From Luteolibacter ambystomatis (GTDB taxonomy: Bacteria > Verrucomicrobiota > Verrucomicrobiia > Verrucomicrobiales > Akkermansiaceae): 64,000 bases of DNA. Made by a program: the position numbers and the translations under genes. The stretch spans positions 1,860,001 through 1,924,000 of the forward strand of contig NZ_CP073100.1 of NCBI RefSeq assembly GCF_018137965.1, given 5' to 3'. This document shows positions 1 to 64,000 of this stretch, piece by piece. Each line of letters starts with the position of its first letter. Positions within the stretch are counted from its first letter, which is position 1. The notes beneath the pieces were generated by a model. That model ran no database searches, was not told where the DNA came from, and saw only the letters and a list, made by a program, of their open reading frames with translations.

Positions 1-2508
1 ATCTACACCCCGGCGGCGGATTGGAGCGGCACCGATAGCTTCACCTATACGGTTGCCGATGGTCGGGAAGGGACGGTCGTCGGCACGGTCAATGTGCCCG
101 TGGGCGTTGGGAACCATGCGCCTACATTCACCAGCAATTCCTTCAGCCGCTCCGACGCATCCACAGGAGCCCCCTATTCGGACACGATCGCCGGAAGTGC
201 GACGGACCCGGACTCCAGCCTGGGCGACACGCTGACCTACTCGAAGGTTTCCGGCCCCACCTGGCTCACCGTCGCCGGCAGCGGAGCACTGGGCGGCATG
301 CCCACGAACGCAGATGTCGGAACGAACATCCCTTTCACCGTGCGCGTCACGGACATGGGCGGTGTTTCCACCACCGCCACGCTGACCCTCAGTGTCGTGG
401 TCGGCCCCACCGACGGCACGTGGTACAATGCCACGGGCGGAAGCTGGTCCACCGCATCGAACTGGAGCGGAAGCCTGATCGCCGGCGGCGCAGGCAAGGC
501 CGCCGATTTCAGCGCGCTCAATCTCACCGGCAACACCACCGTTGCGCTGAATGGCGCGATCACCCTGGGAGGTCTCGTTTTCGGTGACACCACCCCGAGC
601 CACAACTGGAGTCTCACGGCGGGCACCGGAGGCGTCCTTACCTTGGATGCGAACTCCGGATCACCGGCCATCGCGGTGAACAATCAAGCCACCACCATCA
701 GTGCCGTTCTCGCCGGGTCCAAAGGACTGACGAAAACCGGTGTCGGCACGCTCGTGCTGACGGGCACGAACAGCTACACCGGCGGCAACACGGTCTCCGC
801 GGGAACCCTCCAGCTCGGTGACGGCACCACCAACGGCTCGATCAACGGCAGCTATCAGATCGCAGCCGGAGCCACCCTGCGCCTTGCGCGCACCGCCAAG
901 ACGACCGTGGCCAATAACGCGCTCACGGGGGCGGGCACCATCAGCCTCTACGTGGCTGGCACCGCCAATGGCACAGGCGCCTACCAGTGGGACAGCTTCA
1001 CGACACTGGACTCCAACTTCACCGGCAAAATCGTCGTGGAGGAAGGGCGGATCTATTACACGTCCGCCAAACTGGGAGGCACCACCGCGATCGAAATCCA
1101 AAATGGCGCGCAGTTTCTCGCGAAGAATGGCTCCACCTACCCCCAAGCGATCAGCATCGCGGGTCTCGGTTGGGGCGAAAGCGGTTTCAACAACGGCGGC
1201 CTGCGCATGGAGTTCGGCGGCACAGGCACATGGGCGGGCCCCGTCACTCTCACCGCGAACTCCGGCATCATGGCCCAGCCGGGAGCCACCTTCAACATCA
1301 CCGGTTCCATCAGCGGAAATTTCGAATGCCTGTTCTATGCGGGCGATCCGAATACGGATACCGGCACGATCAACGTCACCCCCTCGGGGACAGCTCAGAA
1401 TTCCTACGGCTCCACTCGAATCAATGGCCGGCCCAGCACTTCCATCGTGGCGGGAAACTCCCGCGCCTTCAGTCCCGGAGGCCTCGCCGTGAATGGAGGC
1501 ATTCTCAAGCTCAACGGCAACAGCTTCACTTTCACCAACCTGAGCGGCTCAGGCGGTAAAATCGGCAACTATGGTGCTGCCGCCGCTTCCCTCACTGTGG
1601 GTGGCGACAACACCAGCACCACAAGCGCCACCGTCCTGCTCGACGGCGGAACCGGATTGCTCGGCCTCACCAAGGCCGGTACTGGCACGTTGACCCTGAC
1701 CGGTGCCAGCACCTATACCGGAGCAACTACGATCAACGCGGGCACGCTCGCCATCAGTGGTTCACTCGGAGCCACAGCGGTGGAGGTGAAGAACTCGGCG
1801 GCACTGGGAGCAGGAGGCAACTTCGGCGGAGCAGTCACGATTCGTTCCAACGGGCACCTGGCATTCGCGATCGCATCGTCACCGGGAGCCCAAACCGCCC
1901 GCACCATTGGCGGCACTCTGACCTTTGATGGCGGCAGCGTACTGGATCTCAACGCCATCTCAACACCATCTGTCGGCACCTACACACTCGCCACCGCGTC
2001 GTCGGTTTCCGGCATGCCCGGCACCGTAACCCTTCCCTCTGGCATGAATGGTTCGGTTTCCGTGTCGGGCAACAGTCTGATCCTGACCGTGAACGCATCG
2101 TATGCGACTTGGATCGCCACTTACAACACGGGCGGCAAAGCGGCGGCGAATGACGATGCGGATGGGGATGGCATTCCGAATGCCGTCGAATACGTCCTCG
2201 GCACCGCGCCCGATGTTCCCAATGCACCAAATGCCGCTACGCCGCAGGCGCAGAAGTCAGGCAGCAATTTCGTCTTCAGCTTCCATCGTGAGGATAGGTC
2301 GAAGCAAGGGAACCTTCCGCTTGCCGTGGAAGTCGGCTTTACTCTCCAGTCGTGGAGCCAAGTTTATCAGATCGGAGCGACAACAGCAGAGTCCAGTTCC
2401 GGAGTCATCGTGACGGAGAACGATTCAGCGCCGGATACCATTATAGTGACCGTGCCCGTCAATAACGCTTCCAGTTGCTTCGCCCGGCTCAAGGTGACGG
2501 TCCCGTAG
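1..2508 (+). CDS. Secreted autotransporter-associated beta-strand repeat protein, 5' end outside window
   Basis: The frame is open from the first base, so the gene begins upstream; 835 codons are visible. The visible N-terminal part is an Ig/cadherin-like module ([14 protein letters not shown], then [11 protein letters not shown]). It is followed by two autotransporter-associated beta-strand repeats with the usual [19 protein letters not shown] and [19 protein letters not shown] signatures and long Thr/Ser/Gly-rich beta-helix sequence. The last 140 residues hold a [16 protein letters not shown] motif followed by a beta-rich tail, the same module as in the subtilase ending at 9722. There is no C-terminal autotransporter barrel and no PEP-CTERM signal. 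Role inferred: large surface or secreted adhesin-like protein. Family call is firm, function unknown. Confidence 0.85.
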
Positions 2509-2661
2509 TGATCGTAACATGACCTCGCTTTTTCGGGACTGAACACCTAGTTCCCCATCGTGATGGCATCCACGTCCATTTCGGGGCGACTGGCAAATTC
2601 ATCCCCCAAAGCAGCGCTCAAAGCGAGGATGGCCAGTTGGACTGGCCGAGGGTCACCGCTG

Positions 2662-2919
2662 TCAGTCGACCGACTTGAACACTTCGACCGGCTTCATACC
2701 CAACGATCGAAGGGACTCATTGAGGCGGTAATAGCCTCGCAAGCCGTGGACCGGTAGGATTTTGCCGCGATTGACCAAATCGAAAAAAGTCGACCGAGCG
2801 ATCGGTGGCTCGAAAAACGTGGAAAGCGTCTCACAGTTCACCGCAAATTCAGGCACATTGGGAGTCGTCACTGGTGATTGCGGAATTGTTACCCAATACG
2901 CCCCACTTTGGAAAGCCAA
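2662..2919 (-). CDS. Small helix-turn-helix protein, excisionase-like
   Basis: The 85-residue reading frame contains PPIARSTFFDLVNRGKI and RGYYRLNESLRSLGM, which read like a winged-helix or MerR/excisionase-type helix-turn-helix with a short wing. The start is uncertain: the longest form begins with TTG, no ribosome binding site is clear, and internal GTG starts are possible. It sits downstream of the 3' end of the tRNA-Pro gene, the usual place for leftovers of integrated elements, but no integrase or second att copy is visible. A chance ORF is possible. Confidence 0.45.
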   Translation of the reverse strand: MAFQSGAYWVTIPQSPVTTPNVPEFAVNCETLSTFFEPPIARSTFFDLVNRGKILPVHGLRGYYRLNESLRSLGMKPVEVFKSVD

Positions 2920-3157
2920 TGGACCTCCCTAGCTTTCTGGTTCACGGACGGGAGCTGGCCCACTAGAATTTGGCTCGGCGTATCCGCCCAGCCCGACCCG
3001 AAAAAGTTCGAGCGTGACCCAAAAATTTGCCCATAAATTTGTCCATATTACCCCATTTCTCCGGATTTCGGCGGACTTTCCGGAATCCAGTGGACTTTGG
3101 CACAAAAAGCCGATTCCTCAAAAAGCCCCAAATTCCAGCAACTTACTGAAAAGAAAG

Positions 3158-3234
3158 TGGTCGGGACGGCCAGATTCGAACTGACGACATCCTGCTCCCA
3201 AAGCAGGCGCTCTACCAGGCTGAGCTACGTCCCG
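3158..3234 (-). tRNA. tRNA-Pro (anticodon UGG)
   Basis: On the minus strand the acceptor stem is CGGGACG/CGTCCCG, the D arm reads GCTC-AGCCTGGTA-GAGC, the anticodon stem-loop is CCTGC-TTTGGGA-GCAGG with anticodon TGG, and the T arm is GTCAG-TTCGAAT-CTGGC. The discriminator is A and the terminal CCA is encoded (3158-3160), giving 77 nt. Confidence 0.96.
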
Positions 3235-3301
3235 CGACGCGGGCGCGAAAGTTCTCCATTCCTTCGCGGGAAGCAAGGTTTTAACCACACGAAATGATCA
3301 T

Positions 3302-3976
3302 TCAGCGGCGGGCGGTCCATTTTGCATCGGCATAGTGGCGGACGCGCATCTCGAGGAGGCCGTCAGAGAGGAGCGGATGGAACATGTCCCACCGTTCCGA
3401 TAGAACCTCCGACAAGCGTTCGGCTCGAATGACCGCATCAGCCCAATCCGGGCCTCCACTCACCGAACCCTGGTGCAGCAGCCCGTTCCGGGTGCGTCGT
3501 TGCCCGGCACCGGCGATCTTCCGGCCCGCCTCATCCACCAGATCATGGCACACCGGATTCTCAAAACAGGAAGCAGCGCCGGTCTCCAACGAGCCGTCCG
3601 CCAATCTCACGTTCCAGCCCTCCTGCGGCAAGACCTCCGCCAGAGCGGCATGGATCACGCGGTAACTCTCCGCACCGCGGGCGGTGGCCAGTTCCTCTTC
3701 CGTCGGCACGACGAGGGTATAGGTCCAGTCCACACGATGATCGACCGTGCCCCCCCCGGTCCAGCGCCGGACCCAGGACAACTCCGGGAAACTGTTCCGG
3801 GCTTCCGCCAAGGCGCCGAAATACCCCAAGCTCCCCCACCCGGGCTGCCAGCGATAAACGCGCAGCACAGGCTGGAGAGCGGTTTCGTGCAGCCATTCGT
3901 CCACCGCCATGTTCTCCGGTCCGCCGCGCTCGACATCGTCACACCAGCACAGGAGGCTCTGGAATACAGGAAACAC
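3302..3976 (-). CDS. Lipoate-protein ligase A family protein
   Basis: The 224-residue protein belongs to the biotin/lipoate A/B ligase fold. Diagnostic segments are NMAVDEWL near residue 22, the substrate-loop motif RRWTGGGTVDH near 90-100 and AGRKIAGAGQRRTRNGLLHQGS near 150-170, which includes the family lysine of the KIAG motif. Members attach lipoate or octanoate to E2/GcvH domains or act as octanoyl transferases; which one cannot be decided here. The start is a GTG; the length is shorter than classical LplA (about 330) because the accessory C-terminal domain is missing, as in LipM/LipL-type proteins. It is divergent from the CbiX gene with about 90 bp between them. Confidence 0.85.
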   Translation of the reverse strand: MFPVFQSLLCWCDDVERGGPENMAVDEWLHETALQPVLRVYRWQPGWGSLGYFGALAEARNSFPELSWVRRWTGGGTVDHRVDWTYTLVVPTEEELATARGAESYRVIHAALAEVLPQEGWNVRLADGSLETGAASCFENPVCHDLVDEAGRKIAGAGQRRTRNGLLHQGSVSGGPDWADAVIRAERLSEVLSERWDMFHPLLSDGLLEMRVRHYADAKWTARR

Positions 3977-4068
3977 GCCCGTGCCGCTAAACCGTTTCCG
4001 CGCGGAGAAAAGCGCAAATTTCCAATTCCGGTTTCCCCGCCCGCGTTTTTCGCGCTTAACCTCCGCCC

Positions 4069-4893
4069 ATGCCTCTCGCCCCGAAGCCCGAAAGCGCCCT
4101 GTTCATCGTAGGACATGGCTCGACGGAGAATCCGGACTCATCCACTCCCTACTTCGACCATGCGGACGAAATCCGCCGCCGCGGTCTCTTCAAGGAGGTC
4201 CACTGCTGCTTTTGGAAAGAGGAACCATCTTTCCGCGAGGCGTGGTATCTCACCGACTGCCAGGAGATCTACGTGGTGCCGGATTTCATCAGCGAAGGCT
4301 ACTTCACCCAAGACATCATCCCCCGGGAATTCGGCCTCACCGGCCCAACCTCGGACATCCGTGGAAAAACCTTCCACTACTGCCAGCCGGTCGGCGTCCA
4401 TGCCTCGATGACAGGCCTGTTGCTGCGCCGCGCCCGGGAGGTCGCTCCGGGCATTGATCCGGCATCCACCACCCTCGTCATTACCGGCCATGGCACCGGA
4501 TTGAACCAGAATTCCACCAAGGCCATCCGCGATCAGGTCGATCTGATCGCCGCCTCGGGAGCCGGATATGCCAAGGTAACCGATGCCTACATGGAAGAGC
4601 AGCCGTTCATCGCCCGCTGGGACGAACTGGCACCCACCGGGAACGTGGTGGTCGTCCCCTTCTTCATTTCGGACGGCGCTCATTCCTACCAGGACATCCC
4701 CGTTCTGCTTGGAATCGAGCCCGAGGTCGGCCTTGCGGCCTCCCAGCGCGAAATCTTCCGCCATAATCCCCATCACCTCCGGGGAAAGACATTGTTCTAT
4801 TCCTCCGCCATCGGAACGGAACGCCACCTCGCGGACGTAATCCTGGACCAAGTCGCCGATTTCGACGCACGCCGCGCCCTCGCGACCGCCTAA
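4069..4893 (+). CDS. CbiX-type sirohydrochlorin cobalto/ferrochelatase-like protein
   Basis: The 274-residue protein shows two CbiX-like half-domains: FIVGHGSTE with His16 near the N-terminus and VITGHGTG with His141 in the middle, the histidine-bearing loops that bind metal in class II chelatases. VVVVPFFISDG matches the second conserved core strand. Family members insert Co2+ or Fe2+ into sirohydrochlorin on the way to cobalamin or siroheme. The next gene starts 12 bp after the stop and encodes the iron-sulfur partner that is fused to CbiX in the Deinococcus protein DR2241, so the two are almost certainly co-transcribed. No cobalamin riboswitch is seen in the short 92-bp upstream gap. Confidence 0.88.
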   Translation: MPLAPKPESALFIVGHGSTENPDSSTPYFDHADEIRRRGLFKEVHCCFWKEEPSFREAWYLTDCQEIYVVPDFISEGYFTQDIIPREFGLTGPTSDIRGKTFHYCQPVGVHASMTGLLLRRAREVAPGIDPASTTLVITGHGTGLNQNSTKAIRDQVDLIAASGAGYAKVTDAYMEEQPFIARWDELAPTGNVVVVPFFISDGAHSYQDIPVLLGIEPEVGLAASQREIFRHNPHHLRGKTLFYSSAIGTERHLADVILDQVADFDARRALATA

Positions 4894-4905
4894 TTCCCTC
4901 TCCGC

Positions 4906-5574
4906 ATGTCCATCCTCCAGTTTCTCTCCGATTCGCTCCGGAATGGGGTGCATCGCATCGGTCAGATCGAAATCCAAACAAACGATTCAATCGATCAAAT
5001 CCAGCTCGTTCATGTGGACGATATTCCCCTCGCCGCCCAGCCGGATCAGGGTGGATTGAAAGTCCATCGTGACCCGGAAGCGGCACGCGATCTCTCCACC
5101 TTTTCGGAGGACGGGGAATATCGATTCACCAAGGGACAGACCAACCTGCGCCGTGGCTGGTTGATGGAGCTTTCTTCGCTGGACGAGCTTCGACGGGCAC
5201 TCGACCTGTTCTATCCGGCAGCCCTCGGCCTGCTGGCAGCCCAAAAGGAAGGCCGGTTGGAAATCGAACACCTCCGGGACAAGTTGAACCGCCAGACCGG
5301 CATGTACCGGTTCGCCCGCACCATCAGCGACGCCGGAGCCCAACAGTTGGTCCGTGAGGTCTGTGGACCAGCCCACCAGTGCGCCAAGCGCATTCTCTGG
5401 CAACTCGATGCCACGACCTCCTTGGAAGACAGCGATGCCAGCCGCTACAGTGGCATTCCGGGTGACATCGTGGAATCGGAGGCTTTCCCTCTTCTTTGCC
5501 GGGAGGCCTGCAATCACTTCGTCGCGGAATGCCGGAAAGTTTCCAAGGCAGAAGCGGATCGCGCCAAAGCCTGA
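4906..5574 (+). CDS. DR2241-family Fe-S cluster protein, CbiX partner
   Basis: The 222-residue protein matches the C-terminal half of DR2241-like chelatases: KGQTNLRRGWLMELSS, GMYRFARTISDAG, then a cysteine set Cys153-x5-Cys159 and Cys198-x3-Cys202, with Cys209 after it. In this family the cysteines hold a [4Fe-4S] cluster. It begins 12 bp downstream of the CbiX-like gene, so a two-subunit version of the fused enzyme is the likeliest reading. The substrate tetrapyrrole is not known from sequence. No other corrin or heme gene lies nearby. Confidence 0.75.
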   Translation: MSILQFLSDSLRNGVHRIGQIEIQTNDSIDQIQLVHVDDIPLAAQPDQGGLKVHRDPEAARDLSTFSEDGEYRFTKGQTNLRRGWLMELSSLDELRRALDLFYPAALGLLAAQKEGRLEIEHLRDKLNRQTGMYRFARTISDAGAQQLVREVCGPAHQCAKRILWQLDATTSLEDSDASRYSGIPGDIVESEAFPLLCREACNHFVAECRKVSKAEADRAKA

Positions 5575-6124
5575 TGGGCGCAAATTCGGCCACGCAAGTG
5601 TTTATAGACCAGCATAGAAACAGCTTTTCAACAAGTTGTTCACAATGGCTTTTTCGGTGGCTCAATGGCTGCGCGACTTTGCGAACGTTTGTTTGAGTGA
5701 CGGATCTGTCACTGGGTCATAGCCGGTTGAGCGAGGTCTAAAATCGATCTGATGATGACTTCTTCTTAAACCCGTTTTTCACCGTAAAAATTTTTGTTAA
5801 TCCATTAATTTCAAATAATTTAACTGAATCAATCAGCGCTCTCACAACCGAAAAATCATACGATTGATTTAATCATTTTTGAAAACCCTGCCACTTATTT
5901 GATGCCGGTGGAGCTTATGTTTCTAACATCATTTTGATAGCCTTTATCGGCATCCACCTTACTCAAAAGAACGATCGTTTGACTCCTTCTATCGAGGTTA
6001 TTCGCGGAGTTATCCAGAGAGCTGTTCTTGCATTGCTCCTTTGCTTCACGAGCCAATCCGGCGCGAACCAAATTGCAAAATACTTGTATAAAGTCATTTC
6101 AGCCGCACATTGGCCTGCCGCCCG
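5575..6124. other. Intergenic region, AT-rich core, no gene seen
   Basis: This 550-bp gap holds no convincing gene; the small open frames in it lack family resemblance. From about 5750 to 5890 it is far richer in A+T than its neighbours. It contains an inverted repeat AATCAATC (5827-5834) / GATTGATT (5862-5869) and an 18-bp near-palindrome at 5696. A TTATCCAGA at about 6010 is one base away from a DnaA box but stands alone. Confidence 0.6.
5696..5713. promoter_or_regulatory. 18-bp near-perfect palindrome, possible operator
   Basis: AGTGAC-GGATCT-GTCACT has perfect 6-bp arms and a palindromic GATC centre, with only one mismatched pair. It lies in the spacer upstream of the metal-binding protein gene, though over 400 bp from its start, so its target is uncertain. 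Confidence 0.35.
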
Positions 6125-7003
6125 ATGTTTCGTCCGCTTCTGTTGATCTTCTCCTTCCTTTTCTCCGGCATGGCCGTCGCGAGGATGAAGGTAGCGACCT
6201 TCTATCCCCTGCTCACCGATCTGGTCCGTCAGGTCGGTGGTGACCGGGTGGAGGTTGTGGACCTCATCAGTACTTCAGGAGATCCCCATCACTTCGAGCC
6301 TTCCCCGGAAGACCTCCGGAAGGCGACGGGAGCCCGGTTGTATCTCGTCGCCGGCCTGGGATTGGAGGCTTACCTCCCTTCGCTTCAAACGATTGTTCCT
6401 TCCACCAGTCGATTGGTTGAGGTGGGCGCGAGTTTGCCGGTCCTGCATGGCTCGTGTGACGAAGCCGATCACAACCACTCCGATCATGAAACCGATCCGC
6501 ACTGGTGGCATTCCATTGATCGCTTCAGGCGTGCGACCACGGTCGTCGCAGAGGCCCTCGCCACGGCGGATCCGGAAGGTGCCTCCTTTTACCGTACGAA
6601 CGCTGCCACGTATCGGGAGAAACTGGACGAGCTCGAGCGATGGACGAGAAGCCAGGTGGCGAGAATCCCCCGCGACCGCCGCCAACTCGCCACCACCCAC
6701 TCCGCGTTCAACTACTTCTGTGCGGATTATGGATTCACTCCTTTCTCCGTCCAAGGTTTGAACCAGGAACAGGACCCGAGTGCGGCCACTCTCGCGAAAT
6801 TGGTCGCGGATTTGAAACAGCACCGGGTCTCCGCCCTCTTCCCGGAAGTGGAAACCAACCCGAAGCTCTTGTCCGTCCTGACCCGGGATACCGGCATCCG
6901 CCTCGGCAAACCGCTGATCGCGGACGGCACCAATTCCCCCACGTACGAGTCGATGGTGCGCCACAATGTGTCGGTGATCGTAGAGGCTCTGGCTGCCAAG
7001 TAA
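6125..7003 (+). CDS. Zinc/manganese ABC transporter substrate-binding protein (ZnuA/TroA family)
   Basis: The protein (292 residues from the ATG at 6125; a TTG 15 bp upstream is less likely) starts with a hydrophobic signal peptide MFRPLLLIFSFLFSGMAVA. Cluster A-I signatures are KVATFYPLLTDLVRQVGGD, GDPHHFEPSPED (first metal His), a His/Asp-rich loop with DHNHSDHETDPHWWH, TTHSAFNYFCADYGF (third ligand) and IADGTNSPTYESM (acidic ligand). The short His-rich loop favours zinc over manganese. No permease or ATPase gene follows, so it must work with a transporter encoded elsewhere or serve another metal-delivery role. Confidence 0.9.
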   Translation: MFRPLLLIFSFLFSGMAVARMKVATFYPLLTDLVRQVGGDRVEVVDLISTSGDPHHFEPSPEDLRKATGARLYLVAGLGLEAYLPSLQTIVPSTSRLVEVGASLPVLHGSCDEADHNHSDHETDPHWWHSIDRFRRATTVVAEALATADPEGASFYRTNAATYREKLDELERWTRSQVARIPRDRRQLATTHSAFNYFCADYGFTPFSVQGLNQEQDPSAATLAKLVADLKQHRVSALFPEVETNPKLLSVLTRDTGIRLGKPLIADGTNSPTYESMVRHNVSVIVEALAAK

Positions 7004-7091
7004 GGCACTCGCCTTCGGAAGCGGAACCACCAATGGGCTTGAATCACTCTCCGCTCCGATGATGGAATGACCCTATCCTTCCATCACGTCC

Positions 7092-8000
7092 ATGCGCCCC
7101 CTCCTCCCATCGGCATGTCTCCTTCTCCTCGCCTCCGCCATCGCCCCGGCGGAAACTCCGGGTGCCAACGAGAGCACCGAGCTCACCAATCTCCGCGCGA
7201 TCTATGAAAGCCAGCGCAAGGCACTGGATGAGCAGTATCGGTCCAAGCTGGACACACTGGCCAAAATCCAGATCCAGCAGGGCAATACCGGCGGCGCCGT
7301 GGCGACGCGTGAGGAGTTGAGGAAACTGGATACCGCAACAGCCCCTGTGGAGAACGCCAGTGCTCCCCATGTGGAGACCAATCCGTTCTACAGCGGAACG
7401 AAGTGGTGGGAAAGCAACGGCGGCTCCGTTGTGGAATTCAGATCCAACGGCATCTGGTCTGAAAACTATCACGGTTGCGAGTTCTTCGGACGGTGGAAAA
7501 CCAACGGTCTCTATAACTCCGTGACCGTGACCCTGCCCGATGGCAATATGGTGGAGTACTCGGCATCCGCCGATGGCGCTCACTGCACCCGGGTCCGGGA
7601 CAAGCTCTACTATGAAAAAAGCTCCACCTTCTTCCGCAGCGAAGCGATGGCAGGCATCTCGGTGATCGGTAATGCTCCCATTCCTCTGGCATCATCTCCT
7701 TACTCCGGTTCCCGCTGGGAAACGTTGAACGGGCAGGCTGTCATCGAGTTCAAGGCGGACGGCTCCTGGGTCGAACACTGGGATGGCAAGGATACTCCCG
7801 GCAAGTGGACGACCACTGCGATCAAAACGGAGGTCAAGGTGACCTGGCCCAAGTCCGAACCGTTGGTGTTCGCCACATCCGATGACGGGCTCTTCACCCT
7901 ACGAACGAACGACCACAAGCTTTTCAAGCTGATGAATACCAAAGGCGCCGCCCCATCGGGAAATTCCGACAAGGGAGGTTCGAATCCACGTCAATTCTGA
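7092..8000 (+). CDS. Secreted protein with coiled-coil segment and two tandem beta repeats, function unknown
   Basis: The 302-residue product begins with a signal peptide ending near APAETPG. A charged helical stretch (residues about 30-80, LRAIYESQRKALDEQYRSKL) is followed by two copies of a beta-rich repeat: YSGTKWWESNGGSVVEFRSN then SGSRWETLNGQAVIEFKADG, each followed by a W.E...G.W and an exposed acidic turn. Such repeats with W/G periodicity are common in verrucomicrobial secreted proteins but have no assigned activity. It follows the metal-binding protein gene by 88 bp on the same strand; co-transcription is possible. Confidence 0.7.
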   Translation: MRPLLPSACLLLLASAIAPAETPGANESTELTNLRAIYESQRKALDEQYRSKLDTLAKIQIQQGNTGGAVATREELRKLDTATAPVENASAPHVETNPFYSGTKWWESNGGSVVEFRSNGIWSENYHGCEFFGRWKTNGLYNSVTVTLPDGNMVEYSASADGAHCTRVRDKLYYEKSSTFFRSEAMAGISVIGNAPIPLASSPYSGSRWETLNGQAVIEFKADGSWVEHWDGKDTPGKWTTTAIKTEVKVTWPKSEPLVFATSDDGLFTLRTNDHKLFKLMNTKGAAPSGNSDKGGSNPRQF

Positions 8001-8205
8001 ATCGACATTCAAATCCGTACCCCAATTCTTCATTCGCACTAAGGAGGCCTATTCTCGGCCTGAGCAGCCACCCCAATATTACCAGATTTACATTTCCTGC
8101 TTTTCGTTCAGAATCCTCATACCAATCGCCGAAAACGAAGTAGATACACACGGCAGCTTCCTTTCGGTTTTCTGTTAAGAAATTCCTTCCCGACAGATAC
8201 TCATC

Positions 8206-9528
8206 ATGGGACGACGACTTCGCGTTTTTGTAAGCAGCACAATGAAGGACATGCGGAACGAACGTGCCGCCGTAGTGGAACGATTGAGCTCGTTCAACAT
8301 TGAACCGGTTAATGCGGAAGGCTGGACGCCTAACGGCTCAAAATCATGGGATCGCATTGAACCTGAGATTGAATCTTCTGACATATTTGTCCTAATATTA
8401 GGAGCCAGTTACGGTTGGATTCCCGATGAAGGCCCGAAAGCCTCACTAGGCATTTCGGTCACCCACTTGGAATTCACTCACGCCCAACAACAGAGGATTC
8501 CGGTTATTCCCTTCCTTAAGCGCCTCGAATACGACACAGATCGAACATCTGAAGATTCCATAAGGAGAGATGCTTTCAGAAAAGAGGTTCAAAATTGGAA
8601 CGGAGGCTACTTCACCTCCGAATTTGAACTGGCTGCGGACCTCGCTACCAAGGTCGGTGAAGCTCTCGTAGGCCTGTTGACGGATGAATTTCAAAAGGCG
8701 AAGGTAAGGAGCAGATCGGTAGTGACGACGAAAATGGCATTGGCTCTGGACACAGAGCCTGCGGCACCGCATCGACCCCCTATTCTGCCAATCGACCTCA
8801 TAGATGCAGTCCGGCATAACCGGGCAATTCTGTTTGCAGGATCTGGAATCTCGCTCGCAGCCGGTCTCCCATCCGCAAGCGCATTTGCTGAAAGCTTTAT
8901 TCAATCAATCAGAAGGTCCACGCCCGGCTATTCGGCAAATCCAACTGGAGCGGCATTCGCCGGCATCGCGACCGATCTCGAAGCATCTCACGGCAGGAAT
9001 TACTTACTTGATTCAGTCGTACGGCTTATTGATTCACCTCAAGGGATCGAGCCGACGATTGCGCACAAGATCGCAGTCAGCCTATTCAGTAAGATCATTA
9101 CCACCAATTACGATACCCTTTTTGAATCAGCCGCCGTCAATCAGGGCGTAAGCATGCAAGTCCTCGCAAATGAGCTAAGTGGTGAGATTGCCCAACGATC
9201 AATAATCAAACTACATGGTTCTTACGATTCGCCTGAATCGCTTCTTCTTACAGAACGGGAGGTTTTTATGTTTGATAGAAGCCGATCTCGATTGTGGGAC
9301 TCGGTGAAATCCGAGCTAAGCAGAAACATGGTTATTGTCGTTGGCGCCTCGTTACACGACCCAAGTATTATCCGACTATTTAGCGAGATTGGCCAACTAT
9401 TGGGTGGTTACTTTATCGCCCCAAAATTGTGGGACTCCACACCAGAAAGGCTCCGTCCTTGGAATTTAAAATGCATCGAAACGGAAGCTGATTCGTTCAT
9501 GATTGAATTATCCAAATGCCTCGTATGA
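8206..9528 (+). CDS. DUF4062-SIR2 fusion, putative NAD-depleting defence effector
   Basis: The 440-residue protein has two domains. Residues 1-105 are DUF4062: RVFVSSTMKDMRNER, AEGW, DIFVLILGASYGW, SVTHLEF and IPVIPFLK. DUF4062 is a Rossmann-like fold related to TIR/STALD sensors. Residues about 195-440 are a SIR2-like domain: LFAGSGISLAAGLPS (212-216 GSGIS), TTNYD with Asn301, KLHG with His337 and VVGASLHDPS (380-387). Asn and His are the NAD-hydrolysis residues of antiphage SIR2 domains such as ThsA, and both are intact. Inference: an infection-sensing NADase causing abortive infection. The gene stands alone, between a 205-bp and a 193-bp gap, and is visibly AT-richer than its neighbours, suggesting transfer. 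Confidence 0.85.
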   Translation: MGRRLRVFVSSTMKDMRNERAAVVERLSSFNIEPVNAEGWTPNGSKSWDRIEPEIESSDIFVLILGASYGWIPDEGPKASLGISVTHLEFTHAQQQRIPVIPFLKRLEYDTDRTSEDSIRRDAFRKEVQNWNGGYFTSEFELAADLATKVGEALVGLLTDEFQKAKVRSRSVVTTKMALALDTEPAAPHRPPILPIDLIDAVRHNRAILFAGSGISLAAGLPSASAFAESFIQSIRRSTPGYSANPTGAAFAGIATDLEASHGRNYLLDSVVRLIDSPQGIEPTIAHKIAVSLFSKIITTNYDTLFESAAVNQGVSMQVLANELSGEIAQRSIIKLHGSYDSPESLLLTEREVFMFDRSRSRLWDSVKSELSRNMVIVVGASLHDPSIIRLFSEIGQLLGGYFIAPKLWDSTPERLRPWNLKCIETEADSFMIELSKCLV

Positions 9529-9721
9529 GGTGCCATGAGAGTCTCATGATAAGGTTACTTAGAGTGAGTGTTTTACATACAGCAGATCGGAGTCCCGCAT
9601 AACCGAACTTCCTGGGCCGCGTGCGTAGAGCATTCATCTCTAGATCAGTCGATTGCCGCCGTAAAAAGACCAGCATCATCGCAGATACCGCGCTCTGTAA
9701 AGTCTTGTTGCTAGTCGCAGC

Positions 9722-12700
9722 TTAGAAATTGCGGCGTGCGGACAAACGGAAGAAGGCGGCGGCTGGCTGGGGATCGCTGATCCGGACCCGCAGGCGATGC
9801 ACCCCCGCCGGCGTGCCGGTGGTGCTGTCCTCCAGCACCTGCACGCGATCCGTGCGCCAGCCCCCCGAGAGACTTTCGCTCCACTCGATCTGATAGCTCA
9901 CATTGGGATCGCCGGGCCGGGCTTGGAACTCGAAGACATTTCCGGCGGCCGAGGTCACACTCTTGGGGTTGCGTGCGGTCGGATCGTTTCCGGTCAGATA
10001 CTCCAACAGGTTGGACACGCCGTCACCATCGGCATCCGCCACATCGGCCCACAGGGTGCCCTCGGCGTCATTGGCCAGCATGTTGTCGCTGGTGAAGTTG
10101 GCAGCCAGCCACGAGCTGTATTGAACGTTGGGAATGACCTTGAGTACCACCGGCAGGGTGAGATTCGGATGGATCGGATCGTTCGAGTTCAAGGCGATCA
10201 CCTGGGTGTAGGTGCCCACGCCCAAGGAGGTCGTATCCACCGTAAGAGGGATATTGGCGGAAGCTCCTGCCAGGAGCGTTCCAGCGGTCACCTGGGGCTT
10301 CAGCCAGGAAGGCAACACCGATTTCAAAGCCTTGTAGGCATTGAGACGTCCCTGGCTCGCCACTTTGCCTCCAAGGGAGCCGAGCGAATCGGAGCCGAAC
10401 ATGAGCAGTTGCTTGATCTGAGACGGGGTGAGCGACGGGTTTTTGGAAACCAGAAGCCCGGCGACCCCGGCGACATGGGGTGCCGCCATCGAAGTGCCCG
10501 ATTTGGAGGCGTAGCCGCCTCCCGGCTGGAGGCTGAGGATGTTGGAACCCGGAGCCGCGATGTCCACTGTGGCCGCACCACGGTTCGAGAAATAAGAGAG
10601 ATTGTCCCGCTCGTCGGTTGAAGCCACCGACACCACATTCGGAAGCTGGTAGCTGGAGGGATATTGCGGCGTGACATCGTTGTCCGCAGCGTCATTGCCC
10701 GCGGATGCCACGAAGAGATCGCCAGCTTGTGCGGCTTGATTGATCGCATCGTAGAGAGCCTGCGAATAGCCGCCGCCGCCCCAACTGTTGTTGGAGATCT
10801 TCGCGCCCATGCGGGTGGCGTAGGCCACGGCCTTGACCGCATCCGAGGTATAGCCGGAGCCGTTGTCCGCAAGGAACTTCACCGGCATGATGCGGGCGCT
10901 CCAACAGACACCGGAGACTCCCGCCGCATTATTCCCACGAGCGGCAATGGTGCCAGCCACATGCGTGCCGTGGCCATGACCGTCCGCTGGAAGCGCGTCA
11001 TTGTTTGCGAAATCCCAGCCATTGACGTCATCGATGTAACCATTGTGATCGTCGTCGATGCCGTTGTTTGGAATCTCACCGGTATTCGTCCAGAGATTGC
11101 CTTGGAGCTCGGGATGACTGCGATCGACACCGGTATCGATCACGGCAATGACCGCACCCGTGCCACCGGTGGAAACCGCCCAGGCATGCAGGGCATCAAT
11201 GCCCCCGCTACCGGAGGAAGGAGCACGCAACGCCCATTCGGAAGAGAGCATCGGATCGTTGGGGCTGACCGGCTGATCGGTAGGTGTTCCCGCATCGGTG
11301 CCGACTCCCTTGAGAACCAGATTCCAGTTCAGGTTGGCGGCACCGGTATTCGCCAGATTGAAGGTGCGGGTACCACTGGTTCCAGCCACCATGCTGACGT
11401 CGAGGGTGAGCGGAGAAAGCGTTGCGACGGGGACACCTTGTCCGGTTCCGGTGACGGGAACCGCACAGACCGGTTGGGACGGATCATTGCTGGTGATCGT
11501 AACCGTTCCTGAAGCCAAGCCCATGACTGTCGGCTTGTAAGTGACTGGCACGGAGAACGATCCTCCCGGCAGGATGGAAATCGTTCCTGGTGGAGTGACG
11601 AGGAACTGGGAACTGGAGGATACCGCGCTTTGCACCGTCAGCGGCTGACTGCCGTTGTTACGAAGATCCAGATACCAGGTGCGGGATGTCCCGATGGGCA
11701 GGGATGGGAAGGCCAGCGATCCGGGTGAGACGATCAAACGCGGACCTGTCGTGGGGCCGGAGGAGGTTCCATACGCATAGATCCGGATATTGTCGAAACC
11801 GGCCAAACCCGATCCGGTATCGGCCGTGTGGAAGCGGATGTCCTGCACGTCTCCTCCAGTGGTGACGAATGAACGGCTCCATTTGGAAACCCCATTGACG
11901 AAAAATTCCCAGCGTCCAGCAGCCATGTCGATATCCACGGCGATGCGGGTCTTCGTCCGGGGGCTGATTCCCGCGGGATAGTTGAAGGTGGACGAAATCT
12001 GATAGACATCCACGGAGCCATTGGGTTTGACCATGAACTTCTGGACGGCTCCGCCAGTCGCAGCACCGTCGAACAACACCGAGAAATCGGTTTGCAAATC
12101 CAACCAAGCATCAAACTCCAAACGGTAGGCCGCCGCCTGCTGCCGGACTCCGAAGCGGATCTGCTGATAACCGCTGCCTTTCAATTCCAGAGCCTGGCCA
12201 TCCAGATCGCCAATCGAGGGCCGGATGGTCGGTGTCCCGAAGTTGATGCTGCTGGGTGCATAGGCGCCACTGACCGCGGTTAGCAGCCCCGCGGTGTGCT
12301 TGGGGGCATCAAAGGTCACGTCATAGAGCAAGGGTGGCTCCGGTGAAGCGGGTGGAGAGGATTCCTGGCCGTCCACCTGCACTCCGATGTTGTCGACCAT
12401 GTAATGGGGCCCGCTCACCACCACGCTCTTCAGATTCGAGAAGCCGGCGTCGAAGGTGAAATGCTGGAAATCCTCGGCCACTCCCGTGCCGTCGATCACG
12501 CCATCGGTCGTGAAGGTCTTGGTGACGGTTCCGCCATTCGCCTTGTAGCCTGTGAAAGTGATGTTGGTGGGGGTCGCGAAGGTCGTGCTGTACTCCGCGA
12601 GATCCACCGAAAGCATCGCGAAGGGAAGGTTCTCGCGATGGCGGATGGTCACATTGTCCGAATATCCCATACTACGCAGATAGTAGGATCCGTTGTTGGG

Positions 12701-13645
12701 ATATCCCGATGTGTAGGCGCCTTGGACGTAGGTTGAATCGGCGCAGCCGACCACGAAGTTCTGCTCTTCAAGATAGGGATCGTAGGATGCCGGGCCGCCA
12801 AGGAAGTAGGGTGCGTCAAACCCGATCACACGGGCACCCGCGGGGAGTGCCTGCAGGCGTTGCTCTTGATCCGCCTCCAGGGTCACCGGATCCGAAGCGG
12901 GTGCGGCCGCCTGCTCCCCGGCTCCCACCGGCAGCAGTGAATCACTCCGCACAAGCTGCCCGTCCACCATCTCAAGCACCACATCCTCTCCCGGAATGTC
13001 CGATGCATGGACAAGATAATCCGGCTCGGCGTAGGCGACGCTTCTGTTGCCGGACAATTTCGCGATGGCCTCATCCACCCCATGCAATGAAGCGGCGGGA
13101 AGAGAGACCAGCCAACCGCCATCCGGAGAAAGGTTCTCACGAACCGTCAGCCCTGCCGCAGCCATCGCCGCGCGGAATTCATCCGAGCTCACTCCGGAGG
13201 CCGGACGGACCACCAGATGATCGGCCACTTTGGCAATGGCCCCCGTCAGTTCGTTGTTCTCCGCGTCCTTCCTGCCGGCCGGAAGCAGTCCCTCGAACAC
13301 GAGCCTGGAATACTTTCCCTGCACCTGGACCAACGCGGTTCGGTGGATGCGGCCATCGGGAGTGGCGTTGTCTTCCGTCGCGAGGACACGCGGTTGATCC
13401 AAGCGGCTCCACAAGGCAGGAGCGGACGGACGTGCGGGTAGATTGCGCGCCGTCTCCATCAGGGCATCCTTTGGCCCCTTGACCTCCGTCGCCCCTTGAG
13501 ATTCGGAAATTCCGGCGTTCCGAGGAACCGGCATCACCGGACCGGTCGAAGTCGCGGACGGACCGCCACCCATCTGCCAAGTCGCCAAACCAGCCACCAA
13601 AAGAGCACCTATCGGCAATAGAGTGCGGGTATAACAGGACTTCAT
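9722..13645 (-). CDS. Large secreted S8 (subtilisin-like) peptidase with anchor-type beta domains
   Basis: From the ATG at 13645 the protein has 1307 residues; an upstream in-frame ATG at 13753 would put charged sequence before the signal peptide MKSCYTRTLLPIGALLVAGL. Order: propeptide-like region, DUF-type beta domain (IGFDAPYFLGG), LamG-like region, two ASPM/SPD2/Hydin-like repeats (VSPGSLAFPSLPIGTSRTWY and TLSPLTLDVSMVAGTSGTRT), then the catalytic domain with Asp in VIDTGVD (about 836), His in HGHGTHVAG (about 894) and Ser in GTSMAAPHVAG (about 1050). A VADADGDGVSNLLEYLTG motif and beta tail end the protein. Predicted extracellular protease. It converges with the DUF4062-SIR2 gene. Confidence 0.93.
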   Translation of the reverse strand: MKSCYTRTLLPIGALLVAGLATWQMGGGPSATSTGPVMPVPRNAGISESQGATEVKGPKDALMETARNLPARPSAPALWSRLDQPRVLATEDNATPDGRIHRTALVQVQGKYSRLVFEGLLPAGRKDAENNELTGAIAKVADHLVVRPASGVSSDEFRAAMAAAGLTVRENLSPDGGWLVSLPAASLHGVDEAIAKLSGNRSVAYAEPDYLVHASDIPGEDVVLEMVDGQLVRSDSLLPVGAGEQAAAPASDPVTLEADQEQRLQALPAGARVIGFDAPYFLGGPASYDPYLEEQNFVVGCADSTYVQGAYTSGYPNNGSYYLRSMGYSDNVTIRHRENLPFAMLSVDLAEYSTTFATPTNITFTGYKANGGTVTKTFTTDGVIDGTGVAEDFQHFTFDAGFSNLKSVVVSGPHYMVDNIGVQVDGQESSPPASPEPPLLYDVTFDAPKHTAGLLTAVSGAYAPSSINFGTPTIRPSIGDLDGQALELKGSGYQQIRFGVRQQAAAYRLEFDAWLDLQTDFSVLFDGAATGGAVQKFMVKPNGSVDVYQISSTFNYPAGISPRTKTRIAVDIDMAAGRWEFFVNGVSKWSRSFVTTGGDVQDIRFHTADTGSGLAGFDNIRIYAYGTSSGPTTGPRLIVSPGSLAFPSLPIGTSRTWYLDLRNNGSQPLTVQSAVSSSSQFLVTPPGTISILPGGSFSVPVTYKPTVMGLASGTVTITSNDPSQPVCAVPVTGTGQGVPVATLSPLTLDVSMVAGTSGTRTFNLANTGAANLNWNLVLKGVGTDAGTPTDQPVSPNDPMLSSEWALRAPSSGSGGIDALHAWAVSTGGTGAVIAVIDTGVDRSHPELQGNLWTNTGEIPNNGIDDDHNGYIDDVNGWDFANNDALPADGHGHGTHVAGTIAARGNNAAGVSGVCWSARIMPVKFLADNGSGYTSDAVKAVAYATRMGAKISNNSWGGGGYSQALYDAINQAAQAGDLFVASAGNDAADNDVTPQYPSSYQLPNVVSVASTDERDNLSYFSNRGAATVDIAAPGSNILSLQPGGGYASKSGTSMAAPHVAGVAGLLVSKNPSLTPSQIKQLLMFGSDSLGSLGGKVASQGRLNAYKALKSVLPSWLKPQVTAGTLLAGASANIPLTVDTTSLGVGTYTQVIALNSNDPIHPNLTLPVVLKVIPNVQYSSWLAANFTSDNMLANDAEGTLWADVADADGDGVSNLLEYLTGNDPTARNPKSVTSAAGNVFEFQARPGDPNVSYQIEWSESLSGGWRTDRVQVLEDSTTGTPAGVHRLRVRISDPQPAAAFFRLSARRNF

Positions 13646-13780
13646 TGAAAAGGGGGAAAAGGAAGATGCAAATTTCGTAGCCAAGTTAGATATCACACGG
13701 AGGCGAACAAGTCCGGAAATGTGAAAAAACCATGAAGTCACAGGTGACTCCACCTTTTCCCAAAGGCTGCCACAGCAGAA

Positions 13781-13806
13781 AGGCCGGTGGTTCGCACCAC
13801 CGGCCT
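13781..13806 (-). terminator. Rho-independent-like terminator of efflux operon 1
   Basis: A perfect 11-bp stem AGGCCGGTGGT/ACCACCGGCCT with a TCGC loop lies 32 bp beyond the outer-membrane factor stop codon; on the minus strand it is followed by TTTCTG. An identical hairpin lies at 20595. Confidence 0.8.
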
Positions 13807-13837
13807 CTCACGTTCAACTCACTCGCATGGAAAAGGC

Positions 13838-15190
13838 TCACCAACCTCCGCCCAGCGCCTTGTAGAGCGACACAAGGTTCGCCTCGCGCGACAGACGCAG
13901 CTGGATCAGGCTCTGCTGCGCCGCATACAGGTCCTGCTGCGCGCTGAGAACCTCGAAGTAGCTGTCCACCCCGCGCTGGTAACGGGCATCCGCCAGCGAG
14001 AAACGCTTCTCCTGCGCCGCCACCAGCGCCTCCGTCGCCGAGATCCGGTTCGCCAGCCCGCTGCGTGCCGCGAGGCCGTCCGCCACTTCGCGGAACGCCG
14101 TCTGGATCGTCTTCTCGTACGTCGCCACCTGGATGTTCTTGCGCACCACCGCCGCATCCAGGTTCGCCTGGTTGCGGCCGCCGGTGAAGATCGGCAGGTT
14201 GATCTGCGGTGAAAACAGCCACGTGCCGCTGCCGCTCTTGAACAAGCGTGAGAACGAGCTGCTCGCCGTGCCGCCATTCGCTGTCAGCGTGACCGACGGG
14301 AAGAACGCCGCACGCGCCGCACCGATATCGGCATTCGCGCCGATCAGATTGTGCTCCGCCTCGCGGATGTCCGGACGGCGCGTGACCAGGCTCGAAGGCA
14401 GGCCGGGCGACAGGTCGTGGACGATGCCGGAGTCGAGGCCGCGGCCGCCGGGCAGGTTCGACGGAATCGAATTGCCGGACAGCAGCATCAGCGCGTTCTG
14501 CGTCTGGGCGAGCTGCTGGCGGTAGGTCGCGAGGTTCACCTTCGCCGTCTGTACCTGGGTGTTGACCGACTGGACGTCGAGATCCGAGGCATCGCCCGCG
14601 GTGAAGCGCTGGTTGATCAGGTCGTAGGTCTTGCTGACCGCGCCGAGCGTGCGCTCGGACAAGGCGATCTGTTCGAGCAGCGCGCGCTCGGTGAGATACT
14701 GGACGGCCACTTCGGATGCCAGAGCGAGCTGGACGCCGCGGCGTGCTTCATCCGAAGCGAGGTAGTTTTCCAAAGCCGACTTGTTGAGGCTGCGGACACG
14801 GCCGAAGAGGTCGAGCTCGTAGGAGGTCACGCCGACGGTGGCACCGTAGAGGTGCGTCGTCGTTCCGGCGCTGCGGCCGCTGGCGGCCTCGCCGCCGACG
14901 CCGACGGTCGGGAACAGTTCGGAACGCGAGATGCGGTACTGGGCGCGGATCTGCTCGACGTTGAGCGCGGCGATGCGGACGTCGCGGTTGTTTTCCAGCG
15001 AGAGGGCGATGATGCGGCGCAGGCGCGGGTCGCCGAAGAAGCCGCGGGAATCGATGCCGTCCTTCGACGAGCCGCCGCCACCGTTCGGCCAACGGTCCGC
15101 GACGGGAGCGCCGGGGCGCTGGTAGTCGGGGATCAACGAGCAACCGCTCAACAGCAGCGGGATCAAGGGAATGAAGAGTCGGGAGTGCAT
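13838..15190 (-). CDS. RND efflux outer-membrane factor lipoprotein, NodT/OprM family (copy 1)
   Basis: The ATG at 15190 gives 450 residues with a lipoprotein signal ending LLLSGC (Cys17). Two TolC-like repeats are seen: GFFGDPRLRRIIALSLENNR, VGVTSYELDLFGRVRSLNKS, DASDLDVQSVNTQVQTAK, LVTRRPDIREAEHNLIGANA, AAFFPSVTLTANGG and FTGGRNQANLDAA, all standard NodT-family signatures. It forms the outer-membrane channel of the tripartite pump encoded just upstream. A REP-like inverted pair separates it from the pump gene. Beyond the signal peptide it differs from the second copy (20652-22004) at only a handful of residues. Confidence 0.95.
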   Translation of the reverse strand: MHSRLFIPLIPLLLSGCSLIPDYQRPGAPVADRWPNGGGGSSKDGIDSRGFFGDPRLRRIIALSLENNRDVRIAALNVEQIRAQYRISRSELFPTVGVGGEAASGRSAGTTTHLYGATVGVTSYELDLFGRVRSLNKSALENYLASDEARRGVQLALASEVAVQYLTERALLEQIALSERTLGAVSKTYDLINQRFTAGDASDLDVQSVNTQVQTAKVNLATYRQQLAQTQNALMLLSGNSIPSNLPGGRGLDSGIVHDLSPGLPSSLVTRRPDIREAEHNLIGANADIGAARAAFFPSVTLTANGGTASSSFSRLFKSGSGTWLFSPQINLPIFTGGRNQANLDAAVVRKNIQVATYEKTIQTAFREVADGLAARSGLANRISATEALVAAQEKRFSLADARYQRGVDSYFEVLSAQQDLYAAQQSLIQLRLSREANLVSLYKALGGGW

Positions 15191-15205
15191 GGGAAGTCTT
15201 TCTTT

Positions 15206-15342
15206 GTAGCCGGAGTGGTGACACTTCGGGTTGGGTGGATTCGCCCCCACCCAAGGGCTTGGTTCTCCGGAGATCGAAGGGCAATGGTTGTCTGAGGGAT
15301 GGCATTGGTTTACCCCGCCCGAAGTGTTACCACTTCGGCTAC
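15206..15342. repeat. REP-like inverted pair (REPIN/BIME-like), element A
   Basis: Left end GTAG (15206-15209) is followed by CCGGAGTG-GTGA-CACTTCGG; right end, read on the minus strand from 15342, is GTAG then CCGAAGTG-GTAA-CACTTCGG. The two hairpins point inward and an internal stem TTGGGTGG/CCACCCAA lies between. A GTAG tetranucleotide before a hairpin is the hallmark of REPs used by RAYT transposases. It fills the gap between the pump and channel genes. Confidence 0.75.
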
Positions 15343-15351
15343 GCCCCGGGA

Positions 15352-18300
15352 TCACGCGGGTTCTTGCAAGCCATCATCTTCCATGGGAGCCGGAGCCGGT
15401 TTCGGCTTCTTTATTCCGAGTTTTTCCAACACCACGTAGAATACCGGCGTCAGGAACAAGCCGAAGATCGTCACCCCGATCATCCCCGAGAACACCGCCA
15501 CGCCCATCGCCTGGCGCATTTCCGCACCGGCCCCCTTCGAGGTCACCAGCGGGAATACCCCGGCGATGAAGGCGATGGAGGTCATGAGGATCGGGCGCAG
15601 GCGCAAATGCGCAGCCTCCACCGCGGCCTCCACGATGCCCCTGCCCTCTTCGCGCAGCTTCACGGCGAACTCGACAATCAGGATTGCGTTCTTCGCCGCC
15701 AGACCGATGAGCACGATCAAGCCGATCTGCGTGAAGATGTTGTTGTCACCGTCCTTGATCAGCACGCCGGTCATCGCGGCGAGGATCGCCAGCGGCACGA
15801 TCAGCACCACCGCGAACGGCAGGCGGAAGCTTTCATACTGTGCGGCCAGTACCAGCAGCACCAGCACGATGCAGAGCGGAAAGACCAGCACGCCGGTGTT
15901 CCCCGCCACCTGCTTCTGATAGCTGAGATCGGTCCAATCCAGCTTCATGCCCTTCGGCAAGGTCTCGGCGGCCAGCTTCTCCATCAGCGCTTCGGCCTGG
16001 CCGGAGCTGTAGCCGGGTGCGGGCGCGCCGGTGATTTCCGCGGCGGGATAGCCGTTGTAGCGCATCGCACGGTCCGGGCCGTAGGTTTCCTTCACATTTA
16101 CCACCGAGGCGAGCGGCACCATCTGGCCGTTCAGGTTACGCGTTTTCAAGCGGCCGATATCCTCTGCACTGGCACGGAACTTCGCGTCCGCCTGCGCCAC
16201 CACCTGATAGGTGCGGCCGAAGCGGTTGAAGTCGTTCACGTAAAGCGAGCCGAGGTTGATCTGGAGCGTGTCGAAGATGTTCGCCAGCGGCACGCCCTGC
16301 TGCTTCGCCTTCGCGCGGTCCACATCCGCATAAAGCTGCGGTGTGTTCACGGTGAAGCTGGAGAACATCCCTGTCAGTCCCGGGGTCTGGTTCGCCTTCG
16401 CGATCAACGCCTGGGTGGCGGTGTAGAGTTCGTCGTAGCCAAGACCGGCGCGATCCTCCACGTAAAGCTTGAAGCCCCCGGTGGTGCCGAGACCGTTCAC
16501 CGGCGGCGGCGGGAAGATCGCCACGAAGGCCTCCTGGATCTGACCGAACTCCTTCTGGAGATCCGCCGCGATCGCCTTGCCGGACATGTCCGCGCCCTGG
16601 CGTTCCTCGAACGGCTTCAACGTGGCGAAAACGATGCCGGAGTTCGGACTGTTGGTGAAGCCGTTGATCGAGAGGCCCGGGAAGGCGATGGAATCCTGCA
16701 CGCCGGGATGCTTCTTCGCGATCTCGGTCATGCGGCGGATCACTTCATCCGTGCGGTCGAGCGATGACGCGTCCGGCAACTGCGCGAAGGCGATCAGATA
16801 CTGCTTGTCCTGTCCTGGCACGAATCCGGACGGCACCTTCTGATAGGTGCGCGCGGTCATGAACAGCAGACCGCCGTAAATGAGCAGGGCGACAAAGCTG
16901 AAGCGGATCACCCGTCGCACGCCGCCGGAATACTTCGCCGACGCCCAATCGAAGAAGCGGTTGAAAGGACGGAAGAACCAGCCGAACGCGCGATCCATGA
17001 AGCGCGTAAGCACGTCCTTCGGCGCGTGATGATCGCGCAGCAGCAGCGCGCTGAGCGCGGGCGAAAGCGTCAGCGAATTGAATGCCGAGATCACCGTGGA
17101 GATCGCAATGGTAATGGCGAACTGCTTGTAGAACTGACCGGTGAGGCCGGGCATGAAGGCGGTGGGGATGAACACCGCGGACAACACCAGCGCCGTCGCC
17201 ACGATGGGTCCGGTCACCTCTCGCATCGCCCGCTTGGTAGCCTCCACCGGCCCGAAACCAAGCGCGATGTTACGCTCCACATTCTCCACCACCACGATCG
17301 CATCGTCCACCACGATACCGATCGCCAGCACCAGCCCGAAGAGCGAGAGCGCGTTGATACTGAACCCGAGCATGTGCATCACCGCGAAGGTGCCGATCAA
17401 TGACACCGGCACCGCCGCCAGTGGAATGATCGAGGCCCGCCACGTTTGCAGAAACAGGATCACCACCAGCACCACCAGCAGGATCGCCTCGATGAGGGTA
17501 TGCACCACCGCCTCGATCGAATGGCGAACGAACACCGTTGGATCGTAGGCGATGGCGTAGTCCAGACCATCCGGGAAATTCTTCTTCAGCTCCTTCATCG
17601 TCTCGCGGACCTTGTCGGACACCGCGATCGCATTGGCACCTGGAAGTTGGAACACCGGCAGCGCCACCGCCGGCTTGTTGTTGAGCTGCGAGCGCAGCGC
17701 GTAACCAGAGGCGCCGAGCTCAACCCGCGCCACATCGCGCAACAGCGTGCGCTGGCCGTGATCGCCGTTCTTCACGATGATCTCGCCGAACTCCTCCTCA
17801 TTGATGAGTCGTCCCTTGGTGTTCACCAGCAGTTCGGTGTCCACCGGATTCGGGTTCGGCTGCTGGCCCACCGCACCGGCGGCCACCTGCACGTTCTGCT
17901 CGCGGATCGCGGCCACCACTTCGGAGGCGGTCAGTCCGCGCGAGGCGATCTTGTTTGGATCCAGCCACACGCGCATCGCATAGTCACCGGAGCCGAAGAT
18001 CTGCACCTGGCCGACCCCTTCCAGACGCGACAGCGTGTCCTTCACCTGGAGCGTGGCGTAGTTGCGGACGAAGATATCGTCGTAACGGTTGTCCGGGGAG
18101 AAGAGGTGCACCACCAGCGTCATGTCCGGAGAGCTCTTCACCGTGGTCACGCCGATGCGTTTCACTTCATCCGGCAGCTTCGCCTCGGCCTGGGCCACGC
18201 GGTTCTGGACCTGCACCTGCGCCTTGTCCAGATCGGTGCCGAGCTTGAACGTGACGGTCAGCGTCATCACGCCATCGCTGGTCGCCTGCGAAAACATGTA

Positions 18301-18534
18301 CATCGAGCCCTCCACGCCGTTGATCGCCTGCTCCAGCGGAGTCGAAACGGTCTCGGCAATGGTCTTCGGGTTCGCACCGGGATAGGTCGCGGTCACCACC
18401 ACCGTCGGCGGCACCACTTCGGGATACTCGCTGACGGGAAGATTCCACAGCGAGATGCCACCCACCAGCAGGATGAGGATGGACAGCACGCCCGCGAAGA
18501 TCGGGCGCTTGATGAAGAAGTCTGAGAAGTTCAT
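15352..18534 (-). CDS. RND efflux transporter, HAE1/AcrB family (pump 1)
   Basis: From the ATG at 18534 the protein has 1060 residues, normal for the family. It opens FFIKRPIFAGVLSILILL (first transmembrane helix). VSEYPEVVPPTVVVTATYPG, the proton-relay pair in AIGIVVDDAIVVVENVER (transmembrane helix 4), and LVLLVLAAQYESFRLP plus GLAAKNAILIVEFA near the C-terminus are typical. Asp-Asp in helix 4 supports proton-driven drug or solvent efflux. Sequence style is closer to MexF/OqxB-like pumps than the second pump in the window. It lies between its adaptor and its channel and is probably in one operon under the TetR gene. The upstream TTG/ATG candidates before 18534 give no hydrophobic start. Confidence 0.95.
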   Translation of the reverse strand: MNFSDFFIKRPIFAGVLSILILLVGGISLWNLPVSEYPEVVPPTVVVTATYPGANPKTIAETVSTPLEQAINGVEGSMYMFSQATSDGVMTLTVTFKLGTDLDKAQVQVQNRVAQAEAKLPDEVKRIGVTTVKSSPDMTLVVHLFSPDNRYDDIFVRNYATLQVKDTLSRLEGVGQVQIFGSGDYAMRVWLDPNKIASRGLTASEVVAAIREQNVQVAAGAVGQQPNPNPVDTELLVNTKGRLINEEEFGEIIVKNGDHGQRTLLRDVARVELGASGYALRSQLNNKPAVALPVFQLPGANAIAVSDKVRETMKELKKNFPDGLDYAIAYDPTVFVRHSIEAVVHTLIEAILLVVLVVILFLQTWRASIIPLAAVPVSLIGTFAVMHMLGFSINALSLFGLVLAIGIVVDDAIVVVENVERNIALGFGPVEATKRAMREVTGPIVATALVLSAVFIPTAFMPGLTGQFYKQFAITIAISTVISAFNSLTLSPALSALLLRDHHAPKDVLTRFMDRAFGWFFRPFNRFFDWASAKYSGGVRRVIRFSFVALLIYGGLLFMTARTYQKVPSGFVPGQDKQYLIAFAQLPDASSLDRTDEVIRRMTEIAKKHPGVQDSIAFPGLSINGFTNSPNSGIVFATLKPFEERQGADMSGKAIAADLQKEFGQIQEAFVAIFPPPPVNGLGTTGGFKLYVEDRAGLGYDELYTATQALIAKANQTPGLTGMFSSFTVNTPQLYADVDRAKAKQQGVPLANIFDTLQINLGSLYVNDFNRFGRTYQVVAQADAKFRASAEDIGRLKTRNLNGQMVPLASVVNVKETYGPDRAMRYNGYPAAEITGAPAPGYSSGQAEALMEKLAAETLPKGMKLDWTDLSYQKQVAGNTGVLVFPLCIVLVLLVLAAQYESFRLPFAVVLIVPLAILAAMTGVLIKDGDNNIFTQIGLIVLIGLAAKNAILIVEFAVKLREEGRGIVEAAVEAAHLRLRPILMTSIAFIAGVFPLVTSKGAGAEMRQAMGVAVFSGMIGVTIFGLFLTPVFYVVLEKLGIKKPKPAPAPMEDDGLQEPA

Positions 18535-18659
18535 TGAGGGAGGCTGGAAGGAGGTCGGAAGACGCCAAATGAGGCGGCGAGGGACCATCGGCCGGGAGCG
18601 ACGAACGCTCCCGGCTTTGATTCAATTTCGGAGGATCGCGCGCGGATGGCGCGATGGGA

Positions 18660-19853
18660 TCACATGCTGGTGGTCTCGACCGTCATGCCCGGGCGGGCAT
18701 GCTGCAGGCCGTTGATGATCACGGTTTCATTGGCGCGGAGACCATCGCGGATCACGCGCTTGCCTTCGACCAGCGGCCCGAGCTTCACCGAGCGGTAGCC
18801 CACGGTCTTGTCCGGGGCGACGGTGAGCACGAACTTCTGGCTCTGGTCGGTGCCGATCGCGCGCTCGCTGACCAGCAGCGTAGGCTGCGAGGCACTGACG
18901 GGCAGGCGCACGCGAGCGGAGAGGCCGGGCACCAGCTTGCCATCCTGATTCGGGACCACCATGCGATATACGAGGCTTCCCGTACCTGGATCGACGCGGT
19001 TGTCGGTGGACTCGATGTAGCCGCGGTGCGGGAACCCGGTTTCGTCGGTGAGCTGGATGTCCACCGGCACACGGCCGTTCTCCATGTGGATGCGGCCTTC
19101 ATCGCGGAGGCGGTTGAAGTTCAGCACCGTGGACTCGTCCGCATCCGCATAGACGTAAACCTCACCCACCGAGACGATCGACGCCAGCAGCGTGGCTCCG
19201 CCCGGCGAACCGGACACCAGGTTGCCCGCGGTCACCAGCGCCCGGCTCACCCGGCCGCGGATCGGCGCACGCACCTCCGTGTATTCCAGATCGAGGCGGG
19301 CGCTTTCCAAGGTCGCCTGCGCGGCTGCCAGATCGGCCTTCGCTTCGCCCAGCGTGGACTGGCGCTTCTCCGCCTCCTCGGCGGAAACGGCGCGCACCTC
19401 GCGGAGTTCGGTCGAGCGCTTCGATTCGCTCTCGGCAATGGAGACGCGGACCTTCGCGCGATCCACCGCAGCGGTGGCGAGATCGAATTGCGCGCGGTAC
19501 CAGCGTGGATCGATGGTGAAGAGCACATCGCCCTTCTCGACGATCTCGCCCGCCTTCAGGCGCACTTCCTGGATGTGGCCGGAGACACGCGGACGCAGCT
19601 CCACGGACTCCACCGCATCCACGTGGCCGAGCAGTTCGCGGTAGTCGACCAGCGGCCGCTCCTCCACCGCCGCCACCGTGACCGTAGGGGCCGGTGGCGC
19701 GGGCGGAGCCGCGGGCGCGGAGGATTCCGCATGGCTGCCAGTCACCCAATAACCGCCCGCCACCGCGGCCACGACCGCGGTCGAAAGGGCGATGTTCCGC
19801 ACCCGGGAGCGGACCGATACCACCGGGGCCGATGCTGTTTCAGAGGTATTCAC
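18660..19853 (-). CDS. RND efflux periplasmic adaptor (membrane fusion protein) 1
   Basis: The 397-residue protein starts at GTG with an N-terminal membrane helix (NIALSTAVVAAVAGGYWVTG). Family segments: VESVELRPRVSGHIQEVRL (first lipoyl half), GDVLFTIDPRWYRAQFD, an Ala/Glu-rich coiled-coil hairpin of about residues 110-170, TEVRAPIRGRVSRALVTAGN (second lipoyl half) and PGLSARVRLPV in the beta-barrel. It bridges pump 1 and the channel. It starts 70 bp after the TetR stop, and an operator-like palindrome lies in that gap. Confidence 0.94.
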   Translation of the reverse strand: MNTSETASAPVVSVRSRVRNIALSTAVVAAVAGGYWVTGSHAESSAPAAPPAPPAPTVTVAAVEERPLVDYRELLGHVDAVESVELRPRVSGHIQEVRLKAGEIVEKGDVLFTIDPRWYRAQFDLATAAVDRAKVRVSIAESESKRSTELREVRAVSAEEAEKRQSTLGEAKADLAAAQATLESARLDLEYTEVRAPIRGRVSRALVTAGNLVSGSPGGATLLASIVSVGEVYVYADADESTVLNFNRLRDEGRIHMENGRVPVDIQLTDETGFPHRGYIESTDNRVDPGTGSLVYRMVVPNQDGKLVPGLSARVRLPVSASQPTLLVSERAIGTDQSQKFVLTVAPDKTVGYRSVKLGPLVEGKRVIRDGLRANETVIINGLQHARPGMTVETTSM

Positions 19854-19870
19854 GACTGAGGATCAAGGAA

Positions 19871-19896
19871 TAGTAGTTGACTAAATAGTAAAATAT
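19871..19896. promoter_or_regulatory. Candidate TetR operator upstream of efflux operon 1
   Basis: TAGTAGTTGAC at 19871 followed by TAAATA-GTAAAATA repeats the site at 20534 at 18 of 26 positions, including the whole TAGTAGTTGAC block. It is an imperfect TTGAC/GTaAA palindrome 18 bp before the adaptor start codon. Confidence 0.65.
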
Positions 19897-19923
19897 CAGA
19901 GCAAAAAAAGAGGAAGCACCTGC

Positions 19924-20526
19924 TCAGGCGCGCTTCGCACCGAGGAAATCCAAGACGACCGCCGACAGGTTCTGAATGAAGGTCAGGTCATTCTGGATCC
20001 GGGACTGCCCCATCGCCCCCTCGAACAAGGCGAACAGGCACTTCGCCTTCATCGCCGCATCGCCAGGAGCGATCGCCCCCTCACCCTGCGCGTCACGGAT
20101 CGCGGATTCGAGGTAACGGAGCTGGGTTTGGAGGATCTCCTGGGTCTTGGTGCGGAGTTCCTCGTTCTGAGTACTGACCTCAGTACCCAATGAAAAACAA
20201 GGACATCCAAGCACCTGGCCATGCTCCTTCTGAAGTTCCGCCTGGGTATCGTACATCATCCGCAGGTAGTTCGTAATGCGATCCAGTGGCGGCACGGAAG
20301 CGGAGAAAATGGAATCCCACTTCACCTTGCCGCACTTCTCCCAGTTCTCATCGAGAGCGGCGACCGAGAGCTCGGACTTCGATTCGAAGAAGTAGTAGAA
20401 ACTCCCCTTCTTCACCCCGGCCTTGTCGCAAATGGCATCGATGGTCACGACGCCGTAGCTTCGTTCCCAAATCAAACTCAACGCCGCATCGAGCAGACGT
20501 TGGCGGCCATCACTTGCGCGACCCAT
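19924..20526 (-). CDS. TetR/AcrR-family transcriptional regulator
   Basis: The 200-residue protein has the TetR DNA-binding domain at residues 1-60: GRQRLLDAALSLIWERSYG, then VTIDAICDKAGVKKGSFYYFF, the classical recognition helix. The C-terminal ligand domain (LGCPCFSLGTEVS, FALFEGAMGQSRI) resembles the TetR_C family found with efflux or quinone-response regulators. It heads the efflux operon 1 on the same strand. A TTGACC-GTTT-GGTCAA palindrome lies 14 bp upstream of its start and a related site precedes the adaptor gene, so it likely represses both itself and the pump. Ligand not predictable. A CPC pair near residue 109 could be redox-sensitive. Confidence 0.95.
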   Translation of the reverse strand: MGRASDGRQRLLDAALSLIWERSYGVVTIDAICDKAGVKKGSFYYFFESKSELSVAALDENWEKCGKVKWDSIFSASVPPLDRITNYLRMMYDTQAELQKEHGQVLGCPCFSLGTEVSTQNEELRTKTQEILQTQLRYLESAIRDAQGEGAIAPGDAAMKAKCLFALFEGAMGQSRIQNDLTFIQNLSAVVLDFLGAKRA

Positions 20527-20533
20527 AAACGAC

Positions 20534-20559
20534 TAGTAGTTGACCGTTTGGTCAAATAC
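20534..20559. promoter_or_regulatory. Candidate TetR operator (autoregulatory)
   Basis: TTGACC-GTTT-GGTCAA (20540-20555) is a perfect inverted repeat with 6-bp arms, inside TAGTAGTTGACC, right before the TetR start codon. The same left block occurs at 19871. Confidence 0.75.
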
Positions 20560-20594
20560 AAGCGGAAAAATTCGAATCCCTGCATCAAGCAGAA

Positions 20595-20620
20595 AGGCCG
20601 GTGGTTCGCACCACCGGCCT
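20595..20620 (-). terminator. Rho-independent-like terminator of efflux operon 2
   Basis: The same 11-bp stem and TCGC loop as at 13781, with TTTCTG following on the minus strand. It lies 31 bp after the stop of the second outer-membrane factor gene and separates operon 2 from the TetR gene. Confidence 0.8.
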
Positions 20621-20651
20621 CTCACGTTCAACTCACTTGCATGGAAAAGGC

Positions 20652-22004
20652 TCACCAACCTCCGCCCAGCGCCTTGTAGAGCGACACAAGGTTCGCCTCG
20701 CGCGACAGACGCAGCTGGATCAGGCTCTGCTGCGCCGCATACAGGTCCTGCTGCGCGCTGAGAACCTCGAAGTAGCTGTCCACCCCGCGCTGGTAACGGG
20801 CATCCGCCAGCGAGAAACGCTTCTCCTGCGCCGCCACCAGTGCCTCCGTCGCCGAGATCCGGTTCGCCAGCCCGCTGCGTGCAGCGAGGCCGTCCGCCAC
20901 TTCGCGGAATGCCGTCTGGATCGTCTTCTCGTACGTCGCCACCTGGATGTTCTTGCGCACCACCGCCGCGTCCAGGTTCGCCTGGTTGCGGCCGCCGGTG
21001 AAGATCGGCAGGTTGATCTGCGGCGAGAACAACCACGTGCCGCTGCCGCTCTTGAACAGTCGCGAGAACGAGTTGCTGGCCGTGCCGCCATTCGCTGTCA
21101 GCGTGACCGACGGGAAGAACGCCGCCCGCGCCGCACCGATGTCGGCATTCGCGCCGATCAGGTTGTGCTCCGCCTCGCGGATGTCCGGGCGGCGCGTGAC
21201 CAGGCTCGAAGGCAGGCCGGGCGACAGGTCGTGGACGATGCCGGAGTCGAGGCCGCGGCCGCCGGGCAGGTTCGACGGGATCGAGTTGCCGGACAGCAGC
21301 ATCAGCGCGTTCTGCGTCTGGGCGAGCTGCTGGCGGTAGGTCGCGAGGTTCACCTTGGCGGTCTGCACCTGGGTGTTGACCGACTGGACATCGAGGTCCG
21401 AGGCATCACCCGCGGTGAAGCGCTGGTTGATCAGGTCGTAGGTCTTGCTGACCGCGCCGAGCGTGCGCTCGGACAAGGCGATCTGTTCGAGCAGCGCGCG
21501 CTCGGTGAGATACTGCGTGGCCACTTCGGAGGCCAGCGCGAGCTGGACGCCGCGGCGCGCTTCATCCGAAGCGAGGTAGTTTTCCAGCGCCGATTTGTTC
21601 AGGCTGCGGACACGGCCGAAGAGGTCGAGCTCGTAGGAGGTCACGCCGACCGTTGCCCCGTAGAGATGAGTGGTGGTGCCGGCGCTGCGGCCGCTGGTGG
21701 CCTCGCCGCCGACGCCGACGGTCGGGAACAGCTCGGAGCGCGAGATGCGGTACTGGGCGCGGATCTGCTCGACGTTGAGCGCGGCGATGCGGACATCGCG
21801 GTTGTTTTCCAGCGAGAGGGCGATGATGCGGCGCAGGCGCGGGTCGCCGAAGAAGCCGCGGGAATCGATGCCATCCTTGGACGAGCCGCCACCGTTCGGC
21901 CAACGGTCCGCGACGGGAGCGCCCGGGCGCTGGTAGTCGGGGATCAACGAGCAACCGCTCAACAGCAGCGGGGCGATGACCAGAGGTGCGAGTGTCTTAT
22001 GCAT
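20652..22004 (-). CDS. RND efflux outer-membrane factor lipoprotein, NodT/OprM family (copy 2)
   Basis: The ATG at 22004 is preceded by AAAGGAGAAA, one of the few clear ribosome binding sites here, and overlaps the pump 2 stop by 8 bp, so translation is coupled. 450 residues, lipoprotein signal ending PLLLSGC (Cys18). The mature part is almost the same as copy 1 (13838-15190): visible differences are Ala/Thr in GGEATSGRS, Val/Thr in SEVATQYL and Ser/Asn in GTASNSFS, plus one Gly fewer after WPNGG. Outer-membrane channel of pump 2. Identity runs on through the downstream terminator. Confidence 0.95.
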   Translation of the reverse strand: MHKTLAPLVIAPLLLSGCSLIPDYQRPGAPVADRWPNGGGSSKDGIDSRGFFGDPRLRRIIALSLENNRDVRIAALNVEQIRAQYRISRSELFPTVGVGGEATSGRSAGTTTHLYGATVGVTSYELDLFGRVRSLNKSALENYLASDEARRGVQLALASEVATQYLTERALLEQIALSERTLGAVSKTYDLINQRFTAGDASDLDVQSVNTQVQTAKVNLATYRQQLAQTQNALMLLSGNSIPSNLPGGRGLDSGIVHDLSPGLPSSLVTRRPDIREAEHNLIGANADIGAARAAFFPSVTLTANGGTASNSFSRLFKSGSGTWLFSPQINLPIFTGGRNQANLDAAVVRKNIQVATYEKTIQTAFREVADGLAARSGLANRISATEALVAAQEKRFSLADARYQRGVDSYFEVLSAQQDLYAAQQSLIQLRLSREANLVSLYKALGGGW

Positions 22005-25000
22005 GTTGTGTTTCTCCTTTCTCGGGAGTTTCAGAAGAGTCTTCGCCGGGGCCTTCAGGTTCGCGCGGGGCGTCGGCATTCTTGCCGCCCACCAACCGGC
22101 TGACGAACACATAGAAAACGGGCACGAGGAAAATCGCGAGCACGGTGGCGGCGAACATGCCCCCGGCCACGCCGGTGCCGATCGCATTCTGGCTCGCCGA
22201 ACCGGCGCCGGTGCTGATCGCGAGCGGCATCACGCCGAGGATGAAGGCCATGGAGGTCATCAGGATGGGGCGGAGCCGCAGATGCACAGCCTCCACGATG
22301 GCCTCGACCAAGCTCATGCCCTTCGCCCTCAGTTCCACCGCGTATTCGATGATGAGGATGGCGTTCTTCGTCGCCAGACCCACCGTGGTGAGCAGGCCCA
22401 CCTTGAAGAACACATCGTTCGGGAAGTCACGCATGGTCACCGCGAGCAGAGCACCGATGATACCCAGCGGCACCACCATGATCACCGCGAACGGGATCGA
22501 CCAGCTCTCGTAAAGCGCCGCGAGGCAGAGGAACACCACAAGCAGCGAAAGGCCATAGAGCATCGGTGCCTGCGAGCCGGAAAGACGTTCCTCATAAGAC
22601 TGGCCGCTCCATTCATAGCCGATACCCGGAGGCAGATCCTTGGCGAGGCGTTCCATCTCGACCATCGCTTCACCGGAGCTGCGGCCCGGCGCCGCGGCAC
22701 CCGCGATGTTCACCGCCGGCACCCCGTTGTAACGCTGGAGCTGGGGCGAACCGAAGCTCCAGTTGGTGGTGAGGAAGGCGCCGAGCGGCACCATTTGCCC
22801 GCTCTTGTTGCGCACGTGAACGTTCTTCAAATCCTCCGGGCTCATGCGGAACTTCGCATCAAGCTGCACGATCACGCGCTGGATGCGCGGGCCGTTCACG
22901 AAGTTGTTCACGTAGAAGGAACCGAACGCCGTCTGCATCGTCGTATTGATGTCCGCCAGAGAGACGCCGAGCGCGACGGCCTTGTCCTGGTCGAGCTCCA
23001 CCTTGAGCACGGCGGCGTCTTCGAGACCCTGCACACGCACACCGGCGAGCACATGACTCTTCACGGCTTCGGCCATGAGTTGGTCGCGGGCGGCCATCAT
23101 CTTCTCATGACCCACATTGGCTTCGTCCTTCAACCAGAAGTCAAAGCCGGTCGAGGTGCCGAGCTCGGCGATGGCTGGAGGATTGAGCGGGAACACGATC
23201 GCGTCCTTGATGCCGCCGAAGCCCATCATCGCGCGCTTGATCACCTCCTGCACCTTGTGCTGCGCGCCCTTGCGCTCTTCCCAAGGCTTGAGACGGACGA
23301 AGGCGAGCGCGGAGTTCTGGCCGCGGCCGTTGAAGCTGAAGCCCGCCACCGTGATGTAGCTTTCGATTTCCTCCTGCTTGCCGAGGTAGTCCTCCATCTG
23401 GAGGATCACGTCACGGGTGCGGGTATCCGCCGCGCCCACGGGCAGGTTCACGTTGGTAAGGAAGTAGCCCTGGTCCTCGTCCGGAAGGAACGCGGACGGC
23501 AGCTTCACGTAGAGGAATCCCACGCCGACGATGATGGCGATCAATGCCACCATGCCGAAGACGGTGCGCTTCACAAGCGCCCGCACCCAGCCCGAGTAGC
23601 TGTGGGTGAAGGCATTGAACGCGCGGTTGAACCAGCCGAAGAAGCCGCGCTTCTCGTGATGATGTCCAGCCTCCACCGGCTTGAGCAGGGTGGCGCAAAG
23701 GGCCGGAGTGAGCGACAGGGCCAGGAACACCGAGAAAATCATCGAGGCCACCAGCGACATCGAGAACTGGCGGTAGATGGTGCCCACCGATCCGCCGAAG
23801 AAGGCCATCGGGATGAACACCGCGGTCAGCACAAGGGTGATGCCGATGAGCGCGCTCGTGATCTGTCCCATGGCCTTTCGTGTCGCCTCCTTCGGCGACA
23901 GGCCCTCCTCGGACATGATGCGCTCCACGTTCTCCACCACCACGATGGCATCGTCCACGAGGATGCCGATCGCCAGCACCATGCCGAACATGGTGAGCAC
24001 GTTGATCGAGAAGCCGAAGGCCGCCATGCAACCGAAGGTTCCCAACAAGGCCACCGGCACCACGATCGTCGGGATCAGGGTGGCGCGGAAGTTCTGCAGG
24101 AACAGATACATCACGAGGAACACCAGTACGATGGCTTCCACGAGGGTCTTCACCACTTCCTCCACGGAGATCTTCACGAAGGCGGAGGTATCCAGCGGGT
24201 AATCCACGCGCACACTGGCGGGGAAAAACTTCGAGAGTTCATCGAGCTTCGCGCGGATCGCCTCGGCGGTATTCAGCGCGTTCGCGGACGGAGCAAGCTT
24301 GATCGCAGCGGCGGACGAAGGGCGGCCGTTCACACGGGCGCGGCTGGAATAGTCTTCACCGGCGAGTTCAACACGGGCGACATCGCGCAGATAAACGCGC
24401 GAGCCGTCGGTGTTCACACGCAGGGCGATGTTGTTGAACTCCTGCACGTCGCGCAGCGTGGCGCGGCCCTGCATGATGATGTTGAGCTGCTGCTGGTCGA
24501 CCGATGGCAGCATGCCGATCTGGCCGATGGGCACCTGCGTGTTCTGGGCCTGGATGGCCGCGGAAATGTCGGCGGGCGTGAGGTTGTAGCTCACCAGCTT
24601 GTCCGGGTTCAGCCAGACACGCATGGCATACTGCGTGCCGAACTGGGTCACCTCCCCCACCCCTTCCACACGGCGGATCGGGTCGAGCACGTTGGCGGCG
24701 AGATAGTTGCCCAGGGCGATTTCATCCAGGCTGCCGTCCTCGGACGAGAGCGTGAAGAACATCATGAAGTTGCGCGTCGCCTTCGCCACGGTGATACCGG
24801 TCTGCTGCACCACCTGCGGCAGGCTCGGTGTGGCGAGCTGCACCTTGTTCTGCACCTGTACCTGCGCGGTATCCGCGTTTGTGCCCGGCTTGAAGTAGAG
24901 CGTGATGATCGTCACCCCGGAGGCGTCCGCGGTGGACGACATGTAGAGCAGGTTGTCGATGCCGTTGAGCTGCTGCTCGATCACCGAGGTCACCGTGTCG

Positions 25001-25173
25001 GTGAGGGTTTCCGAGGAAGCACCGGAATAGACCGCCTTCACGGAGATGGCGGGCGGAGCCACGTTCGGATACTGGGCCACCGGCAGACCGGTGATCGCGA
25101 GTACCCCGAGGAGGCAGATCAGGAGTGAGACCACCCAGGCGAACACGGGGCGGTCGATGAAGAAACGGGCCAT
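21997..25173 (-). CDS. RND efflux transporter, HAE1/AcrB family (pump 2)
   Basis: The 1058-residue protein opens MARFFIDRPVFAWVVSLLIC, as AcrB/MexB do. LPVAQYPNVAPPAISVKAVY, AIGILVDDAIVVVENVER (helix 4 proton-relay Asp pair), GMVALIAIIVGVGFLYVKLP, LVVFLCLAALYESWSIPFAV and GLATKNAILIIEYAVELR mark the two repeat halves. It is clearly a different subfamily from pump 1. It follows its adaptor by 100 bp and overlaps the channel gene by 8 bp. Predicted broad-range proton-driven exporter in the inner membrane. Confidence 0.95.
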   Translation of the reverse strand: MARFFIDRPVFAWVVSLLICLLGVLAITGLPVAQYPNVAPPAISVKAVYSGASSETLTDTVTSVIEQQLNGIDNLLYMSSTADASGVTIITLYFKPGTNADTAQVQVQNKVQLATPSLPQVVQQTGITVAKATRNFMMFFTLSSEDGSLDEIALGNYLAANVLDPIRRVEGVGEVTQFGTQYAMRVWLNPDKLVSYNLTPADISAAIQAQNTQVPIGQIGMLPSVDQQQLNIIMQGRATLRDVQEFNNIALRVNTDGSRVYLRDVARVELAGEDYSSRARVNGRPSSAAAIKLAPSANALNTAEAIRAKLDELSKFFPASVRVDYPLDTSAFVKISVEEVVKTLVEAIVLVFLVMYLFLQNFRATLIPTIVVPVALLGTFGCMAAFGFSINVLTMFGMVLAIGILVDDAIVVVENVERIMSEEGLSPKEATRKAMGQITSALIGITLVLTAVFIPMAFFGGSVGTIYRQFSMSLVASMIFSVFLALSLTPALCATLLKPVEAGHHHEKRGFFGWFNRAFNAFTHSYSGWVRALVKRTVFGMVALIAIIVGVGFLYVKLPSAFLPDEDQGYFLTNVNLPVGAADTRTRDVILQMEDYLGKQEEIESYITVAGFSFNGRGQNSALAFVRLKPWEERKGAQHKVQEVIKRAMMGFGGIKDAIVFPLNPPAIAELGTSTGFDFWLKDEANVGHEKMMAARDQLMAEAVKSHVLAGVRVQGLEDAAVLKVELDQDKAVALGVSLADINTTMQTAFGSFYVNNFVNGPRIQRVIVQLDAKFRMSPEDLKNVHVRNKSGQMVPLGAFLTTNWSFGSPQLQRYNGVPAVNIAGAAAPGRSSGEAMVEMERLAKDLPPGIGYEWSGQSYEERLSGSQAPMLYGLSLLVVFLCLAALYESWSIPFAVIMVVPLGIIGALLAVTMRDFPNDVFFKVGLLTTVGLATKNAILIIEYAVELRAKGMSLVEAIVEAVHLRLRPILMTSMAFILGVMPLAISTGAGSASQNAIGTGVAGGMFAATVLAIFLVPVFYVFVSRLVGGKNADAPREPEGPGEDSSETPEKGETQHA

Positions 25174-25273
25174 GATAGGAAATGACTGATAACTGAAACG
25201 AAATGACTAAGAAAGTCCGGAGCGCGACCAAACGGGCGCGTGTTGCTTGTTAGACAGGAGGAGCAACGGAACC

Positions 25274-26440
25274 TCAGCCCTTGTCCGGGGCCGTCTTGCC
25301 GTTGTTGCTCGAGGCGGTCTTGGAAACGAACGGCTCGGGCTTCACCTCGGCGCCGGGACGGGCCTTGAGGTGGCCTTCCATGACCACGCGTTCACCCGCC
25401 TTGAGGCCTTCCGTGACCACCCACTTGTTGCCCACGGCGGCATCGGTGCGGATCATGCGGAGTTGGACGTGGTTGGAATCATCAATGACCAGCACGCTGC
25501 CGGTACCGCCCTGGCCGCGGGTCACCGCCTGCTGTGGCACGGTGATGGAGTTGTCCTTCAGCGCCTGGGTCACGCGGACGCGGGCGAACATGCCCGGCAG
25601 CAGCGTGTGCTCCGGATTCGGGAACTGGGCGCGGAGGCTGACCATGCCGGTGGTTTCATCCACGGACACTTCCGAGAACAGCAACTTGCCGGGCTGCGGG
25701 TATTCCGTACCGTCTTCAAGCAGCAGCTTCACGACCGAAGCTCCGTCCTTGTCGAGCTTGCCTTCCTTCAACGCGCGGCGGAACGCGAGCAGGTCGGTGC
25801 TGGATTGGGTGAAGTCCACATAGATCGGATCGAGCTGCTGGATCACCGCCATCTTGGTGGCATCGGTCTGACCGACCAACGCACCCTCGGTGACGAGCGC
25901 CTTGCCGATGCGGCCGTCAATCGGCGCGGTCACGGTGGCGTAGCCGAGATTGAGTCCGGCGGTCTTGATCGCGGCCTCCGCCGTCTGGACCTCCGCCTGA
26001 GCCGTTTGCACGGCGGCTTGGGCGAGGTCGTAGTCCTGGCGGCTGATGGCCTTCACATTGACCAGTTCGGAGTAACGGTTCGCGGTGGTCTGGGCTTGCT
26101 TGAGGTTGGCGGCGGCCTTCGCAAGCGAGGCCTCGGCGCTGGCCTTGGCAGCTTCCAATGGAGCGGGATCGATGCGGAAAAGTTCCTGGCCGGCCTTCAC
26201 GTTCGCGCCTTCCTCGAAGGTGCGCTTGAGCAGGATGCCAGCGACGCGGGCACGGACCTCGGCGACACGCACGGCGTCCACCCGGCCGGGAAGATCCCGG
26301 GTGAGCTCCACCTTCTCCGATGAAACCGGAACGAACGAGACGGCGGCCGGAGGCATCTGCATCGGCGGGGCCGCCTTTTTCTCGCAACCGGTGAGTCCGG
26401 CGGCGATCAAGGGAAACAGCGCGTAAAAGGAGGATCTCAT
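25274..26440 (-). CDS. RND efflux periplasmic adaptor lipoprotein 2
   Basis: The 388-residue protein has a lipoprotein signal with PLIAAGLTGC (Cys19), like AcrA/MexA. Segments: VRARVAGILLKRTFEEGANV (lipoyl half), GQELFRIDPAPLEAAKAS, a coiled-coil hairpin with EVQTAEAAIKTAG, LGYATVTAPIDGRIGKALV (second lipoyl half) and PGMFARVRVTQA. It is the first gene of operon 2, divergent from the LysR gene with 140 bp between, where a palindromic box is found. Confidence 0.95.
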   Translation of the reverse strand: MRSSFYALFPLIAAGLTGCEKKAAPPMQMPPAAVSFVPVSSEKVELTRDLPGRVDAVRVAEVRARVAGILLKRTFEEGANVKAGQELFRIDPAPLEAAKASAEASLAKAAANLKQAQTTANRYSELVNVKAISRQDYDLAQAAVQTAQAEVQTAEAAIKTAGLNLGYATVTAPIDGRIGKALVTEGALVGQTDATKMAVIQQLDPIYVDFTQSSTDLLAFRRALKEGKLDKDGASVVKLLLEDGTEYPQPGKLLFSEVSVDETTGMVSLRAQFPNPEHTLLPGMFARVRVTQALKDNSITVPQQAVTRGQGGTGSVLVIDDSNHVQLRMIRTDAAVGNKWVVTEGLKAGERVVMEGHLKARPGAEVKPEPFVSKTASSNNGKTAPDKG

Positions 26441-26542
26441 AAGGGCGGTAAGGTCGGGGAATGAAGCCGGATGTCGTTGCGGACCTCGCGGTAAACAAGA
26501 TGGTATTTAACTGCTCAAACGCTCGTTCGGAATGACTTTGTT

Positions 26543-26559
26543 GTTTCCAGAGTGGAAAC
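26543..26559. promoter_or_regulatory. Candidate LysR-type binding box
   Basis: GTTTCC-AGAGT-GGAAAC is a perfect inverted repeat that contains a T-N11-A core, the classic LysR-type box. It lies in the divergent promoter region, 21 bp before the LysR start codon. Confidence 0.6.
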
Positions 26560-26580
26560 TACAGGTTACCAGTGCCGTGG

Positions 26581-27516
26581 ATGGAACTGAGGCACCTGCG
26601 TTATTTCGTCACCGTGGCGGAGGAACTGAACTTCCGGCGTGCAGCGGAGCGCTTGAACGTGACGCGTCCCGCCTTGAGCAAGCAGATCAAGGACCTCGAG
26701 GAGGAACTTGGCGTGACTTTGCTGGATCGCAACACGGTCCGCGTGACATTAACCGATGCGGGAAATACGTATCTCGTGGATGCGCGGGCGATTCTCGCCC
26801 ATGTGGATCGCGCCAAGGTCCTCGCCCGCGAGGTGCAGGCGGGCCGCCGTGGTCATTTGTTGATCGCCAGCGTGGGCCCGATCGCCGCCGGCTTCATGCC
26901 GGAGGCGCTGAAATCCTTCGGTGATGAATTCCCGGACGTGGATGTGGGTTTCGTGGAAATGATGCCGCCCGACCAGTTGGACGCGCTCACCAAGGGACAG
27001 ATCCACATCGGTTTCGCCTATGGCAAAAAGGCTGCCCTGCCCCGCGGCTTCAAGAGCCTGCGCATCCTTCAGACGAAGTTCGCCGTGGCGCTCTACCACG
27101 GCCATGCGCTGGCGGAGAGGAAGAGTCTCACGCTCGGTGACATCACCCGCGAAACCCTGCTGTGCCTGGGCCGCGAATCGGAGTCCAAGCACTGCAAGGA
27201 CGTGCGGACCTTTTTCAACGCCGAGGGTGTGACCCACGGCCCGACGCGCTACATCCAGGGCTTTGACTCGCTGCTCACGATGATCGCCGCGGATCACGGC
27301 GTGGCCCTCCTGCCGCGCATCCTCGATCTGAACCGGATTCACGGCATCGTGCTGCGGCCGCTCATCGCCACCAAGGCGGACCTCGATTTCAGCATGTGGG
27401 CCGTGTGGAAGGACGACGTGGCCTCGCCGCTCGTCCATGAATTCATCCGCCGCCTGAAGGACCGCCTGCCGGTGCCCTTCAAGTCCCCCGCCGCCGGGAT
27501 GGAAGGCGCGGCGTGA
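26581..27516 (+). CDS. LysR-family transcriptional regulator
   Basis: From the ATG at 26581 the protein has 311 residues. The N-terminal HTH is canonical: MELRHLRYFVTVAEELNFRR, AAERLNVTRPALSKQIKDLE, LLDRNTVRVTLTDAG. The co-inducer domain (residues about 90-300) includes VDVGFVEMMPPDQLDALTKG and GFDSLLTMIAADHGVALLP. It is transcribed divergently from efflux operon 2, which it probably activates; inducer unknown. A GTG 9 bp upstream is a possible but less likely start. Confidence 0.95.
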   Translation: MELRHLRYFVTVAEELNFRRAAERLNVTRPALSKQIKDLEEELGVTLLDRNTVRVTLTDAGNTYLVDARAILAHVDRAKVLAREVQAGRRGHLLIASVGPIAAGFMPEALKSFGDEFPDVDVGFVEMMPPDQLDALTKGQIHIGFAYGKKAALPRGFKSLRILQTKFAVALYHGHALAERKSLTLGDITRETLLCLGRESESKHCKDVRTFFNAEGVTHGPTRYIQGFDSLLTMIAADHGVALLPRILDLNRIHGIVLRPLIATKADLDFSMWAVWKDDVASPLVHEFIRRLKDRLPVPFKSPAAGMEGAA

Positions 27517-27523
27517 AATAAAA

Positions 27524-27550
27524 AAGGCGCGGTGGAGACCACCGCGCCTT
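27524..27550. terminator. Bidirectional terminator between converging genes
   Basis: A perfect 12-bp stem AAGGCGCGGTGG/CCACCGCGCCTT with a 3-nt AGA loop, preceded by an A-run (27517-27525). It serves the LysR gene and the converging FG-GAP/Calx-beta gene. Confidence 0.85.
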
Positions 27551-27572
27551 GGAATCAGAATACAAGCCCTTC

Positions 27573-30500
27573 TCAGCGGGTGACCGTGAAGGTTGCCGAA
27601 GTCTTATCACCCAACACGAACGACGTATCCGGCAGCAGCGACACGGTGCAGCCGAAAGCCGCCTTGGCCGACTTCACGTGATAGACTGCCGAAGAAGCGT
27701 GCGCCGGGAAAGTGACGCGGCGGCGCGTGGAAGACGGACGGCCGCCGACCGGATTCTTCTCCTCCACCAGTGTGAACGTCACCGATTGTTCCAAGCCACC
27801 GCTGCGGACGACAGGCACATCAACACCCGACACGGATGGAGCCTGGGTTTGCAGGCTGACCACCGAGCTCACATCCAGCAACTCGATCGTCGCGGCCGAA
27901 CGTCCCGCAATGGTTCCATAGCCCGTGCCACTGGTAACAGTCAGAGTCACCGTTTCGATGCCTTCCACGATCTTGTCCGCGGTCGGGGTGAAAGGCACGG
28001 TCACCGAAGACTGGCCTGCGGCGATGGTTGCGGTGGTGGGCAGCTTGCGATAGTCCTTCGCCGCCGTAGCGGAGCCGGAGGCCACCAGGTTCACCTTCAG
28101 AGCCTTCGAGAGATCGCCCGTGCGGGAGATCACGAAGCCGCGCGAACCAGCAGCGGCGGTTTCAGAAGCTTGGGAGAGCCCGTTGAGCAGCGCGATGGAA
28201 ACGGCGGTTTCGTTGTCCGCGACATCAAGGGTAGCCACGCCCGGAAAATCGACCTTGTATGCGTTCCCGGGAACCAATGCCACGACGAGTTTTTCCGGGC
28301 CTTCCGCGAGCGTGTCATCCACGGCCTTGATCGTTCCGGCAGTGGTCGCCGATCCTGCCGGGATGGTGGCCACCCACATGCCGTCTCCGGCATTGGCAGC
28401 TCCCTGGATGGTCACATCCGAAATGGACGCCGTGCCAGCCAACGTGAGGCGCACGTCGAGCGGCGACGAAGTCGGACCCGTGCGGGACACGGTGAAGGAA
28501 GATCCGGCCTGCGAACCTTCGGAAATCGCAAGAGCGCCAAGGCTGAGCCCCACGGCAGGTCTCACCTCCACACCCGCGGGCGCGGTCTCAAACGCGGAGA
28601 AACCATACTCGTAACCACCGAATGCCTCGTAACCATCCGCGGTCCAGAGCAATCCCGGCACGCCATCGCTCAATGTCGCACGGGTTTCCGTGGACCAGAT
28701 CGGTCCCGTCGAATCCGGCCAATACTGGAAGCGGTTTCCGGAGTTGATCCACAGGCCCTGGTCCGAGCCCGAAAGCAAACCGCTGATCTTCGCGTTCGAC
28801 ACGGCCAGCGGAGTTCCGGCGGAATAGGTTCCCGGCGCGGTCGCCGTATAGCGAACGGTCTTGCCGTCGGTCTTGCCCAAGGTGAATCCGTTGTTTTGGA
28901 GAGTCAGCGCGGAAACGCCTCCTCCCACGGAAAGCTCCACGGACCGGGCAACCAGATCCACCACGGCAAGGCCATTGCCGGTGCCACAAAGAACAACTTC
29001 GGGAGCACCATCTCCATCGACATCTCCAATCTCCATGCAGGTGAAGCCCTTCGTATCCGTGCCCAGGATCGGTGAACGCCATTCCACCGTGCCTGTCGTG
29101 TAGTCGATGATGCTGACACGCGAACCATCCCCGCCTTTGTTCACGGCAACGACCTCGAGTCTGCCATCTCCATCCAAATCGACGATTTCCGCGTTGGTGT
29201 AGCTGGCGTCCGCAGGTTTGTCAGGGTTCGACCAAATCTTGTGGAACGTCCTGCTGCCCGGTTCGTAGTGCAATATCGAGATGTCACCTTGGCTGGCATG
29301 ATCTCCGGTGATCACGATTTCCTTGGTACCATCGCCGTCGACATCACGGAGTTTCACACTGGTGATTCCGAAATTCGAGTCAGCGGAAGGAAGCTGATCG
29401 GACGTTGCGAGGATCTCCAGGGACTGGCAGTCGAAGACCACGACATTTCCATGGAAGGAGTAGCTTGAGGCACCGATGATTTCCGGAATCCCATCGCCTG
29501 TGATATCTCCGACCACGGGAGGGAGAAACGGACTACCCAACAGCGTATTTCCCGCCCACCGTCCTGCCAAGGTATCCCCGCGAACCAGCAGAAAAGGAAA
29601 ATCACCTACCGAGCTTCCGTTCGGACTCACCAGCAGATCCTTGACACCATCTCCATCCACATCGCGTCCCGCCAGGATGCTCTCCGCTCCACCATCCGGG
29701 ACATATATCCCGAAGTCGAAGGCGAACGATCCCCCATTCAAGGAATAACCTGAGATTCCCTCGGCATCACCAATCAGCAACTCCAGGCCGGGAGTATCGT
29801 CGATGTCGGCGATCGTGAGAGATTTGACCGCGGACGAACGAGGCTGGTTGATCAGGAGCCGGTTTTCTTGCACGTCAGCAGCCGAAAATCCATACGAGGA
29901 AGCCTGTGTCACAAAACTGTAAACCTCGTCCCGGCCGTCGCCATTGGCATCCGCGAGAACCAGCTGGGACCATGTGGGCCAGTCCGACGGGCGCGTCCAT
30001 TGGATCGCGTGTGTTGCGCAATCGATGACACGCCCCGATGACAGGACGATTTCCTTGGCCGGATCGTCGTCCACCTGTCCGACTGCGATATCCCAGGTCG
30101 TACCGCTAGGCGACAGGGATGTGGTCCATAACAAGACCCCGTTTCGGTCATACACGCTCAGCGCGCTGGATGTCTGCGCCACAATCTCCGGAAGACCGTC
30201 ACCATCCACATCCGCGATCTGCATCCCTCTGGGCGTGGTCGAAAAGCCGACGGGGATTTGAACCGTTTTGACCAGTTCGAAGGTCACCGGATCGTAAGCC
30301 AACACGGTCCCATCATTGTATCCCGCGACAATCTCGGGGGTGGCACCGCCGGTCATCCTTGCCGGTACGATCCGCAGCGCGCTCCCAACAGCAGGTGCCA
30401 CGTGCTTCTGCTGGAAAGAAGAGGTCGCCGGATCCCACACCATGGCATACCAGAATGAGCCGGACTTCACGATCACCTCGCGCCCTGATGGGGTATCCAT

Positions 30501-30641
30501 CGTAAAGAGAGGAGTACCAGAGAAGTTCGCATACTCCCAAAAGGAACGGATGGCGGATTCCGCTGGCACATCCCACACGGCCGCAGAAGCGGCAACGGGC
30601 ATGGCGAGCGCGGCGGCAACAAGAGCTGAGCGGGCAGGCAT
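27573..30641 (-). CDS. Secreted FG-GAP/VCBS and Calx-beta repeat protein
   Basis: The 1022-residue protein has a signal peptide (ALVAAALAMPVAASAAVW). Residues about 120-560 carry several FG-GAP/VCBS blades with Ca-binding loops such as IADVDGDGLPEIVA, GRDVDGDGVKDLLV, DLDGDGRLEVVAVN and IGDVDGDGAPEVVL, predicting a beta-propeller. Residues about 690-990 hold Calx-beta domains (SFTVSRTGPTSSPLDVRLTL, GFVISRTGDLSKALKVNLV). The C-terminus ends FVLGDKTSATFTVTR with no sorting motif. Extracellular, probably calcium-stabilised, adhesion or matrix role inferred. Converges with the LysR gene over a strong terminator. Confidence 0.9.
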   Translation of the reverse strand: MPARSALVAAALAMPVAASAAVWDVPAESAIRSFWEYANFSGTPLFTMDTPSGREVIVKSGSFWYAMVWDPATSSFQQKHVAPAVGSALRIVPARMTGGATPEIVAGYNDGTVLAYDPVTFELVKTVQIPVGFSTTPRGMQIADVDGDGLPEIVAQTSSALSVYDRNGVLLWTTSLSPSGTTWDIAVGQVDDDPAKEIVLSSGRVIDCATHAIQWTRPSDWPTWSQLVLADANGDGRDEVYSFVTQASSYGFSAADVQENRLLINQPRSSAVKSLTIADIDDTPGLELLIGDAEGISGYSLNGGSFAFDFGIYVPDGGAESILAGRDVDGDGVKDLLVSPNGSSVGDFPFLLVRGDTLAGRWAGNTLLGSPFLPPVVGDITGDGIPEIIGASSYSFHGNVVVFDCQSLEILATSDQLPSADSNFGITSVKLRDVDGDGTKEIVITGDHASQGDISILHYEPGSRTFHKIWSNPDKPADASYTNAEIVDLDGDGRLEVVAVNKGGDGSRVSIIDYTTGTVEWRSPILGTDTKGFTCMEIGDVDGDGAPEVVLCGTGNGLAVVDLVARSVELSVGGGVSALTLQNNGFTLGKTDGKTVRYTATAPGTYSAGTPLAVSNAKISGLLSGSDQGLWINSGNRFQYWPDSTGPIWSTETRATLSDGVPGLLWTADGYEAFGGYEYGFSAFETAPAGVEVRPAVGLSLGALAISEGSQAGSSFTVSRTGPTSSPLDVRLTLAGTASISDVTIQGAANAGDGMWVATIPAGSATTAGTIKAVDDTLAEGPEKLVVALVPGNAYKVDFPGVATLDVADNETAVSIALLNGLSQASETAAAGSRGFVISRTGDLSKALKVNLVASGSATAAKDYRKLPTTATIAAGQSSVTVPFTPTADKIVEGIETVTLTVTSGTGYGTIAGRSAATIELLDVSSVVSLQTQAPSVSGVDVPVVRSGGLEQSVTFTLVEEKNPVGGRPSSTRRRVTFPAHASSAVYHVKSAKAAFGCTVSLLPDTSFVLGDKTSATFTVTR

Positions 30642-30793
30642 GGCACGAACTAGGAGCCCGCGTTCCGCCTCGCCAGTAAAATCCCGTGTGATTCGCCGAT
30701 TTCACGGAATCTTCACAATCCCTCGCCGACCGGACTCGCAGCTCAAAATGCAACGCCGCTCATTTGCATAAGTTTATATTTTCCAACAATCTA

Positions 30794-30805
30794 CGTGATA
30801 TCACG
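30794..30805. promoter_or_regulatory. 12-bp perfect palindrome in AT-rich spacer
   Basis: CGTGATATCACG is a perfect palindrome in the gap 30642-30872, which holds no gene and is AT-rich around 30760-30840. It may be an operator left from the promoter of the decayed PEP-CTERM gene downstream; chance is not excluded. Confidence 0.3.
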
Positions 30806-30872
30806 ATCACTCGATTGCATGAGTTGCATCAGCATCAAAATCGGCCATGTTGCGTGCATCGCTACCGCGTGA

Positions 30873-31064
30873 TGCGGCAACGGACTCCTCCCACCTACCG
30901 TGCACATCAATGGCTCGATCTTCGCGAACAGCCTGACGACCAGCTCCGAGGTCCATCTTCCCGGCTACAACGGCAATCTCAACCTCGTACCGGAGCCCTC
31001 GTCCGCCCTGCTCGGCGGACCCGGCATGACTCTTTTATTGACGCGCAGAAGGCGTCAGGGGTGA
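30873..31064 (+). pseudogene. C-terminal remnant of a PEP-CTERM sorting-domain protein
   Basis: After an in-frame stop at 30870 the frame reads TVHINGSIFANSLTTSSEVH and ends with LVPEPSSALLGG, a short hydrophobic stretch GPGMTLLLT and the basic tail RRRRQG before TGA at 31062. This is the tripartite PEP-CTERM exosortase signal of verrucomicrobial secreted proteins. No start codon with a signal peptide precedes it, so it is a truncated fragment. It implies that the genome has, or had, an exosortase/EpsH system. Confidence 0.7.
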
Positions 31065-31083
31065 AGCCTGTGTAATCAGGCGG

Positions 31084-31110
31084 GTCCCGGAGCCGGGGTG
31101 GCTCCGGGAC
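31084..31110. terminator. Hairpin between converging units
   Basis: A perfect 11-bp stem GTCCCGGAGCC/GGCTCCGGGAC with loop GGGGT lies between the PEP-CTERM remnant and the stop codon of the LON-domain gene. No T-run follows, so it is a likely but not classical terminator. Confidence 0.6.
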
Positions 31111-31120
31111 TCACATCCGC

Positions 31121-31741
31121 TCATCCGTGGCCGGTGGCCTTGCGGAGGTATTCGCAGATCATGCCGATGCGCTTGCCCGCGGAGTCGGTTTCCAAAATTT
31201 GTTGGCGCACGTCCGGATCATGGACGAACTGCTGGGCCACGATGTCGGTCAGCAGCGGCGGCTCATTGCCATGGTGGATCAGGTTCATCACCTGCTGCTT
31301 CACCTCATCCGGCATGTCGCGGATCGCATCCTCCACCGCACCGCGCAGCGTTTTCATTGCCGCCTCTGCCTGAGCCTCCGGCTCGAAGAACGTGATCAAT
31401 GGCTCGATAGTCGCATAGGGATACGGCTTCTCCAGATGCCAATGAGTGAACTTCACACGGATCACCCCGTGCAGCAGCAGTTGCGAGGTACCGTCCTCCT
31501 GCTGGTGGGAAGCGCGGACGAGTCCGATGGTGCCGACCTCCGCGGCACAGTCCGCGGGATTGCGCGTCTCCTCACCCAGCAGGCGGGTGACGGCGAAGAA
31601 CGCCGAGCCCTCCAACGAGTCCTCCAGCATCTTGCGGTAGCGCGGCTCGAAGATCCGCAGGGGCAGCCCGCCATGGGGAAACAACGTGCAATCCGGCAGC
31701 AGCATCACGCCGCAGGTTTCGGGGAGATGGAGGGCGGACAT
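31121..31741 (-). CDS. LON substrate-binding domain protein
   Basis: From the ATG at 31741 the protein has 206 residues and covers the N-terminal LON domain only: LPDCTLFPHGGLPLRIFEPR, YRKMLEDSLEGS, EVGTIGLVRASHQQEDGTSQ and LLLHGVIRVKF. There is no AAA+ or peptidase domain, so it is not a protease. Stand-alone LON-domain proteins are widespread with unclear roles. It follows lpxA on the same strand by 43 bp and is probably co-transcribed. Confidence 0.88.
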   Translation of the reverse strand: MSALHLPETCGVMLLPDCTLFPHGGLPLRIFEPRYRKMLEDSLEGSAFFAVTRLLGEETRNPADCAAEVGTIGLVRASHQQEDGTSQLLLHGVIRVKFTHWHLEKPYPYATIEPLITFFEPEAQAEAAMKTLRGAVEDAIRDMPDEVKQQVMNLIHHGNEPPLLTDIVAQQFVHDPDVRQQILETDSAGKRIGMICEYLRKATGHG

Positions 31742-31784
31742 GAATGGATCGGGTGTCTGACTAACAGCGGCACCTTCCACCGGA

Positions 31785-32561
31785 TCAGCCTACAATCACG
31801 CCTTTTTTCGAAGGTGTCGCCACGGCATCGATCAGCGCTCTGGCTGCCGCACCCCACTCGCTCTGTGCAACGAGCGCGAGTGCCTGGGAAAGCGGAATAT
31901 GGGAGAAGAGCAAAAGCTTCGCCGCAGCCTTGATCTCCGAGCGGGCGGCGGCATCGAATCCGGCGCGGCGCATGCCTACCACATTGAGGCCCGCAAGCTG
32001 GTTCTGGCCGTGGCAGATGCAATAGGGCGGCACGTCCTGGCTGATTGCGGCATTTCCCTGGACCATCGCGAAATCCCCCACATGGATGAACTGGTGGAAG
32101 CCTGCTCCGCCGCCGAGGAACACGCGGTTGCCAATACGGACATGACCTCCCAACAGCACGTTGTTCGCCAGCACGTTGTGATTGCCCATCGTGACATCAT
32201 GGGCGAGGTGGACGCCCGCCATGAGGAAATTCCTCTCCCCCAGCGTGGTGTAGGTGCCGTTCTTCGAGCCGCGGTGGATCGTCACGTATTCCCTCAGCGC
32301 ATTGAATGGACCGAGGCGCACTCCGGAACGCGTCGAGCGATCGAACGAAAGATCCTGCGGATCCGCACCGACCACCGCGCCCCAACCAATGTCGCAACCT
32401 TCGCCGATCTCGGTATCGCCGGTAATACAGGCATGTCCGCCGATCTTCACCCCGGCGGCAAGTTTCACCGGCCCCTCGATCACGGAGAAAGGCCCGATCG
32501 TCACATCATCAGCGATGATGGCTTCCGGCGAAACGATGGCGGAGGGATGGATCTGCGGCAC
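31785..32561 (-). CDS. lpxA: Acyl-ACP-UDP-N-acetylglucosamine O-acyltransferase
   Basis: The 258-residue protein is a left-handed beta-helix of hexapeptide repeats with the LpxA signature: LREYVTIHRGSK, then GVHLAHDVTMGNHNVLANN with His121 in the position of the catalytic His125 of E. coli LpxA, GGAGFHQFIHVGDFAMVQGN and AAISQDVPPYCICHGQN. It catalyses the first step of lipid A synthesis. The C-terminal helices are present. The start is GTG. It is separated from the other lpx genes here, which is unusual because lpxA often sits with lpxD-fabZ. Confidence 0.93.
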   Translation of the reverse strand: MPQIHPSAIVSPEAIIADDVTIGPFSVIEGPVKLAAGVKIGGHACITGDTEIGEGCDIGWGAVVGADPQDLSFDRSTRSGVRLGPFNALREYVTIHRGSKNGTYTTLGERNFLMAGVHLAHDVTMGNHNVLANNVLLGGHVRIGNRVFLGGGAGFHQFIHVGDFAMVQGNAAISQDVPPYCICHGQNQLAGLNVVGMRRAGFDAAARSEIKAAAKLLLFSHIPLSQALALVAQSEWGAAARALIDAVATPSKKGVIVG

Positions 32562-32609
32562 GCCGGGATGTTGGGCGGACAGACCGGTGCTGGAAAGGTT
32601 TCTTCGTGC

Positions 32610-32743
32610 GTAGTTCCTCCTTCAGGAGGGCGCGGAGAACTCCGCAGCCAAACTCAACCGTCTTGCGGCTCCCGTCCAGCTCTCGGTACTTGCCGCAGTC
32701 AGGAGCAAAGATGTCTCCTCCGCCCTCCTGAAGGAGGAACTAC
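32610..32743. repeat. REP-like inverted pair (REPIN-like), element B
   Basis: Left: GTAG (32610) TTCCTCCTTCAGGAGGGCG; right, on the minus strand from 32743: GTAGTTCCTCCTTCAGGAGG. The flanks TCTTCGTGC and TCTTCGTAT match too, so the inverted repeat extends outward. The hairpin is CCTCC-TTCA-GGAGG. Same family as element C at 36283. It fills the gap between lpxA and the lipoprotein gene. Confidence 0.8.
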
Positions 32744-32758
32744 ATACGAAGAGAAAGA

Positions 32759-33244
32759 TCACTCCCGGCCGCTGCGCGCACTCTTCACATGCGACCATGC
32801 CAGCGCCCTCGCCAGGGTACGCTCGTCATCATGCAGGAACTTGAAGCGTTCCCATACCGAAACGCGCTTCACATAGCTGACCTGATAGTCGGTGACCTTG
32901 TCTCGGTTCGGGGTTTTCTCGACCAACCGGAACGTCCGGCTCGCGGGCACCTTCGAGGGAACAAACCCCGCCGAGTACACCACGCGGCGCTGCCGTGCCG
33001 GTGTGCCGGGGCTTTCGCCCAGATCCTTCAGCACGGCGGGCGGACGGCTGGCCAGGAAGTTGCCAATGCCGGAAGCCAGCAGCACCCTGCCCTCGCGGGT
33101 TTGTGGAGCGCGGCTGACGGGACTGCCGATCCGCTGCCGGACCTCCGGCTCCGATCGTTCGCCCGAGACATTGTAGTAATGCGTGGCGCAGCTGCCTTGC
33201 AGCAGGAGAACGCCGGTCAGGGTGATCGCACGGAAAGGCTTCAC
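32759..33244 (-). CDS. Small secreted or lipoprotein of unknown function
   Basis: The GTG at 33244 puts a hydrophobic signal (ITLTGVLLLQGSC) at the N-terminus; a longer TTG form starts at 33271 but delays the signal by nine residues. The Cys could be a lipidation site, although the lipobox is not canonical. The rest is basic and polar: ATHYYNVSGERSEPEVRQ, IGNFLASRPPAVLKDLG and YQVSYVKRVSVWERFKFL. I do not recognise a family. It is downstream of the TonB-like/PA14-like gene on the same strand. Confidence 0.6.
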   Translation of the reverse strand: MKPFRAITLTGVLLLQGSCATHYYNVSGERSEPEVRQRIGSPVSRAPQTREGRVLLASGIGNFLASRPPAVLKDLGESPGTPARQRRVVYSAGFVPSKVPASRTFRLVEKTPNRDKVTDYQVSYVKRVSVWERFKFLHDDERTLARALAWSHVKSARSGRE

Positions 33245-33307
33245 GCCCCTCCGATAGCGGATCTCCGGCAAAATGACACGGCGATTTCTCCTACGACCTT
33301 ATTGAGA

Positions 33308-34612
33308 TCAGATGCCGCCGATCGCGGTGCGCTTGGACACGGTCCAGATCGAGCCCTGTGGATCGTAGGGCGGCTGGTTGTCACCATTGAGCTTGCCCGG
33401 CAGGGTGCCATCGGTGCGGAACAGCGGCAGGATCGGTGATCCGCTGGAGGACTTCTGATAGGTCGCCCCTACCTCCTCGATCATCAGCGAGGCGGCGAAA
33501 AGTCCGCCCCAGCCTTCGCAGATCAGGATGTCGATGGGATACTCCTTGCCCGCCTGGACTTCGAACTCCGGCCCGACCGCGCAACCGCCGATCTGACTGT
33601 TCCAGTTCCCCGTGGTGGGATATTGATAAAAGGTCACCGGAGCCTCCATCGGGCAACCGCGCAGGGCATTGCGCTGCTTGGGATCCTTCAGCGCGGCGAG
33701 GAAGGTCTCATGGCGCACGGTGCCCGAAATGAAGCCGAAGTCGAAGATGTTCCGGTTGTTGAAACGCACCACCATCGTGTCATCCCCCGCTCCGACAAAG
33801 CGGTACTTGCCCGTCTTCGGCGGAATGATCGTGCCGCGATAGACCACCATCCAGCGCGGATGCTCGTCCGGCGTCATGCCGAACGCCTTCGGTGCCTCCG
33901 CCGCATTCATCGCAGGCATGTAGATGCGGGTCTGATAGAGTTTCTTCGGGGATGCCTGGTACTTCGCGAGGCTGGCATCCTTCCATCCGCGCGTGACGAA
34001 GTCGTTGATGATGTCCCACTGCCGCGGATTGTCCGTCTTCAGTTCGTTGCCGTCCGAACGGCGGTCGATGTTGTAGAACGTGCCCACCAGCGCATTGGCA
34101 TTGGGATCGATCATGCCGAACGGGCTCATACCGCTGGCATTGCCGCCACCGAGGCCCGGGCCCATGCCGCTGCCGAAGCCCTTGCCCTGGCCATCGCCAC
34201 GGCCGCCACCGGAGCCGCTGCCGCCGAGACCGCCCGACAATCCGCCGCTGCTCAGCGAGCCCACCGAGGACATCGCCGAGGCCGCGTCCGGCTCGGGAAG
34301 CGCGAAGCTGCTGGTCGCCCCCTTCGCCGCCATGCGCGGCGTATTCGGCGTGGACATGGTCGCGCGCTGCTTCTTGTTGCTGATCTCCTTCACGCCCGGA
34401 GAGCCGCCACCGCCACCCTTCGGCATGAAATCGGGATCCGGCACCTTGTCCGGGATCACTTGGAAAATCCACACCAGCCCGATCGAGAGCAGGATGGCGT
34501 GAACGATGAGGGAGATCGAAAGCGATCCACCACCCAGTTTCTTCCAAAAAGACGGCTTGTTTTCCGCAGCGTGGACTGCCTGCGGCGGCTGATCAAAATC
34601 ATCGGAGGTCAT
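33308..34612 (-). CDS. Membrane-anchored protein: TonB-like SxxxH helix, Gly-rich linker, PA14-like domain (paralog 1)
   Basis: From the ATG at 34612 the protein has 434 residues. A short cytoplasmic part is followed by one transmembrane helix SLSISLIVHAILLSIGLVWI with Ser34 and His38 spaced as in the SxxxH motif of TonB. Then come PKGGGGGSPGVKEISNKKQR, a long Gly/Ser linker (about 114-160) and a beta domain (about 170-400) with WMVVYRGTIIPPKTGKYRFV, GAGDDTMVVRFNNR and KEYPIDILICEGWGG, resembling PA14. The TonB C-terminal domain is absent. Paralogous to 53815-55059. Function unknown; coupling to ExbB/ExbD-type motors is inference. Confidence 0.75.
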   Translation of the reverse strand: MTSDDFDQPPQAVHAAENKPSFWKKLGGGSLSISLIVHAILLSIGLVWIFQVIPDKVPDPDFMPKGGGGGSPGVKEISNKKQRATMSTPNTPRMAAKGATSSFALPEPDAASAMSSVGSLSSGGLSGGLGGSGSGGGRGDGQGKGFGSGMGPGLGGGNASGMSPFGMIDPNANALVGTFYNIDRRSDGNELKTDNPRQWDIINDFVTRGWKDASLAKYQASPKKLYQTRIYMPAMNAAEAPKAFGMTPDEHPRWMVVYRGTIIPPKTGKYRFVGAGDDTMVVRFNNRNIFDFGFISGTVRHETFLAALKDPKQRNALRGCPMEAPVTFYQYPTTGNWNSQIGGCAVGPEFEVQAGKEYPIDILICEGWGGLFAASLMIEEVGATYQKSSSGSPILPLFRTDGTLPGKLNGDNQPPYDPQGSIWTVSKRTAIGGI

Positions 34613-34783
34613 GGCAATAGAACAAAAATTGCAAGTAACATTTGTGACGAAGCGATTCAACAATCGTCACAACCCTTTGATTATATCACTACTCCGACTT
34701 CTCCACTCCAGCAAAAACAATGGGACGATTTGGTAGAATCCGGGCAAAATTTGGGATGCCCGCGGCTCCGGATATTCTCCGGT

Positions 34784-36223
34784 TCAACCTTGCGGCTCAT
34801 CCGCCGGACGACCGGTTTCGAAGCGCATCAGGTCCGCGATGAACGTCAGCGGAATGTGGCCGGTTTCGCCGTTGCGGTTCTTTGCCAGCACCAGCTCGGC
34901 CCGGCCCTCTTCCGCCGCCTTCGCTTCCGCGTCTTCGGCGTAATAAGCGGTTCGATAAAGCAGGCCCACCATGTCGGCGTCCTGCTCGATCGAGCCGGAT
35001 TCACGGAGGTCGGACATACGCGGCACGCCGAGGCTCTTGCCCGTACGGCTTTCCGGACCACGGTTGAGCTGGGCGAGGATGACAACGGGAATTCCCAGTT
35101 CCTTGGCCAGACCCTTGATACCGGCGGAGATTTCCGCGATTTCGCGCTCACGGGAGTTCTCCGCCTGCTTGGTGCGGGACTTCATGAGCTGGAGATAGTC
35201 GATCGCGATGAGCTGGATGTCCTCGTCGCGCTTCTTGCGGCGGGCCTTGGCCCGCACCTCGTTGATGGTGATGCCCGGCGTGTCGTCCACGAACAGCTTC
35301 GCTGCGGAGATCTCGATGGCCGCGCGCTGGATGCGCTGCAGGTCGCCCTTGCTCGGGGTGTAGCCGCGGTTGAGCTGGCTCATGGCAAAGCGCGCCCGCG
35401 AGAACAGCAAGCGCTGCACGATCTGGAACGTGCTCATTTCGCAGGAGAACACCATCGCGGGCTTTCCCTGATCGATGCAGATGTGCTCCACGATGTTCAT
35501 CATGAACGAGGTCTTGCCCATCGACGGACGGGCCGCGACGACGAACATTTCCCCGGGCTTCAGGCCGCTGCACATCTTGTCCAGCACCTCGTAGCCGGTG
35601 GAGATCCCCTGCGCACCACGGTCACCGGAAAGGAGAGCCTCGAATTGCTCGATCACCTCCGTCACCGATTGCTTGGTCGTCGGAGCCTTGTTCGTTTCCG
35701 AGCCTTCGCGAATCCCGAGCACGCTGGCCTCCACGGAATCCAGGAGTTCGTTCACCTCATCCGGCGATTCGTGTGCGCGGGAGATGGCGGAGTTCGCCGT
35801 CTGGATGATCGCGCGCAGCACGTGCTTGTCCTTCACCAACTGGAGGTGGTGGCGGAAATGGCCGGCGGTGGGCGCGTAGGTGAAGAGATCGTAGATCGCC
35901 GAAGGCCCGCCGACGTGGTCGATGAGCGCCTTGTCGTGGAGTTTCTGAACCAGCGAAACCAGCTCAATCTCCTGCCCCGCCTCGTAGAGATCCACGATGA
36001 ACCCGTAGAGCGTGGCGTGGGCCGGGAGGTAGAAGTGATCCTTGGTCAGCTTTTCTTCCACCGCGATGCCGATGTACTCCTGTGCGTCCTGGAGCATCGA
36101 GCTGAGAATACTCTTCTCCGGCCCCAGCGCATGGGGCAGCGAGCGCATCACATCCTCCGCCGATACAGGGGACTGTTGGAGGGAAGGAGCAGCAGGCGGG
36201 GAACTCAGAATCTCAGGCGGCAT
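34784..36223 (-). CDS. dnaB: Replicative DNA helicase DnaB
   Basis: From the ATG at 36223 the protein has 479 residues, normal for DnaB. The N-terminal domain begins LPHALGPEKSILSSMLQD; the RecA-like domain shows Walker A ARPSMGKTSF, FSCEMST, DDTPGITINEVRAKARR, the Walker B region IQLIAIDYLQLM, and LAQLNRGPESR with arginine-finger residues followed by MSDLRESGSIEQDADMV. LAKNRNGETG closes the motor. It unwinds DNA at the fork. A TTG at 36244 would add seven residues. REP-like element C lies directly upstream. Confidence 0.95.
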   Translation of the reverse strand: MPPEILSSPPAAPSLQQSPVSAEDVMRSLPHALGPEKSILSSMLQDAQEYIGIAVEEKLTKDHFYLPAHATLYGFIVDLYEAGQEIELVSLVQKLHDKALIDHVGGPSAIYDLFTYAPTAGHFRHHLQLVKDKHVLRAIIQTANSAISRAHESPDEVNELLDSVEASVLGIREGSETNKAPTTKQSVTEVIEQFEALLSGDRGAQGISTGYEVLDKMCSGLKPGEMFVVAARPSMGKTSFMMNIVEHICIDQGKPAMVFSCEMSTFQIVQRLLFSRARFAMSQLNRGYTPSKGDLQRIQRAAIEISAAKLFVDDTPGITINEVRAKARRKKRDEDIQLIAIDYLQLMKSRTKQAENSREREIAEISAGIKGLAKELGIPVVILAQLNRGPESRTGKSLGVPRMSDLRESGSIEQDADMVGLLYRTAYYAEDAEAKAAEEGRAELVLAKNRNGETGHIPLTFIADLMRFETGRPADEPQG

Positions 36224-36282
36224 CAGCGGAACGGGAGGATGCAAAAGTCAGGCCATCCCTGCAAGCGCCCGTCTCTTCGTAC

Positions 36283-36423
36283 GTAGTTCCTCCTTCAGGA
36301 GGGCGGTGCGTGGCGCTTCGTGCTGAACGGCTTCCAAATCAGAAAAGCCATCTCCTGCTACAGGGGACAGGGCCGCCCTTAAACGAAAATCACTCCTCCC
36401 CACCCGCCTGAAGGCGGAACTAC
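36283..36423. repeat. REP-like inverted pair (REPIN-like), element C
   Basis: Left: TCTTCGTAC-GTAG (36283) TTCCTCCTTCAGGAGGGCGG; right, on the minus strand from 36423: GTAGTTCCGCCTTCAGGCGG, flanked by TCTTTGTGC. The right hairpin has two compensatory changes (CCGCC/GGCGG against CCTCC/GGAGG), which shows that the stem is under selection or templated. It fills the dnaB-sufS divergent gap. Confidence 0.8.
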
Positions 36424-36505
36424 GCACAAAGACCCACAAACAACCGATTGAAGCACCCCTAAGCCTTGGCGGACTGGTCCTCCCGTGCCATGGTCCCGCC
36501 ACGCC

Positions 36506-37723
36506 ATGCTGGATGCCGCCTCTCTTCGCCGTGATTTTCCGATTCTGAGCACCACCGTGAACGGTCGTCCGCTCGTATATCTGGACAATGCGGCCACCAC
36601 CCAGAAACCGCTGGCGGTGCTGGATGCCTCCCGCCGCTACTACGAGGAAACCAACTCGAACATCCACCGCGGCGCACATTTCCTCGCCCGTCTCGCCACC
36701 GAGGGCTTCGAGGCCGCCCGCCACACCGTGGCCACCCACCTCCATGCCGAATCCCCGGACGAGGTGATCTTCACCTCCGGCTGCACCGATGGCATCAATC
36801 TCACCGCGATTTCCCTCACCCGCTCCGGTCTGATCGGCCCGGGCGACAAGGTGCTGATCTCCACGCTGGAACACCATTCGAACATCGTGCCGTGGCAGAT
36901 GCTTTGCGAGCAAACCGGCGCGTCATTGCTCATCATCCCCTGCCATGAGGATGGCTCGCTCGATCAGGACGCCTACGCGAAACTGCTGGAGCAACAGCCG
37001 AAGCTGGTCGCCTTCAACTGGATCTCGAACGCCTTCGGCACGGTGAATCCGGTGGTGGACATGACCGCCAAGGCGAAAGCCGCGGGCGCGCTGGTCTTGA
37101 TCGATGCCGCGCAGGCCGCACCCCACCTGAAGATGGATGTCCAGGCCATCGGCTCCGACTTCCTCGCCTTCTCCGGCCACAAGGTCTATGCGCCCACCGG
37201 AACCGGCGTGCTCTGGGGCAAACGTTCCGTACTGGAAGCCATCCCGCCCTATCGCGGTGGTGGCGAGATGATCAAGGAGGTGACATTCGAGAAAACCACC
37301 TACAACGATCTTCCGTTCAAGTTCGAAGCCGGCACGCCGAACATCGAAGGCGGCATCACCCTCGCCGCAGCCCTCGACTACGTGAACAGCGTGGGCCTCG
37401 ATGCGATCCGCGAGCATGAGACCAAGCTGATCCAATCCGCCGCTACAGGTCTTTCGGAAATCGACGGCATCCGCTTCTATGGTCCGGACGATCGCGCGGG
37501 CGCGCTGTCCTTCGCGATCAAAGGCGTTCACCACTACGACCTCGGCACGTTGCTCGACCAAATGGGCGTCGCCGTTCGTACCGGTCACCACTGCTGCCAG
37601 CCGCTGATGGCGCGCTTCGGCATCACCGGCACCACCCGGGCCTCCTTCGCGCTCTACAACACGGAAGAGGATGTGGCCGCGCTCGTTTCCGCCGTCAAGA
37701 AGGCGGCGGTGATGCTGGGGTGA
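36506..37723 (+). CDS. sufS: Cysteine desulfurase SufS
   Basis: From the ATG at 36506 the protein has 405 residues, and numbering then matches E. coli SufS: His123 in EHHSNIVPW, the PLP lysine Lys226 in FSGHKVYAPTG and the sulfur-accepting Cys364 in RTGHHCCQPLM. YLDNAATTQKP and RGGGEMI are also typical. It takes sulfur from cysteine for Fe-S cluster assembly. Other suf genes are not in the window, which is unusual because sufBCDS are often together. A GTG at 36485 is a possible longer start. Confidence 0.95.
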   Translation: MLDAASLRRDFPILSTTVNGRPLVYLDNAATTQKPLAVLDASRRYYEETNSNIHRGAHFLARLATEGFEAARHTVATHLHAESPDEVIFTSGCTDGINLTAISLTRSGLIGPGDKVLISTLEHHSNIVPWQMLCEQTGASLLIIPCHEDGSLDQDAYAKLLEQQPKLVAFNWISNAFGTVNPVVDMTAKAKAAGALVLIDAAQAAPHLKMDVQAIGSDFLAFSGHKVYAPTGTGVLWGKRSVLEAIPPYRGGGEMIKEVTFEKTTYNDLPFKFEAGTPNIEGGITLAAALDYVNSVGLDAIREHETKLIQSAATGLSEIDGIRFYGPDDRAGALSFAIKGVHHYDLGTLLDQMGVAVRTGHHCCQPLMARFGITGTTRASFALYNTEEDVAALVSAVKKAAVMLG

Positions 37724-37740
37724 TCCTCACCGGGATCACC
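37719..37740. terminator. Hairpin overlapping the sufS stop, possible bidirectional terminator
   Basis: GGTGATCC-TCACCG-GGATCACC is a perfect 8-bp stem that includes the TGA stop, in the 23-bp gap between converging genes. No T-run. Confidence 0.45.
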
Positions 37741-37746
37741 GGTGGT

Positions 37747-39051
37747 CTATTGAGGATCGATCAGGTAGATATGGGTTTGGTTCCCGCTGAACTGATCCTT
37801 GAGGATGCCGTTTTCGATTTTTACGCGCCGATTTTCCCCGCTGACCGTGGCATGCAGAACAGGGTAGCGTTCAAGGCTGGGAATGGGAGTGTTCACGTTG
37901 TGCGTGGCGGTGCTCTCATTCACCAGCATGAGGGTGATGCGCGTGGTTTCACGGCGGAACCAGCAGAACACATCCTTCGTTTCCTTGTCGTACCAAGTCG
38001 TTGAATTTTTGGCCGGGGCGCAGATACGCGGCCAGAGAGTGTCGAGTTCGGCCAGAGTGGACTTCAAGGCATCGCGCAAGGCCGGGCGGGTGAAGATCGT
38101 GTAGTATCCGTATTGTTCGTTGATCGAATCCTCAGGCTGATAGAGCCAGTAGAAGATTCCATTCGAGCCATGGGCCATCATGGCGAATGCCTGGCCCCGG
38201 ACTTTCTCCGGAGTGTCCGGAAAGGCGGGCAGTGTCTTGTAGGGAGGATTCGCCAGGTGAGTCTGGATGGCTTTGATCTTGGTGCGGATTTTTCCGGGAT
38301 CCGCATCGGGCAGATGTTTGGCAGCGCCCTCATTTTTCATGAGATAGGCGGGGCTCAGGCACTCCGCGTCCGGAGGGACGGGGAGCGAAAACTCAAGCGC
38401 ATCGTGGGTGTTGGCGATGGCGATCCACGGCACGCCGTTTTTCTCATATATGGATTGCCGCTGCGGCAGGGGCCCGTTCCGCAGGCGCGATGGCGGGCCA
38501 TGGTAAAACTGTGGCATGTCCACATCGCAGGCGTCCTTGAAGTTGTTCAATTCCCAGTTGGAGGAAAACACGGGATGCGCCGGATCGGTCTTCTTGATCC
38601 ATTGGTAAAGGGCGGCCAGATCCTCCGGCTTGTACTTCGCCACGCTGGGTTCGTCGGCCAGATACCATGCGTAGAGGGCGGGATGATCCTTGAACTTCCC
38701 GACGCGCCGTCTGACGGGGTCCACCACATCGGGCGTCAGCTTGTTAACGCCGAGATGGAACAAAACCTTCAGCTTCCGGTTCTGCGCCTGCTTGAGATAG
38801 TCGGCGACTTGTTCATCGGTCCAGCCGCTGAAGCCGTAGTTTTGCACGACGTTGAAGCCATAGCCGGCGACTTTGCCCATTTCTTCCATCCCGACTCCAT
38901 AGACGCCTTTCACGAGGAAAGGCTTGCCGCCGATGGCGGAGGTGCCCTGGTCGTAAACGACTTCGCCGCGAAGTACGGCCGCAAGTGCGAGCCCGAACAC
39001 AAATGCGGTCGCCGCCACGCAAGGGCGCAGGCTATGGATGAGTCGCTTCAT
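37747..39051 (-). CDS. Secreted glycoside hydrolase-like TIM-barrel protein
   Basis: From the ATG at 39051 the protein has 434 residues with a signal peptide (CVAATAFVFGLALAAVL). The fold reads as a glycosidase barrel: FLVKGVYGVGMEEMGKVAGY, GFNVVQNYGFSGWTDEQVAD, LKVLFHLGVNK, HPALYAWYLADEPS with a Glu at the end of strand 4 where clan A enzymes keep the acid/base, PVFSSNWELNNF and GSNGIFYWLYQPED. A small C-terminal beta domain ends the protein. The substrate is unknown, and it may be a non-catalytic relative. It follows the VOC gene by 60 bp on the same strand. Confidence 0.7.
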   Translation of the reverse strand: MKRLIHSLRPCVAATAFVFGLALAAVLRGEVVYDQGTSAIGGKPFLVKGVYGVGMEEMGKVAGYGFNVVQNYGFSGWTDEQVADYLKQAQNRKLKVLFHLGVNKLTPDVVDPVRRRVGKFKDHPALYAWYLADEPSVAKYKPEDLAALYQWIKKTDPAHPVFSSNWELNNFKDACDVDMPQFYHGPPSRLRNGPLPQRQSIYEKNGVPWIAIANTHDALEFSLPVPPDAECLSPAYLMKNEGAAKHLPDADPGKIRTKIKAIQTHLANPPYKTLPAFPDTPEKVRGQAFAMMAHGSNGIFYWLYQPEDSINEQYGYYTIFTRPALRDALKSTLAELDTLWPRICAPAKNSTTWYDKETKDVFCWFRRETTRITLMLVNESTATHNVNTPIPSLERYPVLHATVSGENRRVKIENGILKDQFSGNQTHIYLIDPQ

Positions 39052-39111
39052 GAGACTGGGCAGCAGATGTTCCAAGGTGGCTGCCAGACGAGTCCGAGGA
39101 AAATACTCCCG

Positions 39112-39552
39112 TCACCCGATCTCCTCCGCCAGTTCGATGATGATCCCCTCCGGCCCCCGGACGTAGAGCAGCTTGTAGCAGTCCTCGTAGGTCTCGACCT
39201 CGCTGAAGAGCTCCACGCCCTTGCTTTTCAATTTCGCGACGATCGCATCGATGCCTTCGACCACGAACGCCAGGTGACGGATGCCCAAGGCATTGGCGGC
39301 CTCCGGACGGATGCCGCGTTCATCCGCGGCGGTGTGGAACTTGGCCAGCTCCACATTGGAACCGCCGTCCGGCGCCCCCAGCATCACGATGGACGTTCTC
39401 ACGCCTTGGAGCCCGACGATCCGGTCGAGCCATTCCCCCTGCATCCCATCCATTTTCCCCAGCACTTCGAAGCCGAGATCAACAAAGAACTCCGTGGCGG
39501 CGGCGAGATCCTCCACGATCACCCCCACATGATCCATTTTCCGGACTTTCAT
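39112..39552 (-). CDS. VOC (glyoxalase/bleomycin resistance) family protein
   Basis: The 146-residue protein (ATG at 39552) has two beta-alpha-beta-beta-beta modules: MDHVGVIVEDLAAATEFFVD, GFEVLGKMDG, VELAKFHTAADE, LGIRHLAFVVEGIDAIVAKL and VRGPEGIIIELAEEIG. His at 4-5 residues in the first strand, a Glu in VELAKF and His and Glu in the second module match metal-ligand positions. The reaction cannot be named; dioxygenase, glyoxalase I and epimerase types are all possible. Confidence 0.88.
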   Translation of the reverse strand: MKVRKMDHVGVIVEDLAAATEFFVDLGFEVLGKMDGMQGEWLDRIVGLQGVRTSIVMLGAPDGGSNVELAKFHTAADERGIRPEAANALGIRHLAFVVEGIDAIVAKLKSKGVELFSEVETYEDCYKLLYVRGPEGIIIELAEEIG

Positions 39553-39600
39553 GACTTCAGTTTGCTGGTGGTTCAATGATCCGTCCCCTCCCCACGAAAA

Positions 39601-39620
39601 GGGACGGCTCGCGCCGTCCC
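39601..39620 (-). terminator. Rho-independent terminator of the redoxin gene
   Basis: GGGACGGC-GCGA-GCCGTCCC on the minus strand is followed by TTTTC, 31 bp after the redoxin stop. Confidence 0.75.
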
Positions 39621-39650
39621 TCCCGGAAAACAGGATGATCTACGATCTCC

Positions 39651-40247
39651 TTAGTACTTCACACCGCAGCCATACGGCTCGGTCTTGGCGGTGGTGACGG
39701 CCTTGCCTGCGAGGGCGGCATCGGCGGCGGCGGAGACGTAGTTCTCGGAGGAAGCGATGTCATCGGCCTTCGGCGTCGCCTTGGAATCAATCGCGCCGTT
39801 ATAGACCAGCTTGCCTTCCTTATCGATCACGAACATGTGCGGCGTGGTCTTGGCACCATAGGCCTTGCCGATCTTGCCATCGCCATCGATGAGGTAGTGG
39901 GAGCCCTTCCACTTTTCCTCGGAGGTCTTGCTGAGGGCGGCGGCCGCATCGAGGAAGCCTTCCTTGCCGGTGGCGGCGGAGTTCACCGTGAGCCAGACCA
40001 CACCCTTGCCGGTGTAGGTTTCCTGGAGCTTCTGCATGTTGCCGCTGCCGTAGTGTTTCTTCACGAACGGGCAGCCGAAGTTGTTCCACTCCAGCACCAC
40101 GACCTTGCCCTTCAGATCGGAGAGGGAAACGGTCGAGCCCTTGGCGTCCTTCGCGGAGAAATCCGGAGCGGGCTTGCCGACTTCGGCGGCATGGGCGGCG
40201 GCGAGGGCGACGATGCCTGCGATGGCGGAGGTAATCAGTGTTTTCAT
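39651..40247 (-). CDS. Secreted thioredoxin-like redoxin (AhpC/TSA type)
   Basis: From the ATG at 40247 the protein has 198 residues with a signal peptide (LITSAIAGIVALAAAHAAEV). KPAPDFSAKDAKGSTVSLSD and VVVLEWNNFGCPFVKKHYGS place a single peroxidatic-type Cys in the redoxin fold; GKAYGAKTTPHMFVIDKEGK and the tail TEPYGCGVKY are typical of the CPFVKKHY subfamily. Periplasmic peroxidase or disulfide-exchange role inferred. It is followed at its 5' side by the DsbD-domain gene on the same strand, 79 bp away. Confidence 0.9.
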   Translation of the reverse strand: MKTLITSAIAGIVALAAAHAAEVGKPAPDFSAKDAKGSTVSLSDLKGKVVVLEWNNFGCPFVKKHYGSGNMQKLQETYTGKGVVWLTVNSAATGKEGFLDAAAALSKTSEEKWKGSHYLIDGDGKIGKAYGAKTTPHMFVIDKEGKLVYNGAIDSKATPKADDIASSENYVSAAADAALAGKAVTTAKTEPYGCGVKY

Positions 40248-40326
40248 GAGGTTATGGGGTATGGGGTCGGTAACTAACGTGAAAAGGACGGTCGTTTTGT
40301 CCAATGACTTTCGCCTCGGCTGTTAT

Positions 40327-41121
40327 TTATTTGTTCTGCCAGGTGACAGTGGCCGGGTGCGGCAATCCGCCGCCATCCAACACCAGTTCGAGCGTTTTGG
40401 CCGGGCCGCTGAGATACTCGCTCTTTGCCACCGTGGCGGTCCACGCATCACCCGATTTCGCGAACTGGATCTTCGCCGCCGGATCGACCACCTGCGGCGT
40501 GGCCTGGAATACCGAGAAGGCTGCCGGATTCACATCCTTCGGCGCGGTGAGCGTGAGCACCAGATTCTTGTCCGCATCCTTCACCTCCAATTTCAGGCCT
40601 TCCACTGGCGCGGGCACCTTCGTCTTCGCCTTCGCAATCACCGGTGCCGCGGGCGTCGGCGCGGCAGCCCCCGGCGACAACGCCACCTCCAGCGCCGCAT
40701 CGCCAGGCACACAGGCGGCGTCATTGCAGGTCAGCCAATCCACCTTCAGTCCGATCTTCGCCGGCCCGGTGGCGTTGGCAGGAGGCGTGAGTGTCACCGG
40801 CAGCACGATCTCGCCGAAATATCCGAAACCCGGCAGTTCTCCGGTCATGAAACGCCCCGGCACCGGCCAGCCCACCTCACCGGCCTTCCATCCCTCCGGA
40901 AGCTGCCACTCGATGCCGAGCTTCATGCCCCCTTCCCCGGGATTGGTCCAATACGTGTGCCACTCCGGATCGACCGTGATGCGAATCGCGGCATCCACCG
41001 GCTTCGCCGCTTCATAGGTCGTGGAGGCGGCGATCAACTCGGCGGCGGCGTGACCGGAATGGGTCGCAGCGGAAGCCACCGAGGCGGCCATCAAGGGCGC
41101 CAGAGCGTGAAGCAATTTCAT
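40327..41121 (-). CDS. Secreted stand-alone DsbD N-terminal (alpha) domain protein
   Basis: From the ATG at 41121 the protein has 264 residues with a signal peptide (LHALAPLMAASVASAATHSG). The DsbD alpha-domain motifs are PEWHTYWTNPGEGGM, GEVGWPVPGRF, GYFGEIVLPVTL and KVDWLTCNDAACVPG with Cys132 and Cys137. The membrane and thioredoxin domains of DsbD are missing. It is upstream of the redoxin gene on the same strand, suggesting an electron-transfer pair in the periplasm. Proline/alanine linker and a small beta domain follow the cysteines. Confidence 0.82.
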   Translation of the reverse strand: MKLLHALAPLMAASVASAATHSGHAAAELIAASTTYEAAKPVDAAIRITVDPEWHTYWTNPGEGGMKLGIEWQLPEGWKAGEVGWPVPGRFMTGELPGFGYFGEIVLPVTLTPPANATGPAKIGLKVDWLTCNDAACVPGDAALEVALSPGAAAPTPAAPVIAKAKTKVPAPVEGLKLEVKDADKNLVLTLTAPKDVNPAAFSVFQATPQVVDPAAKIQFAKSGDAWTATVAKSEYLSGPAKTLELVLDGGGLPHPATVTWQNK

Positions 41122-41428
41122 CAGGTCCGCACTTTCACGCGAAATGCAGACAGGGCAAGTCCTTCCCGTCTGCGAATATGTGAAAGTCCGGCCAAGCGGT
41201 GGGGAAACACCCGTTATCTTGGCGGAAAATGACATCCACCAACGAACTGGAATACCCACCCAACTCGCGCTAGAATAGGGATTATCCGGAAAATGACGCC
41301 CTCGCCCCGGGGAATCAAAACGTCGCAAATCTACACACGTTGAGCGGATTCCTACAAGCTGTTTCCGGGTTCCTCGTACACTGTGAAAGAAGGATCGCGC
41401 TCACCGGCGTTGCCCAATCATCCCATTC

Positions 41429-44400
41429 ATGAAAGCCGCTTTCATTCTCCCTTCCCTCCTGTTCGCTGCCCGCATGGCATCGGCGGCCCCCGCACCCGTT
41501 GTGATGCCCCAGGAAAACGCCCGCCGTCTGGAAGTGCTCTTCTTCGGAGCACCCACGGCCAATGGTCCGCACCACGATCCGATCGAGCGCTACCGCGAGG
41601 CCAAGAAGCATCTCGGTGTCTCCGGCATCAATCTCACCTACAGCGAAAGCCTCGCCGATCTGAACACCGCCGAGCTCAACCGCTATGACGCGGTGCTGCT
41701 CTACGGCAACTGGCCGAAGGTCACCCCCGATCAGGAAAAGGCCATGACCGCGCTGGTCGACTACGTCGAGTCCGGCCACGGCTTCCTGCCGATCCACTGC
41801 GCGTCCGCCTGCTTCGAGAATTCGGAGGCCTATCTCCACCTCGTCGGCGGCCACTTCAAGTCCCACGGTACCGGCGTCTTCAAGACCACCATCGTGGATG
41901 CGAACCATCCGGTGATGCGCGGCTTCCAGGGTTTTGAAACGTGGGATGAAACCTACGTCCACGACAAGCTCACCAACGACCGCGGCCTGCTCCAAAAGCG
42001 CGAGGACGAGCCATGGACCTGGGTCCGCACGCAGGGCAAGGGCCGCGTGTTCTACACCGCCTATGGCCATGACATGCGCACCTGGTCACAACCCGCTTTC
42101 GAAGATCTGCTGCGCCGCGGCATCATGTGGGCGGTGGGCGATGCCACCCGCAGCAAGGTGCTCGCATTGAAGCTGCCGACTCTGGAAACCGAGGAAGTGA
42201 AGCTCCCCGGCTATCGCGATCACCAGATGATCACCCGCGCGCAGAAACCACTGGAACCCTCCGAGTCGATCAAGCTCGCACAGGTGCCACCGGGTTTCGA
42301 AATCTCCCTCTTCGCCAGCGAGCCGGACATCCTCAATCCGATCAACGTCGCCTGGGATGAAAAAGGCCGCGCCTTCGTCGTCCAGACCGTCGACTATCCG
42401 AACAACGTCCAGACCAACGATCTCGGCCACGACAGCATCAAGATCTGCGAGGACACCAATGGCGATGGCAAGGCGGACAAGTTCACCGTCTTCGCCGACA
42501 AGCTTTCTCTGCCCACCTCGCTGGTGTGCGCGAACGGCGGCGTGATCTGCACCAATGGCACCGACATGCTGTTCCTCAAGGACACGGATGGCGATGGCCG
42601 CGCGGACGTGCGCAAGGTGCTCTTCACCGGCTTCAAGATCCACGACACCCACGCCGGCGTTTCGAACCTCCGCTACGGCTTCGACAACTGGATCTACGCC
42701 ACCATCGGCTATGCCGGTTTCGAAGGCACCGTCGGCGGCGAGCGCCATTCGTTCAACCAATGCGTCTTCCGTTTCAAGCCCGATGGCTCGAAGCTGGAAA
42801 CCCTCCAGAACACCACCAACAACACCTGGGGCCTTGGCTTTACCTCGGACTTCGACGTGCTCGGTTCCACCGCCAACGGCAACCCGTCGTGGTACACCAC
42901 CTTCTCCAAAGCCCAGTATGCCGCCACTGGTGTTTCCCAACCGAAGACTCCGGCCGGTGACAACAACCCGATGTTCTTCCCCAGTTCGCTGGACATCCGT
43001 CAGGTCGACCAGTTCGACCGCTACACCGCCGGTGCCGGTCACTCCTTCGTGACCTCCACCCGCATGCCGGAATCTTACAAGGACCGCATCGCCTTCGTCT
43101 GCGAGCCCACCGGCAAGCTGGTGGGTGCATTCGATGTCACCCGCAACGGCGCGAAGTACGTGTCCAAGCAACTCCCGAACAACCTCTTCTCCAGCGCGGA
43201 TGCTTGGTCCTCCCCCGTCTGCGCCGAGGAAGGTCCGGATGGCGCCATCTGGGTCTGCGATTGGTACAACCTCATCATCCAGCACAACCCGACCCCGAGC
43301 GTGAAGTCCGCCGGTTTGGAAGCGAAAACCGGTCGCGGCAATGCCTATGAGACACCGATCCGCGACCGCCACGCCGGCCGCATCTACCGCGTCTATCCAA
43401 AGGGTTCCACCAATGAGGCCAACCCGAAACTGGACATCAAGAATCCGTCCTCGCTCGCCACCGCCCTGAAGCACCCGAACCTGTTCTGGCGCATCCAGGC
43501 CCAGCGCCTGATCGTGGAGAACAAGCTCACCACCGTGGCTCCATCCTTGAAGGAGTTCGTCGCCACCGGCGAACCCGGTGCCACCCAGGCTTTCAATGCC
43601 CTCGTTGGTCTCGGCCAGCTCGATGCGGATCTGCTCAAGACCGCTCTCACCTCGAAGTCCCGCGGCCTGCGCCGTGCGGCTGTCCAGGCCGCACCGGCCG
43701 GTGACTCCACACTCGCCGATGCCGTGATTCAGGACGGTGTGGTGAAAGCCGCCGATGGCCGTGAGCTCGCGGAAACGCTCGTCGCGCTCGGCAATTCCGC
43801 ACCTTCTGAAAAAACCGGCAAAGCCATCCTCGCCACGCTGAAGGCGAATCCGGAGCAGTTTGGGAAAGACTCCGTGCTCCGCGATGCGTGGCAGATCGCC
43901 GCCCGCCTTCAGGCCTCCGGCGTGCTCGTCGCCGCTGCGACCGAGTTGCCCGTCGGTGATACCAAGATCGAAGCCGCCGCTCCGAAGAACGTGCTGCCGA
44001 ACGCCGATTTCTCCGAGAAAAACGGCAGCCTGCCCGCCGGTTGGACGCTGCGCAATTACTCCGCTGACAATCCCGGTGCCGTCACCCTTTCCATCGGCGA
44101 AGGCGGACGCAGCGGTGGCACCTGCCTGAAGATCGAAAGCAGCGCCCGCGCCGATGTCGGCGCCGGTGCCGACGTGGAAGTGAAGCCGAATACCCGCTAC
44201 CGCCTCTCCGGTTGGATCAAGACCCAGGACATGCAAAACAAGGGCGGCCGCGGTGCGATGATGAACGTCCACGGCCTCGATGCCGATACCAAGGCCGTCA
44301 GCGGCACCCGCGATTGGACGCAGGTGCAGTCCGAGTTTGAAACCGGCAACCAGAACCGCGTCCTCGTCCACTGCCTCTTCGGCGGCTACGGCGGCTCCAC

Positions 44401-45016
44401 CGGCGTCGCCTATTGGGATGATGTCTCACTGGTCGAGATCGGTGATGCGGGAGGCAGCAATGACCTCGCCTCGTGGGTGAAGCCGGTCGCTTCCTTCCTC
44501 GCTGGCAAGGGCACCGATGCCCAGAAACAGGCCGCCGTGAACGCCCTCAACAAGCGCGGCGACGATCTCGGCAAGACCCTCGTCGTCTCCATCGGCACCG
44601 CTCCGGTCGCCGCGGTCGCGAAGGTGAAGAAGTTCAAGGCCGATCCGGAAGTCCACAAGCGCGGTGCCGAGGTCTTCAGTATGATCTGCATCGCCTGCCA
44701 CGGACCGGACGGCAAGGGCGTCCCTGAAACCTTCCCGCCACTCGATGGTTCCGATTGGGTCACCGGCGATCCCACGCTGCCGATCAACATCGTCCTCAGC
44801 GGCCTCCAGGGTCCGGTCCAGGTCGGCGAACACAAGTTCAACAACATCATGGCACCGCTCTCGAACCTGAACGACCAGCAGATCTCCGATGTGCTGACCT
44901 ACGTCCGCCAGAGCTGGGACAATGACGCCTCCGCGGTAGATGCAGCGACGGTCGGCAAACTCCGCGCCGCCAACAAGCGCACCACCCCATGGACCGCTGC
45001 GGAACTCCGCAAGTGA
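41429..45016 (+). CDS. Large secreted ThuA/beta-propeller/HEAT/cytochrome c protein (PVC-type membrane-bound dehydrogenase)
   Basis: The 1195-residue protein has a signal peptide (AAFILPSLLFAARMASAA). Residues about 25-250 are a ThuA-like domain (LEVLFFGAPTANGPHHDPIE, GHGFLPIHCASACFENSEAY). Residues about 280-650 form a glucose/sorbosone-dehydrogenase-like propeller (PGFEISLFASEPDILNPINV, KICEDTNGDGKADKFTVFAD, GPDGAIWVCDWYNLIIQHNP). HEAT-like repeats follow (about 680-840), then a carbohydrate-binding-like domain (about 855-1010, NADFSEKNGSLPAGWTLRNY), and a C-terminal cytochrome c with CIACH at 1087-1091 and IMAPLSNL as Met ligand. Periplasmic sugar/alcohol oxidation inferred; substrate unknown. 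Confidence 0.88.
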   Translation: MKAAFILPSLLFAARMASAAPAPVVMPQENARRLEVLFFGAPTANGPHHDPIERYREAKKHLGVSGINLTYSESLADLNTAELNRYDAVLLYGNWPKVTPDQEKAMTALVDYVESGHGFLPIHCASACFENSEAYLHLVGGHFKSHGTGVFKTTIVDANHPVMRGFQGFETWDETYVHDKLTNDRGLLQKREDEPWTWVRTQGKGRVFYTAYGHDMRTWSQPAFEDLLRRGIMWAVGDATRSKVLALKLPTLETEEVKLPGYRDHQMITRAQKPLEPSESIKLAQVPPGFEISLFASEPDILNPINVAWDEKGRAFVVQTVDYPNNVQTNDLGHDSIKICEDTNGDGKADKFTVFADKLSLPTSLVCANGGVICTNGTDMLFLKDTDGDGRADVRKVLFTGFKIHDTHAGVSNLRYGFDNWIYATIGYAGFEGTVGGERHSFNQCVFRFKPDGSKLETLQNTTNNTWGLGFTSDFDVLGSTANGNPSWYTTFSKAQYAATGVSQPKTPAGDNNPMFFPSSLDIRQVDQFDRYTAGAGHSFVTSTRMPESYKDRIAFVCEPTGKLVGAFDVTRNGAKYVSKQLPNNLFSSADAWSSPVCAEEGPDGAIWVCDWYNLIIQHNPTPSVKSAGLEAKTGRGNAYETPIRDRHAGRIYRVYPKGSTNEANPKLDIKNPSSLATALKHPNLFWRIQAQRLIVENKLTTVAPSLKEFVATGEPGATQAFNALVGLGQLDADLLKTALTSKSRGLRRAAVQAAPAGDSTLADAVIQDGVVKAADGRELAETLVALGNSAPSEKTGKAILATLKANPEQFGKDSVLRDAWQIAARLQASGVLVAAATELPVGDTKIEAAAPKNVLPNADFSEKNGSLPAGWTLRNYSADNPGAVTLSIGEGGRSGGTCLKIESSARADVGAGADVEVKPNTRYRLSGWIKTQDMQNKGGRGAMMNVHGLDADTKAVSGTRDWTQVQSEFETGNQNRVLVHCLFGGYGGSTGVAYWDDVSLVEIGDAGGSNDLASWVKPVASFLAGKGTDAQKQAAVNALNKRGDDLGKTLVVSIGTAPVAAVAKVKKFKADPEVHKRGAEVFSMICIACHGPDGKGVPETFPPLDGSDWVTGDPTLPINIVLSGLQGPVQVGEHKFNNIMAPLSNLNDQQISDVLTYVRQSWDNDASAVDAATVGKLRAANKRTTPWTAAELRK

Positions 45017-45050
45017 CCTACTTCTGATTTCCTAGCCCGATGAGATGAGA

Positions 45051-45082
45051 AGCGGTCCGGACGAAAGTCCGGGCCGCTTTTT
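45051..45082 (+). terminator. Rho-independent terminator
   Basis: GCGGTCCGGAC-GAAA-GTCCGGGCCGC followed by TTTTT, 35 bp after the giant gene's stop. One G-T pair in the stem. Confidence 0.88.
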
Positions 45083-45182
45083 CGTGTGAAACCGGGTGAG
45101 ACGGCACCGATTCTTTCGCACCGACCTAGACTCGTATGAGCGGGCCGTTGGCCCTTGGTATTTCCACCCATTCGCCTCTCCC

Positions 45183-46187
45183 TCACCTATCCAACAACAG
45201 ATCCGCCACCACCAGCCGGTGGTCGGTGTTCCGGCTGGTGACGGCACGACAGCGGACGGGCGTGAACTGGCGGGTGGCGTAGAGGCAGTCCAGCCGTAGG
45301 ATCGGCACGCGGCGCTGAAAGGTGTCTCCCCAGCCGGTACCGGCAGCGGAGAAAACATCGGTGAAATCCCGCGCCAGCAGATGATGGACCGGATCGCTGG
45401 CCGGGGAATTGAAATCCCCGCCGAGCAGGGTCGGCCGCTCGGGAAACGGCGCGGTCTGCCCGAGCAGTTGGAGCGCGATCGACAACTCCTGCCGCCGCTG
45501 CTGGCGGACTTCCCGGTGCTCATGCCAGGCGGATGGACTCCACAACCGCAAATCCGTGGCGGCACTGGTGAGATGCACGTTCACCACCTCGATCTCACGG
45601 CCCGCCGGGTCCTGGATCGTCACCTGCTGTTCGCGGAACGCAGGATTCCGCACCTCGCGCTTGATCTTCCAGCGCGTCACGACGCCGTTGTAGTCGTGGA
45701 ACCTGTAGTCGCCATGACCGCCATAAAGGGCGCTGGCGATCTCCTGCACCTCCACCGGAGAAACCTCCTGCAACAGCACGATGTCCGGTTGCCATGCCGC
45801 AATGTCCGCCGTGGGATTGCCAAACTCCCGGTGCCCGCAGTTCGCGGTCAGCAGGCGGATCACCGGCTGGCCCTTGTATGGCTCTGCCGGACCGGGCGCA
45901 GGCGCTTGCCTGGCGAAATTCGCCAAGACCCGCGCCTCGTCAGCGCCGAGCAGAATGGTGACCGCCCATATGCCGGTGACGACCAGCGACAGGGACGCCC
46001 GCAGATAAAGAAACGCCACACAGGAAAGCAGCAGCCCGAAACCACCCCATATCCAGATCGGCATCACCGTGAAGGCCGCCAGACGGTCCGGCTGTCGGGA
46101 AAACGCGAAGACCGTGACGAAATGCAGCACCAATGACGCACCCACCAATCCCCATCCGAGGTAGCGGCGGAAGCGGGCGGTGTTCAT
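45183..46187 (-). CDS. Membrane-anchored endonuclease/exonuclease/phosphatase family protein
   Basis: The 334-residue protein has three N-terminal hydrophobic helices (about 10-80: YLGWGLVGASLVLHFVTVFA, IWIWGGFGLLLSCVAFLYL, LSLVVTGIWAVTILL), then the EEP catalytic domain: RLLTANCGHREF, DIVLLQEVSP with the metal-binding Glu, VVNVHLTSA, LLGGDFNSPASDP and SRNTDHRLVVADL with the catalytic His. Substrate unknown; members cut nucleic acids, phospholipids or inositol phosphates. It converges with the giant gene upstream. Confidence 0.88.
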   Translation of the reverse strand: MNTARFRRYLGWGLVGASLVLHFVTVFAFSRQPDRLAAFTVMPIWIWGGFGLLLSCVAFLYLRASLSLVVTGIWAVTILLGADEARVLANFARQAPAPGPAEPYKGQPVIRLLTANCGHREFGNPTADIAAWQPDIVLLQEVSPVEVQEIASALYGGHGDYRFHDYNGVVTRWKIKREVRNPAFREQQVTIQDPAGREIEVVNVHLTSAATDLRLWSPSAWHEHREVRQQRRQELSIALQLLGQTAPFPERPTLLGGDFNSPASDPVHHLLARDFTDVFSAAGTGWGDTFQRRVPILRLDCLYATRQFTPVRCRAVTSRNTDHRLVVADLLLDR

Positions 46188-46263
46188 GACGCCACAGTAT
46201 CTAACAGGATGCCGGAAAAGCGAGCGTTCTTCCGCTTGTCCCGGCAGGATGCGTCCCCGCTCC

Positions 46264-46569
46264 TTACAGTCCCGGGATGCCGAGGCCGCCGGTGAGCTTC
46301 TTCATTTCCGCCGCGGCGAATTCCTTGCCCTTGTTCACGGCTTCCTGCACGCCCTTGAGCACCAGGTCCTCGAGAAACTCGACATCGGACGGATCAACCA
46401 CGGACGGATCGATCTTGATCGAAAGCACGTCACCGGCGCAGGTGGACACGACCGTCACCTTGCCGCCACCGACGCTGGCCTCGACGGTGCGCTGGGCGAG
46501 TTCTTCCTGCTTGGCGGCAAGCCCGGCCTGCATCTGCTGGGCTTGTTTCATCAGTTTCTGGATGTTCAT
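46264..46569 (-). CDS. ybaB: YbaB/EbfC nucleoid-associated protein
   Basis: The ATG at 46569 gives 101 residues: MNIQKLMKQAQQMQAGLAAK, the helical N-terminus, then VEASVGGGKVTVVSTCAGDV, SIKIDPSVVDPSDVEFLEDL and KGKEFAAAEMKKLTGG. It binds DNA as a tweezer-like dimer. It follows dnaX on the same strand, the classical dnaX-ybaB arrangement. A longer in-frame form would start inside the repeat-rich spacer and is unlikely. Confidence 0.93.
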   Translation of the reverse strand: MNIQKLMKQAQQMQAGLAAKQEELAQRTVEASVGGGKVTVVSTCAGDVLSIKIDPSVVDPSDVEFLEDLVLKGVQEAVNKGKEFAAAEMKKLTGGLGIPGL

Positions 46570-46578
46570 TTTGAAGAG

Positions 46579-46688
46579 GTTGAGAGTTGAAAGATGAGAG
46601 TTGAGAGAAAGAGGAGGAAGGATCGGGAGTAGAGGGCGGAAAGGGAGTCTTCCTCTGACTCTCAACTCTCAACCATCCACTCTCAACT
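46579..46688. repeat. Imperfect inverted repeat built from TTGAGAGT units, dnaX-ybaB spacer
   Basis: GTTGAGAGTTGAAAGATGAG at 46579 and GACTCTCAACTCTCAACCAT from about 46656 face each other, each made of TTGAGAG-like 7- to 8-mers, with CACTCTCAACT as a further copy (46679-46688). Transcribed, the spacer would fold into a long stem between dnaX and ybaB. A purine-rich GAGGAGGAAGGATCGGGAG lies between the arms. Confidence 0.6.
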
Positions 46689-46689
46689 G

Positions 46690-48258
46690 CTACCCGACCA
46701 CCCGGCCTTCAAGAGCGGCGAGAGCGTGTTCGATGAGCGGATCGCGGTGGAAGTTCTCATCCACCGCCGCGCGGGTCGGTTTCGGCGGTTCGGGTGGCGC
46801 GGCGGTTTCCGCGGACTTGAAGGGAGGCGGCTCCACCAGCGGTGGCGGCGGTTCGCTATGCTCCGGTGCGGCGGCGATCAGCGAATCGAACCGGCTGGTG
46901 ATGGCATCCAGCGAACGCTTCGGCACGGAGGAAACCGGCGCGGCAACGGCCCGTTCTTCCTCCGGTTCCCATACCTTGGCGGGCGGAGGCGGCAGTGGAG
47001 CGGGTTCCGGGACGTATTCGGGTTCCGGCTCCGGTTCGTAAGCCGGAGCGGCTTCGCGAACCGGTTCCGGAGTGGACGGAACGACAGCAGGAATTGCGGC
47101 GGCAATCCCGGCATCGCCGAGGCTGTCGGCCCCCTTGGCGAGCACTTTGATCACATCGGAGAGGCGGACCTCGCCAAGCACCTGGATGGCCTTGATCAGG
47201 CCGAGTTCGAAGTGAAGGCGCTTGTTCGTGGACCACTTCATGCGGCCCTCTGTTTCCGCGAACACATCGATGGCGGAAAGGATGCGGTCCGGCGGGTAGG
47301 CGTCCGCGGCGGAAAGCAGGCCCTGCCACAGTTCGGCGGGGATGCCATCGCCATCCGCGGAGGGATCGAGCTTCGCCACCAGCAGGGCGCGCAGGGCGCC
47401 GACGAGTTCGCCGAGAAGCTGGCCGAGCTCGCGACCGGATTCGGCTTCCTTCTGGATCAATGAAAGCGCCGCCGGAGTCTGGCGGGAAAGCAGTGTGGAT
47501 GCGAGTTGCGCGACCTTTTCACGGGAAGTGAAGCCGAACACGTCCAGCACGTTCGCCTCGGTGATGTGATCGCCGCAGAAGGCCACGAGTTGGTCGAGCA
47601 TCGACTGCGCATCGCGCATGCCGCCGTCCGCTCCCTTCGCCACGGCCCATGCCGCAGCTTCATCGAGCTTCACGTTTTCCTCACTGGCGATGTGCAACAG
47701 GTGCTTCGCGATCAGATCGGTGGGGATCGGCCGCAGGTCGAACCGCTGGCAGCGGGACAGGATGGTCGGCAGGATCTTGTTCGCCTCCGTGGTGGCGAAG
47801 ATGAACTTCACGTGCGGCGGCGGTTCCTCAAGCGTTTTCAGCAGGGCGTTGAACGCCGCGTTGCTGAGCATGTGGACCTCGTCGATGTAGTAGATCTTGA
47901 ACTGGCCGCGGGCCGGGGCGAAGCGCACGGACTCGCGCAGGTCGCGCACCTGCTCCACGCCGTTGTTCGAGGCACCGTCGATTTCCAGCACGTCCAGCGA
48001 GCGGCCTTCCGCGATCTCCACGCACACGTCCTCGTTCGGGTCGAAGTCGGCCTTCGGGCCGCCGGTGCAGTTCAGCGCCTTCGCCAGGATGCGCGCGGTC
48101 GAGGTCTTGCCGGTGCCGCGGGGACCGACGAAAAGGTAGGCGTGCGCGAGGCGCTTTTGCTCGATGGCATTGCGCAGCGTGCGGACGACGTGGTCCTGCC
48201 CGAGGACGTCATCGAAGGTTTTGGGGCGGTATTTGCGGGCGAAGACCTGATAGCTCAC
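46690..48258 (-). CDS. dnaX: DNA polymerase III subunit gamma/tau
   Basis: The 522-residue protein starts at GTG: SYQVFARKYRPKTFDDVLGQ, Walker A GPRGTGKTS, EIDGASNNGVEQVRDLRESV, YIDEVHMLSNAAFNALLKTL, FATTEANKILPTILSRCQRF (sensor and arginine-finger region). It is the clamp-loader ATPase. The zinc module is altered: Cys64 and Cys79 are kept but positions 73 and 76 are Asp and Glu. A Pro/Glu-rich tail (YEPEPEPEYVPEPAPLPPPP) follows the collar domain. No slippery heptamer for a gamma frameshift was found, so only one product is expected. Confidence 0.95.
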   Translation of the reverse strand: MSYQVFARKYRPKTFDDVLGQDHVVRTLRNAIEQKRLAHAYLFVGPRGTGKTSTARILAKALNCTGGPKADFDPNEDVCVEIAEGRSLDVLEIDGASNNGVEQVRDLRESVRFAPARGQFKIYYIDEVHMLSNAAFNALLKTLEEPPPHVKFIFATTEANKILPTILSRCQRFDLRPIPTDLIAKHLLHIASEENVKLDEAAAWAVAKGADGGMRDAQSMLDQLVAFCGDHITEANVLDVFGFTSREKVAQLASTLLSRQTPAALSLIQKEAESGRELGQLLGELVGALRALLVAKLDPSADGDGIPAELWQGLLSAADAYPPDRILSAIDVFAETEGRMKWSTNKRLHFELGLIKAIQVLGEVRLSDVIKVLAKGADSLGDAGIAAAIPAVVPSTPEPVREAAPAYEPEPEPEYVPEPAPLPPPPAKVWEPEEERAVAAPVSSVPKRSLDAITSRFDSLIAAAPEHSEPPPPLVEPPPFKSAETAAPPEPPKPTRAAVDENFHRDPLIEHALAALEGRVVG

Positions 48259-48312
48259 GCGGCGACTGTATTGGAGTTTGCGGGTTTGTCAGTTTTCAGT
48301 TTTGCAAAGGGC

Positions 48313-48783
48313 ATGCGAATTCCGGAACGCGATGAGAAACAAAGGCTTTACGAGGACGCCCGGCTGCGGATCAGCGGCCTGACCGCCGGAGAACCGGACC
48401 GGATCGCCCGGATGGCGGGCATCGTTTCCGTGCTCCACGGGCTGATACCGCACTATTACTGGACGGGATTCTACCGGGTGGTGGGCGGACAACTGGTCAT
48501 CGGACCGTATCAGGGCACGGTCGGCTGCGCGCGGATCGCGTGGGGCCGGGGTGTCTGTGGCGCTGCCTGGCAAACCGGCGAAACGCAGGTGGTGCCGGAC
48601 GTTCATGCTTTCCCGGGTCACATCGCCTGCGACGCGCTTTCCGAAAGCGAAATCGTCGTTCCCGTGCGGGATGGAGCCGCACGGATCATCGCCGTCTTCG
48701 ATGTCGATTCCACCCTGCCTGGTGCCTTCGATGAGATCGACCGGATCGGCCTGGAATGGATCTTCTCCGCGTGGGGAGAGTGA
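48313..48783 (+). CDS. msrC: Free methionine-(R)-sulfoxide reductase, GAF domain
   Basis: The ATG at 48313 gives 156 residues. It is a GAF-fold enzyme: YYWTGFYRVVGGQLVIGPYQ, then the three family cysteines Cys72 (GTVGCARIAWG), Cys82 (GRGVCGAAWQTG) and Cys106 (GHIACDALSESEIVVPV), as in E. coli fRMsr/YebR. It reduces free Met-R-sulfoxide with thioredoxin. It diverges from dnaX; the open frame extends far upstream on this strand across dnaX, but only this part has the codon pattern and family match. Confidence 0.93.
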   Translation: MRIPERDEKQRLYEDARLRISGLTAGEPDRIARMAGIVSVLHGLIPHYYWTGFYRVVGGQLVIGPYQGTVGCARIAWGRGVCGAAWQTGETQVVPDVHAFPGHIACDALSESEIVVPVRDGAARIIAVFDVDSTLPGAFDEIDRIGLEWIFSAWGE

Positions 48784-48854
48784 GTTGGGAGCCGTTGGGC
48801 CCACCCTTGATCCCCGCTTCCAACAAACCCGCATTCTCTTGATCGACGGAGGTT

Positions 48855-48889
48855 GCTGGCGACGTTGAGGCTGCTAGATTGTCGCCAGC
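48855..48889 (+). promoter_or_regulatory. 9-bp perfect stem abutting a start codon
   Basis: GCTGGCGAC (48855-48863) and GTCGCCAGC (48881-48889) form a perfect inverted repeat with a 17-nt loop; the ATG of the GH75-like gene follows directly at 48890. In the mRNA this would bury the ribosome entry site, or it is a DNA operator. It may also carry the 5' end of the transcript. Confidence 0.55.
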
Positions 48890-50461
48890 ATGTCCGAACG
48901 GCAGGATCCCAAACACATTTCCGGAGTGAAGCGCCGTCAGGCCGGCAAAACCGCGCCGCGTTGGGCGCTGATGCTGGTCGTGCTTGGATTGGTCGCCGCC
49001 GGATTCCTGTTCACGCCCGTGCCCGGCAAGATCAAGCGCGGTCTGCGCGAAGTTTTCGCACCGAAGGTCAGCGCCACCGGCAAGTCCCAGCAGGAGATCG
49101 AGGACTTGCTTCGCCGCGAGGGCGACCGCATCCGCGCCGAAAAGGATGCCGAGGCCCAGAAGGAAATCGACGACCTGCGCCGCGAACTCGAAAGCGCCCG
49201 CAAGACTCCGCCGCGCCAGGACAATCCCACGCAAACTCCTGCCACACCGGACGAACCTTCCGGTCCGGAAACCGATGTCCGCAAGCTCACTTCCGGCATC
49301 CCCTTCAAGGTGGAGGTGAAGCTCGACCACGGCACGCTCGCCTCGAAGGAACGCGTGACCCCGGACAGCTACGCCGCTTTTTACACACTGAACGTCCGCC
49401 TGCCCGCGCCGGCCAAGACGTTGGCCGAGCTCCAAACTTCCAATCCCAAGCTCGGCGCGATCCTGCCCGGACTCGGAGAAATTCTCACCAAGGGCGAAGT
49501 GTCGAAATGGTACTATACCCTCTACGACAACAAGACCACGCGCATCAAAAAGGATGCCACGGCCCTCAACGAACTGCTCACCAAGCACAACCTCTTCGAC
49601 TGTGAAACCATCCTCAACCTGAAGTCCGCCAGCGGCCGCCGCGCGATGCTCATGCAGGCGGACATGGACGTGGTCTCGGACGGCTCCGATGGGGACCGCC
49701 TGCCGAAGATGCCGGACGAGATCGTCAATTCACCGAACTACCAGCCCTTCACCAGCTACGGTTGGTCGAAGAAAACACAGACGCCGAACCCGATCGTCGC
49801 CGGTTGGGAAAGGCGCGTCGCCGCGGGTGAAAAGGAACTCGCGGACAGGGGGACCACCGCGGAGCGCAAGACCTGGCTGCGCAGCCGCATCGCCATGCTC
49901 AAGCGCGGCATCACGGACATGAAGGGGCGCTCCTTCCTCATCGCGGAATACGATCCCTTCATCGTCATCCCCATCAACATCCTCGGCAATTCCAGTGATC
50001 CCTTCGCCCCGAACATCGGCGACTACGCGCTGGTGATCCATGGCGAAAAGGTGCTGCCCGCGATCGTGGGTGATGGCGGACCGAACTTCAAGGTGGGCGA
50101 GGCCTCACTGCGGATCGCGAAGGAACTCAGCAGCCGCGCCACGCCCTACAACCGCCCGGTGTCCGATCTCAAGGTGACCTATCTCGTCTTCCCCGGTACC
50201 CGCGATCCGAACGCGCCGCCGGACTACGGTGCATGGCGTACCAAATGCGAAACGCTGGTGGGCGAGTTCGGCGGCATCGGGGAAGGCTACAAGATCCTCG
50301 AGTGGAAGAACCTGTTGGAACCACCCGCGCCGCCCGTGCCACCACAGCCCGCCCCCGGCCAATCCACCCCGGCGGGTCAGCCGGTCCCGCAGCTTCCCAC
50401 ACCCACGACTCCGCAGTCCGTGCCACCGGAGATCAATGCCCCGAAGCCCGGCGGAAATTGA
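48890..50461 (+). CDS. Membrane-anchored GH75-like chitosanase domain protein
   Basis: The 523-residue protein has one N-terminal transmembrane helix ([17 protein letters not shown], about 25-42), a charged coiled-coil (about 65-105, [20 protein letters not shown]), a Pro-rich linker, and a domain (about 215-470) with GH75 features: [50 protein letters not shown] and [14 protein letters not shown], the Asp and Glu regions used by fungal-type chitosanases. A Pro-rich tail ends it. Family assignment rests on these motifs. Cleavage of chitosan or another amino-glycan is inferred. The hairpin at the start codon is noted separately. Confidence 0.75.
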
Positions 50462-50471
50462 GCGGAGCAAT

Positions 50472-50603
50472 GTGGTCGAAAGCTCCGCTTTCGAACCGGG
50501 TGCGGCCGGACCGGATGAGAAGAGGCTTGAAGACCAGACGACACGCCCCCACGCAGAGGGAAAGCGGAGCTTCCCCCTACATTCTAGCAGAGCTTTCAGC
50601 TAC
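50472..50603. repeat. REP-like hairpin cluster, element D
   Basis: Left: GTGG (50472) TCGAAAGC-TCC-GCTTTCGA, a perfect 8-bp stem. On the minus strand two GTAG-headed units follow: from 50580 GTAGGGGGAAGCTCCGCTTT and from 50603 GTAGCTGAAAGCTCTGCTAG. The last two are in tandem and facing the left unit. It fills the gap between converging genes. Confidence 0.7.
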
Positions 50604-50623
50604 AATGAAGAGGGGGCCAACTC

Positions 50624-51223
50624 TCACCCCTCCCGACGCTCCTCGATCACATCCGGCAGCTCGAAGAGCTCGATGTAACCCGCAGGCTCCGGCGCGCGTG
50701 GCAACTGGAGCACCTCGAACGATACGATGTCCTCCGCCAGCGATCGCTCTCCAATCGCCTTCTCCAGCACCAGCCGCACCGCCTGGCGGACATACGTGGG
50801 CGAGGTGGAGGTGTAGTTCGGGATGCCCACGCGGATCGCCAGTTTTCCGGGCACCGGTTGTTCGTCTGGCGTCATGAACCACATCGCCTGCGGTTCGTAG
50901 CGCGTGCCGTGGTGGTTCAGCGTGAAGGCGAAACCGAATGCCGGTTTCAGCGCGATCACCTGCCAGCCCGGTATTGCCGGAGCGGCGGCGGCCACGGCCT
51001 CCGCATGGGGAATGCTCGCAGCGGTGGCACCGGTGGTGACGATGAGCGCGGGGCGCGATGCTTCGGCATCGGCCTCCAGGCTCAGATGCGGATCGAGTTC
51101 CTTCAGCTTGGCAGTGGCTGCTGCCAGCAGGGGGGAATCCGCGTTGCTCAGGGTGTGATGTTCGGCTTGGCGTTCCTGAAACCAAAGCCAGAACCCAACA
51201 ATCAAGTCAGGGGGGGTGTTCAT
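50624..51223 (-). CDS. Conserved-looking hypothetical protein
   Basis: From the ATG at 51223 the product has 199 residues, no signal peptide and no membrane segment: LIVGFWLWFQERQAEHHTLS, PAIPGWQVIALKPAFGFAFT, EPQAMWFMTPDEQ and VRQAVRLVLEKAIGERSLAE. The composition and codon use fit a real gene of this genome. I cannot name a family. It converges with the GH75-like gene across element D. Confidence 0.65.
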   Translation of the reverse strand: MNTPPDLIVGFWLWFQERQAEHHTLSNADSPLLAAATAKLKELDPHLSLEADAEASRPALIVTTGATAASIPHAEAVAAAAPAIPGWQVIALKPAFGFAFTLNHHGTRYEPQAMWFMTPDEQPVPGKLAIRVGIPNYTSTSPTYVRQAVRLVLEKAIGERSLAEDIVSFEVLQLPRAPEPAGYIELFELPDVIEERREG

Positions 51224-51305
51224 AAACAGGGGACAGCAGAAAAAAGCGTGGGGGTTCACGCCGCCCCCAGCCAAACGGACCCGCCGCCCCCGGGCAAGAC
51301 TCTTG

Positions 51306-51707
51306 TCAGTCCTTCCCCTCTTCCGTCTCCTCGCCCTCCTCCAGCATGCGCCGCAGACGCTCCGCGTGGAGCGTTTTAATCACCCCCACCAGCAGGAACA
51401 GGCAGATCACGGTGACTGCGACCTCCAGGATCGGCAGCGGGCCATGCTCCTGCTCGCCTTGGAAATACTTGATCAGCCCCGGGAGGTTGAACAACCCGCG
51501 GCCGAATGCCAGCAGCGCGAGGATCCCACCACCAAACAAGCCGTGCCAGAACCAGCGCGTGGCGAAAAACCCGCAGATGATCAGCCCGCCGCCCAATGCG
51601 AGCGCTCCATTCATGAAGCCCATGGCGTCATTCTGATTGAGAGCCTTGAAGGCCGCACCGGCCAGGGCGAGGACGGAGATGCCGCACAGGAAGAGAAGAA
51701 AGCGCAT
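51306..51707 (-). CDS. Small integral membrane protein, function unknown
   Basis: From the ATG at 51707 the product has 133 residues and four hydrophobic segments: RFLLFLCGISVLALAGAAFK, FMNGALALGGGLIICGFFAT, LFGGGILALLAFGRGLF and LEVAVTVICLFLLVGVI. The C-terminal tail is acidic and basic (RRMLEEGEETEEGKD). No family recognised. It diverges from the aminotransferase gene. Confidence 0.65.
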   Translation of the reverse strand: MRFLLFLCGISVLALAGAAFKALNQNDAMGFMNGALALGGGLIICGFFATRWFWHGLFGGGILALLAFGRGLFNLPGLIKYFQGEQEHGPLPILEVAVTVICLFLLVGVIKTLHAERLRRMLEEGEETEEGKD

Positions 51708-51795
51708 GCCGCAGAGCATTTCCCCCGCGCTCGCCCGGTCAATCCCGAAGCGCCGCACGATTGACACGCCGCCCGCCACAGGGCGTGCTTGCGCC

Positions 51796-52617
51796 ATGAG
51801 CCGGCAGGTGTGGTGCAACGGGCGGATGATGTCCGCGGAGGAACTCCGGATATCCCCGTTCGACCGCGGCCTGACCGGGGGGCTCGGCCTGTTCGAAACC
51901 ATCCTCGCGATCGAGGGCCGCCCCGTTTTTCTGGAACGCCATCTCGCCCGCCACGCGGAAGGCTGTGCCCGGCTCGGCTGGGAAGCCCCTCAGGAGCCGG
52001 AAATCGCGGAGGCCATCCACACGATCCTTGCGGAAAACCAGCTCACCACCGGCCGCGCCCGCGTGCGCCTCTTCCAGACCGCCGGTGAAGGAAGACTGGA
52101 TGCCCTCCAGCGGGGGCCCGACGCGGCGGTCATTCTCACCGCCGCGCCGAATGCACCGGTGCCCGCGGCGGTTTCCGTCACCTTCTCGAAATGGCCGCGC
52201 AACGAGCGTTCCGCCCTCACTGGCCTGAAGTGCGCCTCCTATGCGGAAAACCTCCTCGCCCTCGCCGATGCCCGCCGACAGGGCTATGACGAAGCCTATT
52301 TCCTCAACACCCGCGGTGACGTCTGCGAGGCCACAACCGCGAATCTTTTCGTGGTGAAAGGCGGCCGGATCACCACTCCTCCACTGTCGAGTGGTTGCCT
52401 CCCGGGAATCACCCGCGGCTGGCTGCTGGAAACGGCCGCCGCCCTGGGGCTCTCCATCGCCGAGGAGCGCGTGACACGGAACGATCTGTTGGAGGCTGAC
52501 GAGGTCTTTCTCACCTCCGCCACACGCGGTCCGGTGGTGGTCTCCCGTTTGGATGGCCGCGAATATGCCCCTCCCGTGCTCACCCCCCGCTGTCGGGCGG
52601 CTTGGGAGCACGCCTGA
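51796..52617 (+). CDS. Class IV PLP aminotransferase / aminodeoxychorismate lyase-like
   Basis: The ATG at 51796 gives 273 residues. GGLGLFETILAIEGRPVFLE, the PLP lysine in LTGLKCASYAENLLALADAR, the EATTANLFVVKGG motif that binds the phosphate and GCLPGITRGWLLETA are the class IV hallmarks. ISPFDRGLTGGLGLFE and the short length favour 4-amino-4-deoxychorismate lyase (PabC, folate) over branched-chain aminotransferase, but D-alanine aminotransferase is not excluded. No folate genes lie beside it. It converges with the AraC gene with only 5 bp between. Confidence 0.85.
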   Translation: MSRQVWCNGRMMSAEELRISPFDRGLTGGLGLFETILAIEGRPVFLERHLARHAEGCARLGWEAPQEPEIAEAIHTILAENQLTTGRARVRLFQTAGEGRLDALQRGPDAAVILTAAPNAPVPAAVSVTFSKWPRNERSALTGLKCASYAENLLALADARRQGYDEAYFLNTRGDVCEATTANLFVVKGGRITTPPLSSGCLPGITRGWLLETAAALGLSIAEERVTRNDLLEADEVFLTSATRGPVVVSRLDGREYAPPVLTPRCRAAWEHA

Positions 52618-52622
52618 GCACC

Positions 52623-53537
52623 TTACTTTCTCTCCCCTCCGGATTCCCGGTAAACCTCCGGTGAGCCCCCGGTGCGCTTGTGGAAAACCAGCCGCATCTG
52701 TTCGTGGCTGTTGAATCCGGCACGACCCACGATCGTCTTCACCGGCAGATCCGTCTCCACCAGCAGCCACGCCGCACGCGTGAAGCGGCAATGCTGGATC
52801 TCCTCCAGCACGCCATGCCCGGTCACCGCACGAAACCGGCGCTCCAGGCTGCGGCGTCCCGTGCCCACCGCCTCCACCACGCCCGGCACATCCAGCATCC
52901 CGTGGCTGAAGTTCCAAATATGCTCGATCGCCGCATCCACCACCGCGTCTCCGGTCGTGCTCTTCCGAGCCGCATGCCCGCCCGCCTCCTCATCGACCAC
53001 GAAGTGGGACAGCAACCCCACCGCCTGCCATGAAAGCTGCAGCGAGTTCCGCGTCGGGTCCGCGTGTGCCTTCGTCACCAGTCTCTTGAACTCCTCCAAA
53101 AACAGATCCGCATGCTCGATCGCAGGATAGTTGTGATTCGCGCCAAAGGCCCCCTTCGCCAGCCATTCACCGGGCCTTCCACCATTGAAGTGGATCCACA
53201 TCAGGTCCCAACCCGTCTCCGCACAAGGCCGGTGGCGGTGCCATTCACCCGGAGCGATCAGAAAGACGCTGCCTTCCCCCAGCACCTTGTGCCGGGATTT
53301 GGTCTGGGACTCCCCCTTCCCCGCCATCACCACCGCCATGCAAAACTCCGGCAGCACGCGGCCTTCCTCCCACGAATAGTGGTAGAACAGAGGATGGTGA
53401 TCCTGCTTCGGATACGTCTCTCCGGGGAGCACCCGCTCCCAACCCACATGGGTCACATACAAGCCCCCGCTGAAAAGCTCCTCATGGACGGGTAACACAT
53501 GATGAAAGGGCTGGGGGAGACGCATTAGAAGGATCAT
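52623..53537 (-). CDS. AraC-family transcriptional regulator
   Basis: The 304-residue protein has an N-terminal cupin-like sensor (SVFLIAPGEWHRHRPCAETG, MWIHFNGG) and a C-terminal AraC double HTH (GVLEEIQHCRFTRAAWLLVE, KTIVGRAGFNSHEQMRLVFH, RTGGSPEVYR). Start at 53537 or the Met five residues on. It is divergent from the second TonB-like/PA14-like gene, 277 bp away, and may control it or the PSCyt cluster. The sensor resembles those for sugar ligands. Confidence 0.9.
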   Translation of the reverse strand: MILLMRLPQPFHHVLPVHEELFSGGLYVTHVGWERVLPGETYPKQDHHPLFYHYSWEEGRVLPEFCMAVVMAGKGESQTKSRHKVLGEGSVFLIAPGEWHRHRPCAETGWDLMWIHFNGGRPGEWLAKGAFGANHNYPAIEHADLFLEEFKRLVTKAHADPTRNSLQLSWQAVGLLSHFVVDEEAGGHAARKSTTGDAVVDAAIEHIWNFSHGMLDVPGVVEAVGTGRRSLERRFRAVTGHGVLEEIQHCRFTRAAWLLVETDLPVKTIVGRAGFNSHEQMRLVFHKRTGGSPEVYRESGGERK

Positions 53538-53814
53538 ACCTCGTAAGGCTCATCCCTTTTACATCAAAATTTTCACTTTCCAGGCCTCTGAAGCACGGTT
53601 TTTCGTCGCAATTCAAGGATAGAAACCATTTGCAGATAAATCCACATTTTCACACAGTATACCAAACCCGCCTCATTCGTTCCAGTTGGAGATACCACCT
53701 CAACCCAGAACCGATAAATACCCATATTTGACGTTCACGATTTATTCCATTCTTTTAATTTAAGCATGTTATCGTGGAATCGAATGAGCATTTTTGACAA
53801 GAACCCAACTTTCC
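53538..53814. other. AT-rich divergent promoter region
   Basis: A 277-bp gap with much higher A+T than its surroundings, between the AraC gene and the divergently transcribed PA14-like gene. TTGACG at about 53729 could be a -35-type element but no convincing -10 partner stands at the right distance. No gene seen. Confidence 0.5.
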
Positions 53815-55059
53815 ATGACACCGAGCCACCCCGATCCAGCGCTCCCGCCCGCGGTTCACGCCGTTGAGAGCAAGCCTTCCGTTTGGAAAAAACTCGGCGG
53901 CGGCTCCCTTTCGATCTCGCTGATGGTCCATGCCATCCTGCTTGCCATCGGCGTCTTCTGGATCTTCCAGATCATTCCGGAAAAGAAAGCCGACGTGGAC
54001 TTCATGCCAAAAGGCGGCGGTGGAGGCTCGCCGGGGGTGAAGGAGATCAGCAACAAGAAGCAGCGCGCCACGGTTTCGATGCCGAACGCCCCGCGCATGG
54101 CGGCGAAAGGTGCGACCAGCAACTTCACCTTGCCTGAACCGGATGCGGCCTCCGCGATGTCTTCCGTGGGCGCGCTCAGCAATGGCGGCTTGTCCGGCGG
54201 ACTGGGTGGCAGCGGCTCCGGTGGCGGACGCGGCGATGGCACCGGCAAGGGCTTCGGCAGCGGCAAGGGCCCGGGCCTTGGTGGAAACGGTCCCGGCTTC
54301 AATCCCTTCGGCATGCTGCCGGACCCGAACTCGCTGGGGCTGACCGGCACTTTCTATGACTTCAAGCGCAACAAGGATGGCAAGCCCACCGGGGTGCAGG
54401 CGCTTGATGCCGCCATGGCCGCGAAGATCATCAAGGATTTCGCCAAAGGCAGCACTTGGCGCGAACCGCGGAACATCCCCCACTACACCTCGCCGGTGAA
54501 TCTCAGCACCCGCGCCGCGTTCTTCCCAGGCGTGCCGGATACCGAAGCCGGAAAAGCTTTCAAGTCTCCCGAAACTGCTCCCGGCCTCTGGGTCGCCCAC
54601 TACACCGCGACTGTCGTCCCAAACACCAGTGGCATGATCCGCTTCGTCGGCTGGGGGGACAACTGCCTCGTCGTCGGCGTGAATGGCAACGTCCGTCTCG
54701 ATGCTTCGGACCACGGCTATACCGGCGAAAAGCGCGAAAGCCTCGGCAGCGCGAACCTCAAGGGCAAACCGGGCGCCGCCGTCTTCGCCGGCGAATGGTT
54801 CCAGATCCGCGCCGGACAGGCGATGACCGTGGACATCCTCATCGGAGATGAAGGCGGTATCTTCGCCGCCGGAGTGCTGGTGCAGAGCAAGGATCAGGAA
54901 TTGACCAAGGAAGCGAACGGAATGCCGAATCTCCCCATCTTCCGGACCACGGACTTCAACGAGGAAGAACAGAAATTCTTCAAGGACCAGTGGCCCTCCA
55001 ATGCCCTGAAAGGACCCAAGTTCGAAGTCAAAGGAGGCCAACTTCTCGGGGGCATCTGA
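53815..55059 (+). CDS. Membrane-anchored protein: TonB-like SxxxH helix, Gly-rich linker, PA14-like domain (paralog 2)
   Basis: From the ATG at 53815 the protein has 414 residues. It repeats paralog 1 (33308-34612) almost word for word in the N-terminal half: SVWKKLGGGSLSISLMVHAI with Ser35/His39 spaced SxxxH, DFMPKGGGGGSPGVKEISNK, AAKGATSNFTLPEPDAASAM and a Gly/Ser linker. The C-terminal half is diverged: GLWVAHYTATVVPNTSGMIR, FVGWGDNCLVVGVNGNVRLD, RAGQAMTVDILIGDEGGIFA, a PA14-like beta domain. It precedes the PSCyt lipoprotein by 222 bp on the same strand. An ATG at 53794 would add seven residues. Confidence 0.75.
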   Translation: MTPSHPDPALPPAVHAVESKPSVWKKLGGGSLSISLMVHAILLAIGVFWIFQIIPEKKADVDFMPKGGGGGSPGVKEISNKKQRATVSMPNAPRMAAKGATSNFTLPEPDAASAMSSVGALSNGGLSGGLGGSGSGGGRGDGTGKGFGSGKGPGLGGNGPGFNPFGMLPDPNSLGLTGTFYDFKRNKDGKPTGVQALDAAMAAKIIKDFAKGSTWREPRNIPHYTSPVNLSTRAAFFPGVPDTEAGKAFKSPETAPGLWVAHYTATVVPNTSGMIRFVGWGDNCLVVGVNGNVRLDASDHGYTGEKRESLGSANLKGKPGAAVFAGEWFQIRAGQAMTVDILIGDEGGIFAAGVLVQSKDQELTKEANGMPNLPIFRTTDFNEEEQKFFKDQWPSNALKGPKFEVKGGQLLGGI

Positions 55060-55281
55060 ACCTCCATCCATTCATCCAACGCCGTCCGCGTGGACAATAT
55101 TGTCCATGCCCGGAGATCTCATTCCACGCGACCGCAGGAAGGGCGGTTTCCGCGAATCTGCGGAAAATTTCCTGCGAACGAGACCACTGCGCCCATTGCT
55201 GAAAGCCCGGGCAAAACGCTCCGTATTTCGCCGAACCGGACACTTCCACAACCACCCACATTCCGGATGTCATTGCAGCCC

Positions 55282-58200
55282 ATGTCCATCTTCCCGTCCC
55301 TCCGCCGCTTGCGGCGATGTTCCGCCGTGCCCGCGATCTCTCTTGCCGTACTCGGAACACTCCTCACCAGTTGCAAGGAAGGCGGAAAGGCTTCGGTGAA
55401 AACCGGAGACAAGAGCACCGGTGGAGAAGCTCCGGCGGCTCCGCACGTCGTGCCGGTCTCAGCTCCGGCGGCTCCGCACGTCGTGCCGGTCTCACTGCCG
55501 AAGGAGATCACTTTCAACGAACACATCCAGCCGATCCTCTCGGAGTATTGCTACCATTGCCATGGTCCCGACTCCGGCACGCGCAAGCCGAAGGACGCAC
55601 CGCTGCGCCTGGATCGCGAGGCCGATGCCTTCGCCAAGCGCGAGAACGGACAACCGGTCATCATCAAGGGCGATCCCGCGGCCTCGCTGCTGGTGAAGCT
55701 CATCAAGTCCCATGACCCGAAGGAGGTCATGCCGCCACCGGAAGGCCACAAGGAACTCAAGCCGCAGGACATCGCGCTGCTTGAGGAATGGATCCGCCAG
55801 GGAGCGAAGTACGAGCCCCACTGGGCGTTCGCCGCGATCAAGCATCCCGAACCGCCCGCCGCCGGGGAAGGCTTCGCCACCAATCCCATCGACCGCTTCA
55901 TCGCGCAGAAACTGGAAGAAAACGGTCTCAAGCCGAATTCGCCGGAAGATCCGCGCCGCTTCTACCGCCGCCTCGCTTTCGATCTCACCGGCCTACCTCC
56001 ATCCACCGCGGACACGGATGCCTTCGTGAAACGTTCGGCGGAAGATCCGAAGAAGGCCGTGGAGGAAGCGGCGGACAAACTGCTGGCCACTCCATCCAGC
56101 GCGGAGCACTTCACCCGCCAATGGCTTGATGCCGCGCGCTACGCGGACACCCATGGCATCCACATCGACAACTACCGCGCCATCTGGCCCTACCGTGACT
56201 GGGTGATCGGCGCCTTCCAGGCAAACATGCCATGGGACCAGTTCACCATCGAGCAGATCGCCGGAGACCTGTTACCCACCCCGACCCTCGACCAGCAAGT
56301 GGCCACTGGTTTCAACCGTTGTCTCGCCACCACCGGCGAGGGTGGAGCGATCGGAGAGGAGTACAACGCGATCTACGCCAAGGATCGTACTGAGACGACC
56401 TCGGCGGTGTGGCTTGGTCTCACCACCGGTTGTGCCGCGTGCCACGATCACAAGTTCGACCCGGTTTCGACCAAGGAGTTCTACTCCATGACGGCGTTCT
56501 TCCGGAACAGCACCATGTCCGCGCTGGACGGCAACAACGCCGAGCACCCGCCGAACGTGTTCGTGCCGCTCATGAGCGACCGCGCCCGCTGGGGTGAACT
56601 GGCGACCGCCATCACGGACACCAACAAGCAGATCGCGGAGCGGGAAAAGACCGCCCAGCCGGATTTCCAGAAGTGGGTTTCGAATCCCGTCATCACCGAA
56701 TCGAAAGCCATCGATTCCACCCTGGTGCTCCACCTTCCCCTCAATGAAAACGAGGGAGGTATCAAGGGCATCGTGGATGGCCAGGCCCGCGAGTGGCCGG
56801 ACCAGCCAAACCGCATCGATGGTCCGCTCGGCAAGGCTCCGGTCGTCAGCGACAAGCCCATCGAGATCGGCGATCTCGCTTCCTTCTCGCGCGGGGACCG
56901 TGTGACTTACGGCGGCTTCGTCCGCATCGAGGGCACACCCACCGGCGCGGTCGTGGCCCGGATGAATCCCGCCCAATCGTTCCGCGGCTGGGACATCTAC
57001 CTCCAGAGCGGAAAGCCCGCCACCCACGTCATCGATACCTGGGACAAGGCGGCGAACAAGCTCACGGCGAATGATCCGCTTTCCCCCGGCGTGTGGCACC
57101 ACGTGATGATGACCTACGATGGCACCCGCCCGGGCCACCAGACCTGCGCGATCTATGTGGACGGGAAAAAGCAGAACGGCTCCCTGTCTCCAAGCTCCGT
57201 CGGCGGCACCATCGAAACCCCGGTTCCGTTCCGTCTCGGCTCGCGTGCCAACAACGACTCGAAGCTCAACGGCCCGGTCGCCCTCCAGGACTTCCGTTTC
57301 TACCGCCGCCTGCTCGCACCGGAGGAGATCAAGGACATCGCGGACAACAGCATGCTGCGCAGCCTTGCCGCCATCCCGGCCGGCCAGCGCACCAAGGTCC
57401 AGAACGACCAGCTCTTCCGCCACTTCATCAGCAACGTCGATGTCCGCTCGCGTGAACTGCGGACATCGCTCGACGCGCTCAAAACAGAGCAGACCACCTT
57501 GCGCGCACGCGGCTCGGTCAGTCTGGTCATGGATGAGAAGAAGGACTCCGCGCCCTTCGCGCATGTCCTCGCCCGTGGCGTCTATTCCGACAAGGGCGAG
57601 AAGGTGGCACCCGATGTTCCCGCCGCGCTGCCGCCGCTGCCCGCCAATGCTCCGCGCAACCGCCTCGGCCTGGCCCAATGGCTCGTTGATCCCGCCAATC
57701 CCCTGCCCGCCCGTGTGACGATGAACCGCGCTTGGTACTACTTCTTTGGTACTGGCATCGTCGAAACCACCGAGGACTTCGGCATCATGGGCGCGCGCCC
57801 GAGTCACCCGCAGCTTCTCGACTGGCTCGCCACCGAGTTCATCACGTCGAAGTGGGACTACCGCCACATGGTGAAGCTCTTCGTCACCTCCGCCACCTAC
57901 CGCCAGTCCGGAAACGTGACTCCGGAGAAGCTGGAGAAGGACCCGCTCAACCGCCTGCTCTCGCGCGGCCCGCGCGTGCGCCTCGATGCCGAGCAACTCC
58001 GTGACATGGCCCTCGCCTCCTCCGACCTGCTGGTGGACAAGGTCGGCGGCCCCTCCGTGAAGCCCTACCAGCCGGAGGGCATCTGGGAAGCGGTGGCGAT
58101 GAAGGAATCCAATACCAAGAACTACAAGCAGGATTCCGGTGAAGCCCTCTACCGCCGCTCGCTCTACACCTTCTGGAAGCGCAGCGCCGCACCTCCCAGC

Positions 58201-58602
58201 ATGGAACTCTTCAATGCCCCGAGCCGCGAGGTCTTCTGCGTCCGCCGCGAGCGCACCAACACGCCCCTTCAAGCTCTGGTGATGCTCAATGATCCGCAGT
58301 TCGTGGAGGCCGCCAAGATGCTCGCCGCCCACGCGCTGGAGAAGGGCTCCACCTTCGATGCCCGTCTTGATTTCATCACCAGCCGTCTGATCGACCGCCC
58401 GCTGAAGGCCGAAGAACGCAAGGTGGTGAAGACGACCTTCGACCGCTTGTTCGCCAACTACACCTCCAAGCCGGACGAGGCGAAGCAACTGCTCGCCACC
58501 GGTGCCACCGCCGCACCCGCGCAACTCCCCGCTCCGGAACTCGCCGCCTGGACCGTCGTCTCCAGCCAGCTCATGAACCTCGACGAAACCGTCACCCGAT
58601 GA
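55282..58602 (+). CDS. PSCyt/DUF1549-DUF1553 lipoprotein with LamG insert (pair 1)
   Basis: The ATG at 55282 places a signal peptide with lipobox LGTLLTSC (Cys31); a longer start is less sensible. Order: planctomycete cytochrome c domain with CYHCH at 90-94 and [23 protein letters not shown]1549 ([59 protein letters not shown]), a LamG/concanavalin-like insert (about 470-685, [20 protein letters not shown]), and DUF1553 ([40 protein letters not shown]). 1106 residues. Role unknown; these proteins are heme-bearing periplasmic lipoproteins of PVC bacteria. Overlaps the DUF1501 gene by ATGA. Confidence 0.9.
55429..55494 (+). repeat. Exact 33-bp tandem duplication inside the PSCyt lipoprotein gene
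   Basis: Two identical 33-bp units (55429-55461, 55462-55494) encode [11 protein letters not shown] twice, in frame, in the linker between lipid anchor and cytochrome domain. Perfect identity suggests a recent slippage event. Confidence 0.9.
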
Positions 58603-60062
58603 ATCCGATCGAAACCTACAACAACGCGCTGACCCGCCGCCAGTTCTTCCGCAGCTCCGGCAGTGGTCTCGGCGTCGCGGCGCTGGCCGCCCTGATGGGC
58701 CGCACCGCTTCCGGCGTGGTCGCGGACTCCGCCGGATTCCTCGCCGGGCTGCCGCAGATCGCGCCGAAAGCGAAGCGGGTGATCTACATCTCGCTCATCG
58801 GCGCGCCTTCGCAGCTCGATACCTTCGACTACAAGCCCGCCCTTCAGAAGCGCTTCAAGGAAGACCTCAACGAGTGGCTGAAGTCGCAAGGCCAGCGCCT
58901 CACCGGCATGACCTCCGGCCAGAAGGCGTTCCCGCTCGCGCCCTCGATCTTCAAGTTCGCCCAGCACGGCCAGTCCGGCGCATGGGTCAGCGAGTTGCTG
59001 CCGTGGACCGCGAAGATGGTGGATGACCTTTGCATCATCAAATCGATGCATACCGATGCCATCAACCACGAACCCGCCAACCAGCTCATCTGCACCGGCT
59101 CGATGCAATCGGGCAAGCCATCGATGGGTTCGTGGATGTCCTATGGCCTTGGCTCGATGAACCAGGACCTGCCCTCCTTCGTCGTCCTCCACGCCACCCA
59201 TTCCTCGCCCTACTCGAATGTCCAGGCCATCTCCTCGCGCCTGTGGGGCTCCGGCTACCTGCCCGGAAAATATGCCGGCGTGGCGCTGCGTTCGCTCGGT
59301 GATCCGGTGCTCTTCCTGAAGGACACGCCAGGCGTCTCGCGCGAGGTCCGCCGCGACATGCTCGACGGCCTCAATGATCTCAACCGGAAATCGTACGAAG
59401 CCGTCGGCGACCCGGAGACCCAGACCCGCATCCAGCAGTATGAGATGGCCTTCCGCATGCAGGCGTCCGTGCCTGAGCTCGCGGACATGTCCGGAGAGTC
59501 CGAGAAGGTTCACGCGCTCTATGGCCCGGAAAGCAAGGTCCGCGGCACCTTCGCCAACTCCGCGCTGATGGCGCGCCGCCTCATGGAGCGCGGCGTGCGC
59601 TTCGTGCAGATCTTCCACCGCGGCTGGGACCAGCACGGCGACCTGCCGCGCGATCTCGCCTCGCAGTGCAAGGACGTGGACCAGGGCTGCTACGGCCTGA
59701 TCCAGGACCTCAAGCAGCGCGGCATGCTGGAGGATACTCTGGTCGTCTTCGGCGGCGAGTTCGGCCGCACGATCTACTGCCAGGGCACGCTCACCGAAAC
59801 CACCTACGGCCGCGACCACCACCCGCGTTGCTTCAGCCTCTGGATGGCGGGCGGCGGCATCAAGAGCGGACAGGTCTATGGCGAGACGGATGAGATGTCC
59901 TACAACATCGTGAAGGATCCCGTGCATGTCCGCGACCTGCACGCCACCATCCTTCATACCCTCGGCCTCAATCACGAGCGCCTGACCTACAAGTTCCAGG
60001 GACTCGACCAAAAGCTCACCGGCACCGAACCGGCGAAGGTGGTGAAGGAATTGCTCGTGTAA
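58599..60062 (+). CDS. DUF1501 protein, Tat-type signal (pair 1)
   Basis: The 487-residue protein has a twin-arginine signal ([20 protein letters not shown]). DUF1501 segments: [115 protein letters not shown] and [20 protein letters not shown]. The fold is alkaline-phosphatase/sulfatase-like, with D..H and H..H metal ligands. It starts inside the stop of the PSCyt gene (ATGA), so translation is coupled. Substrate unknown. Confidence 0.92.
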
Positions 60063-60084
60063 GCCCGCATCGCGAGGAGGAGCA

Positions 60085-60858
60085 TCAGGATTTCCGTCCC
60101 TTTCCCGCATGACCGGGAGAGGCCTGATGTTCCTTGCGAAAGCGGGAGGGAGTGACACCTTTCTCCTTCACGAAAGCCTTCGTGAAATGGGCGTGATCAT
60201 AGAATCCGCATTGCTGGGCGATTGAGGCCACGGTTTCACCGGTTTCCACCAGCAGACGGCAGGCGCTTTCGACGCGGATACACAGAAGGTATTGACGCGG
60301 GCTGGTGGCGAATGCCTTGCGGAACAGCCTCTCGAACTGGCTGCCCGAGAGGCCGGCTCGTTTCGCAAGATCGGAAATCGTGAGCGGTTCAGCATGGTGG
60401 CAGTGGAGCAAATCCACGGCGGCGGCCAGCTTCTTGATGACCGTGTCCGCACAGCGCAGGTGCTCGACCCGGCGGGAGAAACCAGCGACGCCGATGATGC
60501 GTCCGCTGCGGTCTCTCACCGGGATCTTGTTGGTGACCACCAGCCGGGGTGAGCCCTTGTTTTCAGGCGCGGGCTCGATCCGGTTCAGAATGGGCATTCC
60601 GGATTCCATCACCGCACGATCATCGGCCATGTACTCGTCGGCATTGCTCCGGGGGAAGAAATCCCGGTCGGTGCATCCGAAGGCATCGCGCTCGGATGCG
60701 ACACCGCAGAACTCGCAACCCATCCTGTTCAAAGCGACGAAGCGCCCCTTGGTGTCCTTCATGAAAAACGAGATGTCCGGCATCAGATCGTAGAGGGATT
60801 GGAGTTCCCCCGGCGCGAGCTCGCGAAGGAAATCTTGTTTCGGATTCACCGTTTTCAT
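60085..60858 (-). CDS. PAS-AraC transcriptional regulator
   Basis: The 257-residue protein joins an N-terminal PAS domain (about 18-130: LYDLMPDISFFMKDTKGRFV, RIIGVAGFSR) to an AraC HTH pair (about 150-240: ISDLAKRAGLSGSQFERLFR, SIAQQCGFYDHAHFTKAFVK). The PAS domain has Cys48-x2-Cys51 and Cys62. It diverges from the second PSCyt gene, with start codons 72 bp apart, and lies in the gap between the two PSCyt/DUF1501 pairs, so it likely regulates them. Confidence 0.92.
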   Translation of the reverse strand: MKTVNPKQDFLRELAPGELQSLYDLMPDISFFMKDTKGRFVALNRMGCEFCGVASERDAFGCTDRDFFPRSNADEYMADDRAVMESGMPILNRIEPAPENKGSPRLVVTNKIPVRDRSGRIIGVAGFSRRVEHLRCADTVIKKLAAAVDLLHCHHAEPLTISDLAKRAGLSGSQFERLFRKAFATSPRQYLLCIRVESACRLLVETGETVASIAQQCGFYDHAHFTKAFVKEKGVTPSRFRKEHQASPGHAGKGRKS

Positions 60859-60930
60859 GCAGCGTTTTTACAAATATTTGCAGATTGCGTCCAAGACTTT
60901 CACACCCAAAGCAGGGCACGGTCCTTACCG

Positions 60931-63174
60931 ATGAAGTTTGTCTGGATGAGCATGATGGCGATCGGTTTGCAGGCTGGGATGCAGGTCCTTGCGGCGGACA
61001 CGCCCTTGTTCAACCGGGACATTCGTCCGATCCTCTCGGAGAAATGCTATTCGTGCCACGGGTTCGACCCGAAGCACCGCAAAGCGGATTTCAGGCTCGA
61101 TACACCCGAAGGTGCCTGCGCCACCACGGACAGCAAATTGCCCGGCATCAAACCCGGCTCCACCAGCGGCAGTGAAGTCTGGCAGCGCATCCTGGCAACC
61201 GACCCGGATGAGGTCATGCCTCCTCCGGAATCCCACAAGACACTTTCTCCGGACGAGAAGGAACTCATCCGCAAATGGATCGAAGCCGGTGCCCGCTATG
61301 AAAAGCACTGGGCCTTCGAGGCTCCCGTACGGCCTGCGGTACCGCAACCTTCCGTGAATCCGATCGACGCGTTCCTCGGTGAACGCCTGCTCCGCACCGG
61401 CTTGAAGCCCTCCGCCGAAGCGGACAAGGAGACGTTGCTGCGCCGGGTCACGCTGGACCTAACAGGATTGCCACCGACGATCAAAGAGCTGGATGACTTC
61501 ATCGCCGATCAGGACCCGGATGCCTATGACCGCGTGGTCGCACGATTGCTGGAATCGCCCCACTATGGCGAGCGGATGGCCACCCAGTGGCTGGATCTCG
61601 CGCGCTATGGCGACACCAATGGGTATCTCCACGATTTGCTTCGCACCGGCTGGCCATGGCGGGACTGGGTCATCCAGGCTTTCAACGCGAACATGTCTTA
61701 CGATCGCTTCGTGATCGAGCAACTCGCGGGCGACATGCTGCCGGAGGCCACTCCGGAACAGATCCTCGCGACCAGTTTCAACCGGAACCATCTGATCACC
61801 GCGGAGGGCGGCACGATTGCCGCCGAGTATCTGAATGAATATGCGGCGGACCGCGCCCAGACCGTTGGCACGGCTTTCCTGGGTCTCACGCTCAACTGCT
61901 GCCGCTGCCACGATCACAAGTTCGATCCCATCAAGCAGGAGGACTTCTACAGCCTTCAATCCTACTTCAATTCCATCACCGAGAAACACGTCGAAAACGA
62001 CAAGTCCGCGGCGTATCCTCCGCTGATCGAAATCGCCTCTCCTCTCGTTCCGCAGGGACCGAAGGTGAAGGTGATGGTCATGCAGGAGGCGGCCACGCCC
62101 ACTCCGACGTTCGTGCTGACGCGCGGGCAGTATGACCAGCCGGACAAGAGCCACCCGGTGGTCAGGCGCCCGCCTCCGGTGCTCGGTGAATCTCTCCCCG
62201 ATGCTCCCGCAAACCGGCTGGGACTGGCACGCTGGCTGGTGTCGCAGCGCAATCCCCTGCTCGCACGGGTGACTGTCAACCGCTTGTGGCAACAGTTCTT
62301 CACCACCGGCATTGTGAAGTCGGCGGATGACTTCGGCATGCAGGGCGAATATCCCGTGCATCCGGAGTTGCTGGATTGGCTGGCAGTGGAGTTCCGGGAT
62401 GGCAGTGCCTCCGCGAGGCCCTGGGATGTGCGGCACATGGTGAGGTTGATCGTGACCAGTGCCGCCTACCGCCGTTCATCCGTCATCCGTCCTGAAGTGA
62501 CCGCCAAGGATCCCGATGGCAGGCTGCTCGCAAGTTTTCCACGGCGCCGGCTCACTGCGGAAGAACTGCGGGATCAGGCGCTCTCGGCCTCGGGTCTCTT
62601 ATCGGAGGATATGGGTGGCGCTCCGGTCTTTCCCTATCAGCCATCGGGCTTGTGGGAAGAACGCTCGAATGAAGGCAGCAACACCAAGGCCTACAAACAG
62701 AGCCTGGGCGGCGCCCTCCATCGTCGCAGCCTCTACACCTTCTGGAAACGGACCTCTCCGCCTCCCTTCATGATCCTCTTTGATGCCCCCGACCGCACCT
62801 CCTGCTCGGTCCGTAGAATGCCGACCAATACGCCGCTGCAGGCCTTGGCCACGCTCAACGACGAACAGATTCTCGAATGCGCGAAGCAACTCGCGGAGCG
62901 GATGCTCAAGACCTCCATCCCGACCCGCGGGCGGCTCGTTCTGCTCTTTCGCACCGTCACCGCAAGGTCTCCTTCCGATGCCGATATACGCACGCTGGCG
63001 GATGGCTTGGATGCACTCCAAGCACGCTACCGTGCCACCCCTGCCGATGCCGCCGCCTTGTTGCAGCAGGGTACCACGGCCGTCGATGCCAGCCTCAACC
63101 CATCGGAACTCGCGGCCTGGATGCTCATCGCCAGCACCGTTCTCAATCTCGATCAAACCCTCGTCCGCGACTGA
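60931..63174 (+). CDS. PSCyt/DUF1549-DUF1553 protein (pair 2)
   Basis: From the ATG at 60931 the protein has 747 residues with a signal peptide ([20 protein letters not shown]). Order: cytochrome c-type domain with CYSCH at 39-43 and [22 protein letters not shown]1549 ([59 protein letters not shown]) and DUF1553 ([40 protein letters not shown]). It lacks both the lipobox and the LamG insert of pair 1, so it is about 360 residues shorter. Co-transcribed with the next DUF1501 gene. Confidence 0.9.
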
Positions 63175-63175
63175 A

Positions 63176-64000
63176 ATGCAATCGGCCCATGATCATTTGT
63201 TCAATCTGAACCGCCGCCAGTTGCTGAAAGGTGCCGCGGCCGGTGGACTCTCCTTTCTCGGCAGCACCGCACTGGGTCGTCTCCTGGCGGCGGAGCAACC
63301 CTCCGCACCAAGCCTGCCCATGTTCCCGAATTTCGCGCCGAAGGCGAAGCGCGTCATCTATCTCTATCAGGAAGGCGCGCCCTCCCAGCTCGACACCTTC
63401 GACTACAAGCCGGGATTGCACGAGTTCTTCGACAAGGACCTTCCCGCCTCCGTGCGTGGAGCCCAGCGTCTGACCGGCATGACCTCCGGCCAATCCCGGC
63501 TGCCCATCGCGCCTTCGATCTTCAAGTTCGAACAACACCCGAACCGCCAGGAGGGCCTGTGGGTTTCGGATCTGCTGCGCCACACCGGCGGCATGGCCGG
63601 TGAGCTGTGTGTCGTGAAGTCGATGATGACCGAGCAGATCAACCACGGGCCGGGCGTCACCTTCATGCAAACCGGCAATCAGAATCCCGGCCGCCCCTCC
63701 ATCGGTGCCTGGCTCTCCTACGGCCTCGGCAGCACGAATGAAAACCTGCCCGCCTTCGTGGTCATGATCAGCCAGGGCCGCGGCCAGATGCAGGCCCTGT
63801 TCTCCCATCTGTGGGGGGCCGGCTTTTTACCGGGGGAACATCAGGGCGTGCAGTTCCGGGCCTCCGCCGATCCGGTGCTCTACCTCAATGATCCGAAGGG
63901 CATGCTGCGCGGAGACCGGCGCAAGATGCTCGACATGCTCGGCGAGATCAACCGGCGTGAAGCCGAATCCAACGGCGACAGCCAGGTACTCGCCCGCATC
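63176..64000 (+). CDS. DUF1501 protein, Tat-type signal, 3' end outside window (pair 2)
   Basis: The ATG at 63176 lies one base after the stop of the PSCyt gene, and the frame stays open to the last base (275 codons). The signal LNRRQLLKGAAAGGLSFLGS is twin-arginine. [60 protein letters not shown] and GAWLSYGLGSTNENLPAFVV align with the pair 1 protein. Truncated by the window edge, not by mutation. Confidence 0.92.
   Translation, partial: MQSAHDHLFNLNRRQLLKGAAAGGLSFLGSTALGRLLAAEQPSAPSLPMFPNFAPKAKRVIYLYQEGAPSQLDTFDYKPGLHEFFDKDLPASVRGAQRLTGMTSGQSRLPIAPSIFKFEQHPNRQEGLWVSDLLRHTGGMAGELCVVKSMMTEQINHGPGVTFMQTGNQNPGRPSIGAWLSYGLGSTNENLPAFVVMISQGRGQMQALFSHLWGAGFLPGEHQGVQFRASADPVLYLNDPKGMLRGDRRKMLDMLGEINRREAESNGDSQVLARI

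Follow-up and report, generated by a model that had tools for sequence, protein, structure and literature searches.

We propose that a gene in the 64,000-nucleotide stretch of the Luteolibacter ambystomatis genome analyzed here (the window) encodes a proton-motive-force transducer that works like TonB and TolA and lacks the TonB C-terminal domain. We consider this reading likely, and we stress that the binding of the protein to ExbBD/TolQR and its energizing by that motor are inferred from indirect evidence only. In the proposed mechanism, the N-terminal helix would dock on the outside of the ExbB pentamer via Ser34 and His38, a step inferred from conservation, from the operon position of relatives, and from the loss of these residues together with the ExbB Ser. 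The juxtamembrane block that follows would probably pair with the periplasmic ExbD dimer, the Gly/Ser linker would span the periplasm, and cycles of the motor would pull or reposition the C-terminal PA14 head; both the pairing and the transfer of force are inferences. From its fold alone, and with no binding data, we infer that the head would most likely bind a glycan or a glycosylated partner in the envelope or outer membrane. The parts of the gene, and a second copy of the family in the window, are listed in Table 1.

Table 1. Features of the putative transducer gene and its second copy, in window positions.
Feature	Position	Strand	Basis
Whole gene, SxxxH-anchored PA14-headed putative transducer, 434 aa	33308..34612	-	ORF, AlphaFold2 model, paralogues
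Transmembrane helix, residues 29-52	34457..34528	-	model helix
Ser34-x3-His38, proposed ExbB-docking residues	34499..34513	-	conservation in N-modules and head-only search
Conserved juxtamembrane block (DPDFMPKGGGGGSPGVKEISNKKQ...LPEPDAA), candidate ExbD-binding strand ("motor box", inferred)	34277..34447	-	family alignment
Gly/Ser-rich disordered linker, residues 113-165	34118..34276	-	pLDDT <50 for 64-160
Predicted PA14-fold head, residues 166-430	33323..34117	-	model, Foldseek, VIA-align
Asp277-Asp278, possible DcisD calcium/sugar site	33779..33784	-	conservation; motif per PMC8092209
Second family copy in window, same N-module, diverged PA14-type head (Asp-Asn at the Asp-Asp site)	53815..55059	+	

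The open reading frame runs on the minus strand from an ATG at 34612 to 33308; starts were taken as the first start codon downstream of a stop and are unmapped. The AlphaFold2 model, built on a 27-row alignment and with a mean pLDDT of 73.2, contains the helix at residues 29-52 (pLDDT 85-89 across residues 31-50), in which the motif reads S34-L-I-V-H38. Disorder is predicted over residues 64-160, where the pLDDT falls below 50, and the beta domain at about 166-430 has a pLDDT mostly above 80 with dips to 68-75. In an alignment of PA14-, von Willebrand A (VWA)- and toroid-headed members of the family, the Phe of the DFMP sequence in the juxtamembrane block and one following Gly are invariant, and the Pro is nearly so. 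Despite this conservation, a beta strand is absent from the block in the AlphaFold2 model.

The model predicts that the head adopts a PA14 beta-sandwich fold. The Pfam PA14 match of the window protein lies just below the cut-off (22.0 vs 24 bits, E 1.6e-4), and the solved structures ranked highest by Foldseek are PA14 lectins or adhesins (4cou, 7.9e-8; 6x7x, 1.1e-7). Similarly, VIA-align places the head on 6m8m with a Z score of 12.2 and an rmsd of 3.2 over 164 residues; anti-sigma-factor domain proteins are also among the structural matches (6qe7, Z 11.5). Pfam PA14 exceeds its cut-off in the relatives L118, L218, L055, and L212, and a match to this family is missing in L213, L225, and L124. 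A sequence-only reading had described one helix with Ser34-x3-His38, a conserved juxtamembrane block, a Gly/Ser linker, and a PA14-like beta domain. This description held against the ORF, the model, the alignments, and the fold matches, and its PA14-like fold is now predicted by a model and matched to solved structures. That reading had also named a glycan or outer-membrane partner, and nothing in our analysis shows such a target.

Does the head carry a sugar site? MpPA14 binds sugars, including the ends of fucoidan, via an Asp-Asp calcium site (PMC8092209). In family alignment A1 the window residue Asp277 is invariant and Asp278 is at least 90% conserved; across 75 unique head ORFs the site is Asp-Asp in 50, carries another residue after the first Asp in 10, and is unmatched by the pattern in 15. 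It is possible that Asp277-Asp278 is a calcium/sugar site, an inference from sequence for which there are no cis-bond, calcium, or sugar data. With PA14 lectins such as Marinomonas MpPA14 and yeast Flo/Epa, the window head shares the predicted fold (Z about 10-12) and the Asp-Asp pair. Those lectins, however, are surface adhesins, whereas an inner-membrane tether is predicted for the window head, and its sugar binding is inferred. The second window copy matched no Pfam family at E<=0.1. We also note a 1022-aa ORF elsewhere in the window (27573-30641, minus strand) with repeated D-x-D-x-D-G stretches that, judged from the sequence alone, resemble FG-GAP/Calx-beta repeats.

One alternative is that the protein is a TonB variant serving TonB-dependent transporters, as the helix motif and the motor operons of relatives would allow. 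We regard this as very unlikely. A Pfam scan to E 10 found no TonB or TolA C-terminal domain family in the window protein, the head is a PA14 fold, and TonB_C genes exist separately in the window genome, at 705 kb and 3477 kb.

The reading of the protein as a transducer with a docking helix rests in the first place on the conservation of the Ser-x3-His motif. Among 92 unique family N-modules, His occupies its column in 84 of the 88 covered rows (four rows lack coverage), and the other 21 helix columns printed contain no His at all. The Ser column is less uniform, with Ser in 48 and Ala in 40 of the covered rows; an invariant Ser across the family was rejected because the toroid arms mostly carry Ala (31 of 40 covered). 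Because the His lies within the N-module profile, counts made with that profile, including the operon counts, lean to His, and conservation was therefore retested on homologues collected with only the PA14 head as query. The head-only search covered 145 genomes of the phylum, 32 of them with a match. Only part of the matches (30 loci and 40 regions) entered the count, which comprises 70 unique proteins after 8 of 78 head ORFs were dropped (five duplicates and three without a helix in the sequence covered). Outside genus g18, S-x3-H is present in 54 of 56 helix-bearing proteins, and all of their helix windows together contain one other His. Within g18 it is present in none of 14. Of the 56 proteins, 34 come from one genus (g58, four genomes); seven of the nine non-g18 genera are entirely S-x3-H, and the remaining two are g72 (6/7) and g53 (0/1). 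The near-identical N parts lead us to infer that g18 looks like Akkermansia. Lentisphaeria-type rumen records keep S-x3-H in an N part that the module profile does not match. The claim that Ser and His are conserved beyond chance thus held outside g18 and failed within it. The full SHLS motif (Leu at His+7 and Ser at His+11; spacing per PMC12215075) is not met in the window protein, which has Gly45 and Ile49, and these columns are mostly Gly/Ala and Ile/Val in the family.

Are the arms found beside motor genes? ExbB and ExbD are both present in 16 of 16 genomes checked, His-less ones included, so co-occurrence of exbBD at the level of the genome, a check that had been suggested, is uninformative, and adjacency and contact residues were used instead. 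A separate idea, that loss of the His follows loss of the motor, was rejected since the His-less genomes keep ExbB and ExbD. Adjacency was counted over unique genes with at least 2 kb of upstream sequence, and required a same-strand motor gene as the immediate upstream neighbor at a distance of at most 150 bp. By this measure a motor gene precedes 28 of 38 toroid-headed, 3 of 38 PA14-headed, 3 of 21 VWA-headed, and 5 of 10 unclassified genes. Seven of the 38 PA14-headed genes have a motor gene within 5.5 kb, and the other 31 have no same-strand motor gene within that distance or within the available stretch. PA14-headed S-x3-H genes in three other genomes (L213, L218, and L225), from two genera in two other families, lie at most 20 bp behind exbB-exbD-exbD. 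In L212 the order is exbB-exbD-exbD-VWA arm-PA14 arm, and in L271 another PA14 gene lies directly behind exbD-exbD. In L058, L060, and L061, a PA14 arm and the TPR-size gene of the motor cluster are neighbors, with the arm 3.9 kb upstream of ExbB. The toroid-arm cluster in the window's genus has the composition TPR-size gene (about 1000 aa), ExbB, ExbD, ExbD, and arm, frequently with another gene of about 285 aa before ExbB; TPR repeats are shown only for the window-genome gene, and elsewhere "TPR-size" rests on length. Adjacency, for the toroid arms and for the PA14 genes of L213, L218, L225, and L271, is thus in favor of a link to the motor.

The window gene itself is an orphan: no motor gene neighbors it, and the context of a TPR gene, a tolQ-like gene, and two tolR-like genes is unmet at its locus. 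We infer that its probable motor is the L089 cluster of the same genome (C1, about 1,075,392-1,081,949), which encodes a TPR protein, a 276-aa protein, ExbB, three ExbDs, and a degenerate ExbD, and which lacks a transducer gene where relatives have one. The assignment is by orthology because the window genome has other ExbB genes (8 ExbB matches). In this scheme, the L089 motor would be shared by the 12 intact arms dispersed in the genome, all built on one anchor and bearing either a PA14 or a VWA head. Three further observations concern motor genes. The N end of the fourth ExbD-like gene of the cluster (L089:10516-10950) is degenerate, and its Pfam ExbD match (26.4 bits) starts at model position 37. 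On C1, a pair of ExbB-ExbD clusters that are nearly identical lie at 348 kb and 613 kb (L001 and L002), the 613-kb copy in broken frames. Finally, an armless cluster of ExbB-ExbD-ExbD with a TPR-size gene of about 1030-1200 aa, and mostly with a gene of about 270-355 aa, recurs in L163-L167, L169, L171, and L172, spanning Akkermansia-type, Roseibacillus, and Lentisphaeria-type records.

In E. coli, TonB Ser16 and His20 touch ExbB Ser34 and Trp38, which are linked to Pro190 (PMC12215075). A profile was built from ten ExbBs, of which nine are linked to an arm or lie near one and the tenth comes from the window genome. In this profile, an invariant TM1 Ser aligns with E. coli ExbB Ser34 and TolQ Ser28, and a TM3 Pro aligns with E. 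coli ExbB Pro190; the Trp touched by E. coli TonB is variable in linked ExbBs. In arm-linked ExbB-ExbD-ExbD clusters the Ser is present in 38 of 39 covered ExbBs and the Pro in 41 of 41, and the sole linked ExbB without the Ser (L076) pairs with the sole linked arm without the His. Both Ser and Pro are missing from the six Akkermansia-type ExbBs of ExbB-ExbD-ExbD clusters, which lie beside a TPR-size gene in five of six. Five of these six genomes encode a PA14 protein with a His-less helix, and the sixth (behind L132) has none with a helix in the sequence covered. Similarly, in Roseibacillus, the L167 ExbB retains the Pro and carries Ile in place of the Ser, another cluster has Ala there, and the PA14 protein L155 lacks the His. 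The co-loss has p 0.026 in the linked-only table; the value of 2e-8 requires treating related genomes as independent. It rests on perhaps two or three independent events, and we therefore regard its strength as suggestive to good, short of final. Together with conservation and the operons, the co-loss of ExbB Ser and arm His supports, indirectly, the earlier claim of an energized envelope protein that uses proton force.

Could the protein instead be an ordinary glycan-binding protein or sensor anchored in the inner membrane, its helix only an anchor and its Ser and His a matter of shared ancestry? Most PA14-headed genes are orphans (31/38), the g18 members retain the head without Ser/His, and the own-genome PA14 protein L055 has a signal-peptide-like start and no N-module, all of which speak for this view. 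Indeed, Akkermansia-type genomes keep PA14 membrane proteins and a motor cluster without the Ser/His and without the ExbB contacts, which means that in these genomes, if nowhere else, the head serves without this docking. Against it, S-x3-H persists in L124 and L128-L130, where the N part is unmatched by the module profile, PA14 genes directly linked to motor genes exist, and the ExbB contact residues are absent where the arm His is absent. On balance we consider this explanation unlikely. We also consider unlikely a second alternative, in which the protein docks on ExbB by Ser/His and transmits no force, acting as a motor-bound regulator or scaffold, for example as a PA14 sensor that gates the motor upon encountering glycan. 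The docking evidence cannot separate docking from pulling, and the anti-sigma-factor domain proteins among the structural matches would fit such a role. However, the arms occupy the operon place of tonB/tolA and have a long disordered linker, and the occurrence of different heads on one anchor argues for an output over a single sensor. An anti-sigma sensor was rejected as the main reading, as only about 28 residues precede the helix.

Under the preferred transducer reading, the anchor is a common module and the heads are the variable part. The window genome (5.32 Mb, one contig) has the N-module in 13 copies: eight with intact PA14 heads, four with VWA-type heads, and one with a PA14 head broken between two frames. 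The last, at about 2.82 Mb on C1 (L052:5653-6962), is split across two overlapping frames and is either a broken gene or a sequence error. The four VWA-type paralogues group with VWA; L054:6057 reaches 23.5 bits for Pfam VWA against a cut-off of 23.8, and L053 matches no Pfam family. In relatives, the anchor module is fused to PA14, VWA, or squalene-cyclase-like toroid heads. The toroid head matches Pfam SQHop_cyclase_C (37.5 bits, cut-off 26.1), and its model resembles alpha toroids, terpene cyclases among them (best Foldseek E 1.9e-5). Across seven own-genome PA14 paralogues (21 pairs), mean amino-acid identity is 0.87 in the N-module vs 0.46 in the head, and agreement at four-fold sites is 0.55 vs 0.44. 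When the window gene is paired with its paralogue at 1608 kb, agreement at four-fold sites is 0.82 for the module and 0.43 for the head, a pattern suggestive of recent gene conversion. Per genome, PA14-head matches number 18 in G124, 12 in G109, 10 in the window genome (G000), 9 in G160, and 7 each in G154 and G125, the last a member of the His-less genus g18. A scan of genome contigs with the single protein returned no relative (near records were possibly excluded there); a tighter family alignment as query gave 53 loci.

Two side observations bear on the arms. In genome G086 (L212:8229-11241), a SAM domain precedes the helix (Pfam SAM_1, 66.8 and 59.7 bits) in both of the tandem arms that follow exbB-exbD-exbD; their N-modules are near-identical, and one has a VWA head and the other a PA14 head. 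In addition, the unrelated PA14 and toroid heads have in common a short tail ending in Gly-Ile or Asp-Ile, for example at window position 33311. The last residue is Ile in 16 of 32 PA14 arms, 25 of 41 toroid arms, and 1 of 16 VWA arms, and the tail could possibly be a PDZ-type ligand or a sorting tail.

How do these arms relate to known systems? VWA-headed force transducers with a Ser/His helix, encoded beside TPR, tolQ-like, and tolR-like genes, have been proposed in this bacterial group by Williams-Jones et al. 2025 (PMC12204202). Those transducers and the window protein share the Ser/His helix, a disordered region, and a non-TonB globular head, and both are reported from Verrucomicrobia; the PA14 arms of L213, L218, and L225 match the ExbB-ExbD-ExbD part of the published context. 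Unlike them, the window protein has a PA14 head and its family also includes toroid heads, many arms per genome are dispersed orphans, and the anchors of paralogues are more alike than their heads. A motor-box beta strand after the helix is predicted for the VWA transducers; the corresponding window block is conserved, and the model shows no strand in it. With E. coli TonB and ExbB-ExbD (PMC12215075), the family shares the N-terminal-helix Ser-x3-His, relatives that adjoin exbB-exbD, and the retention of the ExbB Ser34 and Pro190 equivalents in linked operons. In contrast to E. coli TonB, the window protein lacks the TonB C-terminal domain and the Leu and second Ser of SHLS, and has a Gly/Ser-rich linker; the arm-family operons have two dissimilar ExbDs each. 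Likewise, TolA has a Ser-x3-His helix (Ser18/His22, PMC12215075), and the linked ExbBs match TolQ best among solved structures, whereas the window head is PA14 and not the TolA C-terminal domain.

The architecture had been called a new TonB-type one without the TonB C-terminal domain. The absence of that domain held, and the newness held only in part, because VWA-headed transducers that share this helix and operon setting have already been described. PA14, toroid, and prenyltransferase are unmentioned in the main text of PMC12204202, and no description of PA14 or toroid heads on such arms was found in the open-access literature searched, which included few subscription papers and no preprints. 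Within those limits, what is new here is the PA14 and toroid heads on TonB/TolA-like arms, and the fan-out of many arms per genome is the less expected part of the finding. Many literature matches to ExbB, ExbD, PA14, and TonB concern Pseudomonas aeruginosa, where PA14 is a strain name; the open-access match to ExbD with "PA14 domain" concerns glycoside hydrolases, judging by its title. No paper in that literature joins Akkermansia mucin, ExbD, and tetratricopeptide, and the relevant passages of two mucin-utilization papers contain neither ExbB nor TonB. TolQ/ExbB and TolR/ExbD genes of a verrucomicrobium have been assigned to TonB-type oligomer transport in a paper that does not mention PA14 (PMC13274419), and PA14 fibroslime proteins and an ExbB/ExbD/TonB operon are reported in Fibrobacter and are not joined in the relevant passages (PMC6851124).

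Finally, a bolder reading is that one shared proton-driven motor serves interchangeable arms, with recombination keeping anchor and linker alike while the heads (PA14, VWA, and toroid) diversify, such that the cell pulls on many glycans or surface partners and the Akkermansia-type lineage lost both docking sides together. The evidence leaves us leaning slightly against this reading as a whole. Were it true, the arms would perhaps serve selfish polysaccharide uptake, which has been reported for Verrucomicrobiota (PMC13174399). TonB and TolA are the two well-characterized outlets of the motor family. Should PA14 and toroid heads prove to be additional outlets, force transfer across the envelope would be modular, and one motor may drive at least 12 different heads. 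The paired absence of the arm His and the ExbB Ser/Pro offers a natural contrast for testing the docking seen in E. coli by cryo-EM, and the transducers, if confirmed, would provide a testable energy source for the handling of large glycans in Verrucomicrobiota.
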